From NCBI RefSeq assembly GCF_003428335.1, contig NZ_CP031704.1, positions 3,534,001 through 3,598,000 on the forward strand: a stretch of 64,000 nt of DNA. Direction: 5' to 3'. Under the pieces are notes generated by a model. That model was not told where the DNA came from, ran no database searches, and worked only from the letters and a program-made list of their open reading frames with translations. Shown here in pieces: positions 1-64,000 of this stretch (position 1 is the stretch's first letter; each line of letters opens with the position of its first letter). The position numbers and the translations under genes were made by a program. Source of the stretch: Solimonas sp. K1W22B-7. Lineage in GTDB: Bacteria > Pseudomonadota > Gammaproteobacteria > Nevskiales > Nevskiaceae.

Positions 1-18
1 GACGTTTGCCCACCCTAC
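1..18. repeat. Half copy of the GTAGGGTGGGCAAAC repeat family
   Basis: The window opens with GTTTGCCCACCCTAC. The same sequence ends the hairpins at 12027-12122 and 17544-17624. Only one arm is visible here because the window begins inside it. Confidence 0.5.
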
Positions 19-46
19 GAAACTACGAAACTGAATCGAAACTGCC

Positions 47-184
47 CTAGGGAAGCTCTGAAAAAGTTACCGTTCGCCCTGAGCCTGTCGAAGGGTGAGC
101 GGTAACTAGTTGACCGGCCGCGGGGAAAGTCCGTCCGTACTTCGACAAGCTCAGCACGAACGGACTTTTTCAGAGGTTCCCTAG
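47..184. repeat. MITE-like palindromic element with about 21-bp terminal inverted repeats
   Basis: The ends at 47-67 and 164-184 are inverted repeats with one mismatch (left end CTAGGGAAGCTCTGAAAAAG). Inside lie a second hairpin at about 67-107 and the motif TTCGACAAGCTCAGCACGAA, which recurs near 2506-2535. There is no coding capacity. The last four bases overlap the stop codon of the minus-strand gene that begins at 741. It looks like a non-autonomous or REP/BIME-type element. Confidence 0.6.
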
Positions 185-741
185 CGTCTCGGCTCATAGC
201 GCATCGCCACCGCCCCCGAGGCGTACTCCAGCCGACTCACAAGCTTCAGGTCGACGGGCTTCGACAGCCCCGCGAACAGGGTCGGCCCATGGCCCACAAG
301 CTTGGGGTGCACCACGAACTCGTACTCGTCGATCAGGCCCAGCTCGGCCAGTGCCAGCGGCAGCTTCACGCCGCCCACGGCCAGCCCCCTGCCCGGCTGC
401 TGCTTGAGTTGCTGGACGGCCTGGCCCAGGTCCCCGCGCAGCAACTGTGCGTTCCAGTCGACCTGTTGCAGCGTGCTCGATACGACGTACTTCGGTACCG
501 CGTGGATCGTGTGGGCGAAGGGTTCCATCCAGTCGGGCATCCAGTCGGGCCGGGTGCCCGACTCCGCCACCGGCCGCCAGGCCTCTTCCATCATCCCGTA
601 GGTCACGCGGCCGAGAAGGAGTGCGTCGGCACGGGCGATGCCCTCGGCGGCGCGGTGATGCATCTCCTCGTCGGGGGTGATGGTGGTGTGGCCGCAGCAG
701 CCGTCCAGGGTGAGGTTGATGGAATACCGTAGGGGTTGCAT
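181..741 (-). CDS. Dihydrofolate reductase family protein (RibD C-terminal-like)
   Basis: The 186-residue protein matches the RibD C-terminal/DHFR-like fold, often found as stand-alone NADPH-dependent reductases of unknown substrate. Visible motifs are LLLGRVTYGMM at about residues 41-51, GG at 123-124 and the LIDEYEF...HPKLVGHG stretch at 136-152, all typical of the family. There is no signal peptide, so it is cytoplasmic. The ATG at 741 is preceded by a good Shine-Dalgarno (AGGAG). The stop codon is formed by the terminus of the repeat that ends at 184. It is not RibD itself because the deaminase domain is absent. The substrate cannot be told from sequence. Confidence 0.8.
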   Translation of the reverse strand: MQPLRYSINLTLDGCCGHTTITPDEEMHHRAAEGIARADALLLGRVTYGMMEEAWRPVAESGTRPDWMPDWMEPFAHTIHAVPKYVVSSTLQQVDWNAQLLRGDLGQAVQQLKQQPGRGLAVGGVKLPLALAELGLIDEYEFVVHPKLVGHGPTLFAGLSKPVDLKLVSRLEYASGAVAMRYEPRR

Positions 742-851
742 GGCGTGCTCCTGGGGCGGGCCGATATCCCGATACTACCGAAAGTGCTTTGCCGCCCAAA
801 AGACCGGGCCAGGCACCGCAGGCTTGGCCCGGCTCCTGGCCGCCATGGCGC

Positions 852-1748
852 TCATCGGTCGCCCGTTTCCTCGATGTAGGCCGTGATCCAGTTGGAGAAC
901 TCGCAGGCCAGGTGCCAGCGGTGCTCCGAAATCATCCAGGGCGGCAGGGCGGCGGGAAAGACGATCGCAAGGTGGCTTTCGAAGCCCTCGGCCAGCGTGC
1001 GGAAGCGATGATTGAGGCCGCCGATGACGGTGCCGTTCCCGTTGACGGCGGCGCCGGAAAAGCGGACGGGGAAATCCGGATCGATGACCAGCGGCAGGTC
1101 GCCCAGGTTGTCGTAGTCGATGAGGAAGCGGCTGGCCTGCATCGCTCCACCTGTGATCTCGATGACCTCCATCCCCCTGGGCGGGACCGCCTTCAGGAGG
1201 AAGTGATCCGGGCAGGCGACCAGCATCGCGTACGGGTCGTCGTGAAACGACTTGTCGTTGAACCAGCGGGCAAAGCCCTCGGCGCTGCCGCGATTGCTGA
1301 CGATGCCGATCTCGCAGACGCTCCAGCCGAGTGGCGCGGCGACGGCCAGTTCGACGATCTGGTTGGTGAGCAGCAGGTCGGTTGCCACGAGCCGGCGCAT
1401 GGCCTCGTCCCCGGCGAGGATCTTGGCTTCGGCCAGGGCCACTCTCTCCTGCGCGATGTTGGCCGTGGAGACCTCGGGCCGCAGCAGCAGCGCGACCAGT
1501 TCACCCACCAGGGCCGCCGGCAGGTTCTGGCTCATGCGCTTCGCGATCACCTGCAGGCGCCGGGCCTCCCACTCCAGGACCTCTTGCCGGGCGACCTCGC
1601 GCCCGTTGAGGTGGACGCTCAGCCCGGTCGCTTTGGAATCGTCGGCGCCCGAGCGTCCTCCTCCGCAGCCCGTGAGCGCCGCGGGAACCACGGCGCCGGC
1701 AGCGATCAGCGCCGAGCGCGAAAGAAACGACCTGCGGTTCATCAGCAT
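852..1748 (-). CDS. Tat-signal lipoprotein of unknown function
   Basis: The 298-residue product starts with a twin-arginine-like N terminus (NRRSFLSRS), a hydrophobic segment and a Cys followed by glycines at about residue 28 (ALTGCGGG). It is therefore probably exported and lipidated. The rest has no motif I recognise; it is rich in aliphatic residues, with no transmembrane segment after the signal. The start is set by GAGGAGGG about 7 nt upstream of the first ATG. The gene is divergent from a TetR gene (start 1840), and a perfect 20-bp palindrome lies midway, so it is probably that regulator's target. Confidence 0.6.
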   Translation of the reverse strand: MLMNRRSFLSRSALIAAGAVVPAALTGCGGGRSGADDSKATGLSVHLNGREVARQEVLEWEARRLQVIAKRMSQNLPAALVGELVALLLRPEVSTANIAQERVALAEAKILAGDEAMRRLVATDLLLTNQIVELAVAAPLGWSVCEIGIVSNRGSAEGFARWFNDKSFHDDPYAMLVACPDHFLLKAVPPRGMEVIEITGGAMQASRFLIDYDNLGDLPLVIDPDFPVRFSGAAVNGNGTVIGGLNHRFRTLAEGFESHLAIVFPAALPPWMISEHRWHLACEFSNWITAYIEETGDR

Positions 1749-1781
1749 GGCACACCCTCCTCAGGGTTTAATTAGAATAAT

Positions 1782-1801
1782 ATCTAGATCGTGATCTAGA
1801 T
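1782..1801. promoter_or_regulatory. Palindromic TetR-type operator
   Basis: Perfect inverted repeat: arms ATCTAGATC and GATCTAGAT separated by 2 nt. It sits in the 91-bp gap between the divergent genes starting at 1748 (minus) and 1840 (plus), about 35 bp from each start. This is the usual place for a TetR autoregulatory operator. Assignment to the adjacent TetR protein is inference. Confidence 0.65.
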
Positions 1802-1839
1802 TATGATGTAAACCTTGAGCCGTCAAGCAGGGGTGGGGA

Positions 1840-2502
1840 ATGGGTCGCCAGGAACAGACCGAGGAAGTTCGCAGGAAAGTCGTCGCCGCCGCGCAGCGGC
1901 TCTTCCTGGACAAGGGCTATGCGCAGACGACCCTGCGCGAGATTTCTACGGCTGCCGGCGTGTCCTACGGCAGCATCTACCACCACTTCGAGGACAAGGA
2001 CGGCATCTTCCGCGAGCTGATCCTCGACAACTTCGAGACGGCGCAGGAGGCCGCGGACCGGCAGCTGACCGCCAAGGCCGACGTCTACCTGCGCCTCGGG
2101 CTGAAGTGGGCCAGCCTGGCGCAGGCGATCTCGTCGGATGCGCGGGTTGCGGAACTGCTCGGCGTGGCCTATCGCTCCTGGAAGATTTCCGAGTCGCTGA
2201 TCGAGGTTTCCACGGCGAGGCATCGCGACTGGCTGCGAGCGGAGCTGCCGGACTGGACGGAGAACCAGTTCCTGGCGGCCACGCTCGCGCTGAGCGGCAC
2301 GCTGTCGAGCATGGTCGACGAAAAGCTGAATCTCGATCGGCTGACGCCTGCCGAGCGGATCGGCGCCGTGCTGTCATCCGCCCTGCCCGGCTTCGGCGCG
2401 GATCCGCGCACGACGCAGCGGGTGATCAAGCAGGCGCTGGAACTGGCGCCTCCCACTGCGGCGACGGCGCTGTCGAAGGCGAAGCGGGCTGCGGGCAGGT
2501 AG
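1840..2502 (+). CDS. TetR/AcrR family transcriptional regulator
   Basis: 220 residues with a classic N-terminal TetR helix-turn-helix (about residues 10-57: RRKVVAAAQRLFLDKGYAQ, then TLREISTAAGVSYGSIYHHF). The C-terminal ligand domain is helical and not specific enough to name an inducer. The ATG at 1840 follows a GGGGTGGGGA Shine-Dalgarno. It probably binds the palindrome at 1782-1801, repressing itself and the divergent lipoprotein gene. Confidence 0.85.
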   Translation: MGRQEQTEEVRRKVVAAAQRLFLDKGYAQTTLREISTAAGVSYGSIYHHFEDKDGIFRELILDNFETAQEAADRQLTAKADVYLRLGLKWASLAQAISSDARVAELLGVAYRSWKISESLIEVSTARHRDWLRAELPDWTENQFLAATLALSGTLSSMVDEKLNLDRLTPAERIGAVLSSALPGFGADPRTTQRVIKQALELAPPTAATALSKAKRAAGR

Positions 2503-2505
2503 TCG

Positions 2506-2612
2506 CTTCGTGCTGAGCTTGTCGAAGTACGGGCGGACTTTCCCCACGGCCGGTCAAACAGAAACCCTCTCCCGCCCTCCGGGCACCCTCTCCCGCAAGC
2601 GGGAGAGGGGAC
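2506..2612. repeat. Composite intergenic repeat (two dispersed families)
   Basis: First comes a TTCGTGCTGAGCTTGTCGAA motif, the reverse complement of a motif inside the element at 47-184. Next is the CAGAAACCCTCTCCC module and the hairpin CCCTCTCCCGCAAGCGGGAG, shared with 25591-25616, 31254-31376 and 37961-38139. It lies between two convergent genes. Confidence 0.6.
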
Positions 2613-2640
2613 TACTGCAGCGAACTTCCAACTCAGGACA

Positions 2641-3423
2641 CTAGAGCGGCTGGTTCGGCACGCCCTCGAACAGTTGCTCGGTCGGCCCCACGATCACCAG
2701 GCCCATCAGCTTGGTGGCCAGGTGTGGCGCGAAGACCGACAGGTAGACGACGTGGCCGATGACGATGGCGGCGGCGATCGAGAGCAGCGAGGAGCGCAAG
2801 CGGCTCTTCGTCTTCGAGTCTGCCCACAGGTCGATCAGCGAGCGCCCCAATGGGTCGGTGCGGCCGAGCAGGTAGGTGAAAACCATCATCTGCACGCCCA
2901 TCGCCAGGGCGTCGTAGAGCGGATATTGGTGTTTCGTGCCTTCCCGCAGCGCGAGGCCTTCGATCACGCGACCGTAGTGGAAAACACCGAGCTTTGCCCC
3001 GAGGCCCGCATTGAACATCAGCGCCCAAAGGAAGCCGACGAACAGGCCCGTGATCAGCAGGGTCTGGGGCGCGCGCCACTGGAATGTCTCGATCAGCCAG
3101 CGCCCCAGGGAGACGCCGATCACCGCAGGCAGGACGAAATAGGCGATGTATCCCGGGGGCACCGAGGCCGGCAGGCCGCCCCAGGTCATGTTCAGGGGCC
3201 ACCAGGCCGGCATGCGCGGAATCGCGGTCGGGAACTGCGCGTACATCGCCCAGTCGTAGGGCGCCTCGATCCACGAGAACGAGATGGCGGAGATGCACAG
3301 GAGCAGCAGCGCATGCGGCCGGCCCCGGCGATAGCTCAGGACCAGGCCGGTGGCCACGAAGACGACCGCGCCGACGTAGGCGAAGCCGATCGAGGCCTGC
3401 AGCAGCGGGGTGAGTTCGGACAT
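2641..3423 (-). CDS. AveC-like (spirocyclase AveC family) multi-pass membrane protein
   Basis: 260 residues with about six to seven hydrophobic segments and conserved aromatic, Pro and Trp-rich loops (SWIEAPYDWAMYAQFP near residues 50-65, WWPLNMTWGGLP near 75-86). This pattern resembles the AveC-like family, named for the avermectin spiroketal cyclase. Family recognition is from memory and moderately certain. Last gene of a compact operon (7481 to 2641). Its ATG overlaps the stop of the 38-residue ORF upstream (TAATG), which implies translational coupling. No polyketide genes are nearby, so an avermectin-like role is not implied. Its link to the MoxR/VWA pair suggests it is a subunit or partner of a membrane complex. 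Confidence 0.6.
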   Translation of the reverse strand: MSELTPLLQASIGFAYVGAVVFVATGLVLSYRRGRPHALLLLCISAISFSWIEAPYDWAMYAQFPTAIPRMPAWWPLNMTWGGLPASVPPGYIAYFVLPAVIGVSLGRWLIETFQWRAPQTLLITGLFVGFLWALMFNAGLGAKLGVFHYGRVIEGLALREGTKHQYPLYDALAMGVQMMVFTYLLGRTDPLGRSLIDLWADSKTKSRLRSSLLSIAAAIVIGHVVYLSVFAPHLATKLMGLVIVGPTEQLFEGVPNQPL

Positions 3424-3539
3424 TACCGGTCGCCCTGCTTCTGCGACGGGGCACGCGCCTGGGGATCGTAGCGAAGCACCAGGCCGAATATCAGGACGAT
3501 CAGTCCGAACAGCGTACCCAGCATGATCAGTGCACCCAC
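3423..3539 (-). CDS. 38-residue single-span membrane protein
   Basis: Short ORF with a GTG start at 3539, preceded by GAGGAA about 7 nt upstream. The stop TAA overlaps the ATG of the AveC-like gene. It has one strongly hydrophobic helix (GALIMLGTLFGLIVLIFGLV) followed by a basic, polar tail. The position, Shine-Dalgarno and overlap argue that it is real. It is one of three tiny membrane proteins in this operon and may be a small accessory subunit. Confidence 0.55.
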   Translation of the reverse strand: MGALIMLGTLFGLIVLIFGLVLRYDPQARAPSQKQGDR

Positions 3540-3626
3540 GGCAGGATTCCTCAAGACTCGATGATTCGGGGCGTCGGGCTCATGGCTGCAGGGAATCCGC
3601 CACGGGTTCCGCAGCGACCCTGGTTC

Positions 3627-4091
3627 TCAGGGAGCAGGCGGGGCCGGAGCGGCCGCGGCTCCTGCAGCAGCTGCCCCTGCTGCGCCCGCTGCGGCCCTGA
3701 GCTTTGCAGCGGCCGCCTCCCGCGCCAGCCGCTCGTCACGGAACCGGATGAGGTCATGGAAGCCGATCTTCTTGTAGTGCGGCCGCGGCTGGATGCCCCA
3801 GGTATCCTTCGCCGTCTTCTGGCCCCTGGCCTCCGAAGGCGCGAACAGGGGATGAGGCACCTGGCACTCGCGCGAATCGTCGGCGAACCGGACCTTCTCC
3901 ATCTCATGACAGACCTCGGTCAGGGACAGCGTGGGCCAGCCCATCCAGACCGCGATGAAGGGCAGCGAGAACGACGCTTCGATGACCAGGCAGACCAGGC
4001 AGACGAACAGTCCGCGCTGCAGCCACTTGTGCATGTTGGCGTAGTGCGCGGTGGTGCCCAGCGGCAGTTCTTTTTCAGTGGAAGTGCTCAT
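3627..4091 (-). CDS. Single-span membrane protein with Ala/Pro-rich tail, function unknown
   Basis: 154 residues. One transmembrane helix at about residues 26-50, then a soluble domain with a Cys/His-bearing stretch (CHEMEKVRFADDSRECQVPH, about 61-80), and a C-terminal Ala/Pro low-complexity tail. The start at 4091 has AGGAAA upstream. It lies 35 nt downstream of the 231-residue membrane protein gene in the same operon. The Cys and His residues could bind a metal or form a disulphide, but that is speculation. No family recognised. Confidence 0.6.
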   Translation of the reverse strand: MSTSTEKELPLGTTAHYANMHKWLQRGLFVCLVCLVIEASFSLPFIAVWMGWPTLSLTEVCHEMEKVRFADDSRECQVPHPLFAPSEARGQKTAKDTWGIQPRPHYKKIGFHDLIRFRDERLAREAAAAKLRAAAGAAGAAAAGAAAAPAPPAP

Positions 4092-4126
4092 ATATATTTC
4101 CTATGCGTTGGCCCGGAAGCGGGCCG

Positions 4127-4822
4127 TCACTCCGAGAAGATTTCGCGGTTGACCGTGTGCAGGTAGGGCAGCGACAGGAAGGGCGTGATGTACCAGATGT
4201 CGTAGATCCACCAGCCCCAGACCGGGAACACGACGCCGGCGTAGCGCACGTCGGCGAAGATGGTCATGTTGGTGTTGTAGCCGGTCCAGACGATCACGCC
4301 CATCCAGCAGGTGACGATCAGCCACTGCTGTCCCCAGCGCTTCATCTGCAGCAGGCCTATGGCGGCGGCCAGGCGCGCGCAGAACAGCACGGGGATCAGG
4401 GCGATCTCCCAGGCTTTCTCGCCGGGCGCGCCGGAACCGCCGATCCACAGCTCGTTGTAGTGCCAGAAGTAGCCTCCATCCACCAGCGCGCCCCAGCCCG
4501 TGGTGAGCACGCGATTGATCAGGGTGTGGTGGGCGAAGAGATCCAGCGTCCAGCCCATGCTGTTCAGGGCGGAGTCGATGATCACCAGGTAGCCGATCAG
4601 GGTGACGATGACCGGGCGCACGGAAAGCCCGGCCTTCGCCGCCTGTATCTGCAGATGCAGGCCCCAGAGGAACATCGGCAGGCCGAAGATGCCGAGCACG
4701 GCGGTGCCCATGAGGATGGTGCCCGAGATCATCCACTTGTCGGCGCGAAGCTGCGCGGCCGCGCTGTCGCTCTGGTGCGAATCGTAGTTGCCGAAGCTTC
4801 CGGAACTGGTAATGGTCGTCAT
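4127..4822 (-). CDS. Multi-pass membrane protein of the MoxR/VWA cluster
   Basis: 231 residues with about five hydrophobic helices and many Trp and His residues in or next to the membrane (LFAHHTLINRV, GGYFWHYNELWIGG, FPVWGWWIYDIWYITPF). Clustered His, Glu and Asp near helix ends would suit a membrane metal centre or a lipid-facing active site, but I cannot assign a family. Only 7 nt separate its start from the stop of the 44-residue ORF upstream. Probably a core membrane subunit of whatever complex the AAA+/VWA pair serves. Confidence 0.6.
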   Translation of the reverse strand: MTTITSSGSFGNYDSHQSDSAAAQLRADKWMISGTILMGTAVLGIFGLPMFLWGLHLQIQAAKAGLSVRPVIVTLIGYLVIIDSALNSMGWTLDLFAHHTLINRVLTTGWGALVDGGYFWHYNELWIGGSGAPGEKAWEIALIPVLFCARLAAAIGLLQMKRWGQQWLIVTCWMGVIVWTGYNTNMTIFADVRYAGVVFPVWGWWIYDIWYITPFLSLPYLHTVNREIFSE

Positions 4823-4829
4823 TGCGGTT

Positions 4830-4964
4830 TCACCAGTCGCTGATGGATTTCAGGTACAGCTGGACCAGGAAGGTGCCGAAGATCCAGCTGTAGATCAGGA
4901 TCTGGAAAACGATCATGGCCTTCTTGCGGCGGCGGTCCTGCTCGGACACGGATTGGTTGCTCAT
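4830..4964 (-). CDS. 44-residue single-span membrane protein
   Basis: ATG at 4964 overlaps the TGA of the MoxR gene (ATGA), so it is translationally coupled. The product has a charged N terminus (SEQDRRRKK) followed by one hydrophobic helix (MIVFQILIYSWIFGTFL) and a short tail, so an N-in orientation is likely. Too short for most gene callers. Coupling on both sides makes it a credible gene. Function unknown. Confidence 0.6.
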   Translation of the reverse strand: MSNQSVSEQDRRRKKAMIVFQILIYSWIFGTFLVQLYLKSISDW

Positions 4965-5791
4965 GCCTTGGCCCCTCCTGCATTTGCACGTGCATTGCTT
5001 GCGGATGTGGTGACACCCACCAGGCTTGCGGCGGCCAGCTCACGCAGGCCATCGGTGATGGCGCCGTCGTTGCTCAGCGGCGCCAGGATGCAGACCTCGG
5101 CGGCTTCCACCTCGGTGGCACCGGCGGCGACCAGCTTCGCGGCCGTGACCAGGACGCGCGTGGAAGGCGGCTCGAAGTGGAAGACGTTGTCGGCCTTGCG
5201 GATGGCCATGGCGCAGTTGACCAGCCGCCGGGCGGCCGCCAGGTCGATGCCGGCCTCGGCCACCAGCACCTCGGCCTCGCGATCGGGCGACAGGTAGGTC
5301 ATGGCCACGGTGACGAAGCGCTGGCGGAAGGAGGGCTTGAGTTCCTTCAGCGAGCTGCGGTAGGCCGGGTTGTAGGAGCAGACCAGCATGAAGCTGTCCG
5401 GCGCCTGCAGGACCTGGCCGCTGCGATCGAGGTACAGCGAGCGGCGGTGGTCGGTCAGCGAATGCAGGATGGCGAGGGAGTCGTGGCGCGCCTCCACCAC
5501 CTCGTCGAGGTAGCAGATGGCGCCGTCCTTGACCGCCCGCGTCAGCGGCCCGTCGTTCCAGACGACGTCGCCGCCGGTCACCATGAAGCGGCCGACCAGG
5601 TCGGAGCTGGTCAGGTCGTCGTGGCAGCTGATGGTGACGACGGGGCGGCCCAGCACGCCGCCCATGTACTCGACGAAGCGCGTCTTCCCGCAGCCGGTCG
5701 GTCCGGTCAGCATCACCGGCACGCGCTGCTCGGCGGCCTTCCTGAACAGCGCCACTTCGGAACCGTTGCTCTGGTAGTAGCTATCCTTCAT
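4961..5791 (-). CDS. MoxR-type AAA+ ATPase, CbbQ/NirQ/NorQ subfamily
   Basis: 276 residues. Walker A GPTGCGKT at residues 30-37, Walker B AICYLDE at 91-97, an NPAYRSSLKELKPSFRQRF segment with the sensor/arginine-finger region, and a C-terminal CbbQ/NorQ-like lid. In known systems these ATPases work with a VWA partner (CbbO/NorD) to remodel or activate metal enzymes such as Rubisco or nitric oxide reductase. Here the partner is encoded immediately upstream (5813-7345), but no Rubisco or NorCB gene is present. The ATG at 5791 has GAGGAG 5 nt upstream. The client is probably the membrane proteins encoded downstream. Confidence 0.88.
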   Translation of the reverse strand: MKDSYYQSNGSEVALFRKAAEQRVPVMLTGPTGCGKTRFVEYMGGVLGRPVVTISCHDDLTSSDLVGRFMVTGGDVVWNDGPLTRAVKDGAICYLDEVVEARHDSLAILHSLTDHRRSLYLDRSGQVLQAPDSFMLVCSYNPAYRSSLKELKPSFRQRFVTVAMTYLSPDREAEVLVAEAGIDLAAARRLVNCAMAIRKADNVFHFEPPSTRVLVTAAKLVAAGATEVEAAEVCILAPLSNDGAITDGLRELAAASLVGVTTSASNARANAGGAKA

Positions 5792-5812
5792 GCACTCCTC
5801 ATCCTTGTTTGT

Positions 5813-7345
5813 TCAGTTCGCCACGAGTTCGCGGTGAACCTGTGCCAGTACACGGGGCAGCTCTTCCACCCGGCGGATACGCGTAGAGCGCCGCGGCCCG
5901 AAAATGTCGGGCAGCGGATCGACCTTGGTCGGGCCGACGCCGATGTAGTAGAGGGACACGCCGGCGTCCTCGGCTTCCTCGACCGCATGGGCCGCATCCG
6001 CCCAGGCATAGCGGCCCTCGTAGCCTTCGTCGGAGAGCTGTCCGTCGCCGATCACGATCAGCAGGCGGCGCTCGGAAGCCTGCGCCAGCAGGCGGCTGGT
6101 GAGGTGGCGCAGGGGCGCTCCCAGGCGGGTGTAGCCGCCGGTCAGCAGGCCGAGATCGCTGGGCATGACCGAGTGCGCGTCCTTGAAATCCCTGAGGCAG
6201 GTGACGTCCACCCGGTGCCGGGTCTTGCCGTTGAAGACGAACAGTCCGTGCCGCTCCCGCGCGAGGGACATGGCGTGGCAAAGCGCGTCGGCGCAGGCCA
6301 GCTCCAGCTTGAAGCTGCGGCCGTTCTGCCCGCCGAGCGAGGCGCTGCCGTCGAGCAGCAGCGCGGTGGTGACGTCGCGGAAGGCGGGCTTGAGGTCGCG
6401 GAAGACCCGCGCCTCGGCGGCCTTGCCGGTGAGGCGGTCGACATGGAAGTCGATGTACGGGTCGATATCCAGGTCGGAGCCGTCCTCGAGGCGCCTCTGC
6501 ATCACGCGATGCGTGTGCTCCTCGAACCAGCGGCGCAGATCGGCCGATGGCGGTCGCGCGGCGCCCTGTTTCGCCTGCAGCTTGCGCTCGAGGACGGCGA
6601 CGTGGTCGGGAAGGAACTTGCGGGTCCACAGGTTCCACTCGGGATACGGAACCCCGGCGCGCTGGTCGGCGCGGATCTCGGGGTCGTCGTCCTCGGGGCG
6701 GCTGGGCGGCGGGATGCGGGAACTCTTGATGTTCCCCTCGCCGCCCACCGGGATCGTTTCGTAGCCCGGCGAGAGGTAACGCTTGGTCTTGGACCAGGGC
6801 ATGCGCCCCTGGCGCCTGCGCAGGGCGTCCAGCAGGCCGCCCCTGGCGGGCACGCCCAACGGCAGCTGGCCCAGCACCGGGTGATAGTTCAACTCCTGCG
6901 CCGACTGCGCCAGCGCCATCGCGCTCTCGAGAATCGCTACGCCATCCAGATCGCTGCTTCTCATCTCCAGGTCGGGCAGGAAGCGCCGCAGCTCGGGCAC
7001 CAGGCCGGGCCAGCGTGAGCCCACCCAGCCCAGCGCCACCCCGCCTTCGACCAGCGAAAGCGCGGTGATCTGCCGGGGCGACAGGGCCTTCAGGGTGAAA
7101 GGGGCGATGCGGCTTTTCGACGGCGAGCATTGCATGGCGATGCCGCAGGTCCAGGTTCTCAGGCTCCAGTCCGGCGTGATGGCCGGGTACGGAACGTTCA
7201 TCACCGTTCGCCCGGTGTTCATGCCGAACATGCGGCGCGCGCCCGACATGAGGCGGACGCTCTCGCAGCCCCCGTCCGAGATCGCGGAGGCCACGACGGC
7301 GCAGCTGCGCTCGATGCTCAGGGCGTCTGGGGAGCCGTAGGACAT
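5813..7345 (-). CDS. VWA-domain protein, CbbO/NorD-like partner of the MoxR ATPase
   Basis: 510 residues. The C-terminal half is a von Willebrand A domain with an intact MIDAS: DGSAS at residues 332-336, a Thr in LLTGGYTRLG near 393, and an Asp in LLIVIGDGQLSD near 420. The N-terminal half is less conserved, as in CbbO/NorD. CbbO/NorD proteins act as adaptors that dock the ATPase ring onto a client through MIDAS-bound metal. The gene lies 21 nt upstream of the MoxR gene. The start at 7345 has only a weak Shine-Dalgarno; in-frame ATGs at Met33, Met40 and Met42 are alternatives. Confidence 0.85.
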   Translation of the reverse strand: MSYGSPDALSIERSCAVVASAISDGGCESVRLMSGARRMFGMNTGRTVMNVPYPAITPDWSLRTWTCGIAMQCSPSKSRIAPFTLKALSPRQITALSLVEGGVALGWVGSRWPGLVPELRRFLPDLEMRSSDLDGVAILESAMALAQSAQELNYHPVLGQLPLGVPARGGLLDALRRRQGRMPWSKTKRYLSPGYETIPVGGEGNIKSSRIPPPSRPEDDDPEIRADQRAGVPYPEWNLWTRKFLPDHVAVLERKLQAKQGAARPPSADLRRWFEEHTHRVMQRRLEDGSDLDIDPYIDFHVDRLTGKAAEARVFRDLKPAFRDVTTALLLDGSASLGGQNGRSFKLELACADALCHAMSLARERHGLFVFNGKTRHRVDVTCLRDFKDAHSVMPSDLGLLTGGYTRLGAPLRHLTSRLLAQASERRLLIVIGDGQLSDEGYEGRYAWADAAHAVEEAEDAGVSLYYIGVGPTKVDPLPDIFGPRRSTRIRRVEELPRVLAQVHRELVAN

Positions 7346-7370
7346 GCCGGTTGCGCTCAGGAAGCCGGGA

Positions 7371-7481
7371 TCAGAACGTGCCCACGGATTCGAAGAACCA
7401 GTACCAGAACCAGATGACCAGGCCGGCGATGCCGAAGGCGAAGGCCATCCGCAGGGAGTCCAGAAGGAACAGTTCCAGCAT
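7371..7481 (-). CDS. 36-residue single-span membrane protein, first gene of the MoxR/VWA operon
   Basis: A longer open frame extends to 7577, but the ATG at 7481 has an excellent Shine-Dalgarno (GAGGAGA, 7 nt), and the upstream part holds predicted operators, so 7481 is chosen. The product is one aromatic-rich transmembrane helix (GIAGLVIWFWYWFF). It is the promoter-proximal gene of the operon. Function unknown. Confidence 0.55.
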   Translation of the reverse strand: MLELFLLDSLRMAFAFGIAGLVIWFWYWFFESVGTF

Positions 7482-7863
7482 GTTCAATCTCCTCGTGGGT
7501 GAATGCGTGGATTGCAGAACCGGAGAGGCCCGCAGCGGTAGGGCAACGCTGCCTTCCCGCGCCTCTGTTCTACTCACGAGTAAAACAGTATTCTACTTTC
7601 GAGTCAACGAAAATTTGACTGGCGAGTCAAGGCGCCTTGCCTGCAGGTGACAGGGCTGTGTCAGGGCTGTTCAACGCCGGGTCCGAGGGACAGACAGGGA
7701 GGGAGTCGCGGGCGCAAGGAGGGCTTCGGGTAACCGGAGATCGCGAGCGGGGCCGGGGCCGCCAGCGCCGGTCAGCAGGAAGCGGCGACCCCGTCTTCCT
7801 ATTGCCGATGGGGCCTCATGTATCATCGCCCCGTAGTTCTACTTTAGAGTCAGTCGATCAAAA
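7482..7863. promoter_or_regulatory. Divergent regulatory region with four TACT-N4-AGT operator copies
   Basis: 382 bp without a gene, between the operon start at 7481 and the TetR start at 7864. Dyads: TACTcacgAGTA at 7571-7582, TACTttcgAGTC at 7594-7605, TTGACTggcgAGTCAA at 7615-7630, and TACTttagAGTC at 7840-7851. The first three are spaced by exactly 23 bp. The fourth sits just before the TetR gene. The arrangement suggests cooperative repression of the operon plus autoregulation. The middle of the region (about 7640-7830) shows nothing I recognise. Confidence 0.6.
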
Positions 7864-8556
7864 GTGCAGAAGACCAAAAGCCCCCGACCGTTGCGCCCTA
7901 CCAAGGTCACCCGTTCGGCCATCCTGGAAGCCGCCGAGAAATTGTTTGCCCGCCGCGGCTACGCGGTGGCGCGTCTGGAAGACGTGGGGGATGCGGTGGG
8001 CCTGACGCGGCCGGCGCTTTTCTATCACTTCCCGGACAAGCAATCGCTCTATAACGCCGTGCTCGAGGAAGCCTTCAGGCCGCTGGTCACGCAGATCGAC
8101 GCGGCCCTGTCGTCGTCGAAGCCGATCCCGCAACGCATCGAAGACGCGGCCGAGGCCTGGGTGGACGGCGTCGCCGCCCGGCCGACGCTGTCGCGCCTGA
8201 TCCTGCGCCACGTCGCCGACGCGGAAGAGCACCCCATGCAGAGCATCTATCCCGACTCGGACCGCTTCATCGGCATGGCCTGGGGCCTGTTCCAGAAGGG
8301 GATCGCCAGCGGCGAGTTGAAGCCGCTGCACGACGATCCCTTCCACGCGGCCAGCGCGATCATCGGAACGACGGTCTTCTACGTCAACGCCTTGTCGGTG
8401 CTCATTCCCAACGGCACCTACAACCCGCTGGAACCGCATGAAATCGCGGCCCACAAGGCCGAGACCATCAACTCCGTCAGGCGCCTGCTGGGTATCGCGA
8501 CGGCACCGCCGAAAGCCAAAGCCGGCGCCGCTGGCAAACGTCCCGCGAAGAAGTGA
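7864..8556 (+). CDS. TetR/AcrR family transcriptional regulator, divergent to the MoxR/VWA operon
   Basis: 230 residues. TetR helix-turn-helix at about residues 14-60 (TRSAILEAAEKLFARRGYAV, LEDVGDAVGLTRPALFYHFPDK). The C-terminal domain is helical and resembles TetR C-terminal domains that sense hydrophobic ligands, but no inducer can be named. The tail is Lys/Ala-rich. The start codon is GTG at 7864 with no clear Shine-Dalgarno, so the transcript may be leaderless. The operator at 7840-7851 is 12 bp upstream. Probable repressor of itself and of the 7481-2641 operon. Confidence 0.82.
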   Translation: MQKTKSPRPLRPTKVTRSAILEAAEKLFARRGYAVARLEDVGDAVGLTRPALFYHFPDKQSLYNAVLEEAFRPLVTQIDAALSSSKPIPQRIEDAAEAWVDGVAARPTLSRLILRHVADAEEHPMQSIYPDSDRFIGMAWGLFQKGIASGELKPLHDDPFHAASAIIGTTVFYVNALSVLIPNGTYNPLEPHEIAAHKAETINSVRRLLGIATAPPKAKAGAAGKRPAKK

Positions 8557-8563
8557 TCCGCCC

Positions 8564-8965
8564 ATGTTCCTTCGAAGCATCCTCCTCGCCGCCGCCCTGC
8601 TCCCCTTCGCCGCCCCGGCCGCCGACTGCCTGCGCCTGCAGACGAAGTCGCTGGGCGAGATGAGCATCCCCCTGCCCGCCGCCGATGCCCGCGCCGCGCG
8701 CCAGAAGATCGCCTATGCGCAGCAGATCGAGGTGCCGGCGGAGCGCTGTGTGTTCCAGGGCGGCAACCGCCAGTGCAGCCTGCGCAGCGACAAGGTGGAG
8801 GTGGGGTTCACGCTGGAGCGCGAGGGCGACGACTGCCGCCTGGTGGACAGCCACGTGGTCGGCGGCAGCAAGCGCACGGTCGGCGGGCGCAAGGTCGAGG
8901 TGCCGGAAGTCAAGGAGGACAAGCAGCGCTTCGACTGCTCCAGCCAGGTCAGCGCCTGCCGCTGA
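8564..8965 (+). CDS. Small secreted protein of unknown function
   Basis: 133 residues from the ATG at 8564, seven bases after the TetR stop. Residues 1-20 form a clear Sec signal peptide (MFLRSILLAAALLPFAAPA followed by A-D-C). The mature part has about six Cys (disulphides likely in the periplasm) and is charged and soluble. The frame is open further upstream, but the signal peptide defines this start. It may be co-transcribed with the TetR gene. No family recognised. Confidence 0.6.
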   Translation: MFLRSILLAAALLPFAAPAADCLRLQTKSLGEMSIPLPAADARAARQKIAYAQQIEVPAERCVFQGGNRQCSLRSDKVEVGFTLEREGDDCRLVDSHVVGGSKRTVGGRKVEVPEVKEDKQRFDCSSQVSACR

Positions 8966-8972
8966 GGCAGGT

Positions 8973-9251
8973 TCAGCGAGTCGCCAGGCCCATGGCCGGG
9001 CGCGAGCGGCGCTGCCGCAGCGGCCAGCCCGCTTTCAGCAGCAGCCGGGCGGCAAACCAGCAGGCGGCCAGGCCGATCGCCAGGTCCGTCAGGCTTTCGT
9101 CGCCCAGGTCGAGCAGGCCGGAAGCCAGGAACGGCAGGGCCAGCAGCGCCGACAGCAGGCCGGCGCAGGCCATCCACAGGCGAGTGCCGGAGGAGGGGCC
9201 GGCTGCCGCCGTCCCTTCGTTCTGCATCACCGCTTCACTCTTGGCCTGCAT
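8973..9251 (-). CDS. Small two-span membrane protein
   Basis: 92 residues from the ATG at 9251, which has AGGGA upstream; a longer frame to 9335 has weaker start signals. Two hydrophobic segments (WMACAGLLSALLALPFLASG and LAIGLAACWFAARLLL) are followed by a basic tail. It is convergent with the secreted-protein gene ending at 8965. Function unknown. Confidence 0.45.
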   Translation of the reverse strand: MQAKSEAVMQNEGTAAAGPSSGTRLWMACAGLLSALLALPFLASGLLDLGDESLTDLAIGLAACWFAARLLLKAGWPLRQRRSRPAMGLATR

Positions 9252-9438
9252 GTCTCGCGTCCCTATGCCGAATTCCGACGCATGAATCATCGCCGATGAA
9301 AGCTGCAGTTTTGAGACAGTCCCCCGTTGGGGCACGCGGGCGGGGTCCGGACCGTTGTCAGGTCTGGCCGTTTACACATTCATACGACTCCGCCCGTTTC
9401 GCGGCGCTATGCTCACGCCTGATCATCCCCACCGCCCC

Positions 9439-9906
9439 ATGACCAAGACCACCCTCGCCGCCCTGCTCCTGCTTGCCCTGACCGCCTGCGCCAGCCGCGG
9501 CGCGCCCCCGGACCTGCGCGGTGCCGGCGTGCGCTCCGAGAAGGAGATCATCATCACCCTGTCGCAGGTGGAGGCCACGCCCGAGCAGCGCGCCGCGGTG
9601 CTGGCGGCCTTCGACAAGGCCCTGCCGGAGCTCAAGGGCCTGCAGGCCGAACGCGGCGCCCTCCAGGCGCAGCTGCGCGGCCTGTCGCCCAAGCAGCCGG
9701 AATACCTGGAACGCAGCGCCGCCGTGGCGAAGCAATGGGGCGGCCTGCATGAGCGCGAGGTGCAGGCCTACGCACGCTTCGAGTCCGCCGTGGCTGCCGC
9801 GCTGAGCGACGGGCAGTGGGCGCGCTGGCGCGAGTTCTCGTCGGAAATGTCGTTCGCGGAACGCGGGGCCAGCGGTGAAGGCGGCGGGATGCGGCGGCGG
9901 CAGTAA
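9439..9906 (+). CDS. Lipoprotein, Spy/LTXXQ-like helical periplasmic protein
   Basis: 155 residues from the ATG at 9439. The N terminus is a lipoprotein signal with lipobox LTAC (Cys at about residue 16). The mature part is helical, rich in Gln, Glu, Arg and Ala, with a repeated pattern (TPEQRAAVLAAF, LSDGQWARWREF) reminiscent of Spy/CpxP or metal-sensor LTXXQ proteins. That comparison is by pattern only. The frame extends to 9355, but the lipobox fixes the start. Confidence 0.55.
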   Translation: MTKTTLAALLLLALTACASRGAPPDLRGAGVRSEKEIIITLSQVEATPEQRAAVLAAFDKALPELKGLQAERGALQAQLRGLSPKQPEYLERSAAVAKQWGGLHEREVQAYARFESAVAAALSDGQWARWREFSSEMSFAERGASGEGGGMRRRQ

Positions 9907-9946
9907 CGCAGCAGCTCTTCCCGACAGACCCTGAGCCAGACTTCCG

Positions 9947-10951
9947 TCATACCGGCGAAAGCCGGTAGGTGGATTCACATTTGAAATGCAACACTTTGGC
10001 GAAGACCTCGGCTGGGGTTTTGAAGCCGAGGCACTTGCGTGGCGTGTGATTGTAGATCTGAGCGATCTGCAAGAGTTGGTCTGGTGAGAGGTCTTCGACG
10101 TTGGTTCCCCGGGGTAGCCAGCGGCGCAAACGCCCGTTGGCATTCTCGACGCCACCCTTCTGCCAGGGGGAATGCGGATCGCAGAAATAGGTCTGCAAGC
10201 CCAGGGGCTGATGCAGGGTGTAGTGCAAGGCGAATTCGGTGCCGTTGTCGAAGGTGATGCTGCGGCGCAGGGCTGGGGGCAGTGGGGCCAGCAAGGCCTG
10301 GAGGGTTTGCGCCACCGGCGCAGCGGCCTTGCTGGGCTGGCGGACGATGGCGGTCAGCCGGGACGTTCGCTCATGCAGGGTCAGGATGGCTTGGCCATAG
10401 CGCGCAAAGAGCATCAGGTCGGCTTCCCAGTGTCCCGCCTGGCGCCGGTCAGCCGCAGCCTTGGGGCGCTTTTCGATCGAAACCCGCTGCTGGATGTGCT
10501 CTGCCGGGCTGCCGCCCTTGCGGCCACGGAAGCCGCGCTTGCTCTTGGCACGGGGCAGATAGAGACGCCAGGAAAAGTCGTTGGTCCGGGCGATCTGGGC
10601 GGCAATGAAGCGATAGATGCTCTCGTAGCTGATCTGCAGATCCTGCTGAGCCAGCCGCCGCGATACCTGCTCGGGAGACCAGCCTCGGCGCAATCCCTCC
10701 AGAACCCTGGCTTGCAGCTCGGCATCACGCAGAAGCCGGCTACCTTGCCAGCGGCGCGCCCGAGCTTGCTCGCCGGCATAGACGCTCTGGTAGCCCGTCG
10801 CGCCAGTGTTGCGCTTCAGTTCCCGAGAAATGCTCGATGGCGCGCGATCCAGAGCTGCCGCAATTTGCCGGATCGACTCCCCGGCTTGGCGCCGACGGGA
10901 AATCTCACACCGTTCCTCGATTCCAAACTGCTCAAAGCTCTTGCGTCCCAT
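9947..10951 (-). CDS. IS30-family transposase
   Basis: 334 residues. N-terminal helix-turn-helix (ERCEISRRRQAGESIRQIAA, then SSISRELKRN) and a DDE integrase core: first Asp in GHWEADLMLF, second in ITFDNGTEFALH, Glu in KGGVENANGRLRRWLPRG. All catalytic residues are present, so it is probably active. The start at 10951 has a GAGGGTG Shine-Dalgarno. Oddly, the frame runs through the element's left terminal repeat and ends in host sequence at 9947: the last seven residues and the stop codon come from the target palindrome. Confidence 0.92.
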   Translation of the reverse strand: MGRKSFEQFGIEERCEISRRRQAGESIRQIAAALDRAPSSISRELKRNTGATGYQSVYAGEQARARRWQGSRLLRDAELQARVLEGLRRGWSPEQVSRRLAQQDLQISYESIYRFIAAQIARTNDFSWRLYLPRAKSKRGFRGRKGGSPAEHIQQRVSIEKRPKAAADRRQAGHWEADLMLFARYGQAILTLHERTSRLTAIVRQPSKAAAPVAQTLQALLAPLPPALRRSITFDNGTEFALHYTLHQPLGLQTYFCDPHSPWQKGGVENANGRLRRWLPRGTNVEDLSPDQLLQIAQIYNHTPRKCLGFKTPAEVFAKVLHFKCESTYRLSPV

Positions 10952-10997
10952 TGCAGCACCCTCGTAATAGGGTGTTGCATTTGGTTTGTGAACTCAC
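9968..10997 (-). mobile_element. IS30-family insertion sequence, about 1.03 kb
   Basis: The ends are imperfect inverted repeats sharing an 11-bp core AAATGCAACAC (9984-9994, complement at 10972-10982) with further outer matches (GTGGATTCACA versus GTGAGTTCACA). GGTA occurs at 9964-9967 and 10998-11001 as a possible target duplication, though the exact ends may be off by one or two bases. A single transposase fills the element. It appears intact. Confidence 0.75.
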
Positions 10998-11070
10998 GGT
11001 ATCCAGTCCCTCAGGGATTGGCCGGTACTTCACGACTGGATACCGGCTTTCGCCGGTATGACGTTCTCGC

Positions 11071-11754
11071 CTAGCGCGGCACCCAGCCCCCGCAAACCGG
11101 GAACACCTGCCCGACGAAGCAGTTCGCCGCGTCGCTGCAAAGATAGGCCGCGAACTGCGCGTCCTCGCGCGCGCCCACCAGCCGGCCCAGCGGCACTTCG
11201 CGCTTGAGGCGTTCCTGGAAGGCCGGGTTGGCCTGCACTTCCGGCGGGAAGTAGGTGGGGTTCTCGACGAAGTTCTGCGCGATGGCGTTGACCTGCACGT
11301 TGTGCGGCGCCACCTCCACGCCCAGGGCCTGCACGTAGGCCAGCTGCGCGCCGCGCGCGGCACTGTAGGTGGAGGCGCGCTTCATGCCGCGCAGGGCCGA
11401 GGCGCTGCCGATCAGCAGGATCTTGCCGGAGCGCCGTGCGGTCATCTGCGGCAGCACCGCGCGGCAGAGGCGCGGCAATGGGTCCACCATCTGCGCGAAC
11501 ACCGAGCGCCATTCCTCCTCGGTGACGGAGACGGCCGGTGTGGTGGGCGCCGGTACGCCGAGGTTGACCACCAGCACGTCGATCTCCCCCGCCTCCGCCA
11601 GCATCGCAGCAGCGCCGCCGGGCTCGTCCGGCGCGCGGCGGTCGGCGATGACCTGCGCCCCCTGCTCCGCGAAGACCTCGCAGAGCGCGGGGCCCATGAA
11701 GACGTCGGCCTGCGTGATCACGACCCGCTTGCCGCTGAGGTTGGGTGCCGACAT
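11071..11754 (-). CDS. Atypical short-chain dehydrogenase/reductase (SDR) family protein
   Basis: 227 residues with an SDR-like fold pattern (KRVVITQ at the first strand, a VNAIAQNFVENP segment, a C-terminal GQVFPVCGGWVPR). The defining motifs are altered: the TGxxxGxG cofactor loop reads TQADVFMG, NNAG reads VNLG, and the YxxxK catalytic pair reads YSAAR. It resembles the poorly characterised SDRs seen next to halohydrin dehalogenase-like proteins, which also lack the cofactor glycine motif. Whether it binds NAD(P) is doubtful. The start ATG at 11754 lies just after an intergenic region rich in hairpins. Confidence 0.7.
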   Translation of the reverse strand: MSAPNLSGKRVVITQADVFMGPALCEVFAEQGAQVIADRRAPDEPGGAAAMLAEAGEIDVLVVNLGVPAPTTPAVSVTEEEWRSVFAQMVDPLPRLCRAVLPQMTARRSGKILLIGSASALRGMKRASTYSAARGAQLAYVQALGVEVAPHNVQVNAIAQNFVENPTYFPPEVQANPAFQERLKREVPLGRLVGAREDAQFAAYLCSDAANCFVGQVFPVCGGWVPR

Positions 11755-11894
11755 CTGGTTCTCCCCCGTTGATTGCCGGGTCCCCTATATCTCCCGGCCT
11801 ACCCGGAAGGTACGCGGGAGCGGAGGCTCAGTCCATCAACGGGTATCGCTGCAGATGAAGACGCCGGCGCAGGTGACGGGAAAGCAGACTTCTA

Positions 11895-12004
11895 TCCGTA
11901 GGATGTGGTGCCAAAAGTAGGCGCCTCTAGGCGAGCGCAGCGAACCGCATCAGGCGTGGTCGCCACGATTGATGCGGTTCGCTGCGCTCACCACATCCTA
12001 CGGA
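11895..12004. repeat. Long imperfect hairpin repeat
   Basis: Arms TCCGTAGGATGTGGTG and CACCACATCCTACGGA flank an inner palindrome (GCGCAGCGAACCGCATCA and its complement). It lies in the 395-bp gene-free gap 11755-12149. Typical of a REP/MITE-type dispersed repeat. Confidence 0.6.
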
Positions 12005-12026
12005 ACTTGATCGGGATAACAGATTC

Positions 12027-12122
12027 GTAGGGTGGGCAAACAGCTTCATGTTTGCCCACGCGGTGGGGTTTCGCCTGTTGCCGACCGCGTGGGCAAACGG
12101 AAAAGACGTTTGCCCACCCTAC
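12027..12122. repeat. GTAGGGTGGGCAAAC hairpin repeat
   Basis: Arms GTAGGGTGGGCAAAC and GTTTGCCCACCCTAC, with an internal second pair (TTTGCCCACGCGG and CCGCGTGGGCAAA). Other copies: 1-18 (half) and 17544-17624. Confidence 0.65.
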
Positions 12123-12149
12123 ATGGCTGACGCCCGGATCAGGTACGCG

Positions 12150-12449
12150 CTACTGCGGTAGTGAGGCCTTGCGGACCTCTGCCACGCGGCCGCCGCGCAG
12201 CTTGACGATCAGGGGACGCTCCATCGCCGTCGGGTCGGTGAAGGTCCAGCGGTCGCTGACGGCGTGGTCGGTGGGGTCTTCCACCTCCACGCGTTGCGAG
12301 GGCAGGCCCAGGGCGGCCAAGACCTTGCCCTCGGTGTCGCCGACAGTGACGAGCTTGCCGTTCCACTTGACCGGGGTGGTGCTCGCGGGCGGCTGCGCGG
12401 CGACGACCTGGGCGAGGAGGAGCAGCAACAGCGGTGCGAGCAGGCGCAT
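12150..12449 (-). CDS. Small secreted protein of unknown function
   Basis: 99 residues from the ATG at 12449. A cleavable signal peptide (MRLLAPLLLLLLAQVVAAQ) precedes a small basic domain with the pattern GDTEGKVLAALGLPSQRVEV. This recalls short periplasmic proteins of the DUF2845 type, but the match is weak. The open frame extends to 12626, but the signal sequence defines this start. It lies 98 nt downstream of the next minus-strand gene. Confidence 0.5.
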   Translation of the reverse strand: MRLLAPLLLLLLAQVVAAQPPASTTPVKWNGKLVTVGDTEGKVLAALGLPSQRVEVEDPTDHAVSDRWTFTDPTAMERPLIVKLRGGRVAEVRKASLPQ

Positions 12450-12547
12450 GGAGACAGTCCTCAGGTCCGCAGGGGGCGACCCTACTGTCCTCCGTCGCGA
12501 TGCCCGACGCAACAACGCTGCGTGAAGGAACGACGGCGGATTCCCGC

Positions 12548-12961
12548 TCACAGGAAGTCCGCCACCCCCTGCGCAACCAGTTGCGCAGCCAGGCTGGCGG
12601 GCGCGGCCGGCCAGACCGATATGCACTCTTCATGGAAATTGTCTCCCACCAGGAAGACTCGCTGGCCATCAACGAGCACCTGCATTCCGGAGATCTTCTG
12701 CACCCAGTCGGGATCCTCGACGATTGCCCGGTGAATGAGGAGCGCCGAGCCCGGCGCGAGCCGCAGCGCCATGCGCTCCTCCCCATGCGGCGTTTCGGGG
12801 CCCAACCCATCCGGGAGCGAACAGCGGAGCGGAGCGGGAAAGTCGAACTGACGCAAATGCCCTTCCAGCACGACCACGGCGTTTCCTTCGAGCAGGGTCA
12901 ACACGGACTCGAGGAGCTTGCCCAGATCGAGGGGCCTGATCCAGGTCGCGCGCGTGTTCAT
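12548..12961 (-). CDS. Hypothetical protein, second gene of a two-gene unit
   Basis: 137 residues, soluble, no signal peptide and no recognised motif. The C-terminal half (WVQKISGMQVLVDGQRVFLVGDNFHEECIS) looks like a small beta-rich domain. It starts 21 nt after the stop of the 313-residue gene, so the two are probably co-transcribed and may act together. Confidence 0.5.
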   Translation of the reverse strand: MNTRATWIRPLDLGKLLESVLTLLEGNAVVVLEGHLRQFDFPAPLRCSLPDGLGPETPHGEERMALRLAPGSALLIHRAIVEDPDWVQKISGMQVLVDGQRVFLVGDNFHEECISVWPAAPASLAAQLVAQGVADFL

Positions 12962-12982
12962 GACGCTTGCCTGCCGCGCCCG

Positions 12983-13924
12983 CTATCGCCGCGCCCAGTC
13001 CGGCACTTCGCAACGGAATCCCTGCCAGCCGAAGCCATGCTTGCGGCACCAGGGTTGCAGCCGGTTGTGGGCCAGCTCGCCGAGCCGCTGCTTCAGTGTC
13101 GGGTCAGAGACGAGTTGCCGGGCATCCGCCTCACCCCTCGCATAGAGCGTGACCCGCAGATGCTCCTGGCCCTGGTCGAGGTACAGGCCGAGATCGGCGC
13201 CTGCGGCGTCGGGCGCGGCGGCGCTGAGCCAGTCCTTGATCAGCTTGTTGATGTCGTAGATCTCACCGAACAGGCTGTCCGGCAGCGGCGGCGGGAGCGT
13301 GGGCTCCGCGGCGCCTGGCCCCAGCTGCCAGGTGGCGTACTGGAGGTTGGGCTGGAATCCGCCGTCCAGCACGCTGGCGTTCCATATACGGGCCCGGTCG
13401 CTCTTGCCGCTCGGCACGGAATACAGCACATCCAGGGGATAGGGTCTGGCCCCCTCTTCGTACTCCGACATCGCCTTGATGTGCGGTACCGCCGAGAGAT
13501 CGCCGGCCAACGCCTGCACCAGCCTCGCCGCGCCAGCCTCGACGTCGCCCAGGATCAGCCATTCGACCGGGTCCATGCTCAGGTAGGGCAACGGCAGGCG
13601 GCGCAGCAGCGCCAGCACAAGGTCCCAGTAGGGCCGCGCCAGACCCGCATCGCCGGCGATGGCCTCGTACACGGGCCGGGCTTGCTCGAAGTTGCGCACC
13701 GCCTGTTCCAGCGTCGTGCACGGCAGCTGCCGCTGCATGTCGCCGTTCCAGGTCGCCGGCCTCAGGTCGGACTGGCGGAAGCAGAGGAACCGGGGAATCG
13801 GCAGGCGGTTGCTGCCCTCGGCTACTTCGCCCCAGACCCGGCCCGGTTCTTCCTCGCTGCGGAAGCGCTCATCCGGGGAACTGGTTTCGAAGGAGCTGTT
13901 GATCAGGTAGGAGCGGTTGGACAT
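12983..13924 (-). CDS. Hypothetical cytoplasmic protein
   Basis: 313 residues beginning MSNRSYLINSSF, no signal or membrane segment. Acidic and rich in Pro, Trp and Leu. The opening resembles a group of uncharacterised proteins that start with a NRSYLY-like motif, but I cannot name a family. It is followed 21 nt later by the 137-residue gene. No mobile-element signatures flank the pair. Confidence 0.55.
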   Translation of the reverse strand: MSNRSYLINSSFETSSPDERFRSEEEPGRVWGEVAEGSNRLPIPRFLCFRQSDLRPATWNGDMQRQLPCTTLEQAVRNFEQARPVYEAIAGDAGLARPYWDLVLALLRRLPLPYLSMDPVEWLILGDVEAGAARLVQALAGDLSAVPHIKAMSEYEEGARPYPLDVLYSVPSGKSDRARIWNASVLDGGFQPNLQYATWQLGPGAAEPTLPPPLPDSLFGEIYDINKLIKDWLSAAAPDAAGADLGLYLDQGQEHLRVTLYARGEADARQLVSDPTLKQRLGELAHNRLQPWCRKHGFGWQGFRCEVPDWARR

Positions 13925-14080
13925 CGGCGCGGTTGAGAGTGGTTGAGGCTGAAGGATAGTCGTCGATGCGCCTGCCGCGAAAGGCGGATCGATGATCCGC
14001 CCTGCGCGGGCTGAATCAGGTCATGTCAGCTTCGCCGTCGCTACCAACTCGTAGGGCTGGAGAACCCCGCCGAACTACCG

Positions 14081-14917
14081 CTAACTTTCCGCCGATCGCT
14101 TGATGTAGGCATCAAAATCGTTCCGGACAGCAGAGAACGCCTCCTCCCAAATTTTTTCCATCCCCGGCGGGGAAGTATCTGGAGGAGGCTGCAAATCCAC
14201 CTCATATCGTTGTATGGACATGTATATCAGCACGTTCCAGTGGAACAGGTTCTTCTTGAATTCCGCGATACCCGATAGCACTTCATCAGCAGTTTTCACA
14301 TTGCTGCATTTGATCGCCAGCGCGTCGTAAATTCCCTTCAGCGACATCGCCGCTTCAACACCAGGCACGGCGGCCGTAGCCAGAGCCAGAGCAAGTTGCC
14401 CAACCAACTGCAGCAAAGTATCCGAACGAGAGGTCCGATAGATTTCTTCGAGGGACTCCAGCGACCTCTGCATGTTGAGTTCCGCGAGCTTAAACTCCGC
14501 CTTTCCCAGTACGTCAAGAGTATCAAGCCGGTCGTTCTGGCCCTTTCTCAATGTGTCATACATTTGAAGCAGGACCGCCTCCATAGGCGTGCTCTGAGAC
14601 TCTCTTGAGTTCTGGTCCTCCAGAATCCGAATCATCTGATTGCAAGCGGTATCATGCTGTTCGATGAGCCCCGCCAACCGCTTCTCTTGGCGCGAGGAAA
14701 CGTTAGAAATAGCCTTGCCGACGACCAAGAGATATCGATTCATCGTTGCATCACTAAATGCCTTCAGCAGCCGGCCTTGCACAAAGGTCGCTCGAAGATA
14801 GTCGTGCTTCGAATTGTTGCATTGCATATCGAGTTCGCGAACCCGATCTGCGGCAGCAGCATTCAGTTTTTCGGCCAACAGCCTCAGGCGTCCATTAAAT
14901 GCATGTATGTTGTCCAT
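14081..14917 (-). CDS. AT-richer hypothetical protein with coiled-coil-like helices
   Basis: 278 residues. The N-terminal two thirds are helical and charged with heptad-like runs (NGRLRLLAEKLNAAAADRVR, ELNMQRSLESLEEIYR). A hydrophobic stretch near residues 165-190 (LVGQLALALATAAVPGVEAA) could insert in a membrane or form a buried hairpin. Codon use is less GC-rich than in neighbouring genes, and it stands alone, which suggests acquisition. No family recognised. A toxin or defence role is conceivable but unsupported. Confidence 0.55.
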   Translation of the reverse strand: MDNIHAFNGRLRLLAEKLNAAAADRVRELDMQCNNSKHDYLRATFVQGRLLKAFSDATMNRYLLVVGKAISNVSSRQEKRLAGLIEQHDTACNQMIRILEDQNSRESQSTPMEAVLLQMYDTLRKGQNDRLDTLDVLGKAEFKLAELNMQRSLESLEEIYRTSRSDTLLQLVGQLALALATAAVPGVEAAMSLKGIYDALAIKCSNVKTADEVLSGIAEFKKNLFHWNVLIYMSIQRYEVDLQPPPDTSPPGMEKIWEEAFSAVRNDFDAYIKRSAES

Positions 14918-15603
14918 TACCTCGCTCCTCGATTGAGCAGGTCGTCAGGGCGCCATATTCAAAATCTAGTGGCGACACATGTCCGTTGAAACTCCTCAAG
15001 GCATCCAAAGCCAACACCTTGGACAAAGTGCAGCCTCGCAAAGCAAGGCAGCATCACACATAAATGCCAGAGGTTCTCGCGACGATCAGATGATCCACCC
15101 ACCCCACCCCTATCGCAACCTGACACCCGGATCAGGTTCCTGCCTCACCACGTCTTCACCATCGTCATCGGCGGCTCACACACCATGCCCCAGCAGTCGT
15201 GAAAGGATGATCTCGAAACCTGCCACGCCGGGCCGCCGCCAACTCCACCACGCCGGAGCCGCGGACCCCGGTGGGCGGATTTTCGGCAGCATGCGTCCGC
15301 CCTGGAGGCGGCCCGGCAGGCAGGTGTAGCTAGCTTGTGAAAGAACGGGTACCCGGAATCGACCAGCGATACTCTGGAATAGGTACTGCGGAATACGCGC
15401 TGACAGACGTCGGACAGACCGGATCGTTATCGCTGCGCGTAGAGCTGGTGGGGGTTTCGTTGCGGGTGGCAGAACCGGTCCCGGCGAAACCCAAGCCTGC
15501 GATCGTCTTCGACGTGCGGTGGCCTCAGCTCATGATGAATATTTTACGCGACCCAGGGTTGAACTCCTAACGGAGTTCCGTATTTCTGCAACGAGTCGGA
15601 AGA
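14918..15603. other. 686-bp region with no supportable gene
   Basis: Several short open frames exist (for example 14979-15329 and 15337-15570 on the plus strand), but they lack Shine-Dalgarno sequences, domain patterns and the codon bias of neighbours. A short GC hairpin lies near 15268-15300. It may hold decayed coding sequence, but I see nothing firm. Confidence 0.4.
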
Positions 15604-16218
15604 CTACGGAACCCAGCCCGGAATCTGCGAGGCCTGCCGGATCCAGTTGGCTACCTGTTTCTCGTCGAAGCCGCTGTCCTCGTGGATGTGGAAGTAGCGC
15701 GCGTTCGGGTCCTTGGATTCCACGGGCGGCTGGGGCGTGAGGGAACTGCCGCGGAAGAAGGCGACCTTGATGTAGCTGGTGAAGCAATGCACGGCGAGGA
15801 ACCAGCCCTGGCCTTCCATGCCATAGAAGGGCGAGTTCCATTTGACCGCCTTGCGCACGGTGGGGACGGTGCGGGCGATGAGCTTGTCGAGGCGGCGCCC
15901 GGCTTCGCGCTTCCAGCCCGGCATGGCGGCGATGTAGGCCTGCACCGGGGCGTCGCCGTCGCCCTTGGCGATCTGCGGATTGCCGCCGGAGAGCAGGACG
16001 GGCTTCTTCGGCGTTGCGGGAGAGGCCTTGGCCTTTGCGGCAGCGGGCTTGGGCGCCGGCTTGCGTGCGGGTTTGGCCTTTGGGGCGGGTTTTGGCGGGG
16101 CCTTCGCCGCCTTGCGGGCCGGGGCCTTGGCGGGCGCCTTCGCGGCGGCTCGCCTGGGGGCAGCCTTCTTCGTTGCTTTCGCGGGTTTCGCCGATTTGAT
16201 GGGCTTGCGGCCGGCCAT
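15604..16218 (-). CDS. DUF1801 (YdhG-like) protein with histone-H1-like N-terminal tail
   Basis: 204 residues from the ATG at 16218 (AGGAG Shine-Dalgarno). The first 75 or so residues are almost only Lys, Ala, Pro and Arg, in KPA/KAA repeats like bacterial histone H1-like proteins. The remainder is a DUF1801-type domain (WKREAGRRLDKLIARTVPTV, VKWNSPFYGMEG, SYIKVAFFRGSSL). The domain's role is unclear; the basic tail suggests nucleic-acid binding. The fusion is the notable feature. Such tails vary in length through repeat slippage. Confidence 0.75.
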   Translation of the reverse strand: MAGRKPIKSAKPAKATKKAAPRRAAAKAPAKAPARKAAKAPPKPAPKAKPARKPAPKPAAAKAKASPATPKKPVLLSGGNPQIAKGDGDAPVQAYIAAMPGWKREAGRRLDKLIARTVPTVRKAVKWNSPFYGMEGQGWFLAVHCFTSYIKVAFFRGSSLTPQPPVESKDPNARYFHIHEDSGFDEKQVANWIRQASQIPGWVP

Positions 16219-16375
16219 GCTGTTCACTCCTGCTAGCTTCTACCCCGGGTGGGTGGAAACAATAGACCGTCCGATACCCATTGCAAGTTCCGGTGGTGGG
16301 CACGCTACATTCGCCTGGAGCGCCTACTATTGGTAGCCCACCCGAAAATGTCCCGTATCCGCGACCGGAGTCGCC

Positions 16376-17533
16376 ATGAAAGCCGTCGTCTGCCAGAACC
16401 AGCAGTTGCGTGTCGCCGACCGCCCGGAGCCGAAGCCTGGCAAGGGCCATGTGCTGGTGCAGGTGTTGCGCTGCGGCATCTGCGGCTCGGACCTGCATGC
16501 GCGCCAGCACTGCGACCACCTGGGCGGGTTGATGCTGCGCAGCGGTTTCAAGAACCCCATGCGCAGCTCGCAGGAGATCGTCTTCGGCCACGAGTTCAGC
16601 GCCGAGATCCTGGAGTACGGCCCCAAGTGCAGCCGCAAGCTGCCGGTAGGCACACGGGTCTGCGCCGTGCCGCTGATAAGGCGCGAGAAGGAGATCGACC
16701 TCATCGGCCTCTGCGAGGAGGCACCGGGCGCCTATGCCGAGCGCATGCTGGTGCAGGAATCGCTGATCGTGGCGGTGCCCAACGGCCTGGACGCCGAGCG
16801 CGCGGCACTGACCGAGCCGATGGCCGTGGGCCTGCACGCGGTGCACCGCGGCGAGGTGAAGAAGTCCGACACCGCCATCGTCATCGGCTGCGGGCCGGTG
16901 GGGCTGGCGGTGATCCTGATGCTGCGCACGCTGGGCGTGAGGAAGATCGTGGCCAGCGACTTCTCCCCTGCCCGCCGCGAACTGGCGCGCCGCTGCGGCG
17001 CCAGCGTGGTGGTGGACCCGCGCGAGAACTCACCGTACACCGCCAGCAAGAAGTCGGGCTTCATCACCGACGCGCCCGGGATGCTGGAGCTGGGCGTGGG
17101 CACGCGCGAGAAGCTGGGCATGCTGCCGGTGGCCTGGCACCGCAGCTGGCGCCTGGCGGAGGCCCTGGGCGCCGCGCCCAAGCGGCCGATCATCTTCGAA
17201 TGCGTGGGCGTGCCCGGCATGCTGCAGTCCGTGATCGACGGCGCGCCGCTGTTCTCGCGCGTGGTGGTGGTCGGCGTGTGCATGCAGAGCGACCAGATCG
17301 AGCCGGCGCTGGCGATCAACAAGGAGATCGACCTGCGCTTCGTGATCGGCTACACGCCGCTGGAGTACCGCGACACCCTGCATATGATCGCCGAGGGCAA
17401 GGTGGACCCGCTGCCGCTGGTGACGGGGACGGTGGGGCTGGGCGGTGTGGATGATGCGTTCACGGCGCTGGCGCGGCCGGAGAAGCATGTGAAGGTGTTG
17501 ATTGATCCGGGGAGTGGGGTGAAGGTCGCATAG
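16376..17533 (+). CDS. Zinc-type alcohol dehydrogenase family protein (MDR superfamily)
   Basis: 385 residues. GroES-like domain with the catalytic zinc ligand Cys and following Gly (CGICGSDLHA, Cys near residue 36) and GHE near 70. Rossmann motif GCGPVGLAV near 172. The structural-zinc four-Cys lobe of classic ADHs is absent: the region around 40-60 lacks the CxxCxxC cluster. An unusual 30-residue insertion (about 225-260) precedes FECVGVPG. NAD(P)-dependent alcohol or threonine-type dehydrogenase activity is plausible; the substrate is unknown. Good Shine-Dalgarno (CGGAG). Confidence 0.8.
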   Translation: MKAVVCQNQQLRVADRPEPKPGKGHVLVQVLRCGICGSDLHARQHCDHLGGLMLRSGFKNPMRSSQEIVFGHEFSAEILEYGPKCSRKLPVGTRVCAVPLIRREKEIDLIGLCEEAPGAYAERMLVQESLIVAVPNGLDAERAALTEPMAVGLHAVHRGEVKKSDTAIVIGCGPVGLAVILMLRTLGVRKIVASDFSPARRELARRCGASVVVDPRENSPYTASKKSGFITDAPGMLELGVGTREKLGMLPVAWHRSWRLAEALGAAPKRPIIFECVGVPGMLQSVIDGAPLFSRVVVVGVCMQSDQIEPALAINKEIDLRFVIGYTPLEYRDTLHMIAEGKVDPLPLVTGTVGLGGVDDAFTALARPEKHVKVLIDPGSGVKVA

Positions 17534-17543
17534 CCCCTGATGC

Positions 17544-17624
17544 AAGGGTGGGAAGATATTCTTTCCTTTGCCCACGTTGCGGCGCGTCCGCGTGGGCAAA
17601 CATGAAGACGTTTGCCCACCCTAC
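17544..17624. repeat. GTAGGGTGGGCAAAC-family repeat
   Basis: Degenerate left arm (AAGGGTGGGAAGA), inner CGTGGGCAAAC, perfect right arm GTTTGCCCACCCTAC. It separates the dehydrogenase gene from the convergent Abi_C gene. Confidence 0.6.
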
Positions 17625-17629
17625 GGTTA

Positions 17630-18763
17630 CTACGCTGTTCGCGCCTCGAAAGTGGAAACCAGGAACATTGCCATTGAGCCTGCCAGGTTAACAGCAAGCT
17701 CCGCGTGCCTAGACTGGGGCCGCACATAGCGCTTCCCCTGGCCATGAGAATCACCCAACTTATTCCTAAGCCCGGCCAAGTTCCCCACAACCGACTGACA
17801 GTTTCCAAGGATAGTCTTAAAAACTTTCTCCGAATGCTGGTCTGGGGAAAGTTTCAACTGCGTTGCTGCGGACGCATATAGCTTTGGCAAGTCATCCGCT
17901 TCACCGTACGTTACATTTAGTTCATCCAGAATGTGCTTGCATACAGTCTCCAGGAGCGTCTTAGCCGCTGTAATCGCGCCCTCAGGATCTTCAGCTCTAC
18001 GACCCAGCGCCTTTCTCCAAGCCTCATTTACGCCAACCCCATCAAATGAGATGAGTGCTTGAGAAATAAGCTCATCCGCCGGCCTCTCGCCATTCGCTGA
18101 TACCTCCTCCACGCGATACACAGCGTGCCCAGACACTCTACTTGTTGGCTTCAGAAGAAAGCCGTCATAGCGAAGGGATCGATTCAGTTCCTCTACAATG
18201 CTTTCCTGCTCCGATGCATCTCTCCTTATTGGATATACGACGTCTTCCAGGAACTGAAATAATTTCGCCTGAGAGCAGCTCAAGAACCCCACAAGTTCCA
18301 GAACTTGCCGATTGCCCCCTACAACGCCACCCGAAACAATGCCCCATATGTCGTCCTCCAATGTTCCCTCGAAGGACCGTGCAGACGCCTTGCTTCGAAC
18401 ATCTGGCCAATGCTTGCCAAGCAACTCCAGCAGATCACGCTTTCCTGCTAGCGAGAACTTATTAAGTGTCTCGGCTAGCTTGTGACGGGTGATATCTGAT
18501 ACTAGACGGCCATTCTTTCCCAAGCTCTCAATCGCTGCCTGCAGAGCATCGTTCGGAAAATCCTTAACGACTTCTTGTGCGATGCGAAAGACTTTCTCAT
18601 CTGAAATTTTCTGCAGACGCCTCATTACGTACTGATTCTTGCTCTGGAAAGCTTCGCCCTCCTCACCCGGCTCAAGCCCGTATCGCTCGCAGGCAGCAGG
18701 AAGGCTGTGGGCCTTCACTACGTAGAGCGCCTGAGCAACAAGGTGTCGGATTTGCGATTTCAC
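17630..18763 (-). CDS. Abortive-infection family protein with C-terminal Abi_C domain
   Basis: About 377 residues. The last 110 match the Abi_C pattern: LLETVCKHILDEL, DDLPKLYASAATQLKLSPDQ, GLRNKLGDSHG with the conserved GDSHG, then RHAELAVNLAGSMAMFLVSTF. The N-terminal part is helical and unassigned. Abi_C proteins are linked to phage exclusion by growth arrest. Codon use is AT-richer than neighbours. The start is unclear: the frame is open into the acyl-CoA dehydrogenase gene that ends at 18798. I chose the GTG at 18763, but the Shine-Dalgarno is weak and a 5' truncation is possible. Confidence 0.72.
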   Translation of the reverse strand: MKSQIRHLVAQALYVVKAHSLPAACERYGLEPGEEGEAFQSKNQYVMRRLQKISDEKVFRIAQEVVKDFPNDALQAAIESLGKNGRLVSDITRHKLAETLNKFSLAGKRDLLELLGKHWPDVRSKASARSFEGTLEDDIWGIVSGGVVGGNRQVLELVGFLSCSQAKLFQFLEDVVYPIRRDASEQESIVEELNRSLRYDGFLLKPTSRVSGHAVYRVEEVSANGERPADELISQALISFDGVGVNEAWRKALGRRAEDPEGAITAAKTLLETVCKHILDELNVTYGEADDLPKLYASAATQLKLSPDQHSEKVFKTILGNCQSVVGNLAGLRNKLGDSHGQGKRYVRPQSRHAELAVNLAGSMAMFLVSTFEARTA

Positions 18764-18797
18764 GTAGGGGTATGCCTTTTTTGGTCCAAAAACAAAA

Positions 18798-20444
18798 CTA
18801 TTCGCCCAACCCCGCCCGGTGCAACAACCCCGCCAGCGGCGTTCCCGCGCTAAGCGTCCCGAACGCCAGCCCATGCTCGCCACCCAGCCGCGAGCGGCAG
18901 AAGCTGTCGGCCACTTCGTTGTTCCCTGCCCGCAGCAGCACCGAAGCCTGCAGGGCGAGCGCCATGCGCTCCACGATCATGCGGGAGCGCAGTTCCAGGG
19001 TGGTGCGGTCCTCGAAGGCCTGTTCCAGCCAGCCGATCTCGCGGTCGAGGTCGGCGTGGCCGCCCTTGGCGGCCAATAGCTCTCCGAAGAAGGCTTCGCG
19101 GGTTTCGGGTTCCTTGCTCAGGGCTCGCAGGACGTCGAGGCACTGGATGTTGCCGCTGCCTTCCCAGATGGAGTTGAGCGGGGCCTGGCGGTAGAGGCGT
19201 GGCAGGCTGGTGTCTTCGACGTAGCCGGCGCCGCCGAGGCATTCCTGGGCTTCGTTGACCATGGCGGGGGTGCGCTTGCAGATCCAGTACTTGCCGATGG
19301 CGGTGCCGAGGCGGGCGAGCGCGGCTTCTCCCGGGTGGCGGGCGCTGGCGTCCACGGCGCGGGCGATGCGCATCGTGAGCGCGACGGCGGCTTCGGTTTC
19401 CAGGGCGAGGTCGGCGAGCACGTTCTGCATCAGCGGCTGCTCGATCAGCAGGCGGCCGAAGGCCTTGCGGTGTTTCGCGTGGTGCTGGGCCTGGACCAGG
19501 GCCTGACGCATGAGGCCGGAGGAGCCGATCATGCAGTCGAGGCGCGTGAGCGCGACCATCTCGAGGATGGTGGCGACGCCCCTGCCCTCGTCGCCGACGC
19601 GCTGGGCGTAGGCGCCGAGGAATTCCACTTCTGACGAGGCATTGCTCCAGTCGCCGAGCTTGTCCTTGAGGCGCTGGATGCGGATGGTGTTGCGCGAGCC
19701 GTCTGGCCTGATCTTGGGCATGAGGAAGCAGCCCAGGCCGGCGTCGGTGTAGGCGAGCACCAGCCAGGCGTCGCACATGGGGGCGGAGAAGAACCACTTG
19801 TGGCCGACGATCTCGTAGCTGCCGTCAGGTTGCAGGTGGGCGCGGGTGGTGTTGGCGCGCACGTCGGAGCCGCCCTGCTTTTCGGTCATGCCCATGCCGA
19901 TGGTGCAGCCGGTCTTTTCGCCGGCGGGCAGCACGCGGGGGTCGTACTCGGTGGAGGTGATGCGCGGCATCCACAGGCGCGCCAGTTCCTGCGAGTGGTT
20001 GATGGCCGGGACTGCGGAGTGGGTCATGGTGAGCGGGCAGCCGGTGCCCTGCTCGGCCTGGTAGTGCAGGTAGGACAGCGCGGCGCGGGCAACCTGGGCG
20101 CCGGCCTTGTCGGCATTGCGCCAGGCGTAGGCGTGGACGCCGTACTGCATGCCCAGCTGCATCACGCGGTGGTAGGCGGGATGGAACTCGACCTCGTCGA
20201 TGCGATTGCCGTAGCGGTCGTAGCTCCTGAGCCGGGGCTTGTGCTCGTTGGCGGTGTAGCCCAGCTCCAGCATCTCGCCGCCGGTGACGGCGCCGAACTC
20301 GGCAAGGTGGGTCTCGGCCCAGCCGCCGCCTTCACGGTGCACGGCTTCGCGCAGGGCGTTGTCGGTGGTGTAGGCGTTGTAGTGGCGCAGCAGGGGCGCC
20401 TGGTTGTCGACGGCGTGGGTGAGGAAGCGTTCTGCGACGCTCAT
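18798..20444 (-). CDS. Acyl-CoA dehydrogenase, AidB-like
   Basis: 548 residues from the ATG at 20444 (AAGGAGA Shine-Dalgarno). Length and sequence match E. coli AidB rather than ordinary 380-residue dehydrogenases: an N-terminal extension with EFHPAYHRVMQLGMQYGVHA, MGMTEKQGGSDVRANTTRA, GHKWFFSAPMCDAWLVLA, and YRQAPLNSIWEGSGN with the catalytic-position Glu. An FAD enzyme. AidB is implicated in alkylation-damage protection and has weak isovaleryl-CoA dehydrogenase activity. Here it sits beside fadJ/fadI genes, which favours a role in acyl-CoA or branched-chain catabolism. Confidence 0.88.
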   Translation of the reverse strand: MSVAERFLTHAVDNQAPLLRHYNAYTTDNALREAVHREGGGWAETHLAEFGAVTGGEMLELGYTANEHKPRLRSYDRYGNRIDEVEFHPAYHRVMQLGMQYGVHAYAWRNADKAGAQVARAALSYLHYQAEQGTGCPLTMTHSAVPAINHSQELARLWMPRITSTEYDPRVLPAGEKTGCTIGMGMTEKQGGSDVRANTTRAHLQPDGSYEIVGHKWFFSAPMCDAWLVLAYTDAGLGCFLMPKIRPDGSRNTIRIQRLKDKLGDWSNASSEVEFLGAYAQRVGDEGRGVATILEMVALTRLDCMIGSSGLMRQALVQAQHHAKHRKAFGRLLIEQPLMQNVLADLALETEAAVALTMRIARAVDASARHPGEAALARLGTAIGKYWICKRTPAMVNEAQECLGGAGYVEDTSLPRLYRQAPLNSIWEGSGNIQCLDVLRALSKEPETREAFFGELLAAKGGHADLDREIGWLEQAFEDRTTLELRSRMIVERMALALQASVLLRAGNNEVADSFCRSRLGGEHGLAFGTLSAGTPLAGLLHRAGLGE

Positions 20445-20505
20445 GGGCGGGTCTCCTTCGGGGCTATGGCGAGGATAGCGCCGGAGAGACAGGAATGGGG
20501 GTTTC

Positions 20506-20585
20506 CCCGTAGGAGCGGTCGGTGGCCGCGACAGGGTGGTGTCCACATTGGACCTTGATCGCGGCCACCGGCCGCTCCTACGGGG
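20506..20585. repeat. GTAGGAGCGG hairpin (REP-like)
   Basis: Arms beginning CCCCGTAGGAGCGGTCGGTG and ending in the complement. Near-identical copy at 28300-28373 and a half copy near 28553-28575. Confidence 0.65.
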
Positions 20586-20598
20586 TGTGCGGGATGGG

Positions 20599-20664
20599 TG
20601 GGAGCGGCTTTAGCCGCGATGGGTGGGTGGAAACATCAAACCATCGCGGCTAAAGCCGCTCCCA
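20599..20664. repeat. GGGAGCGGCTTTAGCCGC hairpin (REP-like)
   Basis: Perfect 24-bp arms (TGGGAGCGGCTTTAGCCGCG... and complement) separated by 18 nt. It stands directly after the previous hairpin and just downstream of the fadJ-like gene, where it could also act in 3'-end protection. Confidence 0.65.
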
Positions 20665-20681
20665 CGAAAGAATGCTCGGCT

Positions 20682-22862
20682 TCAGGGGTGGAACTTCGTT
20701 CCCTTCTTTGCCATCTCGCGCAGGATCGGGGCGGGGTCGAAGCGGGGGCCGTGTTGCTTGGCCAGTTGCTCCAGGCGCGCTACGGCCTGCGGCAGGCCGA
20801 CGCTGTCGAGGAAGCGGAAGGGGCCGCCGCGGAACGGGGGGAAGCCGAGGCCGAAGATGGCGCCGATGTCGCCGTGCATGGCTTCGAACAGGATGCCTTC
20901 CTGCAGGCAGTAGGCGGCTTCGTTGACCATGGCGTAGGTGCAGCGCTCGGCGATCTCCAGGGCGGGCAGCTTCTTGCCGCCCTTGACGCCCAGCAGCTTG
21001 TGCAGCTCGGGGTTGACCGGCTTTTCGCCTTTCCTCTGGCCGTCGTACAGATAGAAGCCCTTGCCGGTCTTGCGGCCAAGACAGCCGGCCTTGATCAGGG
21101 CGTCGGAGCCCGCGGGTGAGGCCATGCGCTCACCAAACGCGGCCTGCAGCAGCGGTGCGACCTTGATGCCGACGTCGATGCCCACTTCGTCCAGCAGCGC
21201 GACGGGGCCGATGGGGTAGCCGTACTGCATCATCGCCTTGTCCACGGCATGCGGACTGACGCCCTCGGAGAGGATGCGGGTGGCTTCGTTGAGGTAGGGC
21301 GCGAGGATGCGGGTGGTGTAGAAACCGGGGCCGTCGCGGACGACGATCACGGTCTTGCCCTGGGCCTTGCCGAATTCGGCGGAGGCGGCGATCACTTCCG
21401 GCGCGGTCTGCGGCGTGGCGATGATCTCCAGCAGCGGCATCTTCTCCACCGGCGAGAAGTAATGCAGGCCGATGACGTTCTCGGGCCGCTTTGCGGCGCG
21501 GGCGATGTCGCCGATGGGGATGGAGGAGGTGTTGGAGGCGAAGATGGTGTCGGGGCGGCAGTGGGCCTCCACGTCCTTGAGCATCTGGTGCTTGAGCTTG
21601 AGGTCCTCGAACACCGCTTCCACGACGATGTCGAGATCGCCGAAGCCACTGTAGTCGGCGGTGCCGGTGACGTGGGCCAGTTCGGCGGCGGCTTCGGCGG
21701 CGTTCATGGCGCGGCGCGAGACGCGCTTGTCGTAGAACTTGCGCAGGTAGGTGTAGCCGTAGGACAGGCCCTTGGCATCACGGTCCTTGAGGCGCACGTC
21801 GAGCTTGCCCTTGTTGGCGCTGACCAGGGCGATGCCGCTGCCCATGAGGCCGGCACCGAGCACGCCGACCTTGGCGATCTTGCGCGGGGTGACGCTCTTG
21901 CCCTCGACGAAGCTTTCTTTCTTGAGCGCGTTCTGGGCGAAGAAGATGTTGCGGCACTGCTGCGATACCGGCGTCATCGCCAGCTCGCCGAAGGCCCTGG
22001 CCTCGGCGGCGTAGCCGGCCTTGAGGCCCTTGGCATAGCCGGTCTCCACCACGTCGAGGATGCGCTCGGGCGAGGGGTAGTTGCCCAGGGTCTTGGACAG
22101 GGTCTGCTTGCGAGCCTGGTTGAACAGCAGCTTGCGGCCGAAGACGTTCTCTTCCAGCGCGGCGTTCATGGCGCGGGCCTGCAGCGGCTTCTTCGCCTGC
22201 GGACGTGCCTTGCCCTTGAGCGCGCGGCGCACGGCGGCCTCCAGCAGTACGCCGGCGGGCACCACCTCGTCCACCACGCCGAGCTTCTTCGCCTGCGAGG
22301 GGCGCAGCTGCTTGCCGGTGAGCAGCAGGTCCAGCGACGCGGCGATGCCGATCAGGCGCGGCAGGCGCTGCGTGCCGCCGCCAGCGGGCAGCAGGCCCAG
22401 CATCATCTCGGGCAGGCCCAGCACGGTGGCTTTGTTGTCGGTGCAGATGCGGGCGTGGCAGGCCAGCGCCAGTTCCAGGCCGCCGCCGAGGCAGGCGCCG
22501 TCGATCGCGGCGACCACGGCCACGGGGAAGTCCTCGAGCTGCTGCAGGGCCTTGTGACAGCTGAGCGACAGCTCTTCGACTTCACGCGCGGACTGGGCGC
22601 GGTCGAACATGTTGATGTCGGCGCCGGCGATGAAGCTGCCGGGCTTGGTGGAACGGATCACCAGGCCCTTGAGGCCGCGGGCGGCGCTGGCCTGCACCAT
22701 CACGGCGTCGAACTGCTCGGCGAATTCGGCCTTGAGCGTGTTCTGGGCATCGCCGGGAACGTTCACGTCGATCAGGCCGACGCCGTCGGGGCGCTGGGTG
22801 AAGGTGAAGGCGCTGGCTTCGGTGTCGGCACTAGGCTTGCGGACAGTGTTGGTTTTGCTCAT
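20682..22862 (-). CDS. fadJ: Multifunctional fatty-acid oxidation alpha subunit (enoyl-CoA hydratase/3-hydroxyacyl-CoA dehydrogenase), FadJ-like
   Basis: 726 residues. N-terminal crotonase domain (about 20-200) with the oxyanion-hole motifs SFIAGADI and DGACLGGGLELALACHARI and the Glu-containing LGLPEMMLGLLPAGGGTQRLPR. Central Rossmann domain with VGVLGAGLMGSGIA (about 320) and the catalytic HYFSPVEKMPLLEII segment, then the C-terminal 3HCDH domains. Catalyses hydration and NAD-dependent oxidation of enoyl-CoA in beta-oxidation. The partner thiolase gene lies directly upstream (23018-24325), giving the fadI-fadJ order of E. coli. Confidence 0.9.
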   Translation of the reverse strand: MSKTNTVRKPSADTEASAFTFTQRPDGVGLIDVNVPGDAQNTLKAEFAEQFDAVMVQASAARGLKGLVIRSTKPGSFIAGADINMFDRAQSAREVEELSLSCHKALQQLEDFPVAVVAAIDGACLGGGLELALACHARICTDNKATVLGLPEMMLGLLPAGGGTQRLPRLIGIAASLDLLLTGKQLRPSQAKKLGVVDEVVPAGVLLEAAVRRALKGKARPQAKKPLQARAMNAALEENVFGRKLLFNQARKQTLSKTLGNYPSPERILDVVETGYAKGLKAGYAAEARAFGELAMTPVSQQCRNIFFAQNALKKESFVEGKSVTPRKIAKVGVLGAGLMGSGIALVSANKGKLDVRLKDRDAKGLSYGYTYLRKFYDKRVSRRAMNAAEAAAELAHVTGTADYSGFGDLDIVVEAVFEDLKLKHQMLKDVEAHCRPDTIFASNTSSIPIGDIARAAKRPENVIGLHYFSPVEKMPLLEIIATPQTAPEVIAASAEFGKAQGKTVIVVRDGPGFYTTRILAPYLNEATRILSEGVSPHAVDKAMMQYGYPIGPVALLDEVGIDVGIKVAPLLQAAFGERMASPAGSDALIKAGCLGRKTGKGFYLYDGQRKGEKPVNPELHKLLGVKGGKKLPALEIAERCTYAMVNEAAYCLQEGILFEAMHGDIGAIFGLGFPPFRGGPFRFLDSVGLPQAVARLEQLAKQHGPRFDPAPILREMAKKGTKFHP

Positions 22863-22899
22863 GTCGGTATCTCTAGAAGAACCCTATGACCCGTTCATG

Positions 22900-22975
22900 C
22901 CGAGTAGCCGCGCAAGCGTGCGTATCGAGGCACGGTGACGCACCTCGATACGCGACGCTTCGCGGCGCTACTCGG
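22900..22975. repeat. CCGAGTAGCCGCG hairpin
   Basis: Imperfect palindrome in the 155-bp gap between fadI-like and fadJ-like genes. Arms CGAGTAGCCGCGCAAGCGTG (left) and the complement ending GCGGCGCTACTCGG. It may attenuate or stabilise the operon mRNA. Confidence 0.55.
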
Positions 22976-23017
22976 TGTGAACGGTTCTGTAAAAATGCCA
23001 TCGGAAAGCAGTTGCGG

Positions 23018-24325
23018 TTACTCGCTTTCCAGCACCATCGCCGCACCCACGCCACCCGCCGCGCAGGCCGTGGCCAGGGCCAAGCCACCACCGCGGCGCT
23101 GCAACTCGTTGAGCGTCTGCACGATCACGCGGGCGCCGGTGGCGCCGAAGGGGTGGCCGTAGGACAGGGAGCCGCCGAGCACGTTGAGCCTGGCGCGGTC
23201 CACCTCGCCCACGGCCTTGCTGCGGCCGAGCATGTCCTGCATGTACTGCTTGCTGGCCAGGCCCTTGAGGTTGCAGGCGATCTGCGCGGCGAAGGCTTCG
23301 TGCATGTCCACCAGGGTGAGGTCCTTGAGCGAGACGCCGGCGCGGTCCAGCGCTACCGGGGCGGCCAGGACCGGGCCCATCAGCATGTCGTCCTTGGGCG
23401 TCTTGGCGGCGAAGTGGAAGGAGCGGATGTAGCCTAGGGGCTTGTAGCCCATGGCCTTGGCGCGGGCTTCGCTCATCAGGATCATGGCGCAGGCGCCGTC
23501 GGTGAGCGGGCTGGAGTTGCCGGCGGTGACGGTGCCGTACTGCCTGTCGAACACGGGCTTGAGCTTGCCGTAGCTGGCGCGGTCGGAGTTCTTGCGGACC
23601 AGGTTGTCCTCGTGCACCGGCTTGCCGGCGCTGCCGACGAAGGCGGTCATTACTTCACGCTCCATCTTGCCTTCGGCCCAGGCTTTCGCGGCGTTGCTGT
23701 GGGAAGCGTGGGCGATGTCGTCCTGCTCTTCGCGCGTGGCGTTCCACTTCCTGGCCATCTGCTCGGCGTTCTCGCCCATCAGCTTGCCGGTGGAGTACTC
23801 GGTGATGGCCGGCGGCGTGGGCAGCACGTCGCGGGGGCGCAGTTGCGCGAGCAACTTGATCTTGTCGCGCGGGGTCTTGGCGAAGTTGACGTCGCGCAGC
23901 ACGGCGGAGAAGCGCGGCGTGGTGGTGATGCGCACGCTGGAGGTGGAGTCGGTGCCGCCGGCGACGATGATCTCGGCACTGCCGGCGAGGATGCTCTCGG
24001 CGCCGCTGGCCACGGTCTGGAAGCTGGTGGCGCAGGCGCGGGTGATGGAATAGGCGTCCACGTCGGGCATGCCGCAGGCGATGGCGATCTCGCGGCCGAT
24101 GAAGGGCGCCTCGGGGATCATCACGGTCATGCCGAAGACGATCTGCTGCACCTCGCTCTTCGACAGGTTGTTGCGGGCCAGCAGTTCGTTGACCACCATG
24201 GCGCCCAGCTCGATGGCGTTGACGTCGCGGAAGTGGGTGCCGATGCGGGCGAAGGGCGTGCGCAGGCCGGCCACGACGGCCACCCGGCCGCTGCGACCCT
24301 TGAGGTCCAGGCGTTCGTTACTCAT
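23018..24325 (-). CDS. fadI: Acetyl-CoA C-acyltransferase (3-ketoacyl-CoA thiolase), FadI-like
   Basis: 435 residues, the length of FadI. Active-site Cys98 in ITRACATSF, His in VDMHEAFAAQIA, the NVLGGSLSYGHPFGATG motif with the second catalytic His, and ATACAAGGVGAAMVLE with the C-terminal Cys. Thiolytic cleavage of 3-ketoacyl-CoA, the last beta-oxidation step. Start at 24325 with AAAGGA upstream. It should form the trifunctional complex with the FadJ-like product downstream. Confidence 0.92.
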   Translation of the reverse strand: MSNERLDLKGRSGRVAVVAGLRTPFARIGTHFRDVNAIELGAMVVNELLARNNLSKSEVQQIVFGMTVMIPEAPFIGREIAIACGMPDVDAYSITRACATSFQTVASGAESILAGSAEIIVAGGTDSTSSVRITTTPRFSAVLRDVNFAKTPRDKIKLLAQLRPRDVLPTPPAITEYSTGKLMGENAEQMARKWNATREEQDDIAHASHSNAAKAWAEGKMEREVMTAFVGSAGKPVHEDNLVRKNSDRASYGKLKPVFDRQYGTVTAGNSSPLTDGACAMILMSEARAKAMGYKPLGYIRSFHFAAKTPKDDMLMGPVLAAPVALDRAGVSLKDLTLVDMHEAFAAQIACNLKGLASKQYMQDMLGRSKAVGEVDRARLNVLGGSLSYGHPFGATGARVIVQTLNELQRRGGGLALATACAAGGVGAAMVLESE

Positions 24326-24470
24326 GGAAATCCTTTGGAAATTTCAGGTGCTCAGTCTGATCGGGCCAGGGCCTGGGCGTGAGAACGCTTCGTGCCAAGC
24401 TGCTTGATATTTCGGGCCATTCCGCAGTGCAGCATGGAAGCCCGGGAGCAAATCTGCGCGAAAAGGAGCG

Positions 24471-25409
24471 CTATTTCCAGGGCATTTCGCCGGCGTAGGC
24501 CACCGACAGGGCACCCACGCCGACATTGACGGCGGCACTGGCGCTCATGAGGGAGACCAGCAGCTTCACGGCGCTGGAGTCACAGGCATGGCGCAGGTCG
24601 CGGAAGCCGGCCAGTTCCTCCACGCGCTCGGGTTCGCCACCGTAGCTGACGCAGATGTGGCGGCTGCTGATGCGGCCCTGCTCTACCAGTTCCGCGACGC
24701 AGCGCAGCAGGTAGTTGGCGGCGCTCTCCCAGCCGCGGCGCGTCGCCACCAGGCGCATGCGGCCTTCGTGCAGGACGGCCACGGGCTTGATGCCCACGGC
24801 CTGGGCGGCGACGTGCAGCAGGGAGCCGATGTTCTCGCCGCGCTGGCGGGCACGTTCGCGCACGTAGCCGACGTCCTCGGGCACGATGCAGGAGACCGTG
24901 TGCCGGCTGATCTCCCCCAGCCAGGTCAGGATTTCCAGGTAGGGCCGCCCTTCCTTCACCATCGCGGCGCCCTCGGCGGCCTGCACGCCGAGGCCGGCGA
25001 ACAGGGTGCCGGAGTCGAGTACGCGCAGCGAGAAGGGAATGCGGCTGCCGGTGTCGGCGCGATAGTCGCGGTAGCTGCCCAGGATGCCGAGCGCGGCCTC
25101 GGTGATCTTGCTGTGCAGGCTGCTGCGCTCCTTCCAGATGGGGATGCAGATGACGTGGTCGAAGTCCGACACCAGCATGTCGAGGAAGAAGTTGCGGATG
25201 CGCGCGACGGGGTAGGACTCGGTGCGCGCCTGCAGGCTGCGCTTGCCGATGCGGTTGGCGTAGAAGTCCAGCGTGGCGTGCGGCTCGCGGGCGTCGCTGT
25301 GCCGGTCGGGCCCGATGTGGATCGAGCCTGGCAATACCTGGATGTTGTGCTCCACCAGAAAGCGCGGCGGCAGATCGCAGCTCGCGTCGACGACAATCCC
25401 TGTCCGCAT
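24471..25409 (-). CDS. DegV family (fatty-acid-binding) protein
   Basis: 312 residues. DegV hallmarks: GIVVDASCDLPPRFL at the N terminus (bound-fatty-acid Ser/Thr loop), ESYPVARIRNFF in place of the usual TSQPSPxxF loop, VICIPIWKERSSLHSK for the usual I.ISSxLSGTYQSA, and a second domain with KPVAVLHEGRMR. In Firmicutes DegV-like FakB proteins present fatty acids to the kinase FakA; no FakA-like gene is present here. Its place beside fadIJ and fabG supports a lipid role. Start at 25409 with GGGGGAG upstream. Confidence 0.8.
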   Translation of the reverse strand: MRTGIVVDASCDLPPRFLVEHNIQVLPGSIHIGPDRHSDAREPHATLDFYANRIGKRSLQARTESYPVARIRNFFLDMLVSDFDHVICIPIWKERSSLHSKITEAALGILGSYRDYRADTGSRIPFSLRVLDSGTLFAGLGVQAAEGAAMVKEGRPYLEILTWLGEISRHTVSCIVPEDVGYVRERARQRGENIGSLLHVAAQAVGIKPVAVLHEGRMRLVATRRGWESAANYLLRCVAELVEQGRISSRHICVSYGGEPERVEELAGFRDLRHACDSSAVKLLVSLMSASAAVNVGVGALSVAYAGEMPWK

Positions 25410-25536
25410 TCCCCCAGCTCCCCCGCCGCCCCTGCGCGCGCGGTGGTCCGCGCTGCGAATCTCCCGCTAGCGTGGCATGGACGCTCCGGCGTGTCGACCG
25501 CTGTCAATGTATCGTCGACGCACGGGGCTTGCCCGA

Positions 25537-25616
25537 CCCGGCAACTGCTCCATGCGTTGCCCTACCTCGGGGATCCATCCCCTCGCCCTGCCCCTCTCCC
25601 GCAAGCGGGAGAGGGG
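25537..25616. repeat. 50-bp direct repeat copy plus CTCTCCCGCAAGCGGGAGAG hairpin
   Basis: Bases 25537-25586 are identical to 38051-38100 (begins CCCGGCAACTGCTCCATGCG, ends GGATCCATCCCCTCGC). They are followed at 25591-25616 by the hairpin CCCCTCTCCCGCAAGCGGGA. It sits between the DegV gene start and the end of the FabG-like gene. Confidence 0.7.
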
Positions 25617-25622
25617 TTCCAA

Positions 25623-26963
25623 TCAGGCCCCGATCAGGTTCTGCCCGCAGACGCGGATGGTCTGCCCGCTGACGCCCGAGGCGCCGGGGGTGGCGAGGAA
25701 GGTGACCAGCTCGGCGACGTCGCGCGGCACGCCGCTCTGCGACAGCGAGTTCATGCGCCGCGAGATCTCGCGGAACACGAAGGGCATGGACATCATCATC
25801 GGCGTTTCGATCAGGCCGGGGGCCACGGCGTTGGCGGTGATGCCGCGCGGCGCCAGCTGGCGGGCGCGCGAGGCGACGTAGCCGATCACGCCGGCCTTGG
25901 TCGCGGAGTAGTTGGTCTGGCCGACGTTGCCGGCGACGCCGGAGATGGACGACAGGCAGATCAGGCGGCCGTGGTCGTGCAGCAGGCCGCCCTCGATCAG
26001 TTCGCGGTCGATGCGCACGATGGCCTCGAGGTTCACCGCCAGGCTGAGGTCCCAGAGGCGCTCGTCCATCTTGGCCAGGGTCTTGTCGCGCAGCACGCCG
26101 GCGTTGTGGACGATGACATCCACGCCACCCAGCGCGGCGAGCCGTCCGGCGATGCGCTGCGGCGCGTCGGCGGCGCTGACGTCGGCCAGCAGGATCTCGC
26201 CGCCGCTGGCATCGGCCACGTCCTGCAGCGACTGCCGGCTGGCGGCGATGTCCAGGCAGACCAGGCGCGCGCCTTCTTCGGCCATGCGCCGGGCGATGGC
26301 GGCACCCAGGCCCTGGGCGGCGCCGGTGACCAGGACCCGCTTGCCCTGCAGCGTCGCCGTCAGCGGCATGCTGCCGTTGAGGCGCGCGCGCGCGGAAACG
26401 CGGAAGGGCTGGCCATCGACGTAGGCCGAGCGCGGCGACAGCAGGAAGCGCAGCAGGCCGTCGATGCGGTTCTCGGCGCCGCCCTCGACGTAGGCCAGGT
26501 TGGCGGTGGCGCCGCGCTTGCCGATCTCCTTGGCCAGCGAGCGGGTGAAGCCCTCCACCGCACGGCGCGCGGCGGCCAGGCCGCTGTCCTCGGTTTCCTC
26601 CGGCGGCGCGGTCAGCACCAGCACGCGGGCGTTCGCCGACAGGCGCGGCACCAGCGGGTGGAAGAATTCGTAGAGCGCCTTCAGGTCGCTCACCGCGGTC
26701 ATGCCGCTGGCGTCGAACAGCGCGAGGTCGGCGGGGCCGTGCTCGTCGGCGAGGCTGGCGCCGGCGGCGTGCAGCGCGGCCTGCGCGGCGTCGCCGGCGG
26801 CGGTGGCATTGATCGCGCCGCAGGCGACGTGGCGCCCGGCGAACGGGCGTTCCTCGTAGGGGCCCTCGCTGCGCGACAGCCGTTGCGGCGCAGGCAGGCC
26901 GGCGCGCTTCGCCAGCGGGCGAAGCAGGGGGTTGCGGCTCAGGGCGGACAGCAGGTCGGACAT
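25623..26963 (-). CDS. High-molecular-weight FabG-type 3-oxoacyl-ACP/CoA reductase
   Basis: 446 residues, nearly twice normal FabG. A degenerate N-terminal Rossmann-like domain (1-200) precedes a complete SDR domain: VLVTGAAQGLGAAIA near 218, HNAGVL, Ser in SSISGVAG, YSATK near 362, and NAVAPGLIETPM. This is the arrangement of mycobacterial FabG4-like HMwFabG enzymes, which reduce 3-oxoacyl-CoA with NADH. Neighbouring beta-oxidation genes fit a CoA substrate. Divergent from an AraC-type regulator gene that starts at 27211. Confidence 0.85.
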   Translation of the reverse strand: MSDLLSALSRNPLLRPLAKRAGLPAPQRLSRSEGPYEERPFAGRHVACGAINATAAGDAAQAALHAAGASLADEHGPADLALFDASGMTAVSDLKALYEFFHPLVPRLSANARVLVLTAPPEETEDSGLAAARRAVEGFTRSLAKEIGKRGATANLAYVEGGAENRIDGLLRFLLSPRSAYVDGQPFRVSARARLNGSMPLTATLQGKRVLVTGAAQGLGAAIARRMAEEGARLVCLDIAASRQSLQDVADASGGEILLADVSAADAPQRIAGRLAALGGVDVIVHNAGVLRDKTLAKMDERLWDLSLAVNLEAIVRIDRELIEGGLLHDHGRLICLSSISGVAGNVGQTNYSATKAGVIGYVASRARQLAPRGITANAVAPGLIETPMMMSMPFVFREISRRMNSLSQSGVPRDVAELVTFLATPGASGVSGQTIRVCGQNLIGA

Positions 26964-27210
26964 CGGTTCATTGTTCTTGGGTTGGGGCCGCCATCCGGGC
27001 TACGGGGGCGGCCTTCTGGCGGCCGGCCACTTTCGGCGAGTTCACCCAGGGGGCGTGAGGGTCACGGGTGCCAAGCCGCTTAGCATTTCAGGCATTTCGG
27101 GCCAGCCGGCGACCAGCGTCGCCGCCCTGGCGACCCGCGGTCGGGCCGGTGCCTTGCCGGGAGGGGCCAAAGTGTCAGAATGCGGCCATCTGCAAAGCAC
27201 CATAACGAAC

Positions 27211-28284
27211 ATGAGCCTCACCGAACCGGCACCGAGGAGCGCCGAGGAAGGCCAGCAGGAACGGCAGCGGGCCCGCATCCGCAACGCCGCGCCTGGAGCC
27301 TACCTGCGCAATGTCGTGGAGATCGCTGCCGAAACCGGCGGCGTCAGCGTTGACCGCATCCTGGAAGGCAGCCGCGTGACCATGGCGATGCTGGAGACGC
27401 CGGACCTGCGCGTGTCCGCGCCCGACGCGGCCCGCATCGTGCTGCGCGCCTTCCAGCTGTCGTCCAACCGGGGCCTGGGCTACGAGTTCGGCCTGCGTGC
27501 GCATCCGGCGGCGCATGGCAACGTCGGCTATGCCGCGATGAGCTGCGGCACGCTGCGCGAAGCCCTGGACATGGTGGCGCGCTATGTCCACCTGCGCCAG
27601 CAGGACATGGCCCTCCGGTTTGTCGCGGAGGGCGACGAGATGGTGATGGAGGCGCGCGACAACCATAACGTGGGGCCGCTGCGCGATTTCCTGCACGAGT
27701 CACTGATGGTGGGCTTCTGGCGCATGATCGGTTTCATGCTCGGCGAGCCGCAGACCGAGGCGGTGATCTGCTACGAATGGCCCGAGCCCGACTACCACGC
27801 CGCGTTCCGCGAACGGCTGCCGGTGACGCGCTTCAGCCAGCCGGTGACGCAGCTGCGCATCCCGGCGAAGTATCTGGATCGCCGCCTGGTGATGGCGGAG
27901 CCCAGCGCGGTGAAGAAGGCGGTGGCGCAGCTCGAAAGCGAGATGGCCACGTCGGCGCCCAGCGCCGAGAACCTGCTGGGCCGCGTGCGTGCCGAGCTGC
28001 GGCCCAGCGCCGACGGCTACCCGGACCTGGAGACGGTGGCGAGCTGCCTGTTCATGTCGGGCCGCACGCTCAAGCGCAAGCTGGAGGCGCGCGGCACCAG
28101 CTTCCAGAGCCTGCTGGACGAGGTGCGCTACCGCGACGCGCTGCGTTTGCTGGAGAATCCGGACCTGGACATCCAGCAGATCGCGACGATGCTGGGCTAC
28201 CGCGATCCGCCGTCGTTCACGCGGGCGTTCAAGCGCTGGAGCGGGTGTTCGCCGAGCGAGTTGCGGGCGAAGAAAGACAGTTAG
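27211..28284 (+). CDS. AraC-family transcriptional regulator (arabinose-binding-like N domain)
   Basis: 357 residues from the ATG at 27211; the frame is open back to 26932, but codon use changes there. The N-terminal 200 residues follow the AraC_binding_2/OruR-ArgR type sensor domain (NVGYAAMSCGTLREALDMVARYVHL). The C-terminal HTH_18 domain has LETVASCLFMSGRTLKRKLEARG and DIQQIATMLGYRDPPSFTRAF. Such regulators often control lipid or alkane genes. Divergent from the FabG-like gene, so that gene is a likely target; the 247-bp gap shows no clear operator. Confidence 0.85.
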   Translation: MSLTEPAPRSAEEGQQERQRARIRNAAPGAYLRNVVEIAAETGGVSVDRILEGSRVTMAMLETPDLRVSAPDAARIVLRAFQLSSNRGLGYEFGLRAHPAAHGNVGYAAMSCGTLREALDMVARYVHLRQQDMALRFVAEGDEMVMEARDNHNVGPLRDFLHESLMVGFWRMIGFMLGEPQTEAVICYEWPEPDYHAAFRERLPVTRFSQPVTQLRIPAKYLDRRLVMAEPSAVKKAVAQLESEMATSAPSAENLLGRVRAELRPSADGYPDLETVASCLFMSGRTLKRKLEARGTSFQSLLDEVRYRDALRLLENPDLDIQQIATMLGYRDPPSFTRAFKRWSGCSPSELRAKKDS

Positions 28285-28299
28285 GGCGCTATTGCTTTC

Positions 28300-28373
28300 G
28301 TAGGAGCGGCCGGTGGCCGCGACACGCCGGTCACCATGAGCAACTCCCTGTCGCGGCCACCGGCCGCTCCTAC
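28300..28373. repeat. GTAGGAGCGG hairpin (REP-like)
   Basis: Arms GTAGGAGCGGCCGGTGGCCG and complement, separated by about 25 nt. Same family as 20506-20585. It lies just after the AraC stop codon and before the convergent AraC gene. Confidence 0.65.
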
Positions 28374-28389
28374 AAAGGCAGCTGTGATG

Positions 28390-28490
28390 TAGCCTGGTTT
28401 CGCGTAGCGAAGCCGGGTCGCGGTCGCCGGAATGCACCGCAGTTTCCATGTCCAGCTGCGCTCCCGGCTTGCCTGCGGCAAACCAGGCTA
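28390..28490. repeat. TAGCCTGGTTT inverted repeat
   Basis: Ends TAGCCTGGTTT and AAACCAGGCTA enclose partly complementary sequence (CGAAGCCGGG and CCCGGCTTGC). It stands directly next to the hairpin at 28300-28373, giving a cluster of repeats in a 285-bp convergent gap. Confidence 0.55.
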
Positions 28491-28569
28491 CGGTCTTTGC
28501 AGGGACCGCTTTCTTTCCCGCGAAGACTGGCTGCCATGACCACCTCCCTGTCGCGGCTGACAGCCGCTC

Positions 28570-29595
28570 CTACGGGGGTGGGGGTTGTTTCTGCCATTCA
28601 CGCGGACTCATTCCCGTATCGCGCTTGAAGGCACGCGCGAAATTGGCGGCGTCGGTATAGCCCAACTCCAGGGCGATCTGCGTCACCGACAGTCTTCCCG
28701 CTTCCAGCAGCGCACAGGCGCGCTCGCGCAGGATTTCCTGCTGCAGGGCGCGGAAGCCGCTGCCCTCGCGCTGCAGATGTCGGTCCAGGGTGCGGGCGGA
28801 CAGGTTGAGGGTGTGCGCCAGGTCTTCCAGCGACGGCAGGCCGCCGCTGGCCTCGCGCAGCATCATGCGCACCCAGTCGGCCACGCGGCCTTCCGAGACC
28901 GCGTCGTGCAGCAGGACGCGGCAGCGGTCTTCGGCCAGCTGCAGCGCGGCGGCATCGGCCAGCGCCGGGGCACGGCCCATCAGCGCGGCCGACATCAGCA
29001 TGCGGATGCCGATGCCGTCGGGCCAGCCGAACTGCATGCGCGCGCCTTCCAGCTCGGCATAGCGCGCGGCGTGCGGCGGTTCGGGAATGGAGAGCTGCAG
29101 CTGGTAGCGCGGCATGGCCTCGCCCAGCAGTTCGCGCAGCACGATGTGCATGGCCACCGCCACCACCTCGAGGTGGAACAGCAGCGCGGCGTGGCTCAGC
29201 GGCAGTACCGGCTCGAAGCGGATCTCGGCGGCGGCGGCGTCGAGGCGGTAGCGCATGCGCAGCGTCGGCGTCAGCAGCCGGAAGAAGCGCGAGGTGAGGC
29301 GCATCGCGTAGTCCAGCGTCGGGCTGCTGAGGATGCCGTAGCCGACGATGCTGTGGGTGGCGAGCCGCAGCGTGCGGCCCAGCTCGAAGGCGATGTCGCT
29401 GCGGCCGGCGGCGGCGTTGACCGCGGCGATCAGCGACTCGACCTGCTCCAGCCGCAGCAGGGCGTCGGGCTGCTGCAGCTGCTGCGGGCGCAGGCCGGCC
29501 TGCAGCAGCAGCGGCAGCGGGTCCACGCCCAGGCGCTGCAGCTGCTCGCCGAGGCGCAGGTAGTAGCGTGCCGGCAGTTCCGGGTAGGCAGCCAT
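28570..29595 (-). CDS. AraC-family transcriptional regulator, divergent to alkB
   Basis: 341 residues. Sensor domain (HSIVGYGILSSPTLDYAMRL, RMRYRLDAAAAEIRFEPVLPL) and a C-terminal AraC helix-turn-helix (SLEDLAHTLNLSARTLDRHLQ, VTQIALELGYTDAANFARAFK). It resembles the AraC regulators found beside alkB in other gammaproteobacteria and probably activates alkB in response to alkanes. The 107-bp divergent gap holds two direct repeats suited to an AraC dimer. Confidence 0.87.
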   Translation of the reverse strand: MAAYPELPARYYLRLGEQLQRLGVDPLPLLLQAGLRPQQLQQPDALLRLEQVESLIAAVNAAAGRSDIAFELGRTLRLATHSIVGYGILSSPTLDYAMRLTSRFFRLLTPTLRMRYRLDAAAAEIRFEPVLPLSHAALLFHLEVVAVAMHIVLRELLGEAMPRYQLQLSIPEPPHAARYAELEGARMQFGWPDGIGIRMLMSAALMGRAPALADAAALQLAEDRCRVLLHDAVSEGRVADWVRMMLREASGGLPSLEDLAHTLNLSARTLDRHLQREGSGFRALQQEILRERACALLEAGRLSVTQIALELGYTDAANFARAFKRDTGMSPREWQKQPPPP

Positions 29596-29608
29596 GGCCT
29601 ACTGTCTG

Positions 29609-29643
29609 GAAATGACTGGTTCATGTCAAGAAATGACAGGTTC
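29609..29643. promoter_or_regulatory. Tandem direct repeat, probable AraC-type binding site
   Basis: GAAATGACTGGTTC at 29609-29622 and GAAATGACAGGTTC at 29630-29643, 21 bp apart (two helical turns), in the same orientation. This is the usual layout for AraC-family activators. It lies 60-95 bp upstream of alkB and just after the divergent regulator's start. Confidence 0.65.
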
Positions 29644-29702
29644 CGGGGCTTCGCCAGGATCAGGATGCTTCCAGGCAAACGGTTCTGGAGAGGAGATTCG
29701 AC

Positions 29703-30893
29703 ATGACGACGCAAACCCTGGATACGGGCAACACGGGTAACTGGAAGGACGGCAAGCGCGGCCTGTGGATGATGGGCGTGCTGTGGCCGGCACTGCCGCT
29801 GATCAGCGCGGCGCTGGCGCTGGGCACGGGCCTGGGCCTGTTCTGGTGGCTGACGCCGGTGGTGATCTACGGCGTGCTGCCGCTGCTGGACAAGCTGGTG
29901 GGCGAGGACAGCAACAACGCGCCGGAATCGGCCGTGGCGGCCCTGGAGAACGACCGCTACTACCGCCTGGCGACCTACCTGTTCATCCCGGTGCAGTACC
30001 TGAGCATCATCGGCGGCGCCTGGCTGGCGGTGAAGGGCGGCCTGCCGCTGCTGGACATCCTGGGCCTGGCGGTCTCGGTGGGCCTGGTCAGCGGCGCCGG
30101 CATCAACACGGCGCATGAGCTGGGCCACAAGCGCGAGACGCTAGAGCGCTGGCTGGCGCGCATCACGCTGGCGCCGGCGATGTACGGCCACTTCTACGTC
30201 GAGCACAACCGCGGCCACCACGTGCGCGTGGCGACGCCGGAAGACCCGGCGAGCTCGCGCCTCGGCGAGAGCTTCTATGCCTTCTGGCCGCGCAGCGTGA
30301 TCGGCAGCCTGAAGTCGTCCTGGCACCTGGAGAAGGCGCGCCTGGAACGCCAGGGCAAGAGCGTGTGGCACTGGAGCAACGACAACCTGCAGAGCTGGGG
30401 CATGACGGTGCTGCTGTTCGGTGCGCTGGCCGTGTGGCTGGGCCCTGTCGTGCTGCCCTTCCTGATCTTCCAGGGCTTCATCGGCTTCTCGCTGCTGGAG
30501 GTGGTGAACTACCTGGAGCACTACGGCCTGGTGCGCCAGAAGGAAGCCAGCGGCCGCTACGAGCGCTGCAAGCCGGAGCATTCCTGGAACAGCAACCACA
30601 CCGTGACCAACCTGATGCTGTACCACCTGCAGCGCCACTCGGACCACCACGCCAACCCGATGCGCCGCTACCAGGCCCTGCGCCACTTCGAACAGGCACC
30701 GCAGCTGCCCTCGGGCTACGCCGGCATGATCGTGGTGGCGATGATCCCGCCGCTGTGGCGCTCGATGATGGACAAGCGCGTGCTGGCCCACTACGCCGGC
30801 GACGTGACCCGCGCCAACATCCACCCGCCGGTGAGGGAGAAGATCCTGGCGAAGTATGGCGCCGACTATCAGACGCAGCGCGTAGGAGCCTGA
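29703..30893 (+). CDS. alkB: Alkane 1-monooxygenase (AlkB)
   Basis: 396 residues with six hydrophobic helices and the eight-His di-iron signature of membrane alkane hydroxylases: NTAHELGHK (His138, His142), EHNRGHH (167-173) and [11 protein letters not shown] near 310, plus the NYLEHYGL motif near 265. Inner-membrane enzyme that hydroxylates the terminal carbon of alkanes using electrons from rubredoxin. A strong Shine-Dalgarno (GAGAGGAG) precedes the ATG. Two rubredoxin genes follow at once. Confidence 0.96.
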
Positions 30894-30895
30894 TC

Positions 30896-31072
30896 ATGGA
30901 ACGCTACCAGTGCAATGGCTGCGGCTATGTCTACGAAGCCGCCAAGGGGGATCCGCACAATGGGTATGCACCGGGCACGCCGTTCAGCGCGCTGCCGCAG
31001 GACTGGTGCTGCCCGGATTGCGCGGTGCGGGAGAAGCCGGATTTCGCGGTGCCCGAGGAGACGGCGGCATGA
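30896..31072 (+). CDS. Rubredoxin, AlkG1 type
   Basis: 58 residues starting 2 nt after the alkB stop codon. Two iron-binding pairs: CNGC near residue 6 and CPDC near 39. After the second pair it reads AVREKPDF, so the usual Gly is missing and one extra residue (Arg) is present compared with the next rubredoxin. That Arg insertion marks the AlkG1 class, which in published complementation work does not support alkane hydroxylation. Its own role is unclear. Confidence 0.88.
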
Positions 31073-31248
31073 AGACCTGGACCTGCGTCACCTGCGGGGT
31101 GATCTACGACGAAGCCCAGGGCTGGCCCGATGACGGCATCGCCGCGGGTACGCGCTGGGAGGATGTGCCGGAGAGCTGGACCTGCCCGGATTGCGGGGCG
31201 GCGAAGGGGGAGTTTCAGATGGTTGAGGTGATGAAGAAGGCGGCTTGA
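31069..31248 (+). CDS. Rubredoxin, AlkG2 type
   Basis: 59 residues. The ATG overlaps the stop of the first rubredoxin (ATGA). Iron ligands CVTCG near residues 6-10 and CPDCG near 39-43, both with the standard Gly. This is the AlkG2 class, able to pass electrons to AlkB. No rubredoxin reductase gene is in the window. Together, alkB and the two rubredoxins form a compact plus-strand operon. Confidence 0.9.
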
Positions 31249-31253
31249 GTTCT

Positions 31254-31376
31254 CCCCTCGCCCGCCTGCGGGAGAGGGGCTGGGGGAGAGGGTGTCTGTA
31301 AAAACACACTTGGGCTGCCCATGCTTGATTTACAGAAACCCTCTCCCCTGCCCCTCTCCCGCAAGCGGGCGAGGGG
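31254..31376. repeat. BIME/MITE-like palindrome (CCCTCTCCC family)
   Basis: Nearly symmetrical: left half CCCCTCGCCCGC...GAGAGGGTGTCTGTAAA, right half TTTACAGAAACCCTCTCCC...GCGGGCGAGGGG. Same family as 2569-2610 and 37961-38139. It directly follows the alkB operon. Confidence 0.7.
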
Positions 31377-31387
31377 TTCAAGAAGCG

Positions 31388-31420
31388 AAAAGGCCCGGTG
31401 CGATGCACCGGGCCTTTTCG
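31388..31420. terminator. Bidirectional rho-independent terminator
   Basis: Hairpin GGCCCGGTG, loop cgatg, CACCGGGCC flanked by AAAA on the left and TTTT on the right, so it can end both the alkB operon and the convergent gene at 31434. Confidence 0.75.
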
Positions 31421-31433
31421 TTTCAGGCAGCTC

Positions 31434-31859
31434 TCAAGCCCGGCAATGCTCGCCAACCCGCTCCAGCAGCTGGCGGCGCTTCTGGCGGGCGCGGCGGCCG
31501 CTGCGCAGCTCGGTGTGGGCGATGCTGCGCACGTCCTCGATCAGCGGCGACAGGTGCGGCGCCGGGTCTTCGCAGCCACTGTTGAGCAGCTCGGAGTACA
31601 GCAGGTGCTGGAATGGCCGGCCGATACGGCCGAACAGCTCCTGGGCCTCGTTGCTCTCCGCCACGTGGCGCAGCTCGCTGCGGCGCTCGCGCACGGAGTC
31701 CCAGAAGCTTTCCAGGCCGGCGCAGAGCCGCTCGTAGCCGGCAGGCAGCTCGGCGGTGGCCTCTGCCACCTCGCCAGCCATGTCGCGCATCAGGTCGCGG
31801 TACGCCAGGGTCGCAATTTCGGGAGAGGCCATGGTGGGTTTCCAGTCCTTGGGGTCCAT
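31434..31859 (-). CDS. Hypothetical helical protein
   Basis: 141 residues from the ATG at 31859 (a second ATG at 31832 is equally possible). Helical and charged, no signal or membrane segment: LAYRDLMRDMAGEVAEATAE, FWDSVRERRSELRHVAESN, basic C terminus RRARQKRRQLLERVGEHC. The open frame reaches 32297 but overlaps the divergent DUF1302 promoter, so the long form is unlikely. Ends at the bidirectional terminator. Function unknown. Confidence 0.5.
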   Translation of the reverse strand: MDPKDWKPTMASPEIATLAYRDLMRDMAGEVAEATAELPAGYERLCAGLESFWDSVRERRSELRHVAESNEAQELFGRIGRPFQHLLYSELLNSGCEDPAPHLSPLIEDVRSIAHTELRSGRRARQKRRQLLERVGEHCRA

Positions 31860-32067
31860 GGAGCAGAGCCTGCCCGAGACCGGGCCGCAAGTGCATAGCT
31901 GCAAAGGCCCTCCAGCCCGAACGGCGGCCACCGGCCGGCGAACGGCAGGGATTACCGTCTGGCCCCTTCTGCCAGGACCTTTGGCACGACTGCCCCTCAC
32001 GCCGGGCGGCCGGCCCCCGGGACACTCCCCGCTCATAACCCATAAGACGCCCGTGCCCGGAGAGTCC

Positions 32068-34326
32068 ATGCCGTCCATGCCCCTTCCCCTGCCCCTGCCC
32101 CGCTTCTTGCCGGCGGCCCTGCTGGCCGTGGCGCTGGCGCCCGTCCCGGCCCAGGCCTTCGAGCTGGAGTTCGGCGAGTCCGCGCTGCGCATCGACAACA
32201 TCCTGAGCGTGGGCGCGGTGATGCGCATGCAGGACCGCGACTCGTCGCTGGTCGGCAAGAGCAACCTGCAGCCCGGGCTCTGCGTGGCGCGCACCACGCC
32301 GGCGGCCGGCTACGATCCGGGCGGCGACAACACTTTCAGCGGCGACACCTGCAGCAGCACGGTGGAGGACCCGACATACGGCAACCGCGACAGCTTTTTC
32401 ATCACCCAGCCCGGTGCGCTGACATCCAACGGCGACGACGGCAACCTGAGCTTCGAGAAACACGACCTGGTGCAGGCCACCGCCAAGCTCACCAGCGACA
32501 TCGGCACCCAGCTGTACGGCTTCAACCTCTTCGTCCGTACCCTGGCGTTCTTCGACCAGGGCTACTCGGACTACCGCCTGCGTCACCCGGACACGACGCT
32601 GCAGGACGCGCGCAGCGATTTCTCCGGGGCCGGCGTCAGGCGCATCGGCCATGACTTCCAGGTGCTGGATTACTTCGTCAGCCGCGCCTTCGAGCGGGGC
32701 GACCACCCCGCCAGCATCAAGCTCGGCCGCCAGGTGCTGAACTGGGGCGAAAGCTCGCTGCTGGCGCTGAACAGCCTCAACACGATCAACCCGCCGAACC
32801 AGGCTTTGCTGCGCCTGCCGGGCGCCGACATCAAGGAGGTATTCCAGCCAGTGGGCATGGCGGTGATCAATGCCGAGGTCTTCGAGGGCCTGAACCTGGA
32901 GGCCTTCTACCAGTACGAGTGGCAGCCGATCCAGATCGACCCGGTGGGCAGCTTCTTCTCCAGCTCCGACACCCTGGGCGAAGGCGGCGACATCGCGATG
33001 CTGGCCTTCGGCAAGTCGCCGGAGGACCCGCGGGGCTTGTACGAACCCTGGCGCAACCCGGACGACCCGGCGGCGATCCTCGGCTCCACTTCCAGCCGCA
33101 CGCTGTACCGCGATCACGCGGAGGAACGCCGGCGCCGGCCCGACGATGGCGGCCAGTACGGCGTGGCCATGAAGATGTTCTTCGACGGCCTCAACAACGG
33201 CACCGAGATCGGCCTGTATTACGCCAACTACCACAGCCGCGCTCCGGCACTCTCGGCCTTCGCCGCCGACGCCACCTGCATCCGCGACGGCGCTTCGGGC
33301 ATCGGCGGCTTCCTGCAGGCGGTCGGCGACTGCGAGATCCCGCTGGGCAATGTCAGCGCGGGGCTGCTCGGCGTGGGCGACTTCGGGCCGGCGGGCCGCG
33401 AGGCGCTGCCGCTGGACTCGGTGCGCCTGGTGGTGGAGTACCCGGAGGACGTGCACGTCTACGGCATCTCCTTCAACACCACCGTGGGCGACCTCGCCTG
33501 GTCCGGCGAGTACGCCTTCCGCGACAACCTGCCGCTGCAGATCCAGAGCACCGACCTCATCTTCGCGGCACTGCAGCCGGCCTTCCCGGCCGAGGACTTC
33601 ATCATCACCAGCGGCCTGCGCCTGCCGGGACGCCGCACCGCGGCACCGGACTTCCTCACGCAGTACCGCGGCATTGCGGTGAACCCGGGCGACTACATCC
33701 GCGGCTACGAGCGCATGAAGGTGGGACAGGTCTCCACCACGCTGGCCAAGACCATCGGCGGCAGCAACTGGATCAAGGCTTCGCAGATCCTGGTGGCGCT
33801 GGAGATGGGTCTGACGCACGTGCTGGACATGCCCAGGCTGTCGGAACTGCAGTTCCAGGGCGGCGGCACCGATACGCACATCTCCAACGGCGGCGACGGC
33901 AGCATCGGCTACAACCCGCGCGACGTGCGCTGCGCGGCCGGCGACGCCGCCTGCGACCCCGACAACCCGCGCAACAACGCCAACGTCGCCGAACTGGCGC
34001 AGAACCCGACGGCGCAGGCCCGCGGCAACTACGGCACCGAGATCTCCTACGGCTACCGCCTGCTGACGCTGACGCGCTATGACGACCTGTTCGCCAACGT
34101 CAACGTCGAGCTGCTCAACGCGCTGTTCCACGACGTGGAAGGCGTGGCGCCGGGCGTGGCGCAGAACTTCGTGGAGGGCCGCATGCAGATCGTGTCCGGC
34201 CTGCGCATGGACTACCTGTCGCGCTGGAACGGCGAGCTGCGCTACACCTGGTACACCGGCGGCGGCAACCGCGACTCGCTGCGCGACCGCGACAACCTGA
34301 TGCTGTCGCTGGGCCTGCAGTTCTGA
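32068..34326 (+). CDS. DUF1302 outer-membrane protein
   Basis: 752 residues from the ATG at 32068 (GGAGAG Shine-Dalgarno). Signal peptide to about residue 30 (LAPVPAQAF), then a long beta-strand-rich sequence with DUF1302 hallmarks: SLVGKSNLQPGLC, NLSFEKHDLVQATAKLTSDI, IKLGRQVLNWGESSLLALNSLN, and a C-terminal aromatic beta-barrel end (LMLSLGLQF). DUF1302 proteins are common in Pseudomonas-like bacteria beside DUF1329 genes and lipid or hydrocarbon catabolism. No DUF1329 gene lies next to it here. Probably a hydrophobic-substrate porin. Confidence 0.88.
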   Translation: MPSMPLPLPLPRFLPAALLAVALAPVPAQAFELEFGESALRIDNILSVGAVMRMQDRDSSLVGKSNLQPGLCVARTTPAAGYDPGGDNTFSGDTCSSTVEDPTYGNRDSFFITQPGALTSNGDDGNLSFEKHDLVQATAKLTSDIGTQLYGFNLFVRTLAFFDQGYSDYRLRHPDTTLQDARSDFSGAGVRRIGHDFQVLDYFVSRAFERGDHPASIKLGRQVLNWGESSLLALNSLNTINPPNQALLRLPGADIKEVFQPVGMAVINAEVFEGLNLEAFYQYEWQPIQIDPVGSFFSSSDTLGEGGDIAMLAFGKSPEDPRGLYEPWRNPDDPAAILGSTSSRTLYRDHAEERRRRPDDGGQYGVAMKMFFDGLNNGTEIGLYYANYHSRAPALSAFAADATCIRDGASGIGGFLQAVGDCEIPLGNVSAGLLGVGDFGPAGREALPLDSVRLVVEYPEDVHVYGISFNTTVGDLAWSGEYAFRDNLPLQIQSTDLIFAALQPAFPAEDFIITSGLRLPGRRTAAPDFLTQYRGIAVNPGDYIRGYERMKVGQVSTTLAKTIGGSNWIKASQILVALEMGLTHVLDMPRLSELQFQGGGTDTHISNGGDGSIGYNPRDVRCAAGDAACDPDNPRNNANVAELAQNPTAQARGNYGTEISYGYRLLTLTRYDDLFANVNVELLNALFHDVEGVAPGVAQNFVEGRMQIVSGLRMDYLSRWNGELRYTWYTGGGNRDSLRDRDNLMLSLGLQF

Positions 34327-34405
34327 AGGCCAGCCTGCCCCGGCCAGGGGCGGCCACCGGGCTTGTGGCATGCTTGCGGCCCCTTTTTGCCGCCGAGACC
34401 TGCCG

Positions 34406-34825
34406 ATGACCGCTCCCATGCTTGGCCCCGTGATCGCGCTGGTGCTGTGGACCTTCGCGATCTGGGGCTGGATGTACGCCACGCGCATTCCCGCCATCCT
34501 GAAATCCCGGATGGTGCTGGACCCGAACGCCCCGCGCGGCGAGCAGATGAACCTGCTGCCGCCCAACGTGCGCTGGAAGGCCGACAACTACAACCACCTG
34601 ATGGAGCAGCCGACGCTGTTCTACGCCGTGGCGCTGGCGCTGGCCGTGGCCGGCGATGCCACCACGCTGAGCCTGGGGTTGGCCTGGGCCTACGTCGGCC
34701 TGCGCGTGGTGCACAGCCTGGTGCAGACACTGATCAACATCATCCAGGCGCGCTTCGCGCTGTTCTTCCTGTCCTCCCTGGTGCTGCTGGCCCTGAGCAT
34801 CCGCGCGGCGCTGCAGGTGTTCTGA
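34406..34825 (+). CDS. MAPEG-family membrane protein
   Basis: 139 residues, four transmembrane helices. MAPEG pattern: an N-terminal helix, then VRWKADNYNHLMEQPTLFYAVALALA with the conserved N-x-x-E-Q-P, YVGLRVVHSLVQTLIN and a hydrophobic C terminus. Family members are glutathione-linked enzymes or their homologues; bacterial ones are mostly uncharacterised. Its stop overlaps the ATG of the next gene (TGATG). Confidence 0.82.
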   Translation: MTAPMLGPVIALVLWTFAIWGWMYATRIPAILKSRMVLDPNAPRGEQMNLLPPNVRWKADNYNHLMEQPTLFYAVALALAVAGDATTLSLGLAWAYVGLRVVHSLVQTLINIIQARFALFFLSSLVLLALSIRAALQVF

Positions 34826-35355
34826 TGCCCAGGGTCTCGCTTCCCGCGCTGTTCCGATTCTTCCTGGTCCTGACGCTGGCGCTGACGGTGCTGCTGGGCG
34901 TGGTCGACCTGGGGCTGCGCAACGCGGTCACGCCCAACGGCATCGTCTCCTTCGAGTTCTGTGGCTACGCGCAGAACTGCGAGGCAGCGCTGGCGGCCTG
35001 GGGCGAGCATGGCCGGGCGCTGGCCATGCTGAGCATGGGGCTGGACTACTTCTACCTGTTCGCCTACTCCGGCTTCGGCTGCACTGCGCTGCTGCTGCTG
35101 GCGCGGCGCGTGCCGGCCGGGCTGGTGCGCTTCACCGCTGCCCTGGCCTGGATCGCACCGCTGGCCGCCGTCGCCGATGCCTGCGAGAACTCCGGGCTGA
35201 TCCAGGTGCTGCTGGGCAACCCGGCCGAGCACTGGGGCCGGATCGCGGGACACTTCGCCTCGGTGAAGTTCGCGATCGTCGGGGTGTCGGCGCTGTGGAT
35301 CCTGTTCTGCTGGCTGGGGTTCGTGGTGATGGGCCGGGGCACCGCCAGGCCCTGA
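34825..35355 (+). CDS. Multi-span membrane protein of unknown function
   Basis: 176 residues with about four hydrophobic segments (LFRFFLVLTLALTVLLGVVD, YFYLFAYSGFGCTALLLLA, FTAALAWIAPLAAVADACEN, FAIVGVSALWILFCWLGFVV). Its ATG overlaps the MAPEG stop, so the two are coupled. A conserved-looking ACENSGL motif sits after the third helix. No family recognised. Confidence 0.65.
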   Translation: MPRVSLPALFRFFLVLTLALTVLLGVVDLGLRNAVTPNGIVSFEFCGYAQNCEAALAAWGEHGRALAMLSMGLDYFYLFAYSGFGCTALLLLARRVPAGLVRFTAALAWIAPLAAVADACENSGLIQVLLGNPAEHWGRIAGHFASVKFAIVGVSALWILFCWLGFVVMGRGTARP

Positions 35356-35510
35356 TTCCCTGATCGCTGCGGGCCGGAACGAAAGTCCCGCGGACTTGTC
35401 GATTTCACCCCCGCCCGTTCGACGTGGACATGAGGGGCTGGCGCCGGGACGTCATGCACCCGCGCCAGAATGTCCGACGCACAGAGAATAAAGCCTTGAA
35501 CGACAACAAG

Positions 35511-36926
35511 ATGAACGACCGCAGCCGCTGGCTGGCGCTGTACGTGCTGTGCACCGGCGTGCTGATGATCGTGCTCGACACGACGATCGTGACCGTGGCG
35601 CTGCCGACGCTGCAGGCCGACCTCGGCTTCTCGGGCACCTCGATCGTCTGGGTGCTCAATGCCTACATGCTGACCTTCGGCGGCTTCCTGCTGCTGGGCG
35701 GGCGCCTGGGCGATCTCTACGGCCAGCGGCGCTGGTTCCTGATCGGCCTGGCGACCTTCACGATCGCCTCGCTGGCCTGCGGCCTGGCGCACTCGCAGCT
35801 GCTGCTGGTGGCCGCGCGCGCGGCGCAGGGCCTGGGCGGCGCGGTGGTCACGGCGGTGGCGCTGTCGCTGATCATGAACATGTTCCCCGAGCCGGGCGAG
35901 CGGGCGCAGGCCATGGGCATCTACGGCTTCGTCTGCGCCGCCGGCGGCAGCATCGGCGAGGTCATCGGCGGCGCGCTTACCGACCTGTTCGGCTGGCAGT
36001 CGATCTTCCTGGTGAACCTGCCGATCGGCATCGCGGTGTACTTCTACTGCCTGCGGCTGCTGCCGCGCGACCCGGAGCCGGGCAGCCGCGGCCGGCTCGA
36101 CGTGGCCGGCGCCGTCACCGGCACGACGGGCCTGATGCTGGCGGTCTACGCCGTGGTGGACGGCAACCGCGCCGGCTGGGGCTCGCTGCAGACACTGGCC
36201 CTCGGCGGCGCGGCGCTGGCGCTGCTGGCCCTGTTCCTGGCGATCGAAGCGCGCGTGCGCGAACCGCTGATGCCGCTGCGCCTGTTCCGCCTGCGCAACG
36301 TCGCCGTGTCCAACGCGGTGGCGGTGCTGTGGGCGGCCGGCATGTTCGCCTGGTTCGTGATCAGCGCGCTCTACATGCAGCACGTGCTGGGCTACGACCC
36401 GATGCGCGTGGGCCTGGCCTTCCTGCCGGCCGACGTGATCATGGCGCTGTTCTCCGCCGGCCTGTCAGCGCGCATGGTGATGCGCTACGGCCTGCGCGGC
36501 CCCTTGTGGGTGGGCCTGCTGATCGCCGCGCTGGGCCTGGCGCTGTTCGCCCGCGCGCCGCTGGACGGGACCTACATGCTGGACGTGCTGCCGGGCATGG
36601 TGCTGCTGGGGCTGGGCGGCGGCATGGCCTTCAACCCGGTGCTGCTGGCAGCGATGAACGACGTCGACGACAGTGAGTCGGGCCTGGCCTCGGGCGTGGT
36701 CAACACCTCCTTCATGATGGGCGGGGCGCTGGGCCTTGCGGCGCTGGCGAGCTTCGCCGACGCGCACACCGGCGTGCTGCAGCAGGCCGGCACGGATGCG
36801 CGGGAAGCGCTCAACAGCGGCTACCGCCGCGCCTTCATCATCGGCGCGGTGCTGGCCGCGCTGGGTGCGGCGGTGGGCGGCTTGCTGCTGCGGCCGAAGC
36901 CGATGCGGGAAAGCGTGGCTGGCTAG
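35511..36926 (+). CDS. MFS transporter, DHA2 (EmrB/QacA) drug-efflux type
   Basis: 471 residues from the ATG at 35511; a TTG at 35496 is an alternative. DHA2 motifs: LDTTIVTVALPTLQADLGFS in the first helix (motif D1), GGRLGDLYGQRRWFLIGL (motif A), and fourteen predicted helices. Likely a proton-driven exporter of lipophilic compounds. No membrane-fusion partner (EmrA) is encoded next to it. It precedes an ArsR gene but is separated from it by a REP hairpin. Confidence 0.87.
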   Translation: MNDRSRWLALYVLCTGVLMIVLDTTIVTVALPTLQADLGFSGTSIVWVLNAYMLTFGGFLLLGGRLGDLYGQRRWFLIGLATFTIASLACGLAHSQLLLVAARAAQGLGGAVVTAVALSLIMNMFPEPGERAQAMGIYGFVCAAGGSIGEVIGGALTDLFGWQSIFLVNLPIGIAVYFYCLRLLPRDPEPGSRGRLDVAGAVTGTTGLMLAVYAVVDGNRAGWGSLQTLALGGAALALLALFLAIEARVREPLMPLRLFRLRNVAVSNAVAVLWAAGMFAWFVISALYMQHVLGYDPMRVGLAFLPADVIMALFSAGLSARMVMRYGLRGPLWVGLLIAALGLALFARAPLDGTYMLDVLPGMVLLGLGGGMAFNPVLLAAMNDVDDSESGLASGVVNTSFMMGGALGLAALASFADAHTGVLQQAGTDAREALNSGYRRAFIIGAVLAALGAAVGGLLLRPKPMRESVAG

Positions 36927-36946
36927 CGCGGTCACTCTTCCCAGCC

Positions 36947-37004
36947 TGTCGCGAGCAAGCTCGCTCCTACGGGTCGATGTGTAGGAGCGAGCTTGCTCGC
37001 GACA
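36947..37004. repeat. TGTCGCGAGCAAGCTCGC hairpin (REP-like)
   Basis: Perfect 24-bp arms, TGTCGCGAGCAAGCTCGCTC then CTAC, and the complement, with a 10-nt loop. It stands directly after the MFS gene and could serve as its 3' end. Confidence 0.7.
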
Positions 37005-37028
37005 AGGTGGTTCAGGAAACCGAAGCCC

Positions 37029-37087
37029 TTGACACGCCCTTCATTTTCCTTTTATATAACCTTACGGTTATTGAACTGACAGGTTAT
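37029..37087 (+). promoter_or_regulatory. Promoter and ArsR-type operator of the arsR-SRPBCC operon
   Basis: TTGACA at 37029-37034 as -35 and a TATATA/TATAAC -10 around 37053-37060. The dyad ATAACC, 4 nt, GGTTAT at 37056-37071 overlaps the -10, and another GGTTAT lies at 37082-37087. Binding there by the encoded ArsR protein would block transcription. Confidence 0.65.
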
Positions 37088-37092
37088 TCGAC

Positions 37093-37461
37093 ATGCCCTT
37101 CGACGGACACGGACTCGACGCCACTTTCGCCGCGCTGGCCGACCCCACCCGCCGCGCGATCCTCGCGCGGCTGGCTGAGGGCGAGGCCTCGGTGGCGGAG
37201 CTGGCCGAGCCCTTTGCCATGAGCCAGCCGGCGATCTCCAAGCACCTCAAGGTGCTGGAGCGCGCCGGCCTGGTCTCCACTGGCCAGGACGCGCAGCGCC
37301 GCCCTCGCCGCCTGGAGACGCAGCCGCTGGCGCAGGCCAACGAGTGGCTGGAGAACTACCGCAAGTTCTGGGAGGCGCGCTACCAGCGCCTGGACGGCCT
37401 GCTGGACGAACTGAAGGCCCTGGAAGGCAGGGCCCGCCGCAACACACGCAAGGAGAAGTAA
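37093..37461 (+). CDS. ArsR-family transcriptional repressor
   Basis: 122 residues. Winged helix-turn-helix of the SdpR/ArsR type: ALADPTRRAILARLAEGEAS, VAELAEPFAMSQPAISKHLKVLERAGLV. No metal-binding Cys motif, so it is not a metal sensor. It is coupled to the SRPBCC gene 3 nt downstream. ArsR-SRPBCC pairs are very common and are usually autoregulated. Confidence 0.9.
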   Translation: MPFDGHGLDATFAALADPTRRAILARLAEGEASVAELAEPFAMSQPAISKHLKVLERAGLVSTGQDAQRRPRRLETQPLAQANEWLENYRKFWEARYQRLDGLLDELKALEGRARRNTRKEK

Positions 37462-37464
37462 GCC

Positions 37465-37950
37465 ATGGGCAACAAGGTAAAGGTCACGGCGCTGGGCGAG
37501 CGCGAACTGGTCATCACCCGCGAGTTCGATGCGCCGCGGCGCCTGGTGTTCGCGGCACATACGGAGCCGGAACTGGTGCGCCGCTGGCTGCTGGGGCCGG
37601 ACGGCTGGACCATGACGGTCTGCGACATCGACCTGCGCGTGGGCGGCCGCTTCCGCTACGTCTGGAAGCGCGACGGCAACGGCGAGGAAATGGGCATGGG
37701 CGGCGACTACCGCGAGATCAAGGCGCCGGAACGCATCGTCAACACCGAGAAGTTCGACCAGTGCTGGTATGCCGGCGAGGCCGTGGGCACGCTGGTGCTG
37801 ACCGAGCGCGACGGCCGCACGACCGTGACGCAGACCATGCTCTACGAATCGGGCCAGGCACGCGACACGGTGCTGGCCTCGCCGATGGAGAGCGGGCTGT
37901 CGGCGGGATATGACCGGCTGGATAGGGTGCTGGCGGCGGAGACGGCCTGA
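37465..37950 (+). CDS. SRPBCC (AHSA1/START-like) domain protein
   Basis: 161 residues. AHSA1 pattern: LVITREFDAPRRLVFAAHTE, LVRRWLLGPDGWTMTVCDID, LRVGGRFRYVWKRDG, and the C-terminal helix ESGLSAGYDRLDRVLA. A hydrophobic-ligand-binding fold; the ligand is unknown. Second gene of the arsR operon. Confidence 0.9.
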   Translation: MGNKVKVTALGERELVITREFDAPRRLVFAAHTEPELVRRWLLGPDGWTMTVCDIDLRVGGRFRYVWKRDGNGEEMGMGGDYREIKAPERIVNTEKFDQCWYAGEAVGTLVLTERDGRTTVTQTMLYESGQARDTVLASPMESGLSAGYDRLDRVLAAETA

Positions 37951-37960
37951 GTCTGGTCTT

Positions 37961-38139
37961 CCCTCGCCCGTTTACGGGAGAGGGATCGAGGGAGAGGGTT
38001 TCTGTAACTGCTGGAACGGCCCACATGGCTCGTTTTACAGAAACCCTCTCCCCGGCAACTGCTCCATGCGTTGCCCTACCTCGGGGATCCATCCCCTCGC
38101 GACCCTCCGGGCCACCCTCTCCCGTGAAACGGGAGAGGG
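37961..38139. repeat. BIME/MITE-like palindrome carrying a 50-bp insert
   Basis: Left half CCCTCGCCCGTTTACGGGAG...GGTTTCTGTAA, right half TTTTACAGAAACCCTCTCC, then bases 38051-38100, identical to 25537-25586, then CCCTCTCCCGTGAAACGGGA. The insert interrupts the otherwise symmetrical right half. Confidence 0.7.
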
Positions 38140-38147
38140 AACAAAAC

Positions 38148-38768
38148 TTATAGCTTCTTCGCATAACACCGCAAGAACATCTCCACCGCGCCCTCCACCA
38201 CCTGCGCCTGCTGCTTCTGCGTCAGCGCCGGCGCGCCCATGGTCAGCTGCGGCCAGAAAGCAGCGCCCTTCACCAGGGCGTGCAGCTGGTGCTCGGCGAA
38301 GTCCGCATCCAGCGGCTTGAGCTTGCCGTCGGCAGAGGCCGCGCGAATCCAGGCGGTGATGGCTTCCTCGCGCTCGCCCTCGTCGAGGCGCGCGATCAGC
38401 TCGCGCGCGCGGTCGGGGCGGCGCATGCCCTCGGACAGCGCCACGCGTGCCAGGTCCATGAAGCCGCTGTCCTGCATCAGTCGCATCTTCTGCCACAGCA
38501 GTTCCGACAGCTGCTCGCGCAGCGGCTTGCGCGGCGCATAGGGAATGGCCACCTGGGCCGTCGCGCATTCCCAGAGCTTGCGCAGGATCGCCTCGAACAG
38601 TTCGTCCTTGCTGGGAAAGTGGTTGTAGACCGTGCGCTTGGACACCTCGGCGCTGGCGGCGATGCGGTCCATGCTGGTGCCGTCGAAGCCCTGGGCAAGG
38701 AATTCCTGCAGGGCAGCCTTGAGGATGCTCTCGCGCTTGCGGTCGGTGAGGCGGGGCGGACGTGACAT
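38148..38768 (-). CDS. TetR/AcrR family transcriptional regulator (AefR-like C domain)
   Basis: 206 residues. N-terminal helix-turn-helix (ILKAALQEFLAQGFDGTSMD, RIAASAEVSKRTVYNHFPSK). C-terminal domain of the AefR type (LMDLARVALSEGMRRP-like stretch, VKGAAFWPQLTMGAPAL). Divergent from the MBL-fold lipoprotein gene, with a palindromic operator between them. Probably represses both. Confidence 0.87.
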   Translation of the reverse strand: MSRPPRLTDRKRESILKAALQEFLAQGFDGTSMDRIAASAEVSKRTVYNHFPSKDELFEAILRKLWECATAQVAIPYAPRKPLREQLSELLWQKMRLMQDSGFMDLARVALSEGMRRPDRARELIARLDEGEREEAITAWIRAASADGKLKPLDADFAEHQLHALVKGAAFWPQLTMGAPALTQKQQAQVVEGAVEMFLRCYAKKL

Positions 38769-38811
38769 TCGCCAATTTTACACCGGACGGTTTACTTTTC
38801 GCCAGATAGAA

Positions 38812-38826
38812 ACTACACTGTGTAGT
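38812..38826. promoter_or_regulatory. Palindromic TetR operator
   Basis: ACTACAC, one base, GTGTAGT: a perfect dyad midway between the divergent TetR (start 38768) and MBL lipoprotein (start 38848) genes, 22 bp before the latter's ATG. Confidence 0.65.
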
Positions 38827-38847
38827 GTAAAACTGCAGGAGACCCCG

Positions 38848-39957
38848 ATGTCCCGTTCCCACCCCCTCCTGCTGCTGACCGGAGTCCTGATCATGACGGC
38901 CTGCGCGCTTTCCCTTGCCGATAGCCCCAAGACCTACGCGGAATCCCCGCAGTACGCCGACGGCAAGTTCCGCAACCCGGTGCCCAAGCCGCCGGAAGGC
39001 TTTGCCAAGACCCTGCGCATCGCCTGGAACTTCTTCTTCAACAAGCCGGCCGGCACCATGCCCGCCACCGCCCTGCCGGTGGCGACGCTGACGCGCGCGC
39101 AGCTGCTGGCCGCGCCGGACCGCACGCTGTGGCGCCTGGGGCATTCCACCATCCTGCTGAAGCTGCGCGGCGAGTTCTGGCTGACCGACCCGGTGTTCTC
39201 GGAGCGCGCCTCGCCCTTCCAGTGGGCCGGCCCCAAGCGCTTCCACGCGCCGCCGATCTCCATCGAGGAGCTGCCGCCGATCCGCGCGGTGATCCTGTCG
39301 CACGACCACTACGATCACCTGGACCACGCCGCGATCCTGGCGCTGGCCGGCAAGACCGAAACCTTCCTGGCGCCGCTGGGCGTCGGCGACCGCCTGGTGG
39401 ACTGGGGCGTGGACGCGGCCAAGGTGCAGCAGCTGGACTGGTGGCAGGAGACGGCGCTGGAAGGCATCCGCTTCGTCGCCACGCCGGCGCAGCATTTCTC
39501 CGGCCGCAGCCTCAGCGACGGCAACAGCACGCTGTGGGCTTCGTGGGTGATGATCGACGGCGACACGCGCGTGTACTTCAGCGGCGACACCGGCTACTTC
39601 GACGGCTTCAAGACCATCGGCGAGCGCTTCGGGCCCTTCGACCTGACGCTGCTGGAGACCGGCGCCTACGACAAGCAGTGGCCCTACGTGCACATGCTGC
39701 CCGAGCAGACCCTGCAGGCCCACCTGGACCTGCGCGGCCGCTGGCTGCTGCCGGTGCACAACGGCACCTTCGATCTGTCCATGCACGCCTGGAGCGATCC
39801 CTTCGAGCGCATCAGCGCGGCGGCGGCGCAGCACGGCGTCAGCCTCACGACGCCGGTGATCGGCACGGCGCTGGATATCCGCGCGCCGCGGGCGGACACG
39901 CCGTGGTGGCGCGAGGTGCCTGAGCTGCCAGTGGAAGCCGTCGCAGCAGGCGGCTGA
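38848..39957 (+). CDS. MBL-fold metallohydrolase lipoprotein (UlaG/NAPE-PLD-like)
   Basis: 369 residues from the ATG at 38848 (AGGAG). Lipobox MTAC near residue 19. Metallo-beta-lactamase fold with HDHYDHLDH near 152-160, GHSTILLKL near 99, a distal His in PAQHFSGR, the Asp in FSGDTGYFDGF, and a final His in LPVHNGTFDLSMHAW. This combination matches NAPE-PLD-like phospholipase or UlaG lactonase families. It acts at the envelope; the substrate is unknown but could be a phospholipid or N-acyl compound. Confidence 0.85.
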   Translation: MSRSHPLLLLTGVLIMTACALSLADSPKTYAESPQYADGKFRNPVPKPPEGFAKTLRIAWNFFFNKPAGTMPATALPVATLTRAQLLAAPDRTLWRLGHSTILLKLRGEFWLTDPVFSERASPFQWAGPKRFHAPPISIEELPPIRAVILSHDHYDHLDHAAILALAGKTETFLAPLGVGDRLVDWGVDAAKVQQLDWWQETALEGIRFVATPAQHFSGRSLSDGNSTLWASWVMIDGDTRVYFSGDTGYFDGFKTIGERFGPFDLTLLETGAYDKQWPYVHMLPEQTLQAHLDLRGRWLLPVHNGTFDLSMHAWSDPFERISAAAAQHGVSLTTPVIGTALDIRAPRADTPWWREVPELPVEAVAAGG

Positions 39958-40095
39958 ATCGGCTACCGGCCAGCTCCCTGAGGACGCATCCCTGGGCCAG
40001 CTGAGAGTGAGCGCCGACGAGCACATATATGTTCATAAGAATGGCGGGGAGCACAGATTCGCCCACTGGGTCGATAGCGACAGCAGATTCCCGAA

Positions 40096-41880
40096 CTAAT
40101 TCGGGCCGTTAGCCTTCTTAACGAACTGGATTAGTCCCTGGAATTTCTCATCCCAATCAAATCGGCCATCCTCTATTCCCAAACCCACAACCGCCTTCGC
40201 GACAGGAACCTTGTCCGCTTTGCACTCCTCGCCTCCATCTTCCTGCACAAATCTAGTGCTATGCGAGTATTTTTCCCTACTAACAAGATCAGCAGCACTC
40301 CTATGAACCGATTTTATCGCTCTGAATAAGACATCCGGATCAATATAGTTCTCCATCTCTCTTCCTGCAGTAATCCAAACGTAGCCACCCTCAGACTCGA
40401 CGGACAACTTTATCCTTTCCTTAACGCCAGATATTGGACTCGTCTCATTCTGCTTATCACTATCAATAATCAAGCAACAGTTTCTATTTAGAGTTGTTAG
40501 CTTAATAAAGGCATCAGCGGCGGAAGACTCATCTCCACATAGATGTGAGAGATTTCCCGTGCCCCCGTAAAACATAATGGAATAGTGCACTCCTTCCACA
40601 AGCTCAGGCGTAGCGCGACTCAACCAAGCATTCAAGTAGATCCTATCTGCAGCGCCCTCAACCCAAATTATGCAGTTTGCTTGCAGCAGATCAGACGCAG
40701 AAAGACCAAGATCTCCACAAAGAGAAAATTTCTCCCCAGGGGACCCCACTGGCAGAACCTTTGTCTCTCCGCTCTCCATCGAAAGCTTATATATGGAGAC
40801 ATATGGCGAATTAATCAGCGCTGGGGAATGAGAAGCCATAACATATTGATTTTCCGTAGACACATACAAATACTCTACTAACTTCTTCTGCAGAGTCGGA
40901 TGCAGATGAATTTCGGGCTCCTCCAAACAGATAATCGCTCCTCTATAACTTGTGCAGTAGGTAGCTATGACCACAAGTTCCTGTATCCCGGTTCCCAAAG
41001 ACGTAATTGGAAACTCTTTTCCATCCATTTCCAGCAGTATCTCCGTTATCCCATGAGATACACGTAGCATCGCGGTCTCGTTTCCCAGGACCTTTCGAAT
41101 AAATTTTATTAGCTCGTCAAACTCCTTCCTTCTGTGGCGCTTGTTGTACGGTGGATTCGCGATTTCGGAAAGGCGATTTATGAGACCACGCCCACTATTG
41201 TCTTCGGTTGAAGTGATGGTTCCCCCTTCAAAACCTTGGCTCACAATTTGCCGAACAGCTGGGATCGAATAGATTGAAATCTGTGGCGCGAGTGCTTCAG
41301 CCAGCTTTCCATATGCCCCTTGAATCCACATTTTTAGTGACCCACCGCTCATATTGTGGGTGTCTTCCCATAGATTTCTCCAAGCGTCGGACAAGCTGGG
41401 ATTCCCAGAAGCTTTACGAAGCAACGTTTCTGGCTGATGCAACGAGAAGACACGCTCCATAGTGGCTGATCTGAACTCAAAATCGACGGCGCCATTTTTC
41501 TGAATAGCCCCAAGAATCCTGTCAACGACGGCGCGTCTCTCGACGTTTTTACTTCTAAAGGCCTGGCATTCTGGGCCATTTATGTCCACGCTCATTGAGA
41601 TCGTGAAGAACTCCCGACCGACACCATTGTGGTAGTCCACTTCCGGATCCAGCTTCTGAGCCTTAACTCCAGGCACCCGGGTAGTCGGCAGCAACCCTAG
41701 AAATTGCCCGCTTAGAAATCTCAGTACATTGGATTTTCCAGAGTTGTTTGCACCTGAAAGTACAGTTATTTTTGTCAGTGGGGAAATACGCTGATGCGAC
41801 CCAAAGCTTCGATATCCGGAGAATCCAAATCCATCAAGAAATGGGCCGCCGAAGTTAGGTGGAGCCTCTTCTATTGTCAT
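40096..41880 (-). CDS. OLD-family ATP-dependent endonuclease (AAA ATPase plus TOPRIM)
   Basis: 594 residues from the ATG at 41880 (the frame also has a TTG at 41898). SMC/ABC-type ATPase: Walker A GANNSGKS at about 43-50, signature-like TSLGTGIQELVVIATY, Walker B AIICLEEPEIHLHP, and the His switch in VMASHSPAL. C-terminal TOPRIM: Glu in WVEGAADRIYLNAWL and the acidic pair in CCLIIDSDKQ. Class 1 (stand-alone) OLD nuclease; no UvrD-like helicase gene is adjacent, so it is not Gabija. AT-richer than its neighbours. Probable anti-phage gene. Confidence 0.88.
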   Translation of the reverse strand: MTIEEAPPNFGGPFLDGFGFSGYRSFGSHQRISPLTKITVLSGANNSGKSNVLRFLSGQFLGLLPTTRVPGVKAQKLDPEVDYHNGVGREFFTISMSVDINGPECQAFRSKNVERRAVVDRILGAIQKNGAVDFEFRSATMERVFSLHQPETLLRKASGNPSLSDAWRNLWEDTHNMSGGSLKMWIQGAYGKLAEALAPQISIYSIPAVRQIVSQGFEGGTITSTEDNSGRGLINRLSEIANPPYNKRHRRKEFDELIKFIRKVLGNETAMLRVSHGITEILLEMDGKEFPITSLGTGIQELVVIATYCTSYRGAIICLEEPEIHLHPTLQKKLVEYLYVSTENQYVMASHSPALINSPYVSIYKLSMESGETKVLPVGSPGEKFSLCGDLGLSASDLLQANCIIWVEGAADRIYLNAWLSRATPELVEGVHYSIMFYGGTGNLSHLCGDESSAADAFIKLTTLNRNCCLIIDSDKQNETSPISGVKERIKLSVESEGGYVWITAGREMENYIDPDVLFRAIKSVHRSAADLVSREKYSHSTRFVQEDGGEECKADKVPVAKAVVGLGIEDGRFDWDEKFQGLIQFVKKANGPN

Positions 41881-42206
41881 TCTTTTTAAACCCCGCAAGA
41901 GAGTAAATTGACGCTTCAGGCTATCAGTATCTGCGTGCTACCCTTTTGTCGCTAGCCCCCGAATCAAGGCGCTCTAAGCATTGCAAAAGTGAAAACCGGC
42001 GCCCGCAGCGATCAGGCCCCACGCCACAAACCGAGGTATGCATTTCAGGTGATCGGAGCCGCGCACCTACGGAAAGCCGAATATGTCGCAGGGGCACAAG
42101 CGGGGCGACCGTCTCATCCATTCGGCGGAGACCTTCTTTCCCACGGGCGACTAGGATGGATTTGGGAGACGTCGCGCGACAGATCGCGGCGCCCAGGAGG
42201 AGAACC

Positions 42207-43628
42207 ATGATCCCGATGCACGCGCCCGCACTCTGCGCGGCCCTGTTGCTGCTGGCCGCCTGCGGTTCCTCCAACGATTCCGGGGGCACTGGGAGTTCCG
42301 GCGGCAGCCATCCCGGCACCCGCGTCGCCGATGCCACCGTCACCGGCCCCATCACCGGCGGCCTGCACGGCCACCCGCTATGGGACAGCTGGTACGACCT
42401 GGGCGAGCTGGGCTATGTCGAGGAGGAGTACTTCATCTCCGGCAGCGCCAAGACCTACCCCGCCACCACGTCCGCCGACTACACCACGCGCATCATCGTG
42501 CGCCGCCCCGCCGATGCCGCCCGCTTCAACGGCACCGTGCTGCTGGACTGGGTCAACGTCACCGCGCAGTTCGAGAACGCGGTGGACACGCTGGAGGCGC
42601 ACCAGCTGTTCCACCGCGACGGCTACGCCTACGTGCATGTCAGCGCGCAGGCCGCCGGGCTTTGCTGCGTACCGGAACTGACGCCGAAACTGTGGGACCC
42701 GCTGCGCTACGCCGACCTCTCGCACCCCGGCGACGACTACTCCTTCGACATGCTGTCGCAGATCGCCAAGGCGATTCGCGCGCCGGCCGGCACCGCGCCG
42801 ATGGGCAATCTGAAGGTGCAGCGCATCATCGCGATGGGACAGTCGCAGTCCGCCAGCCGGCTCTATGGCTACGTGACGCAGGTGCAGCGCGACGCTGACG
42901 TGATCGACGGCTTCCTGATCCACTCCGGCGGCGGGCGAACGTATGACCCGGCACCCGCGGTGCCGGTGATCCAGCTGTTCAGCGAGGCCGAGGCCAGCCC
43001 GGAGCCGCCGAGCCAGGTGCCGAACTACCGCGCCTGGGAGATCGCCGGGTCGGCGCACCAGAACTTCTGGGTCGGCTACCACCAGGTGCTTGGTGCCGGC
43101 CTGCGTGCTCTGGGCGACCTGCAGCGCCCCGCTTCCGCCGACGAGACCATGCATGCCACCGCCGCCAACTACGGCGAGCAGGTCAATCCGCTGCAGCTGG
43201 TCTGCATCGTCGCGGGCACGCAGTTTCCGATGCGCTATCTCGTCTCCTCCGCGATCCACCACCTGGACCGCTGGATCCGCACGGGCACCGCGCCGCCGCA
43301 GGGCGCGCGCTTCGAGTTCGACGGCGAGGCGCTGGCCACGGACTCGTACGGCAACGGCCTGGGCGGCATCCGCCTGCCGATGGTCGACGTGCCGGTGGCG
43401 CGCAGCAACGCGACGCTCTGCGGCCTGGGCGGCATCACCCTGCCCTTCACCGACCTGGAGCTGATGTCGCTCTACCCCACCCACGCCGACTACTACTGCC
43501 AGACCAAAGCCGCAACGCAGCGCGCGATGGACCAGGGCTTCCTGCTGCCGGCCGACGCGGAGGAACTGCTGGGGCGGGCGATGGGGGCGAAGAACCGCTG
43601 GATGGTGGACGGTGTGCCGGGCTGCTAA
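42207..43628 (+). CDS. Alpha/beta-hydrolase-domain lipoprotein
   Basis: 473 residues from the ATG at 42207 (AGGAGGA). Lipobox LLAAC near residue 17, then a Ser/Gly-rich linker. The body matches the large uncharacterised alpha/beta hydrolase domain family common in hydrocarbon- and steroid-degrading bacteria: NGTVLLDWVNVTAQFEN, GYAYVHVSAQAAGL, nucleophile motif MGQSQSASRL, and SSAIHHLDRWIRTGTAPP. Exported esterase-like enzyme; the substrate is unknown. Confidence 0.8.
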   Translation: MIPMHAPALCAALLLLAACGSSNDSGGTGSSGGSHPGTRVADATVTGPITGGLHGHPLWDSWYDLGELGYVEEEYFISGSAKTYPATTSADYTTRIIVRRPADAARFNGTVLLDWVNVTAQFENAVDTLEAHQLFHRDGYAYVHVSAQAAGLCCVPELTPKLWDPLRYADLSHPGDDYSFDMLSQIAKAIRAPAGTAPMGNLKVQRIIAMGQSQSASRLYGYVTQVQRDADVIDGFLIHSGGGRTYDPAPAVPVIQLFSEAEASPEPPSQVPNYRAWEIAGSAHQNFWVGYHQVLGAGLRALGDLQRPASADETMHATAANYGEQVNPLQLVCIVAGTQFPMRYLVSSAIHHLDRWIRTGTAPPQGARFEFDGEALATDSYGNGLGGIRLPMVDVPVARSNATLCGLGGITLPFTDLELMSLYPTHADYYCQTKAATQRAMDQGFLLPADAEELLGRAMGAKNRWMVDGVPGC

Positions 43629-43679
43629 GCGCGGCGTTGCAAGGTAGTCTTCGCGCTCCTTGCCGAAGATCGAAGCGCC

Positions 43680-44516
43680 GTGAACAAGAAAACAGGTCCG
43701 CTGCTGACCCTGCCGGAGCATGAGGCGCTGCTGGCCGCGCGTGCCGCGGGCAGCGCCGTCGTCGAATGCTCGCTGGACCTGGGCCGCTCGAAGTCGGCGG
43801 TCAAGGTGAGCAGCTCCGGCTGGACCTGCGACGGCCAGCCGTTCCCGTTCATGGAAACCTGCAAGGACCGCACGATCTACCACTGGACCGGGACGGGCTT
43901 CGAGCCGGTATCACGCTACACGCAGTCCCTGATCAAGCTGGTGCCGACCGAATGGGGCGCGCCCACCTTCGAGATCGACGGCATCAAGATGCTGCCCACC
44001 GCCAAGGTCTCACCCTACGCGGACGCGGAGCGCAAGGTCGGCCTGATCCAGCCTCGCGGCAAGACCATCCTGGATACCTGCGGCGGCCTCGGCTACTTCG
44101 CCGCCTGGTGCCTGGAGGGCGGCGCGCGGCAGATCCTGTCCTGGGAGAAGAATCCCGACGTGATCTGGCTGCGCAGCCTCAATCCCTGGTCGCCCGAGGC
44201 GGGCGGCGCGCTGACCCTCAGCAATGGCGACATCTCCGAACAGATCGCGACGCTGGCCAGCGGTTCTGTGGACGCGATCCTGCATGACCCGCCGCGCTTC
44301 GGCATCGCCGGGGAACTGTACTCGCAGGCCTTCTACGGGCAGCTGGCCCGGGTCATCAAACCCAAGGGCCGCCTGTTCCATTACACCGGCACCCCGAACA
44401 AGCTCACCAGCGGACGCGATGTGCCCAGGGAAGTGGCGACGCGGCTGCAGCGCGCGGGCTTCTCCACCGAAATGAACGGGGACGGGGTGCTGGCGATCCG
44501 TTTGGCCGGCCGCTAG
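43680..44516 (+). CDS. Class I SAM-dependent methyltransferase
   Basis: 278 residues, GTG start at 43680. The C-terminal half is a Rossmann methyltransferase with ILDTCGGLGYFAAWCLEGGA (SAM loop), SWEKNPDVIWL, and HDPPRFG near residue 203. The DPPR motif resembles N4/N6-type or RNA methyltransferases, but family assignment is open. The N-terminal half (about 1-115) has a small beta domain without a clear match. It stands alone between the hydrolase and a TetR gene. Confidence 0.75.
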   Translation: MNKKTGPLLTLPEHEALLAARAAGSAVVECSLDLGRSKSAVKVSSSGWTCDGQPFPFMETCKDRTIYHWTGTGFEPVSRYTQSLIKLVPTEWGAPTFEIDGIKMLPTAKVSPYADAERKVGLIQPRGKTILDTCGGLGYFAAWCLEGGARQILSWEKNPDVIWLRSLNPWSPEAGGALTLSNGDISEQIATLASGSVDAILHDPPRFGIAGELYSQAFYGQLARVIKPKGRLFHYTGTPNKLTSGRDVPREVATRLQRAGFSTEMNGDGVLAIRLAGR

Positions 44517-44556
44517 GCGCCAACCGGCAGCAGGGCCAGCCGGGAGAGACTTGCAC

Positions 44557-44594
44557 TTTCATACGCATGCGTATAAATTTCATACGTGAGCGTA
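44557..44594. promoter_or_regulatory. Tandem TetR-type operators overlapping promoter and start region
   Basis: TTTCATACGCATGCGTA at 44557-44573 and TTTCATACGTGAGCGTA at 44578-44594, 21 bp apart. They cover a candidate -35 (TTGCAC, 44551) and -10 (TATAAA, 44572), and the second copy overlaps the GTG at 44586. This suggests autorepression by the downstream TetR protein. Confidence 0.6.
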
Positions 44595-44615
44595 GGAAAA
44601 GCCAGGAAAACCCAT

Positions 44616-45221
44616 GTGCGTGCGGCCCATCTCGGGCCGGAGCGCCGTCGCCCGCAGATTCTCGATGCCGCCCTGGCGCTGGTCGCCGAGCGCGGTATCC
44701 AGGCGGTGAACATGGAGGCGGTGGCGCAGGCCATCGGCGTCACCAAGCCGGCGGTCTACGCCTGCTTCGGCTCGCGCGAGGAACTGCTCAATGCCCTGCT
44801 GGAGCGCGAGGAGCAGCGCCTGTTCAAGGGCGTGATGACGGCGCTGCCGAAAACACTGGCGTTGGCCAACCCCGAGCGCTTCATGACCGAGGGCTTCCGC
44901 GCGCTGTTCACGGTGGTGGAGCAGCACGGCGATTCCTGGAAACTGATTCTAGCCTCCGAGACCGACCCCGCCGTGGCCGAGCGTCACCGCGAGGCGCGCA
45001 AGCTGGTGGCAAAACGCGTGTCGCTGCTGGCCGAGGGCTGGCTGCGCCTGCGCGGCGCCAGCGACATCAAGCGCCGCCTGCCGGTGCTGGTGGACCTGTT
45101 CATGTCGATCTGCGAGGGCATGGTGCGCTCGCTGATCGTCAACGGTGCTCGCGGCTGGTCGCCGGAAGAGCTGGGCGCCTATGTCGGCCGCATGGCGCTG
45201 GCCGCTTTCAACAAGGGCTGA
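44616..45221 (+). CDS. TetR/AcrR family transcriptional regulator
   Basis: 201 residues from the GTG at 44616, which has AGGAAAA upstream. An earlier in-frame GTG at 44586 lies inside an operator and lacks a Shine-Dalgarno. Helix-turn-helix ILDAALALVAERGIQAVNME, AVAQAIGVTKPAVYACFGSR. It precedes the DUF2236 gene by 37 nt and probably regulates it together with itself. Confidence 0.8.
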   Translation: MRAAHLGPERRRPQILDAALALVAERGIQAVNMEAVAQAIGVTKPAVYACFGSREELLNALLEREEQRLFKGVMTALPKTLALANPERFMTEGFRALFTVVEQHGDSWKLILASETDPAVAERHREARKLVAKRVSLLAEGWLRLRGASDIKRRLPVLVDLFMSICEGMVRSLIVNGARGWSPEELGAYVGRMALAAFNKG

Positions 45222-45258
45222 GTCTCTCGGCCGTTCTTTCGCAGCAGAGGAGCATTCC

Positions 45259-46206
45259 ATGACTTCCAACCGCCCTTCGATCCGCCCTGTGCCCGCGCGT
45301 CCGCGCGAGGACTGGGGCCTGTTCGGACCCGACTCGCCGACCTGGAAGGTCTGGAGCGCCCCCACTGCCCTGCTCGCCTTCCAGCGCTCCATCGTGGTGG
45401 AGTCCTTCGATCCCTTCCTGGCGGCGGCGGTGCACGACCAGAACGGCGTGCGCTACAACGCCACGCGCCGCTTCGACCGCACGATCCAGTATTTCCTCAC
45501 CGTGGCCTGCGGCGACTCGCGCGCGGCGATCGAGGCCTCCGAGATCCTGATGCGGGTGCATGCCAAGGCCAGCGGCACCGAGCCGATCAGCCTGCAGCCC
45601 TACAGCGCCAACGCGCCGGAATCGCAGCTGTGGATCCACATCACCGGCTGGCAGTCCAACCTGCTGTGCTACGAGCGCTACGGGCCGGGCAAGCTCAGCG
45701 CCGCCGAGGAGCAGTGCTACTGGGAGGAATGCCGCATCGCCGCCGAGCTGCAGACCTGCGACCCGGCCGATGTGCCGCGCTCGCGTGCCGAGGTGCGCGA
45801 GTACTACGCCGCGATGCGCCCGCGTCTCTGCGTCTCCGACCGTTCGCGCACCCTGATCCGCTACTTCCTGAATTCGCAGCGCAGCATTGCCGGCACAGGC
45901 CTCTGGGCCGGCAGCCACCTGATGTCCACTGCGACCATCGCCACCATCCCGCGCTGGATGCGCCAGCTCGGCGGCTTCGACCAGCCGGCCTGGCTCGACG
46001 CCGCGGTGGTGCCGGCCGCACGCGCGGCGGTGAAGATCGCGGGGCAGCCGCTGGCGGCGCGCACCACGCTGAAGATGATGGCGCCCTCGGCCCTGCCGGT
46101 GATGGAGCAGGTGATCCGCAGGCAGCAGCCGCTGCGCCCGGAGACGCTGACGCCGTCGCAGGCGCGTGCGCGCTTCGGGCGTTCGGAGTTGCGGCCGGCG
46201 GTCTAG
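45259..46206 (+). CDS. Oxygenase MpaB-like protein (DUF2236)
   Basis: 315 residues, AGGAG Shine-Dalgarno. DUF2236 features: DSPTWKVWSAPTALLAFQRS near the N terminus, a His in a VHDQ/RVHAKASG context (RVHAK near residue 100), WIHITGWQSNLLCYER, and an Arg-rich C-terminal region. Relatives include the rubber-cleaving Lcp oxygenase (haem b) and fungal MpaB, so haem binding and an oxidative cleavage of a lipid or isoprenoid are plausible. Operon with the TetR gene. Confidence 0.78.
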   Translation: MTSNRPSIRPVPARPREDWGLFGPDSPTWKVWSAPTALLAFQRSIVVESFDPFLAAAVHDQNGVRYNATRRFDRTIQYFLTVACGDSRAAIEASEILMRVHAKASGTEPISLQPYSANAPESQLWIHITGWQSNLLCYERYGPGKLSAAEEQCYWEECRIAAELQTCDPADVPRSRAEVREYYAAMRPRLCVSDRSRTLIRYFLNSQRSIAGTGLWAGSHLMSTATIATIPRWMRQLGGFDQPAWLDAAVVPAARAAVKIAGQPLAARTTLKMMAPSALPVMEQVIRRQQPLRPETLTPSQARARFGRSELRPAV

Positions 46207-46258
46207 GGCAGGCACCGGGCGGAGCGGCTGCTCCTGCCAGGCGCCTGACACGAAATCT

Positions 46259-47557
46259 CTACAGATCTGCGCGCCCCACGCGGACCAAGTTGTGCACGGG
46301 GATGGCTTCGGCGAAGCCCTTCAGCTGCAGGGGGGCACCTGCTTCAACTGCATGGTCGGCCACCGCCTCCATTGCAGCAGCGACCGACTGCGAAATCAGA
46401 ATCTCGCCATCCAGCGCGCGCTGACATAGGCGAGCCGCCAGATTCACTGCGTTGCCTACTGCCACGTATTCCAGCCGCCCGGCGCCGCGTATGGCGCCTA
46501 TCGTCGTGTTTCCGGCCGCTACGCCGATGCCTAGCCCGACGCGAGGGGAGGCGTTCCTGAGGAGATCGCGTCCCTGTTGAAGGAGGTCCACTGCAAGACG
46601 GACCGCAACTGATTCATGATGCTCCTGAACCAGGGGAGCGCCTACCAGAAGCAGGACGCCATCGCCAGCGTGATCCTTCACAGTGGCATCGTACTTGCCG
46701 GCGACGTTGCCAACGACTTCGTAGAAGCGCTCGAGCACAGTCGTCACCTCGTCGCTGTCATGTTCGGCGGCAAAAGCAGTAAAGCCCCGCAGGTCGCAGA
46801 CGACGATGCTCAGAGGTCGGCGTTCTCGCTTGAGCACTGCCTCCAAGCCTTGCGTTTGCACCATGCGGGCGACATCCGTGGACAGGAACTGCTTCATGAA
46901 GGCGCCACGACTGGCCTGGATCGAAAAGTAGGCCACCGACCCGGCCAGGAAGATCAGCAAGCCTATCGTCAAGGTGAACGGCACCAGCGCATCCGTGATG
47001 GCCAGGCCGGCCAGCAGAAACGGCGCGGCCCAGAAAAGCGCCCGCAACCGAGCCATTTCGGCAGCATCGATTTTGGAAAGTCGAAGAATTACGATTGCAA
47101 TGGCCGCGCACAGCATGGCCAGTCCGATCAGGGGCGCTCCAACGGCCAGTTCCAAAGCGCCTGCATCGACGATGCCTTCACGCATCTTCAGAGCTTGTTC
47201 GGGCAGCACCAGGATGTAACCCAATGCCAGTACGCTCCAGATCAGGGCAAAGACATGGGCCGCGATGAAGAGTCCGTTGGCCGCCGCTCTCGGCTTTCCA
47301 CGCGCAGTCCGGCTGATCCGGCGGCCCCATTCGATTCCAGCCACGACGGAAGCCGCCTTGAAAAACGTGGTGAGCATCGCATGGACAATGTTGCTTTCTT
47401 CTTCGTGCTCCCCAAGCAGGACCGCCACACCCATGCAAAGCAGGCACAAGGACAGGGATCGCGTGCTGCGGCTGGCCAGATCGCTCTTGGCAAAGATCAG
47501 CGCAGTGCCGGCGAGAACCAGCGCCACGATGAAATGCGCTGAATCAAGGAAGTCCAT
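46259..47557 (-). CDS. Membrane-bound class III adenylate/guanylate cyclase
   Basis: 432 residues from the ATG at 47557; the frame extends to a TTG at 47644. About seven transmembrane helices at residues 1-215, then a class III cyclase catalytic domain: SIVVCDLRGFTAFAAEHDSD (metal Asp), KDHAGDGVLLLVGAP (second Asp), RVGLGIGVAAGNTTIGAIRG and LEYVAVGNAVNLAARLC. The conserved catalytic residues appear present, so cAMP synthesis is likely. The membrane part may sense an unknown signal. GC content is lower than in flanking genes. Confidence 0.85.
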   Translation of the reverse strand: MDFLDSAHFIVALVLAGTALIFAKSDLASRSTRSLSLCLLCMGVAVLLGEHEEESNIVHAMLTTFFKAASVVAGIEWGRRISRTARGKPRAAANGLFIAAHVFALIWSVLALGYILVLPEQALKMREGIVDAGALELAVGAPLIGLAMLCAAIAIVILRLSKIDAAEMARLRALFWAAPFLLAGLAITDALVPFTLTIGLLIFLAGSVAYFSIQASRGAFMKQFLSTDVARMVQTQGLEAVLKRERRPLSIVVCDLRGFTAFAAEHDSDEVTTVLERFYEVVGNVAGKYDATVKDHAGDGVLLLVGAPLVQEHHESVAVRLAVDLLQQGRDLLRNASPRVGLGIGVAAGNTTIGAIRGAGRLEYVAVGNAVNLAARLCQRALDGEILISQSVAAAMEAVADHAVEAGAPLQLKGFAEAIPVHNLVRVGRADL

Positions 47558-47701
47558 GCAGGGCAGTCCATGCAGTGCCACTATGGCGGTAGGCGGGCGG
47601 CCAACGAATCCTGGCAGTCCACCTCTCCATACTACATCCAGCAAGTGCTCTACGAGCAGAAATTCCTGGGCCTGGCTGCGACCTTGCGCACACCACTGAT
47701 A

Positions 47702-48472
47702 TCAGTACTCCGCAGCTGCGGCCTTCAGCATCAGGTTTCCGGCCCATGACTTCGGGAGGTTTTGCAGTACCCGGGTCATCAGGCTCGTCTGCCACGGGAA
47801 TAGCGTGTCCGGCGTTTCTCGCTCCATCGCACGGAGAATGTGCTCCGCGCAAGCATCCGGAGATATCTCGAATGGTGCAGGGATTCCATCGTCGGCCGTG
47901 CGCTCTGTTGCGATAAACCCTGGATATACAGAGGCGATTCGGATGTTGAACCGCTTCAGTTCGGTGCGAGAGGTATCGAGAAGCAGTCGACAGGCCGACT
48001 TCGCAGCCGAATAGGGCCCTTGCATAGGGACCCCCAACAATCCAGCGAGTGAGTTGGTATGCGCGATCAAGCCGCCACCCGCGGCCTTCATGCATGCAAT
48101 GGTGGGGACCAGATAGTTCACGGTTACGTCGTAGTTGATATGCATGCATCTTTTTATCGTCGCCGCAGACGCCGTGGCCATGTTGTAGGCCGGCCCCTCA
48201 CCGATATTGAGCAAGACGGCATCCATTCGTCCGAACTCATTGACTGCCCGGTCGACGACCGCCTGTGTTGCCGCTTCGTCGAGTGCGTCCGCGGGTAGCA
48301 CCAGGCACCGACTGCCGCGCGCTCGAACGATTGAGGCAACGTCTTCCAGTTGCGCCGCTCTTCGTGCGGTGATCACCACATTGTTGTTTCCGGCCGCCAG
48401 CTTCTCTGCAACGCAACGTCCGATACCTGCTGAGGCGCCAGTAATGAGAATCGTCTTTTCCGAAAGTTTCAT
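47702..48472 (-). CDS. Short-chain dehydrogenase/reductase
   Basis: 256 residues. Classical SDR: TGASAGIG near residue 11, Ser in HTNSLAGLLG, YSAAK near 155, and SVYPGFIATE. NAD(P)-dependent; the substrate is unknown. Its ATG overlaps the stop of the upstream MFS gene (ATGA), so the two are co-translated and perhaps handle the same compound. Confidence 0.87.
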   Translation of the reverse strand: MKLSEKTILITGASAGIGRCVAEKLAAGNNNVVITARRAAQLEDVASIVRARGSRCLVLPADALDEAATQAVVDRAVNEFGRMDAVLLNIGEGPAYNMATASAATIKRCMHINYDVTVNYLVPTIACMKAAGGGLIAHTNSLAGLLGVPMQGPYSAAKSACRLLLDTSRTELKRFNIRIASVYPGFIATERTADDGIPAPFEISPDACAEHILRAMERETPDTLFPWQTSLMTRVLQNLPKSWAGNLMLKAAAAEY

Positions 48473-49656
48473 ATTGAGTTCCGTGTGGAGCGATAGCGTC
48501 CCGGCACAAATCGCAGGAACAGACCCGCAATCAGTGCCTCGCATGCCAGGATGGGCAGTAAGACCCAGCCGATGACGCCGTCCGCACCGCGATCGGCCAG
48601 AACGGACATCAAGGCAATGACGGCTGCAGAGCCGGCGTTGCCGGCCATCCAGAAAAGGCCCACCGCGCTGCTGGCCAACTTCTCGCCGGCCGCCAGCGAC
48701 ACGACCTCCACCAGCAACGGTAGAGGAGACAGGATCAGCGCTCCAAGAAGCACTGCGCTGATGCCAATGACCAGCATCGACTTGGCTTGCAGCAGCATGG
48801 CGGTCAACGGCAGGGCGACAATCGCGGCGACGACAATGAGCATATGCAGGCGACGCTCGGGGAGACCCACGTGTCCCATGCCCACCATTCCGATCAGTCC
48901 GCCGCCGAGCATGAGGAGGCCGATCCTGCCCGCGAGTTCAGCATTGATTCCGCGTTGCGCGAACATCGGTTCGAGCCAGATGAACAATGCATTGAAAACC
49001 CCATCTCCCAGAAACATCAGTGCCAGCGCAGCGCCTATGGCTGGAGTCTTGAGCAACTTGCGGGTGGCTGGCCACCAGGGCACCTCTCCCACGGACTGAA
49101 TCCGACGCGGATCAACGGGAACAAGAAGCCATGTTGCGGCCGCAAGCCCTCCTAGAACCAGCGCATCGATGCGCAAACTGGGCCCGATGGCACTGGCCGA
49201 CATCGGAACCAGGAGAAGTGCAAGCGCGATGCCACCGAATATCGACATCGTGCCCAGACTCGTCGCGACTAGCCGCTGATCTTCCTTGAACCAAATGGCG
49301 GCGATGTTGGCAATCAACGAAATCATCACTGCCTGAGTCGTAGCGATTAGTGTCTGCCCGATCACGAGTCCAGCGAAGCTGGATGTACCCAAGCGCACCA
49401 ACGCACCGGAAACCATAAGCACCGAGATCGCTCGTAGCGCCGTACGTATTTCAATTCTGCCCAGCAATCGTCCGACGGGCATAGCCAGAACCAGAAAGAC
49501 CACCGGAAATAGCATCGCCAGGAATCCGATGCCGCCTACGCTGACGTTGTATTGCTTGGCGGCGTCACGGGCGATCGGCGCAAATCGAAGCCACTCGAAT
49601 TGCACTGCGGCGTTCCACGCACAGTAAAACGCCAGAACGAAATGTCTGTCGTTCAT
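48469..49656 (-). CDS. MFS transporter
   Basis: 395 residues, about twelve helices. Motif-A-like loop VGRLLGRIEIRTALRAISV between helices 2 and 3; pattern AIWFKEDQRLVATSLGTMS in the central loop. It resembles nitrate/cyanate-type or general solute MFS carriers; the substrate is unknown. Coupled to the SDR gene downstream. AT-richer codon use suggests a recently acquired unit with 46259-51063. Confidence 0.8.
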   Translation of the reverse strand: MNDRHFVLAFYCAWNAAVQFEWLRFAPIARDAAKQYNVSVGGIGFLAMLFPVVFLVLAMPVGRLLGRIEIRTALRAISVLMVSGALVRLGTSSFAGLVIGQTLIATTQAVMISLIANIAAIWFKEDQRLVATSLGTMSIFGGIALALLLVPMSASAIGPSLRIDALVLGGLAAATWLLVPVDPRRIQSVGEVPWWPATRKLLKTPAIGAALALMFLGDGVFNALFIWLEPMFAQRGINAELAGRIGLLMLGGGLIGMVGMGHVGLPERRLHMLIVVAAIVALPLTAMLLQAKSMLVIGISAVLLGALILSPLPLLVEVVSLAAGEKLASSAVGLFWMAGNAGSAAVIALMSVLADRGADGVIGWVLLPILACEALIAGLFLRFVPGRYRSTRNSI

Positions 49657-50013
49657 GAGAACGTTTTCCCTGTTGATGCAGCAGATGCCATGAGCGAGAC
49701 TCCCGAATGTGGTCCGTGACGACCAAACTGTTCCTGTGGGAGAGACGATATCCAGGCAAGCTACCGGGTGCTTGGCATTTCACGACATGACGGGTGATTG
49801 CCTGGTATGGGTAACGTCTCGCGCTTGTCCGTTGGCCCGTGGCTGGGTTTGGAAGCGCTGTCGATAGACCTGGGGCACTGTTTACGTCCAGGCTCCTGCG
49901 GAGGGAGCCGACCATTTCGGGCGGCAGGTCGAGCCGATTGTTCGGTGACTTCACCATGATCGGTCGCACATTGGACTTCAGCGCGAGCATCGCGCCCCGG
50001 TCTTTGCCGACCG
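49657..50013. other. 357-bp gene-free region upstream of the MFS-SDR pair
   Basis: It lies between the MFS start (49656) and the end of the AraC gene (50014), both minus strand. Short frames here lack start signals. I see no clear operator, though an AraC site would be expected. Confidence 0.4.
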
Positions 50014-51063
50014 CTATGGCGAGTGCGGCGATCTCATGTCATGCCGTCTTCGATAAGTACGCGGCGAATCTGCTGTCCATCGCTTGAAAGCCCGGCTGAA
50101 GGTACTTAGCTCTGCGTAGCCGAGCAGAGAGGCAATTTCAGTCAAACTCAGGTGATCCTGCGCGAGATACTGAAGTGCAAGATCCCGCCGAATAATCTCG
50201 ACCATCTCGTCAAAACTGCTCCCGCCATCGGCAAGCCGTCGCTGCAGTGTCCGCACAGAAACCTTCAATTGGGCGGAGCAATCCTCGATGGAACAGTCCC
50301 CATGCGGCAACGAACGAACGATCTGCCTGCGCGCATCATCAGGCAGATCAATCCTTGTTTCGGCCTTGCTTCGACTGGCCGAGTCTCTGGCCACGAGTGC
50401 GGACAACGAAGCGGAGCTCGCACTTCCGAAAAGAGCCTTTGGAAAAACCAATCCATTGAAACTTTGCGAGAAATGCACCGGAGCGCCGAACACGCGGTTA
50501 TGAATGGACGTGTTTTTCGGAGCAGCATGCTCGAAATGAACAGCCACGGGCACCCAGTCTGGCTTGCCGGTTATTCTTCGGCCGAAGCGGAGCACATTGG
50601 CGAGCGCCAGTTCAGCTTCCTGCCGATACTGGATGACAAAGGGCTTGCGCACTGAATAGCTGCAGATCGCATGCTGACCAACGATCAGAAACTCGAGCCT
50701 CGCTCCCTCGTGATGATGGGAGAGGTGGTCCATTCCCGCTTGTATGGCGGTCGTCAGATCCGGCGCCTTCAACACAATATCGGCAAACTGACCGAAGCTC
50801 GAAAATGGCAGGCCGCGACTGAGATGAAGGCCAACGGCGCCGTCCGGGACCAGGAGGGACGCCGCTTCAAGCAGAGAAAGATAGCAATCGACCGGGATTC
50901 TCCGATCCGAATCCTTCAAAGCCTCAGGGTCGAGACCGACGCTCGAGCACAAGGAGCTTAAGGCCTGCGGCTGGTGGCGCAGGAGCTTCTCAAGCCCGGT
51001 CAGCGCACCTACGCGTATCGTAGCCGGACTCGCGGTATCGACTGGGCGGGAGAGTACCGGCAT
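50014..51063 (-). CDS. AraC-family transcriptional regulator
   Basis: 349 residues. Arabinose-binding-like sensor domain (FSSFGQFADIVLKAPDLTTAIQ, PVAVHFEHAAPKNTSIHNRVFGAPVHFSQ) and a C-terminal AraC helix-turn-helix (VSVRTLQRRLADGGSSF, LTEIASLLGYAELSTFSRAFKRW). Upstream of and in line with the MFS-SDR pair, which it probably controls. Composition matches that pair rather than the flanking genes. Confidence 0.87.
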   Translation of the reverse strand: MPVLSRPVDTASPATIRVGALTGLEKLLRHQPQALSSLCSSVGLDPEALKDSDRRIPVDCYLSLLEAASLLVPDGAVGLHLSRGLPFSSFGQFADIVLKAPDLTTAIQAGMDHLSHHHEGARLEFLIVGQHAICSYSVRKPFVIQYRQEAELALANVLRFGRRITGKPDWVPVAVHFEHAAPKNTSIHNRVFGAPVHFSQSFNGLVFPKALFGSASSASLSALVARDSASRSKAETRIDLPDDARRQIVRSLPHGDCSIEDCSAQLKVSVRTLQRRLADGGSSFDEMVEIIRRDLALQYLAQDHLSLTEIASLLGYAELSTFSRAFKRWTADSPRTYRRRHDMRSPHSP

Positions 51064-51285
51064 GCGGTCAACCGAGCTTACCTGGGTGCTGCGTATCGTG
51101 ATCGAACGAGCTTACCTTTAGCAAATTCAGCCCCCACCGGTTAGGCACTCACCATATGTCCGTCAGAGGCCGACAGGGCGCTCGCGGTAAATATGGCGCA
51201 TTCAGTCGACGACGACTTGGCTTTTGGTGCCATATCGATCCCTGACGGCCCTCTTGAATGTACTCGTCGTCGCCGACAGCGCGCC

Positions 51286-52746
51286 CTACTTCACCGCGCC
51301 GATGAACTTCATCGCCCCGTCGTCCAGGTCGCCCAACTTCAGCGTGGCCAGGTCCAGGGCATAGTTCTGGTGCAGCTTCCAGGGCGTGCGCGAGCCCTGG
51401 CGCGGGAACTGGTCGATGGCGCGCTGCACGTAGCCCGAGGAGAAGTCCAGGAAGGGCACTTCGGTAATCGTGGAATCGTCGTTGTGCGGCGTGCAGTGCG
51501 TGTAGCCGAGCCGGTCCATGTGGTTGATCAGGCGGCAGACGTATTCGCAGCTGAGATCGCACTTCAGCGTCCACGAGGCATTGGTGTAGCCCAGGGCGAT
51601 GGCGAAGTTCGGCACGCCGCTGAGCATCATGCCCTTGTAGCTGAGCGTCTTCGACAACTCGATCGGCACACCGTCCACCACCAGCTGTGCACCGCCGATG
51701 GCCAGCAGGTTGAGCCCGGTGGCGCTGACGACGATGTCGGCCTCCAGCTCCTGTCCGGACTTCAGGCGGATGCCCTTTTCGGTGAAGGTCTCGATGTGGT
51801 CGGTGACGATGTCGGCCTGGCCCTTGCGCAGGGCCTTGAACAGATCGCCGTTGGGCACCAGGCAGAGGCGCTGGTCCCAGGGGTTGTAGCTGGGCTTGAA
51901 GTGCCGGTCGATGTCGAAGCCGGGACCGAGCATCTTTTCCACACCCTTGCGCACCAGCTTCTTGACCAGCTCGGGATGGCTGCGGCTGAGCTGGTAGAGC
52001 AGCATGCTCATCAGCACGTTCTTCCAGCGCACAATGGCGTAGGCCAGCTTCGCCGGCAGCACGCGACGCAGGAAGTTGGCGATGGCATCTTCCGCCGGCA
52101 GCGACAGGATGTAGGTCGGCGAGCGCTGCAGCATCGTCACCTTGGCGGTGTCGCTGGCCATGGCCGGGACCAGGGTCACCGCGGTGGCGCCACTGCCGAT
52201 GACGACCACGCGCTTGCCCTTGTAGTCCAGGCCTTCCGGCCACTTCTGCGGATGGATCAGTTGGCCCTTGTAGCGCTCCGCGCCGGGGTACTGCGGCATG
52301 TAGCCCTGCTCGTAGTCGTAGTAGCCGCTGCAGTTGTAGAGGAAGCTGCAGCTGTAGCGCGTGACCGCACCGTCCGGCCCCTGCGCTTCGACGGTCCAGC
52401 GCGCCTCGGCACTGGACCACGAGGAACGCAGCACTTTCTGGCGGAAACGGATGTGACGATCGATGCCGCCGTCCTTCGCCGTCTGGCGCACGTAGGACAG
52501 GATCGAGGGACCGTCGGCGATGGCCTTGGCCTCCTTCCAGGGGCGGAAGGAATAGCCCAGCGTGTACATGTCCGAGTCGGAACGGATGCCGGGATAGCGG
52601 AACAGGTCCCAGGTGCCACCGATCGTTTCGCGCGATTCGAGGATCGCGTAGGTCTTGCCCGGGCAACGGGTTTGCAGGTGGTGTCCGGCGCCGATGCCGG
52701 ACAGGCCGGCGCCCACGATCAGCACATCGAAATGTTCCATGCTCAT
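51286..52746 (-). CDS. Flavin-containing monooxygenase, Baeyer-Villiger type
   Basis: 486 residues from the ATG at 52746 (GAGGAG). FAD motif IVGAGLSGIGAG near residue 10; second Rossmann motif VVIGSGATAVTLVPA near 187; the BVMO fingerprint appears as YKGQLIHPQKWP with Tyr in place of Phe. WDLFRYPGIRSDSDMYTLGY is typical of the EthA/MO-like FMO group. NADPH- and O2-dependent oxidation of a ketone or heteroatom; relatives act on long-chain or steroid ketones. No cofactor partner gene is needed. Confidence 0.88.
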   Translation of the reverse strand: MSMEHFDVLIVGAGLSGIGAGHHLQTRCPGKTYAILESRETIGGTWDLFRYPGIRSDSDMYTLGYSFRPWKEAKAIADGPSILSYVRQTAKDGGIDRHIRFRQKVLRSSWSSAEARWTVEAQGPDGAVTRYSCSFLYNCSGYYDYEQGYMPQYPGAERYKGQLIHPQKWPEGLDYKGKRVVVIGSGATAVTLVPAMASDTAKVTMLQRSPTYILSLPAEDAIANFLRRVLPAKLAYAIVRWKNVLMSMLLYQLSRSHPELVKKLVRKGVEKMLGPGFDIDRHFKPSYNPWDQRLCLVPNGDLFKALRKGQADIVTDHIETFTEKGIRLKSGQELEADIVVSATGLNLLAIGGAQLVVDGVPIELSKTLSYKGMMLSGVPNFAIALGYTNASWTLKCDLSCEYVCRLINHMDRLGYTHCTPHNDDSTITEVPFLDFSSGYVQRAIDQFPRQGSRTPWKLHQNYALDLATLKLGDLDDGAMKFIGAVK

Positions 52747-52886
52747 CCGCTCTCCTCGCACACTGCTTATGGTTATGGCCGGACCATATCAGGAGCACGG
52801 CGTGGCTGACGCTGGCCGCAGAGACATGAAAGAAGGTTCAGGGAGCGCCGGGCGACAGCGCCGCGGCATCCCCTGTTCCCTGCCTC

Positions 52887-53624
52887 CTACAACTGGCTCA
52901 TGCCGCCGTCGATGATGATCTCGGTGCCGACGATGAAGCCCGATTCCGACGAGGCCAGGTGCAGCACGGTGGCCGCAACTTCTTCGACCTTGCCGAAGCG
53001 GCCCAGCGGGATCTGCGTCGCCAGCTGGCTCTTGGCTTCGGCGTCCATGCCGATTTTGCCGTGCAGCGGCGTGGTCACCGGGCCGGGGCTGACGACGTTG
53101 ACGCGCACGCCGCGCGGCAGCAGTTCCGCCGACAGGGTCTTGGCCAGTGAGATCAGCGCGGCCTTGCTGGCGGCGTAGGCCGAGGAGTTGGGCATGCCGA
53201 TGTGGGCATTGATCGAGCCGTTGAGCACGATCGAGGCGCCGGGGTTGAGCACCGGCAGCAGCGCCTGGATCAGGAAGTAGGCACCCTTGACGTTGGTGTC
53301 GAAGCTCTCGTCCCACATGGCCTCGCTCATGTCGGCCAGCGGCGCGAAACGGCCGACGCCGGCATTGATGAAGACCGCGTCGAGGCCGGTGCCCTCGGCG
53401 GTCAGGCGCGCCGCCAGCTCCCGCGCCTGGGCGAGGCTGCCGGCCTCGTTGCGCCAGGCCTGGGCCTGGGCGCCCAGGGTCTTGCGGGCCTGCTCCAGGC
53501 CGGCCTCGTCGCGGCCGGTGACGATCACCTTCGCGCCTTCGTTGATAAAGGCCTGGGCCGCCGCCAGGCCGATGCCGCTGCTGCCGCCGGTCACCAGGGC
53601 CGTCTTGTTGTTGAAGCGTTCCAT
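52887..53624 (-). CDS. Short-chain dehydrogenase/reductase
   Basis: 245 residues from the ATG at 53624 (AAGGAGA). Classical SDR: VTGGSSGIGLAAAQ near residue 12, NAGVGRF, Ser in LNGSINAHIG, YAASKAAL near 148, SPGPVTTPLHGK. Often annotated as a glucose/ribitol-type dehydrogenase, but the substrate is open. Divergent from the LysR gene starting at 53730, the usual sign of regulation by it. Confidence 0.9.
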   Translation of the reverse strand: MERFNNKTALVTGGSSGIGLAAAQAFINEGAKVIVTGRDEAGLEQARKTLGAQAQAWRNEAGSLAQARELAARLTAEGTGLDAVFINAGVGRFAPLADMSEAMWDESFDTNVKGAYFLIQALLPVLNPGASIVLNGSINAHIGMPNSSAYAASKAALISLAKTLSAELLPRGVRVNVVSPGPVTTPLHGKIGMDAEAKSQLATQIPLGRFGKVEEVAATVLHLASSESGFIVGTEIIIDGGMSQL

Positions 53625-53729
53625 GTCCGTCTCCTTCGTATTGGGCGAAATGCCGTGGAACCCATACTGGCGCGGTTCGTGGCGTTTTCCGTACCATGGC
53701 ACCGACGAACACATTCGAAGGAATCGAAC

Positions 53730-54647
53730 ATGTTGTCCTCCGACGAACTGGCCCTGCTGGAAGCGATCCGCGAAAGCGGCAGCCTGTCGCGCGCCGCCGC
53801 CCGCCTGGGCAAGGCACCTTCCACCATCTCGCATGCCGCGCGGCAGCTGGAGGGGCGCTTCGACGCCCTGCTGTTCGACCGCCGCCGCTATCGCCTGCAG
53901 CTCACCCCGGCCGGCCAGCTGCTGGCGCAGGAGGCGGCGCGGCTGACGCTGGACGTGGCGCGGCTGACCCAGCGCGTGAAGCAGGTGGCGGGCGGCTGGG
54001 AGGACCGGCTGCGCATCGTCAGCGACGAGATCATCGAGTTCGACACCCTGCTGCCGGTGGTGCGCAGCTTCCAGGCCCTGGGCTCGGGCGTGAGCCTGCG
54101 CTTCGGCCACGAGGTGCTGGCCGGCACCTGGGAGGCCCTGCGCGAGGGCCGTGCCGACCTGGTGATCGGCGCCACCAACGAGCCGCCGGCGATTCCCAAG
54201 CTGCGCTGGCATGAACTGGGCGTGATGGAATGGGTCTTCGCGGTGTCGCCGCGCCATCCGCTGGCCAAGGTGGCGGAACCGCTGGAACGCGAGACCATCG
54301 CGGCACACTGCGCCATCGTGGTGGCCGACTCCTCGCGCCGCGTCGATGCACGCGGCTATGGCGTGCTCGGCGGACAAGCGACGCTGGCGGTGGCGACGAT
54401 GCGCGCGAAGATCCTGGCACAGCGTGACGGCCTGGGCGTGGGCTGGCTGCCGAGGGCGCGCGTTGCCGCGCTGCTCAAGCGCGGCGAACTGCTGGAAAAG
54501 CGCACGGCCGATCCGCGCGAGCCGAACACGCTCTATGCCGCCTGGAGCGGTGAGCACGAGGGCCGTGCACTGAAGTGGTGGGTGGAGCAGATCCGCCAGC
54601 CGCGCCTGGCGGAACGGCTGGTGCGCGGGATCGACAGCTTCGCCTGA
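53730..54647 (+). CDS. LysR-family transcriptional regulator
   Basis: 305 residues from the ATG at 53730. N-terminal helix-turn-helix ELALLEAIRESGSLSRAAAR, LGKAPSTISHAARQLEGRFD, and a periplasmic-binding-like effector domain. The 105-bp gap to the divergent SDR gene should contain its operator, but no clear T-N11-A dyad stands out by eye. Confidence 0.9.
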   Translation: MLSSDELALLEAIRESGSLSRAAARLGKAPSTISHAARQLEGRFDALLFDRRRYRLQLTPAGQLLAQEAARLTLDVARLTQRVKQVAGGWEDRLRIVSDEIIEFDTLLPVVRSFQALGSGVSLRFGHEVLAGTWEALREGRADLVIGATNEPPAIPKLRWHELGVMEWVFAVSPRHPLAKVAEPLERETIAAHCAIVVADSSRRVDARGYGVLGGQATLAVATMRAKILAQRDGLGVGWLPRARVAALLKRGELLEKRTADPREPNTLYAAWSGEHEGRALKWWVEQIRQPRLAERLVRGIDSFA

Positions 54648-54656
54648 GCGGGTGGT

Positions 54657-55073
54657 CTACCTCTTCCGTTCCAGCAGGCCCTTCAGCGCCGCCAGGTCCT
54701 TGGCGACCCACTTGGCGTCGCGCGAAAACGTGGCGTCGTCCATGTCCGGCAGGCGGAACAGCGTCAGCAGCACCTCGGCGCCCGGGCCATTCTCGATCAC
54801 GCGCAGCGGGACATAGGCCACCACGCCGCCGGGCAGTTCCACGCGGTGATCGAGCACGCCGTAGTCGTTGCGTGGGGTGAACCAGACCTTCACCTGCCCT
54901 TCCGGCGCGGTGGCGATCCAGTGATCGCCCTGCTGCTTCAGCGAATCGGCCAGGCCGCTGGCCCAGCGCGGAAAATTGCGCGGCTGGTGGGTGAATTCGT
55001 AGACCTCGCGCCAATCCCGGTCGATGCCGATGCTGAGCGTGCGGGAAGCAAGTGTTTGGGCCATGATCGCCAT
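54657..55073 (-). CDS. SRPBCC-family protein
   Basis: 138 residues. START-like pattern: SIGIDRDWREVYEFTHQPRN, FPRWASGL, VKVWFTPRNDYGVLDHRVEL, LFRLPDMDDATFSRDAKWVA and a terminal helix. A ligand-binding fold of unknown ligand. Start at 55073 or at the second ATG, 55064. Convergent with the LysR gene (9 nt gap) and divergent from the quinone oxidoreductase gene. Confidence 0.8.
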   Translation of the reverse strand: MAIMAQTLASRTLSIGIDRDWREVYEFTHQPRNFPRWASGLADSLKQQGDHWIATAPEGQVKVWFTPRNDYGVLDHRVELPGGVVAYVPLRVIENGPGAEVLLTLFRLPDMDDATFSRDAKWVAKDLAALKGLLERKR

Positions 55074-55142
55074 CTCGAAATCTTTCCGGGGCGATATTGT
55101 GACGGCGCGGCCGTCTCCTGTCGCCCGGAACCTGGAGACAGC

Positions 55143-56117
55143 ATGGCCAAGGCGATCAGGATTGCACGGACCGGCGGACCGGAAGTGATGGAGTACCGCG
55201 ACGTGGACGTGGCGGCGCCGCTCCCCGGCGAGGTGCGCGTGCAGCAGGCGGCCTGCGGCCTGAACTTCATCGACGTCTACCACCGCAACGGCACCTATCG
55301 CCAGCCCCTGCCCGGCAGCCTGGGCCTGGAAGCGGCCGGCACGGTGCTGGAGGTCGGCCCCGGCGTGGAGCAGCTGCGCGTCGGCGACCGCGTGGCCTAT
55401 GCCGGCGGCCCGGTCGGCGCCTACGCCAGCGAGCGCTGCATGCCCGCGGCACCGGTGGTCAAGCTGCCCGATGCGATCTCCTTCGAGACCGCCGCGGCGA
55501 TGATGCTGCAGGGCCTCACCGTGCAGTACCTGTTCCGCCGCACGTTCATGCTGCGCGGCGGCGAGACCATCCTGTTCCATTCCGCCGCCGGCGGTGTCGG
55601 CCTGATCGCCTGCCAGTGGGCCCGCGCGCTGGGCGTCACCATGATCGGCACGGTCAGCTCCGACGAGAAGGCCGAGCTGGCGAATGCAGCCGGCTGCACC
55701 CATGTCGTCAACACCCGTCGCGAGAACTTCGTCGAGCGCGTCCGCGAGCTCACTGCCGGCCGCGGCGTGCCGGTGGTCTACGACGGCGTCGGCAAGGACA
55801 CCTTCACCGGCTCGCTCGACTGCCTGGCCAGGCTCGGCATGATGGTGTCCTACGGCGGCGCCTCCGGCCCGGTGCCGCCCTTCGCGCTCAGCGAACTGAG
55901 CTCGCGCGGCTCGCTGTTCATCACCCGCCCGACGCTGTTCGACTACATCGCCCAGCGCAGCGATCTGGAAGCGATGGCGTCGGAACTGTTCTACATGGTC
56001 GGCAGCGGCAAGATCGCCATCGACATCCGCCAGCGCTATCCGCTGGCGGAGGCCGCGAGGGCACACGAGGAACTGGAGGCACGCCGTACGACGGGATCGA
56101 CGATCCTGCTGCCCTGA
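55143..56117 (+). CDS. NADPH:quinone oxidoreductase, QorA-like (MDR superfamily)
   Basis: 324 residues, the length of QorA. Motifs: CGLNFIDVYHRNGTY near residue 38, LGLEAAGTVLEVGPGVEQLRVGDRV, HSAAGGVGLIACQWARALG (NADPH Rossmann loop near 144) and GGASGPVPPF. No zinc ligands, as expected for quinone oxidoreductases. Cytoplasmic reduction of quinones or alkenals. The gene begins 70 bp from the divergent SRPBCC gene. Confidence 0.9.
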   Translation: MAKAIRIARTGGPEVMEYRDVDVAAPLPGEVRVQQAACGLNFIDVYHRNGTYRQPLPGSLGLEAAGTVLEVGPGVEQLRVGDRVAYAGGPVGAYASERCMPAAPVVKLPDAISFETAAAMMLQGLTVQYLFRRTFMLRGGETILFHSAAGGVGLIACQWARALGVTMIGTVSSDEKAELANAAGCTHVVNTRRENFVERVRELTAGRGVPVVYDGVGKDTFTGSLDCLARLGMMVSYGGASGPVPPFALSELSSRGSLFITRPTLFDYIAQRSDLEAMASELFYMVGSGKIAIDIRQRYPLAEAARAHEELEARRTTGSTILLP

Positions 56118-56203
56118 GGACAAGCCTTGCCCCTCCCTCCGGGAGAGGTCGGCGCGAAGCGCCGGGTGAGGGACGCCACCGGCAGCGAGCGCGGCGGCTG
56201 ACG

Positions 56204-56488
56204 CTACAGCCGTCCCTCTTCCCGTTTTGCGGATGGAGAGGAATCCGCGGCGCAGAAGCGCAGCAGACGGTCACGTACTGATTCCCAGGGAATGGTCTTA
56301 CCAGTAGCCACTAGTCGCGCGTAGCGCTCGTCGGCAATGCGATGAAATTCCTCGCGCAGCATCGCTTGGCTGGCATTGGAATCAGACGCTTCCGGAACTG
56401 GTGGCGGGATCGGTGGCATGAACTCGCGATACGTCAATACAGGCACTGTACCGTTTCCTGCATGGCCAGTGCGCTTTCTATGGCCCAT
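56204..56488 (-). CDS. Small hypothetical protein, antitoxin-like C terminus
   Basis: Up to 94 residues; the start is uncertain (ATGs at 56488 and about 56420). The stretch EFHRIADERYARLVATGKTI followed by PWESVRDRL recalls short antitoxin-like proteins of prokaryotic addiction modules, but the evidence is only pattern. No toxin gene lies next to it: the downstream gap (56118-56203) is too short and the upstream gene is a lipase on the other strand. Confidence 0.35.
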   Translation of the reverse strand: MGHRKRTGHAGNGTVPVLTYREFMPPIPPPVPEASDSNASQAMLREEFHRIADERYARLVATGKTIPWESVRDRLLRFCAADSSPSAKREEGRL

Positions 56489-56576
56489 CCTGACAAGAGG
56501 ATTGTCCCCTGCCCCTCTGACTCCGGGCGCAGCGGAAGACTAGGGTAGCGGTCAGGAAAACCACCCGGGTCCCGCC

Positions 56577-57590
56577 ATGAACAAAACCCTGCTGCCGCTG
56601 CTGGCGGCCCTCTGTCTCGCCGCCTGTGGCGGGAATCCTTCGGGTGCTGCGCCAGAGGACACACTCAAGGAGGGCACCGCCCCTGCCGCCATGGACCTGG
56701 GGCCAGCGCTGCAGGTGCCATTGCCGGAACTTGAAAAGGCGCTGACCTGCACGCCCGACATGCTCACCGCCACACGCGACGTGGTGCTGATCACCCCCGC
56801 CTTCACCAACGACGTGGATTCCTTCGGCTGGAACTACCTGCGCCAGCTGCCGGCGCTGGGAATCCCCACCTGCAGCCTGGCCATTCCCGGCCATGGCTTC
56901 GACGACCTGCAGATCGCCGCGGAGTACGTGGTGCATGCCGTGCGCAAGATCAACGCGCAGAGCGGCCGCAAGCTGGTGCTGTTCGGTCACCAGCATGGTC
57001 CTCTGGACGAGATGTGGGCACTGAAATTCTGGCCCGACCTGGCGTCGAAGGTGTCCAGCTACATCTCGCTGGCGACGCCGCACAATGGCACCGTCGCTGC
57101 GAAATACGCCTGCATGAGCTTCCGCCGCTGCCCGCCGTCGGTCTGGCAGATCGCCGCCGGCTCGAAGTTCCTGGCGGCGCTCAAAGCACGGCCGCTGCCG
57201 CCAGGGCTGGCATACACCTCGATCTCCACCAACTTCGACGAGGTGATCCTGCCGCAACCGGCGGCCAGCGCCTTGCAGGGTGGTACTCAGATCGTGCTGC
57301 AGCAGCTCTGCGCCGGGCGGCCGATCGAGCACTTCACGATCCTGGCCGATCGCGTGACCTACGAGTTGGTGCTGGACGCCATCAACCACCCCGGCCAGCC
57401 CGCCGACCCGGCGCGCCTGGAGCCTGGCTTCTGCTCGGGGCCGCTGTACATGCCGGGCGTGATCAACCCGGCCAGCGCCATCGCCGCGTTGAAGGGCTTC
57501 GGCACTTTCTCCTTCGACTTCCTGATCGCCGTGCCGGTACGCGGCCTGGCGCAGGAACCGCCGCTGCGCGAATACGCGCTGGGGCCGTAA
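56577..57590 (+). CDS. CalB-like lipase family lipoprotein lacking the nucleophile serine
   Basis: 337 residues, lipobox LAAC (Cys17). The body follows Candida antarctica lipase B: TPAFTNDVDSFGWNYLRQL, IAAEYVVHAVRKINAQSG, FWPDLASKVSSYISLATPHN, CPPSVWQIAAGSKFLAALK. The catalytic Asp (DEV at 221) and His (IEHF, His252) positions are kept, but the nucleophile elbow GxSxG reads GHQHG (137-141), with Gln139 where Ser is expected. It may be catalytically dead or use another residue. Ends just before a bidirectional terminator. Confidence 0.75.
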   Translation: MNKTLLPLLAALCLAACGGNPSGAAPEDTLKEGTAPAAMDLGPALQVPLPELEKALTCTPDMLTATRDVVLITPAFTNDVDSFGWNYLRQLPALGIPTCSLAIPGHGFDDLQIAAEYVVHAVRKINAQSGRKLVLFGHQHGPLDEMWALKFWPDLASKVSSYISLATPHNGTVAAKYACMSFRRCPPSVWQIAAGSKFLAALKARPLPPGLAYTSISTNFDEVILPQPAASALQGGTQIVLQQLCAGRPIEHFTILADRVTYELVLDAINHPGQPADPARLEPGFCSGPLYMPGVINPASAIAALKGFGTFSFDFLIAVPVRGLAQEPPLREYALGP

Positions 57591-57593
57591 ACA

Positions 57594-57628
57594 GGAAAGA
57601 CCCCGGGACCGATGTCCCGGGGCCTTTC
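57594..57628. terminator. Bidirectional rho-independent terminator
   Basis: CCCCGGGAC, loop cgat, GTCCCGGGG with an A-rich left flank and CTTTCTC on the right. It lies in the 52-bp gap between the convergent lipase and TonB-receptor genes. Confidence 0.75.
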
Positions 57629-57642
57629 TCGCGCGGCTCCGA

Positions 57643-59850
57643 TCAGAAGCGGAAGTTCACCGTCACGGTGCCGTTGGCCGGCGTGCCGTAGTACAGGTTG
57701 CCGTACTCGTCGAGCACGTAGTACGTCTTGTCGAGCAGGTTGTTGCCGTTGAGCTGCAGAGACAGGTTCCTGGTCACCTGGTAGCGCGCCAGCAGGCTGA
57801 CCAGGGTCACGTCGCGCTGTTCGATCGAGGTGACGCCGGTAGGCGTCTCGATCGGCACCGCGGTGCTCTTGGACTGCCAGTTCACGCCGCCGCCGAGCGT
57901 CAGCTTGTTCCAGGCTCCCTGCGGGTTCCAGCTGGTGTAGGTGCGGATCAGGGTACGCGGCACATAGCGGCGGATGGCCTCGCCATCCGGGCCCTCCAGC
58001 TCGAAATTGGACCAGCCGACCGACAGGTTCCAGCCCTTGGCCAGCTGCCCCGAAGCCTCCAGCTCAAAGCCTTGGCTGCGGGTGCCGTCGACGGCCACCG
58101 AGGCCGCCAGGGCGGGACGACCCGGCACGGTATAGGGCGACCCTGTGTCCGGATCGATCTCGGCGTCGGTCACCGCAACCTTGTCCTGCCGCGTATCGAA
58201 CAAGGTCAGCGCGGTGTTGAGACGGCCGTCGAAGTGCTCGCCCTTGATGCCGACCTCGACGCTCTGGCCGGTGGTTGGGTCGAGGAAGCGACCCTCGCGA
58301 TCGAGGCTGTTCTGCGGCTTGAAGATCTCGGTGTAGCTGCTGAAGGCCGACCACTGCGGCGTGAGGTCATAGATCAACCCCGCATACGGCACGGTGGGAT
58401 TGTGCTCGTGAACGTAGGCACGGTCGTCGGAATAGATGTCGAAGTAATCGGTTTTCCACTTCGTGTGGCGCAGGCCGGCGATCAGCTTGAGGCGATCCGC
58501 CAGTGAGAAGCGTGCGGCGGCATATACCGCCGCCTGGTCGGTGGTGATATGCGTGATCAGGTCGGCGGTATCGGCGAAATCCGGCTCCGGGTAGGAGCCA
58601 TCCCACTCGAAGAAGTTGCCGGTATCGGGCAACGAATCCGGGGCGGCGTAGACATAGCCGCGCTGCTTCAGACGCGAGCCGGTCGCGCCCACCACCAGTT
58701 CATGCTTGCGGCCGAACAGCTCGAAGGGGCCGTTGGCGTAGATATCCAGGGAGTTCTGCTGGCCGCTCTCCTTGCTGCGGTAGGCGAAGGGCACCAGGCC
58801 CTCGCCGGTGACCGGATCGGGGAAGCCATAGACGTAGAACAGGGCCAGGTCGCCGCCGAAATCGCGGTGTGTCAGCGTCGAGCGGATCGACCAGCCGTTG
58901 TCGAAACGCTGTTGCAACTCGGCGAACTGGGTTTCGGTGCGCTTGTTCCAGAAGCTCCAGTCGGTGGCGGTGGTGATCGAACGGCGCCAGTCCGTCGGCG
59001 TGCCGTCGCTGAAGAACAGCGGGAAGGAGCCCCAGGTATTGCCCTGCGGCTGCGTCTCCAGATAGTCGTAACCCAGGGTCAGCAGCGTGTTCGGCCCCAG
59101 GTCGGCATTCACCGTGCCATAGAACGCCTGATGCTCCTTGCTGTACAGGTCCTGGAAGGACTCGCGGTTCTGGTAGACGCCCACCACGCGCGCGCGCACG
59201 TCACCGTCGCTGGTCAGCGGCGTCGACAGGTCGGCAACGGCACGGTAGTCGTCCCAGGAGCCGGCACTGAGTGAGGTGGAAGCCTCGAACGTGCGGCTGT
59301 CGGCACGCTTGCGCACCAGGTTGATGGCCGCCGAGGGGCTGCCGGCGCCGGACAGCAGGCCGGTGGCGCCGCGCACGATCTCGATGCGGTCGTAGAACGC
59401 GGTGTCGATCGTCTCGTCCACCGAGCCGGTACTGTTGACCGAAGCGCCCGGCACGTTGTCGTACAGCAGGTTGTCGATCACGAAACCGCGCGCGGTAAAC
59501 ACCACGCGCTCGGTATCGTAGGCGTAGGAGTAGATGCCCGTGGTGTTGTCCAGCACGTCACGCGTGCTCTGCAGGTTCTGGTCGTCCATGCGCTCGCGCG
59601 TGACCACGGTGACCGACTGCGGGGTCTCCTTCAGCGTCAGCGGCAGGCGCGTGGCGGCGGCCGTGTCCTTCACGGCATAGGGATGGTCGGCGCTGCCCGA
59701 CACGACCACCGGGGCCATGCTCACGGCTTCTTCGCCACCCGCTTCAGGCTTCCCCTCTTCCGCGGCCATGGCGGGCAGGGTCAGCAGGCAGGACAACAGG
59801 ACGGGAATCTGCTTGCCGGCCAGCCGGCGGGATTTTCGGGGAAAGGTCAT
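57643..59850 (-). CDS. TonB-dependent siderophore receptor
   Basis: 735 residues. Signal peptide to about 30, then a plug domain with ETPQSVTVVTRERMDDQNLQ, NTTGIYSYAYDTER and IEIVRGATGLLSGAGSPSAA, typical of ferric-siderophore receptors (FhuE/FpvA/FoxA group). A 22-strand barrel follows, ending in the terminal aromatic signature (GTVTVNFRF). No N-terminal FecA-like signalling domain, so no sigma/anti-sigma pair is expected, and none is seen. Two Fur-box-like sites upstream indicate iron repression. Confidence 0.92.
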   Translation of the reverse strand: MTFPRKSRRLAGKQIPVLLSCLLTLPAMAAEEGKPEAGGEEAVSMAPVVVSGSADHPYAVKDTAAATRLPLTLKETPQSVTVVTRERMDDQNLQSTRDVLDNTTGIYSYAYDTERVVFTARGFVIDNLLYDNVPGASVNSTGSVDETIDTAFYDRIEIVRGATGLLSGAGSPSAAINLVRKRADSRTFEASTSLSAGSWDDYRAVADLSTPLTSDGDVRARVVGVYQNRESFQDLYSKEHQAFYGTVNADLGPNTLLTLGYDYLETQPQGNTWGSFPLFFSDGTPTDWRRSITTATDWSFWNKRTETQFAELQQRFDNGWSIRSTLTHRDFGGDLALFYVYGFPDPVTGEGLVPFAYRSKESGQQNSLDIYANGPFELFGRKHELVVGATGSRLKQRGYVYAAPDSLPDTGNFFEWDGSYPEPDFADTADLITHITTDQAAVYAAARFSLADRLKLIAGLRHTKWKTDYFDIYSDDRAYVHEHNPTVPYAGLIYDLTPQWSAFSSYTEIFKPQNSLDREGRFLDPTTGQSVEVGIKGEHFDGRLNTALTLFDTRQDKVAVTDAEIDPDTGSPYTVPGRPALAASVAVDGTRSQGFELEASGQLAKGWNLSVGWSNFELEGPDGEAIRRYVPRTLIRTYTSWNPQGAWNKLTLGGGVNWQSKSTAVPIETPTGVTSIEQRDVTLVSLLARYQVTRNLSLQLNGNNLLDKTYYVLDEYGNLYYGTPANGTVTVNFRF

Positions 59851-59871
59851 CTCTGGGGGAGGTCAGGCCAA

Positions 59872-59909
59872 TAATGATAATTATTATCAATTAATAATGA
59901 CTATCATTC
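59872..59909 (-). promoter_or_regulatory. Two overlapping Fur-box-like sites
   Basis: TAATGATAATTATTATCAA at 59872-59890 is close to the Fur consensus GATAATGATAATCATTATC. A second AT-rich copy, AATAATGACTATCATTC, lies at 59893-59909. They are 22 bp upstream of the receptor ATG and should repress it when iron is plentiful. Confidence 0.8.
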
Positions 59910-59986
59910 AAGAACCACCTTCGCCCGGGCGCGCCAAAAAAATGGCCACCCCCTGGGTGGCCAATCCCCTACCGCGTGTTGGAAGC

Positions 59987-60799
59987 TCAGGCGGCAGGCG
60001 CCGCGAGCAATCCAGCAAGTGATTCGGCCGACATCGGGCGCCCCAGCAGGAAACCCTGCAGGGCATCGCAGCGCACGCGGCGCAAGGTGTTCATCTCGGC
60101 CTCGGTCTCGACGCCCTCGGCAACCACGTCCACTCCCAGGGCATGGGCCATGGCGACGATGGCGCGCACGATCTTCTGGTCGCGCGGGTCGGCGTCGATG
60201 CCGTCGACGAATTCGCGATCGATCTTGAGGCGCTGGATCGGCAGGTGGCGCAGCTGCGAGAACGAGGACTGGCCGGTGCCGAAATCGTCCAGCGCGAAGC
60301 TCAGGCCCAGCTCGGCGCCTTCCAGCAGGTTGCGCGCGGCACGGCCACGGTCGTCGATCAGGGCGTGTTCGGTGATCTCCAGCTGCAGCAGCTGCGGCGC
60401 CACGCCGGCCTCGCCCAGCATGGCCTCCAGGCGCGCGGCGAAACCGCTGCTCTGCAGCTGCCGCGCCGAGAGGTTGACCGACACCGGCAGCGACGGCAGG
60501 CCAGCCTCGCGCCACGCGCGCAGCTGCGCGATGACACTGGACAGCACGAACTGGTCGATCTGCAGGATCAGCGTGCTGCGCTCGGCCACCGGGATGAACA
60601 CGCCGGGGCTCACCGGCCCGAGCTGCGGCTCATGCCAGCGCAGCAGGGCCTCGGCCGCCAGCAGGCGCTGCGAGCGGGCGGCATAGATGGGTTGGTAGAC
60701 CAGCTCGAACTGCTGCGCCTCGATGGCATGGCGCAGGCGCTGCTGCAGGCGGTCGCCAGGGCGCGGCGCCCGGGCCTCGGGAAGGCTCCAGCCATCCAT
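59987..60799 (-). CDS. EAL-domain cyclic-di-GMP phosphodiesterase
   Basis: 270 residues from the ATG at 60799. In-frame ATGs further upstream (60916) are possible, but that stretch has poorer GC3. Complete EAL domain: AAEALLRWHEP (EAL), SVNLSARQL, LEITEHALID, DDFGTGQSSFSQLRHL, KIDREFVDGI, VAEGVET and QGFLLGRPMS. All metal and catalytic residues appear present, so c-di-GMP hydrolysis is likely. No GGDEF or sensor domain. Confidence 0.88.
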   Translation of the reverse strand: MDGWSLPEARAPRPGDRLQQRLRHAIEAQQFELVYQPIYAARSQRLLAAEALLRWHEPQLGPVSPGVFIPVAERSTLILQIDQFVLSSVIAQLRAWREAGLPSLPVSVNLSARQLQSSGFAARLEAMLGEAGVAPQLLQLEITEHALIDDRGRAARNLLEGAELGLSFALDDFGTGQSSFSQLRHLPIQRLKIDREFVDGIDADPRDQKIVRAIVAMAHALGVDVVAEGVETEAEMNTLRRVRCDALQGFLLGRPMSAESLAGLLAAPAA

Positions 60800-61006
60800 C
60801 AGTGTCGCCGGCCAGGACGCCTGGCTGCTGTATCCGGAATCCTCTCGCACCCGCTTCCCCCCGCTTGCGCGCCGTGCCCGAAGTGCCGGTGCGCTGATCG
60901 ATTTCCACCCGTGCATCTTGACCGCCCAGGAGGCGGCTGTCTGTAGCCCCAGGGGACACTGTAGCCCGCAGGAGGGGCCAGCGCCCCACCCCAAGGGACG
61001 ATGCCT

Positions 61007-62338
<1,332 letters not shown>

Positions 62339-62458
62339 CTCCTCGAAATACCGACAGCGGGCTGCGGATGGCCCGTCCTATGGCGGAGTGTGTTCCCTCC
62401 ACCCTGGGGGGCGTGAGCCCCGCACACGCCAGACCGCTTAGCCGATCGGGCCACAACG

Positions 62459-62502
62459 GCCGAAGGCTGGCCCCGCCCCAAGGGGCGGAGCCAGCCTTCG
62501 GC
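62459..62502 (-). terminator. GC-rich hairpin after the esterase gene
   Basis: GCCGAAGGCTGGC and GCCAGCCTTCGGC arms with an inner CCGCCCC/GGGGCGG pair. No T-run follows, so it may be an mRNA-stabilising hairpin or weak terminator. Confidence 0.45.
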
Positions 62503-62520
62503 AATACCACCGAGGTCAGG

Positions 62521-63348
62521 TCAGTGCGTCTGGAACCAGTTCAGGATCTCTTCCGGCGTTTCCGCGAAATACTCGTGGGCCTTGCCCGCCACCATCACCT
62601 TGCGGACATCGACACCCTGGGCCTGCAGCTTGTTGAAGTAGGCCTCCATGGTGTTGACCGGCACGACGTTGTCGTTGGCGCCGTGCAGGAACAGCGTCGG
62701 CGGGTGGTTGTAGGGCAGTGTGGCCGGGATGTTGCAGATGGGACCCAGGCAGGTGGCGTAGGAGCCCGACTGGATCGCCAGGGCGCGGAAGCGGCCCTGG
62801 AAGCTCACCGCCATGCGCGAGGTGTTGTAGCCGCCGCTGGACATGCCGGTGGCGTACAGCTTCGCGGCGTTGATCGGGCCGTACTGCTGCGCCGCGATAC
62901 CGTTGAAGACCTTGGTCAGGAATCCGTAGTCATCGGTGGTGGGGTAGTTGAAGTCGCTGCCAAAGCCGACGTTGGTGTCCCAGAACTGGTAGAGGCGCAG
63001 CCAGTTGGTCGGCGGCTCGACCACGGCGTAGCCGGCCTCGAGCAGGACCTTGATGCTGCGCACCTGGTGGAAGGCGCCGGCCGGGGTGTAGTCCGGGGCG
63101 GACCAGAAGATCGGGAACACGCTCGGCTGCATCATCACCACCGCGGGCCAACCGCCCGCCGGCGGCGTGCCCTCCGGCACCTGGTAGCGCACGATGCGCG
63201 GAATGCCGTAGTTCGAGGTAACGGTCTTGCTCTGGTAGCTGCAGCTCAGCGTGTGCGAGGTGCCGGTGACGGTGTCGGTACAGGGTGAAGCGGCCTGGGC
63301 CGCGGGTACGGAAGCCGCCAGGACGGCGGCAAGCAACAGGAATCGCAT
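62521..63348 (-). CDS. Extracellular PHB-depolymerase-like esterase
   Basis: 275 residues from the ATG at 63348 (GGAGA at 8 nt; ATG 63354 is less well placed). Signal peptide ending AAQAAS. Alpha/beta hydrolase of the PHB depolymerase/LpqC type: VRYQVPEGTPPAGGWPAVVM, nucleophile elbow GMSSGGYNTSRMA near residue 153, LFLHGANDNVVPVN with the Asp, and a final His in AGKAHEYFAE. Secreted polyester or ester hydrolase. No separate substrate-binding domain. Confidence 0.85.
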   Translation of the reverse strand: MRFLLLAAVLAASVPAAQAASPCTDTVTGTSHTLSCSYQSKTVTSNYGIPRIVRYQVPEGTPPAGGWPAVVMMQPSVFPIFWSAPDYTPAGAFHQVRSIKVLLEAGYAVVEPPTNWLRLYQFWDTNVGFGSDFNYPTTDDYGFLTKVFNGIAAQQYGPINAAKLYATGMSSGGYNTSRMAVSFQGRFRALAIQSGSYATCLGPICNIPATLPYNHPPTLFLHGANDNVVPVNTMEAYFNKLQAQGVDVRKVMVAGKAHEYFAETPEEILNWFQTH

Positions 63349-63572
63349 GGTCATTCTCTCCAGAAGGCTGTCGGATAAAGGGCCCGTCTTGTCGCGGGTC
63401 GGGGTGCATTGTCCGAATGCCACGGGTGTCCGTCTTGGACGCCGCGCTTGGATGAAACGACTGCATTGCAAGCCTTGTCGGCAAGTTCCGACAAGCGCTG
63501 TCGCAGCGGGCTTATGGACGCAGGCATGGCGCCCTCAAGCTCTGGTTTTATGGCCCCGAATGAGTGGCCGGC

Positions 63573-64000
63573 CTAACGCCGGAAGTGCAGCTGGTACAGC
63601 CGCGGATCGGTCATGACCGTGGGATTCATGCCGAAGATCTCGTTCATCACACGGTCGGCATGGGCCAGGTCGTAGAAGCCGGCGGCCAGGGCGATGTCGG
63701 TGAAGCTGCTGCCCTCGCGCCACATCTCCGCCGCTTTCGAGCCGGCAACCCAGCGCATGTACTGCGAGATGGTGCAGCCGACATGGCGCTGGAACAGGGC
63801 GCGCAGGCGCGAGGCCGAGAGCTGCGCCTCCTGCGACAGGTCCTCGTGCGAGAGCTGGTCCAGCGGCAGGCGCTCGATCTGCTCCATCACTCGCAGGATG
63901 CGCGGCTCGCGCCGCAGCGGCGGCCGCGGCGGATCGCAACAGGCATCCACGGCGGCGCCGAACAGGAGCACCGCCGCCTCGACGTCCAGCACTCCCGGAT
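63573..64000 (-). CDS. AraC-family regulator, partial at window edge
   Basis: The reading frame stays open to the end of the window, so the N-terminal part lies beyond. The visible C-terminal 142 or so residues carry the AraC double helix-turn-helix: LSHEDLSQEAQLSASRLRAL, FQRHVGCTISQYMRWVAGSK, SFTDIALAAGFYDLAHADRV. The acceptor domain, and so the inducer class, cannot be judged. Confidence 0.8.
   Translation of the reverse strand, partial: PGVLDVEAAVLLFGAAVDACCDPPRPPLRREPRILRVMEQIERLPLDQLSHEDLSQEAQLSASRLRALFQRHVGCTISQYMRWVAGSKAAEMWREGSSFTDIALAAGFYDLAHADRVMNEIFGMNPTVMTDPRLYQLHFRR

Follow-up and report, generated by a model that had tools for sequence, protein, structure and literature searches.

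Eight close-set genes on the minus strand occupy positions 2641-7481 of the window, the 64-kb stretch of DNA that we analyzed and to which all coordinates given here refer; all eight open reading frames named in a preliminary description of this DNA are present. The series begins with sm36 (7371-7481), encoding a single-span protein of 36 amino acids with a hydrophobic segment, and continues with the genes for a NorD-type VWA protein (5813-7345; PF00092, 34.5 bits), a MoxR-class AAA+ ATPase of the NorQ/CbbQ type (4961-5791; AAA_5, 2e-34) and sm44 (4830-4964), a 44-amino-acid single-span protein with a basic N-terminus and a hydrophobic segment at residues 16-34. Next come the genes for p231 (4127-4822), a multi-span membrane protein and the main candidate for a metal-site subunit, and for p154 (3627-4091), which has one membrane span followed by a domain with two invariant cysteines. 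We refer to these six genes, in the order sm36-VWA-MoxR-sm44-p231-p154, as the core. The last two genes encode sm43 (3423-3554), a single-span protein of 43 amino acids with an uncertain TTG start, and its partner AveC260 (2641-3423), a membrane protein from a short subfamily of the AveC_like family (PF17198). From sm36 to AveC260 the intergenic gaps measure 25, 21, -4, 7, 35, 72 and -1 bases, the sm44 gene overlapping that of the ATPase by 4 bases. In the three small reading frames (sm36, sm44, and sm43), changes are fewest at codon position 2. Pfam searches with the window proteins gave no match for p231, p154, sm36 or sm43, and the sole match of sm44 lies below the cut-off (BRD4_CDT, 15.6 bits vs. 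27). Neither a redox partner nor a metal transporter was found by Pfam among the eight genes, which counts against a metalloenzyme.

A gene for a TetR-type protein (7864-8556, plus strand), the likely repressor of the core operon, is divergent to the operon, and an operator-like array sits between the two: three 16-base sites with a spacing of 23 bases upstream of sm36 (7568-7629) and a fourth site just upstream of the tetR-type gene (7837-7852). The operator pattern, taken from the window's own sites, has four matches at three places, compared with a shuffled mean of 0.10. Relatives of this TetR protein (48-63% identity) lie beside the core or its cassette in eight distinct loci, divergently in seven of them (L025 is the exception), and a further relative is present in L012 (53%). 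Operator-like sites with the 23-base spacing also occur in L020, L016, and L022; the exact pattern recurs among 132 loci at one other place only, which L013 and L020 both represent. Taken from these sequences, the divergent TetR protein probably controls the core operon through its 23-base-spaced operator-like sites. About 14 kb from the operon, a related tetR-type gene with a similar site is divergent to a P450 gene, and an AlkB-like gene and a rubredoxin gene are found within the same window. A second tetR-type gene (1840-2502, plus strand; PF00440, 60.4 bits) is convergent with the operon, and its membership in the system is uncertain.

By sequence, the ATPase/VWA pair is of the NorQD type. 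A profile of the ATPase, built from 21 core and three paralogous rows (20 of the 59 core ATPase places plus the window protein), finds NorQ as its best match in the PDB (E 3e-103), followed by CbbQ (9.6e-98; 5c3c, 6l1q), and the ATPase carries the CbbQ_C domain (4.3e-21) of NorQ/CbbQ-type proteins. Its invariant residues C34 and C56, 22 positions apart, correspond to the regulatory cysteine pair Cys46/Cys68 of NorQ (PMC13036017). The VWA protein matches NorD in the PDB with its C-terminal half (E 1.7e-43, profile positions 219-500). Its layout comprises an N-terminus (about 1-208) followed by a NorD-like linker, a finger region and a MIDAS-bearing VWA domain, whose DxSxS-T-D residues D332, S334, S336, T406, and D434 are invariant in 24 rows (23 of 72 places plus the window protein). 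Both the finger region and the C-terminal LVA, whose positions in NorD were taken from PMC13036017, align with NorD by sequence, and the window protein ends with RELVAN. Two features set the pair apart from NorQD and count against the model proposed below: the N-terminus of the VWA protein (profile positions 1-208) has no match in the PDB, the N-terminal domain of NorD included, and in place of the H2i motif of NorQ, GRXLL/IXXXXT, the window ATPase has GRFMVTGGDV; the three paralogous ATPase rows carry the motif (GRYLLHGGET and similar).

The preliminary description had proposed that the pair is dedicated to its neighboring membrane proteins. For p231 and p154 this is supported. Among 201 genomes from the Mycobacterium celatum family, the 19 with p231 are exactly those with p154 and the core VWA protein, and p231 shares with the VWA protein the same six of 85 genomes of the window's order. 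Across these 286 genome searches, p231 and the VWA protein are thus jointly present or absent without exception, and the core VWA gene was found in all 36 p231 genomes tested. A regular occurrence of the membrane proteins without the VWA protein, which would speak against such dedication, was looked for and not seen for p154 in the 201 genomes, nor for p231 in these and the 85. Six peptide patterns located relatives of p231 in 277 stretches of genome contigs; 77 related loci were drawn from the best 80 of these, so that they lean to close relatives, and gene matches were kept only above a per-gene identity threshold. In 70 of the 77 loci, p231 and p154 have both the VWA and the ATPase gene within 4.5 kb upstream, a clustering that thereby exceeds chance. 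Gene by gene, sm36 is present in 76 loci, p154 in 75, the ATPase in 71 and sm44 in 70; for the ATPase, presence was judged from these loci. In six cassettes, p231 is accompanied by sm36, sm44, and p154 although the pair is missing from the 4.5 kb upstream; the four membrane genes hold together even in genomes that carry the pair at another place. Both Gammaproteobacteria and Actinomycetota show the gene order of the core, with some exceptions (e.g., L053). The pairing of the motor with its neighboring membrane proteins is strongly supported by these data, and the conserved unit consists of the six core genes. AveC260 and sm43, which the preliminary description had counted among the likely clients, form a second, separable module and are each found in only seven of the 77 loci.

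Membership of AveC260 in the AveC_like family is clear (229.6 bits vs. a gathering cut-off of 26.6), and its AF2 model is confident (pLDDT 91.7), with a best Foldseek E of 0.13. AveC260 accompanies p231 in nine of the 19 p231 genomes; it was detected in 11 of the 201 genomes in total, two of which lack p231 and the core VWA protein. The overlap has a hypergeometric P of 4e-9, a value that, like our other co-occurrence P values, ignores kinship. In the nine genomes possessing both, AveC260 and the core are located on different contigs or separated by more than 0.9 Mb. Its constant companion is sm43, encoded directly upstream in 27 of 27 places (24 distinct). The AveC alignment comprises 47 of 57 places plus the window protein. 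The short subfamily of AveC260 carries D57/N138, the other sampled subfamilies mostly N57/E138. AveC260 was not found on plasmids. An AveC_like gene is located no farther than 8 kb from 44 of 49 other, paralogous NorD-like genes (36 genomes), but from only seven of 39 core VWA genes; this count covers 38 of the 77 loci in 36 genomes, with 98 AveC, 39 core VWA and 49 paralogous VWA places, one AveC place below the family cut-off having been excluded.

Within the candidate client, p231 is highly conserved: 82 columns are invariant in 44 rows (43 of 127 places plus the window protein), and the mean column identity is 75%. The invariant residues include H99, H121, and H222 as well as acidic residues. 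As for the histidine/acidic metal cluster envisaged in the preliminary description, H222 does not fit a single site with the others, since it is placed at the opposite membrane face in our topology. Judged from the alignment, these residues permit, but do not prove, a bound metal. p231 found no match in the PDB even at E 10, the best match of p154 there has an E of 0.48, and 44 p231 and 36 p154 sequences gave only stray Pfam matches at an E limit of 0.1, none to copper monooxygenase families. As the structure model of p231 is poor (pLDDT 64) and its best Foldseek match has an E of 2.1, none reaching E 0.001, no fold backs an oxidoreductase. A relationship between p231 and AveC was rejected by profile comparison (probability 2.7%), and a weak match of p231 to a frame of 711 amino acids in G104 (E 6e-4; 33% identity across residues 26-118 of the query) was discarded. 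The two-cysteine domain of p154, with C61 and C76 invariant in 36 rows (35 of 60 places plus the window protein), presumably lies outside the cytoplasm. Conserved in sm36 are an R, FWYW, and GTF. A plasmid search yielded a single, distant p231 relative (36%) in M. branderi, on a plasmid that lacks such a VWA protein. In favor of the model proposed below, this relative is devoid of the three invariant histidines and of E124, D191, and E227, and has a histidine one residue ahead of the H99 position; the loss concerns one sequence and would be expected about one time in ten for three random invariant columns. No p231 relatives were found in viral contigs. The corresponding plasmid search with the VWA protein returned 236 records, of which none reached a query coverage of 80%; those listed, 15 in number, are VWA proteins from alphaproteobacteria and, in one case, from Sphaerotilus.

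Taken together, we lean, if only slightly, toward a model in which a NorQ/NorD-type motor matures a dedicated membrane metalloenzyme of four subunits (sm36, sm44, p231, and p154) that serves the catabolism of hydrophobic compounds. By analogy with NorQD, a NorQ-like hexamer would turn the VWA protein, whose finger would be seated in the pore of the ring, and the MIDAS would grip the complex from the cytoplasmic side by an acidic residue, for which E227 and D28 of p231 are candidates. The family-specific N-terminus of the VWA protein may confer client specificity. ATP-driven twisting would then open the complex, and the pair would, as we infer, insert a metal, either iron or copper, for which H99, H121, E124, D115, and D191 of p231 are candidate ligands. 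The matured complex would probably oxidize a hydrophobic compound in the membrane with quinol or another membrane electron donor, in the setting of a putative regulon under TetR control that also includes P450s, SDRs, and AveC-like enzymes. With regard to steroids or alkanes as substrates, literature searches yielded no experimental lead, and the evidence comes from the gene neighborhood.

How well does this model fare against its alternatives? The known clients of such pairs, Rubisco and nitric oxide reductase, are missing here, as the preliminary description had held. A search of the window's genome for the RuBisCO large subunit found none (PF00016; five of 14 control genomes were positive), the two COX1-family genes of this genome are closest to CtaD/CoxA and CyoB and not to NorB, and the eight operon proteins gave no match to a NOR family, so that within the operon no norCB lies beside the pair. 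It is very hard to credit that the pair acts on some unlinked enzyme, be it a cytochrome oxidase, NOR or another, with p231 adjacent by accident: MoxR pairs can act on unlinked targets, as in the case of RavA-ViaA, but the unbroken joint distribution of the VWA protein and p231, the recurrence of the operon order in two phyla and the lack of NorB among the COX1-family genes of the genome all argue otherwise. We also regard it as improbable that the pair serves AveC260 as its true client, with p231 and p154 in an accessory role. The closeness of paralogous NorD-like genes to AveC_like genes and the presence of p231 in nine of 11 AveC260 genomes would suit this idea; it is contradicted by the ten of 19 p231 genomes without AveC260, the two AveC260 genomes without p231 and the core VWA protein, the distance between AveC260 and the core, the rarity of AveC_like genes near core VWA genes, and the constancy of sm43 as the partner.

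According to a rather unlikely, albeit more serious, competitor, the pair would be an activase or assembly chaperone in the manner of CbbQO or RavA-ViaA and not a metal insertase; it would remodel or assemble a membrane complex that contains no metal, such as a transporter or channel for a hydrophobic compound. The same co-occurrence data fit this proposal, TetR control suits transport as well, the window's p231 and p154 lack any Pfam domain, redox or other, and the metal site of p231 is a candidate only. Yet the nearest PDB relative of the VWA protein is NorD, known for iron insertion (PMC13036017), p231 has its invariant histidines and acidic residues, and its degree of conservation is in line with an enzyme core, although not exclusively so.

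In common with NorQD, the metalloenzyme model has an ATPase and a VWA protein alike by sequence in MIDAS, finger region, C-terminal LVA, and cysteine pair, and a pair encoded in one operon together with small membrane proteins and a membrane complex, the small proteins being represented by norE and norF in the NOR system (PMC13036017). In contrast to NorQD, no norCB is present in the operon, the N-terminus of the VWA protein and the H2i motif differ as described, and the genes of the pair are nested within the client cassette, flanked by sm36 and sm44. A CbbQ-type AAA+ protein with a VWA partner is likewise found in the Rubisco activase CbbQ/CbbO, but here the genome is without a RuBisCO large subunit and the proposed client is a membrane complex. 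AveC260, well above the PF17198 cut-off, resembles the AveC spirocyclase/dehydratase but differs from it by its short subfamily, its D57/N138 residues and the accompanying sm43. Copper membrane monooxygenases (pMMO/AMO) consist of several membrane subunits along with small ones and occur in aerobic hosts. The likeness of our system to them is limited to this general plan, and p231/p154 differ by the absence of a significant Pfam or PDB match; we know of no NorQD pair that serves pMMO/AMO.

Few clients of NorQD-type motors are known to us. The system described here, of which our literature searches turned up no description, as had been anticipated, represents a small client with a compact genetic layout, its four membrane proteins being encoded by a single cassette that occurs in two phyla, and client and motor have already been separated by evolution in some genomes. 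It would offer a second membrane client for testing metal insertion by VWA/AAA+ motors. The complex, which certain mycobacteria and environmental bacteria have in common, may represent a novel metalloenzyme and an unrecognized catalytic complex of bacteria that consume hydrophobic compounds. A wider reading, tentative and on balance doubtful, would see in it a new class of membrane metalloenzymes that matches neither AlkB nor copper membrane monooxygenases nor heme-copper oxidases in sequence, oxidizes a hydrophobic compound inside the membrane and depends on a NorQD motor of its own to insert the metal, the AveC-like proteins forming a second, parallel group of membrane enzymes served by NorQD. 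The AveC-like family is named from one antibiotic pathway. Since AveC_like genes neighbor NorD-like genes, our data suggest a broader, and possibly metal-dependent, role for this family.

The two membrane proteins of 231 and 154 residues (p231 and p154) encoded in the minus-strand operon at 2641-7481 appear to belong to a well-conserved client complex with its own dedicated NorQD-type pair, a MoxR-class ATPase and a VWA protein; within the open-licence full-text literature, such a system is apparently undescribed. The eight close-set minus-strand genes listed in the preliminary description all proved to be real ORFs; a Pfam scan of their products recognised an AveC_like protein, an ATPase and a VWA domain, and nothing else. 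Stray Pfam matches were all that 44 p231 and 36 p154 sequences yielded, and against the PDB p231 had no match at E 10 and p154 a best match of E 0.48.

Among 77 loci drawn from the best 80 of 277 p231-related stretches, p231 and p154 are accompanied by the VWA and ATPase genes at most 4.5 kb upstream in 70. The gene order of the core, sm36-VWA-MoxR-sm44-p231-p154 (sm36 and sm44 are tiny single-span proteins), is seen again in Mycobacterium, Nocardia, Rhodococcus, Gordonia and Gammaproteobacteria, locus L053 being one of the exceptions; sm44 went undetected in seven of the 77 loci, five of them otherwise complete. For p231 and p154, the co-occurrence that the preliminary description proposed to check is borne out at the genome level: in the M. 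celatum family, the p231, p154 and VWA (>500 bits) profiles match the identical 19 of 201 genomes, and in the window's order the six of 85 genomes with p231 are the same six with the VWA protein (>900 bits), ten further genomes having distant VWA matches only. The core VWA protein was found in all 36 p231 genomes tested, including those without the pair at the local cassette, the copy in genome G480 being interrupted by a contig end. Since six p231 cassettes retain sm36, sm44 and p154 without the pair within 4.5 kb upstream, these four proteins seem to make up a single complex. In a tree of 24 VWA proteins, 12 rows of Gammaproteobacteria type separate cleanly from 12 of Actinomycetota, one row being a MAG labelled Verrucomicrobia that genome taxonomy places in the window's family. 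The distribution of p231 is patchy: the three further genomes examined from the window's genus all lack it. In many actinobacterial loci, e.g., mycobacterial L043, L044 and L047-L050, a second p231 copy immediately precedes sm36, so that the complex may contain two different p231 subunits.

The ATPase profile matches NorQ (3e-103) and CbbQ (9.6e-98) in the PDB; the VWA protein matches NorD (1.7e-43) in its C-terminal part only (profile positions 219-500 of 501), and its MIDAS residues are invariant in the alignment. We compared the pair with NorQD as portrayed in PMC13036017 and PMC9976466. The VWA stretch aligned with the NorD finger (residues 403-448; PMC13036017) and the C-terminal LVA are retained, and the invariant ATPase residues C34 and C56 match NorQ cysteines 46 and 68, the two joined in an inhibitory disulphide (PMC13036017), with a spacing of 22 in both. 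In contrast, the core ATPase departs from NorQ in its H2i motif, and the VWA protein from NorD in its N-terminus. The absence of the usual clients, Rubisco and nitric oxide reductase, claimed in the preliminary description holds genome-wide: no RuBisCO large subunit is present in the window's genome, and no NorB was found, since its two COX1-family genes are nearest to CtaD/CoxA and CyoB, respectively.

Most likely, the system would work in a NorQD-like manner, with ATP driving the VWA protein to rotate against the membrane complex and thereby let in a metal. In a topology that is our own reading of charge and hydropathy rather than the output of a prediction program, H99, D115, H121, E124 and D191 of p231 would be candidate ligands on a presumably external side, and E227 and D28 candidate MIDAS contacts. 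H222 would lie near the cytoplasmic end; this misfit with a single site counts against the proposal. A metalloenzyme is plausible, a testable but unproven claim. A distant p231 relative (36% identity) on a Mycobacterium branderi plasmid (L005 14654-15615, together with a preceding 82-aa protein) carries N, N and Y at the positions of H99, H121 and H222, lacks E124, D191 and E227, and has a His a single residue ahead of the H99 position. As it keeps 43 of 82 invariant p231 columns, the chance of three given His being lost is about 0.10, and their loss is suggestive only. The 82-aa protein weakly resembles the p154 membrane span (14 bits, E 0.02), and no full-length VWA orthologue is encoded on the plasmid. 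The relative sits in a lipid-catabolism neighbourhood.

The eight genes had been regarded as one unit; the core six do belong together, whereas the short AveC_like protein AveC260 (2641-3423, minus strand) and the single-span sm43 form a second module, AveC260 being present in two p231-less genomes. sm43 lies directly upstream of AveC260 in 27 of 27 places (24 distinct). In the M. celatum family, 11 of 201 genomes carry AveC260, nine with and two without p231 (P 4e-9, kinship ignored), and in those nine the two genes are on different contigs or >0.9 Mb apart. Of the 77 loci (drawn from the best 80 of 277), seven contain AveC260 as well as the core or the cassette (sm36, sm44, p231, p154), six of them gammaproteobacterial or MAG L025 and one from Mycobacterium (L057, ~8 kb apart); in L019, L021 and L025 it lies downstream on the same strand. 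A P450 gene is found within 4 kb of AveC260 in 18 of 27 places, and in 13 of 27, the query's own place counted, it is at least 67% identical to the query P450. Of 49 paralogous NorD-like VWA genes in 36 genomes, 44 have an AveC_like gene at most 8 kb away. Several AveC_like (PF17198) subfamilies adjoin NorD-like VWA and NorQ-like genes (L012, L113-L116, L119, L122). The L012 cluster belongs to the window's own genome; it lies past the 2641 end of the operon, at a distance of ~5 to 19 kb, and comprises genes for two P450s, TetR, AveC-like, SDR, VWA, a TonB receptor and an ATPase. For M. avium subsp. paratuberculosis, a passage of PMC10876796 includes a spirocyclase, P450, SDR, aldehyde dehydrogenase, two TetR and CbbQ/NirQ among one-isolate genes, annotations of the same kinds, listed there without interpretation. 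D57/N138 occur in 21 of 21 rows of the AveC260 subfamily, other subfamilies having N57 (25 of 27) and E138 (27 of 27); this acid/amide swap suggests that the two residues are in contact.

Three 16-base operator-like sites at 23-base spacing lie between sm36 and a divergent TetR gene (7864-8556, plus strand), and a fourth adjoins the latter. The pattern, derived from the window's own sites, is matched four times, at three positions, across the 64 kb (shuffled mean 0.10), and in 132 loci its zero-mismatch form recurs at one other place only (L013 and L020). In eight distinct other loci, the core or cassette has a relative of this TetR as its neighbour, divergently oriented in seven. When up to two mismatches are allowed, L020, L016 and L022 have paired sites, again 23 bases apart, ahead of the core, while L019, L021 and L026 have single sites and L025 has none. 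Of these loci, the shuffle comparison covered L020, whose four matches were reached in 0 of 100 shuffles. L012 has a P450 gene (start 8341; PF00067) facing away from a related TetR (53%), and a similar site occurs at 8463, ~14 kb from the operon. As the four relaxed matches across L012 were equalled in 3 of 200 shuffles, not clearly beyond chance, this P450 link rests on site position and the related TetR.

Elsewhere in the window, an AlkB-like membrane desaturase gene, named by eye (the family tested was the broad FA_desaturase), is followed by rubredoxin (29703-31245) as an alkane-hydroxylase-like pair; together with beta-oxidation genes, also in the window, they would befit a hydrocarbon or lipid consumer. 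A transposase-like gene (9947-10951), IS30-like by eye, lies ~2.5 kb from the operon; its product has an HTH and weakly matches the rve integrase core. Finally, L025 (CAJCJI010000046.1), titled Verrucomicrobia bacterium, has a Nevskiaceae-like locus and is probably a mislabelled bin.
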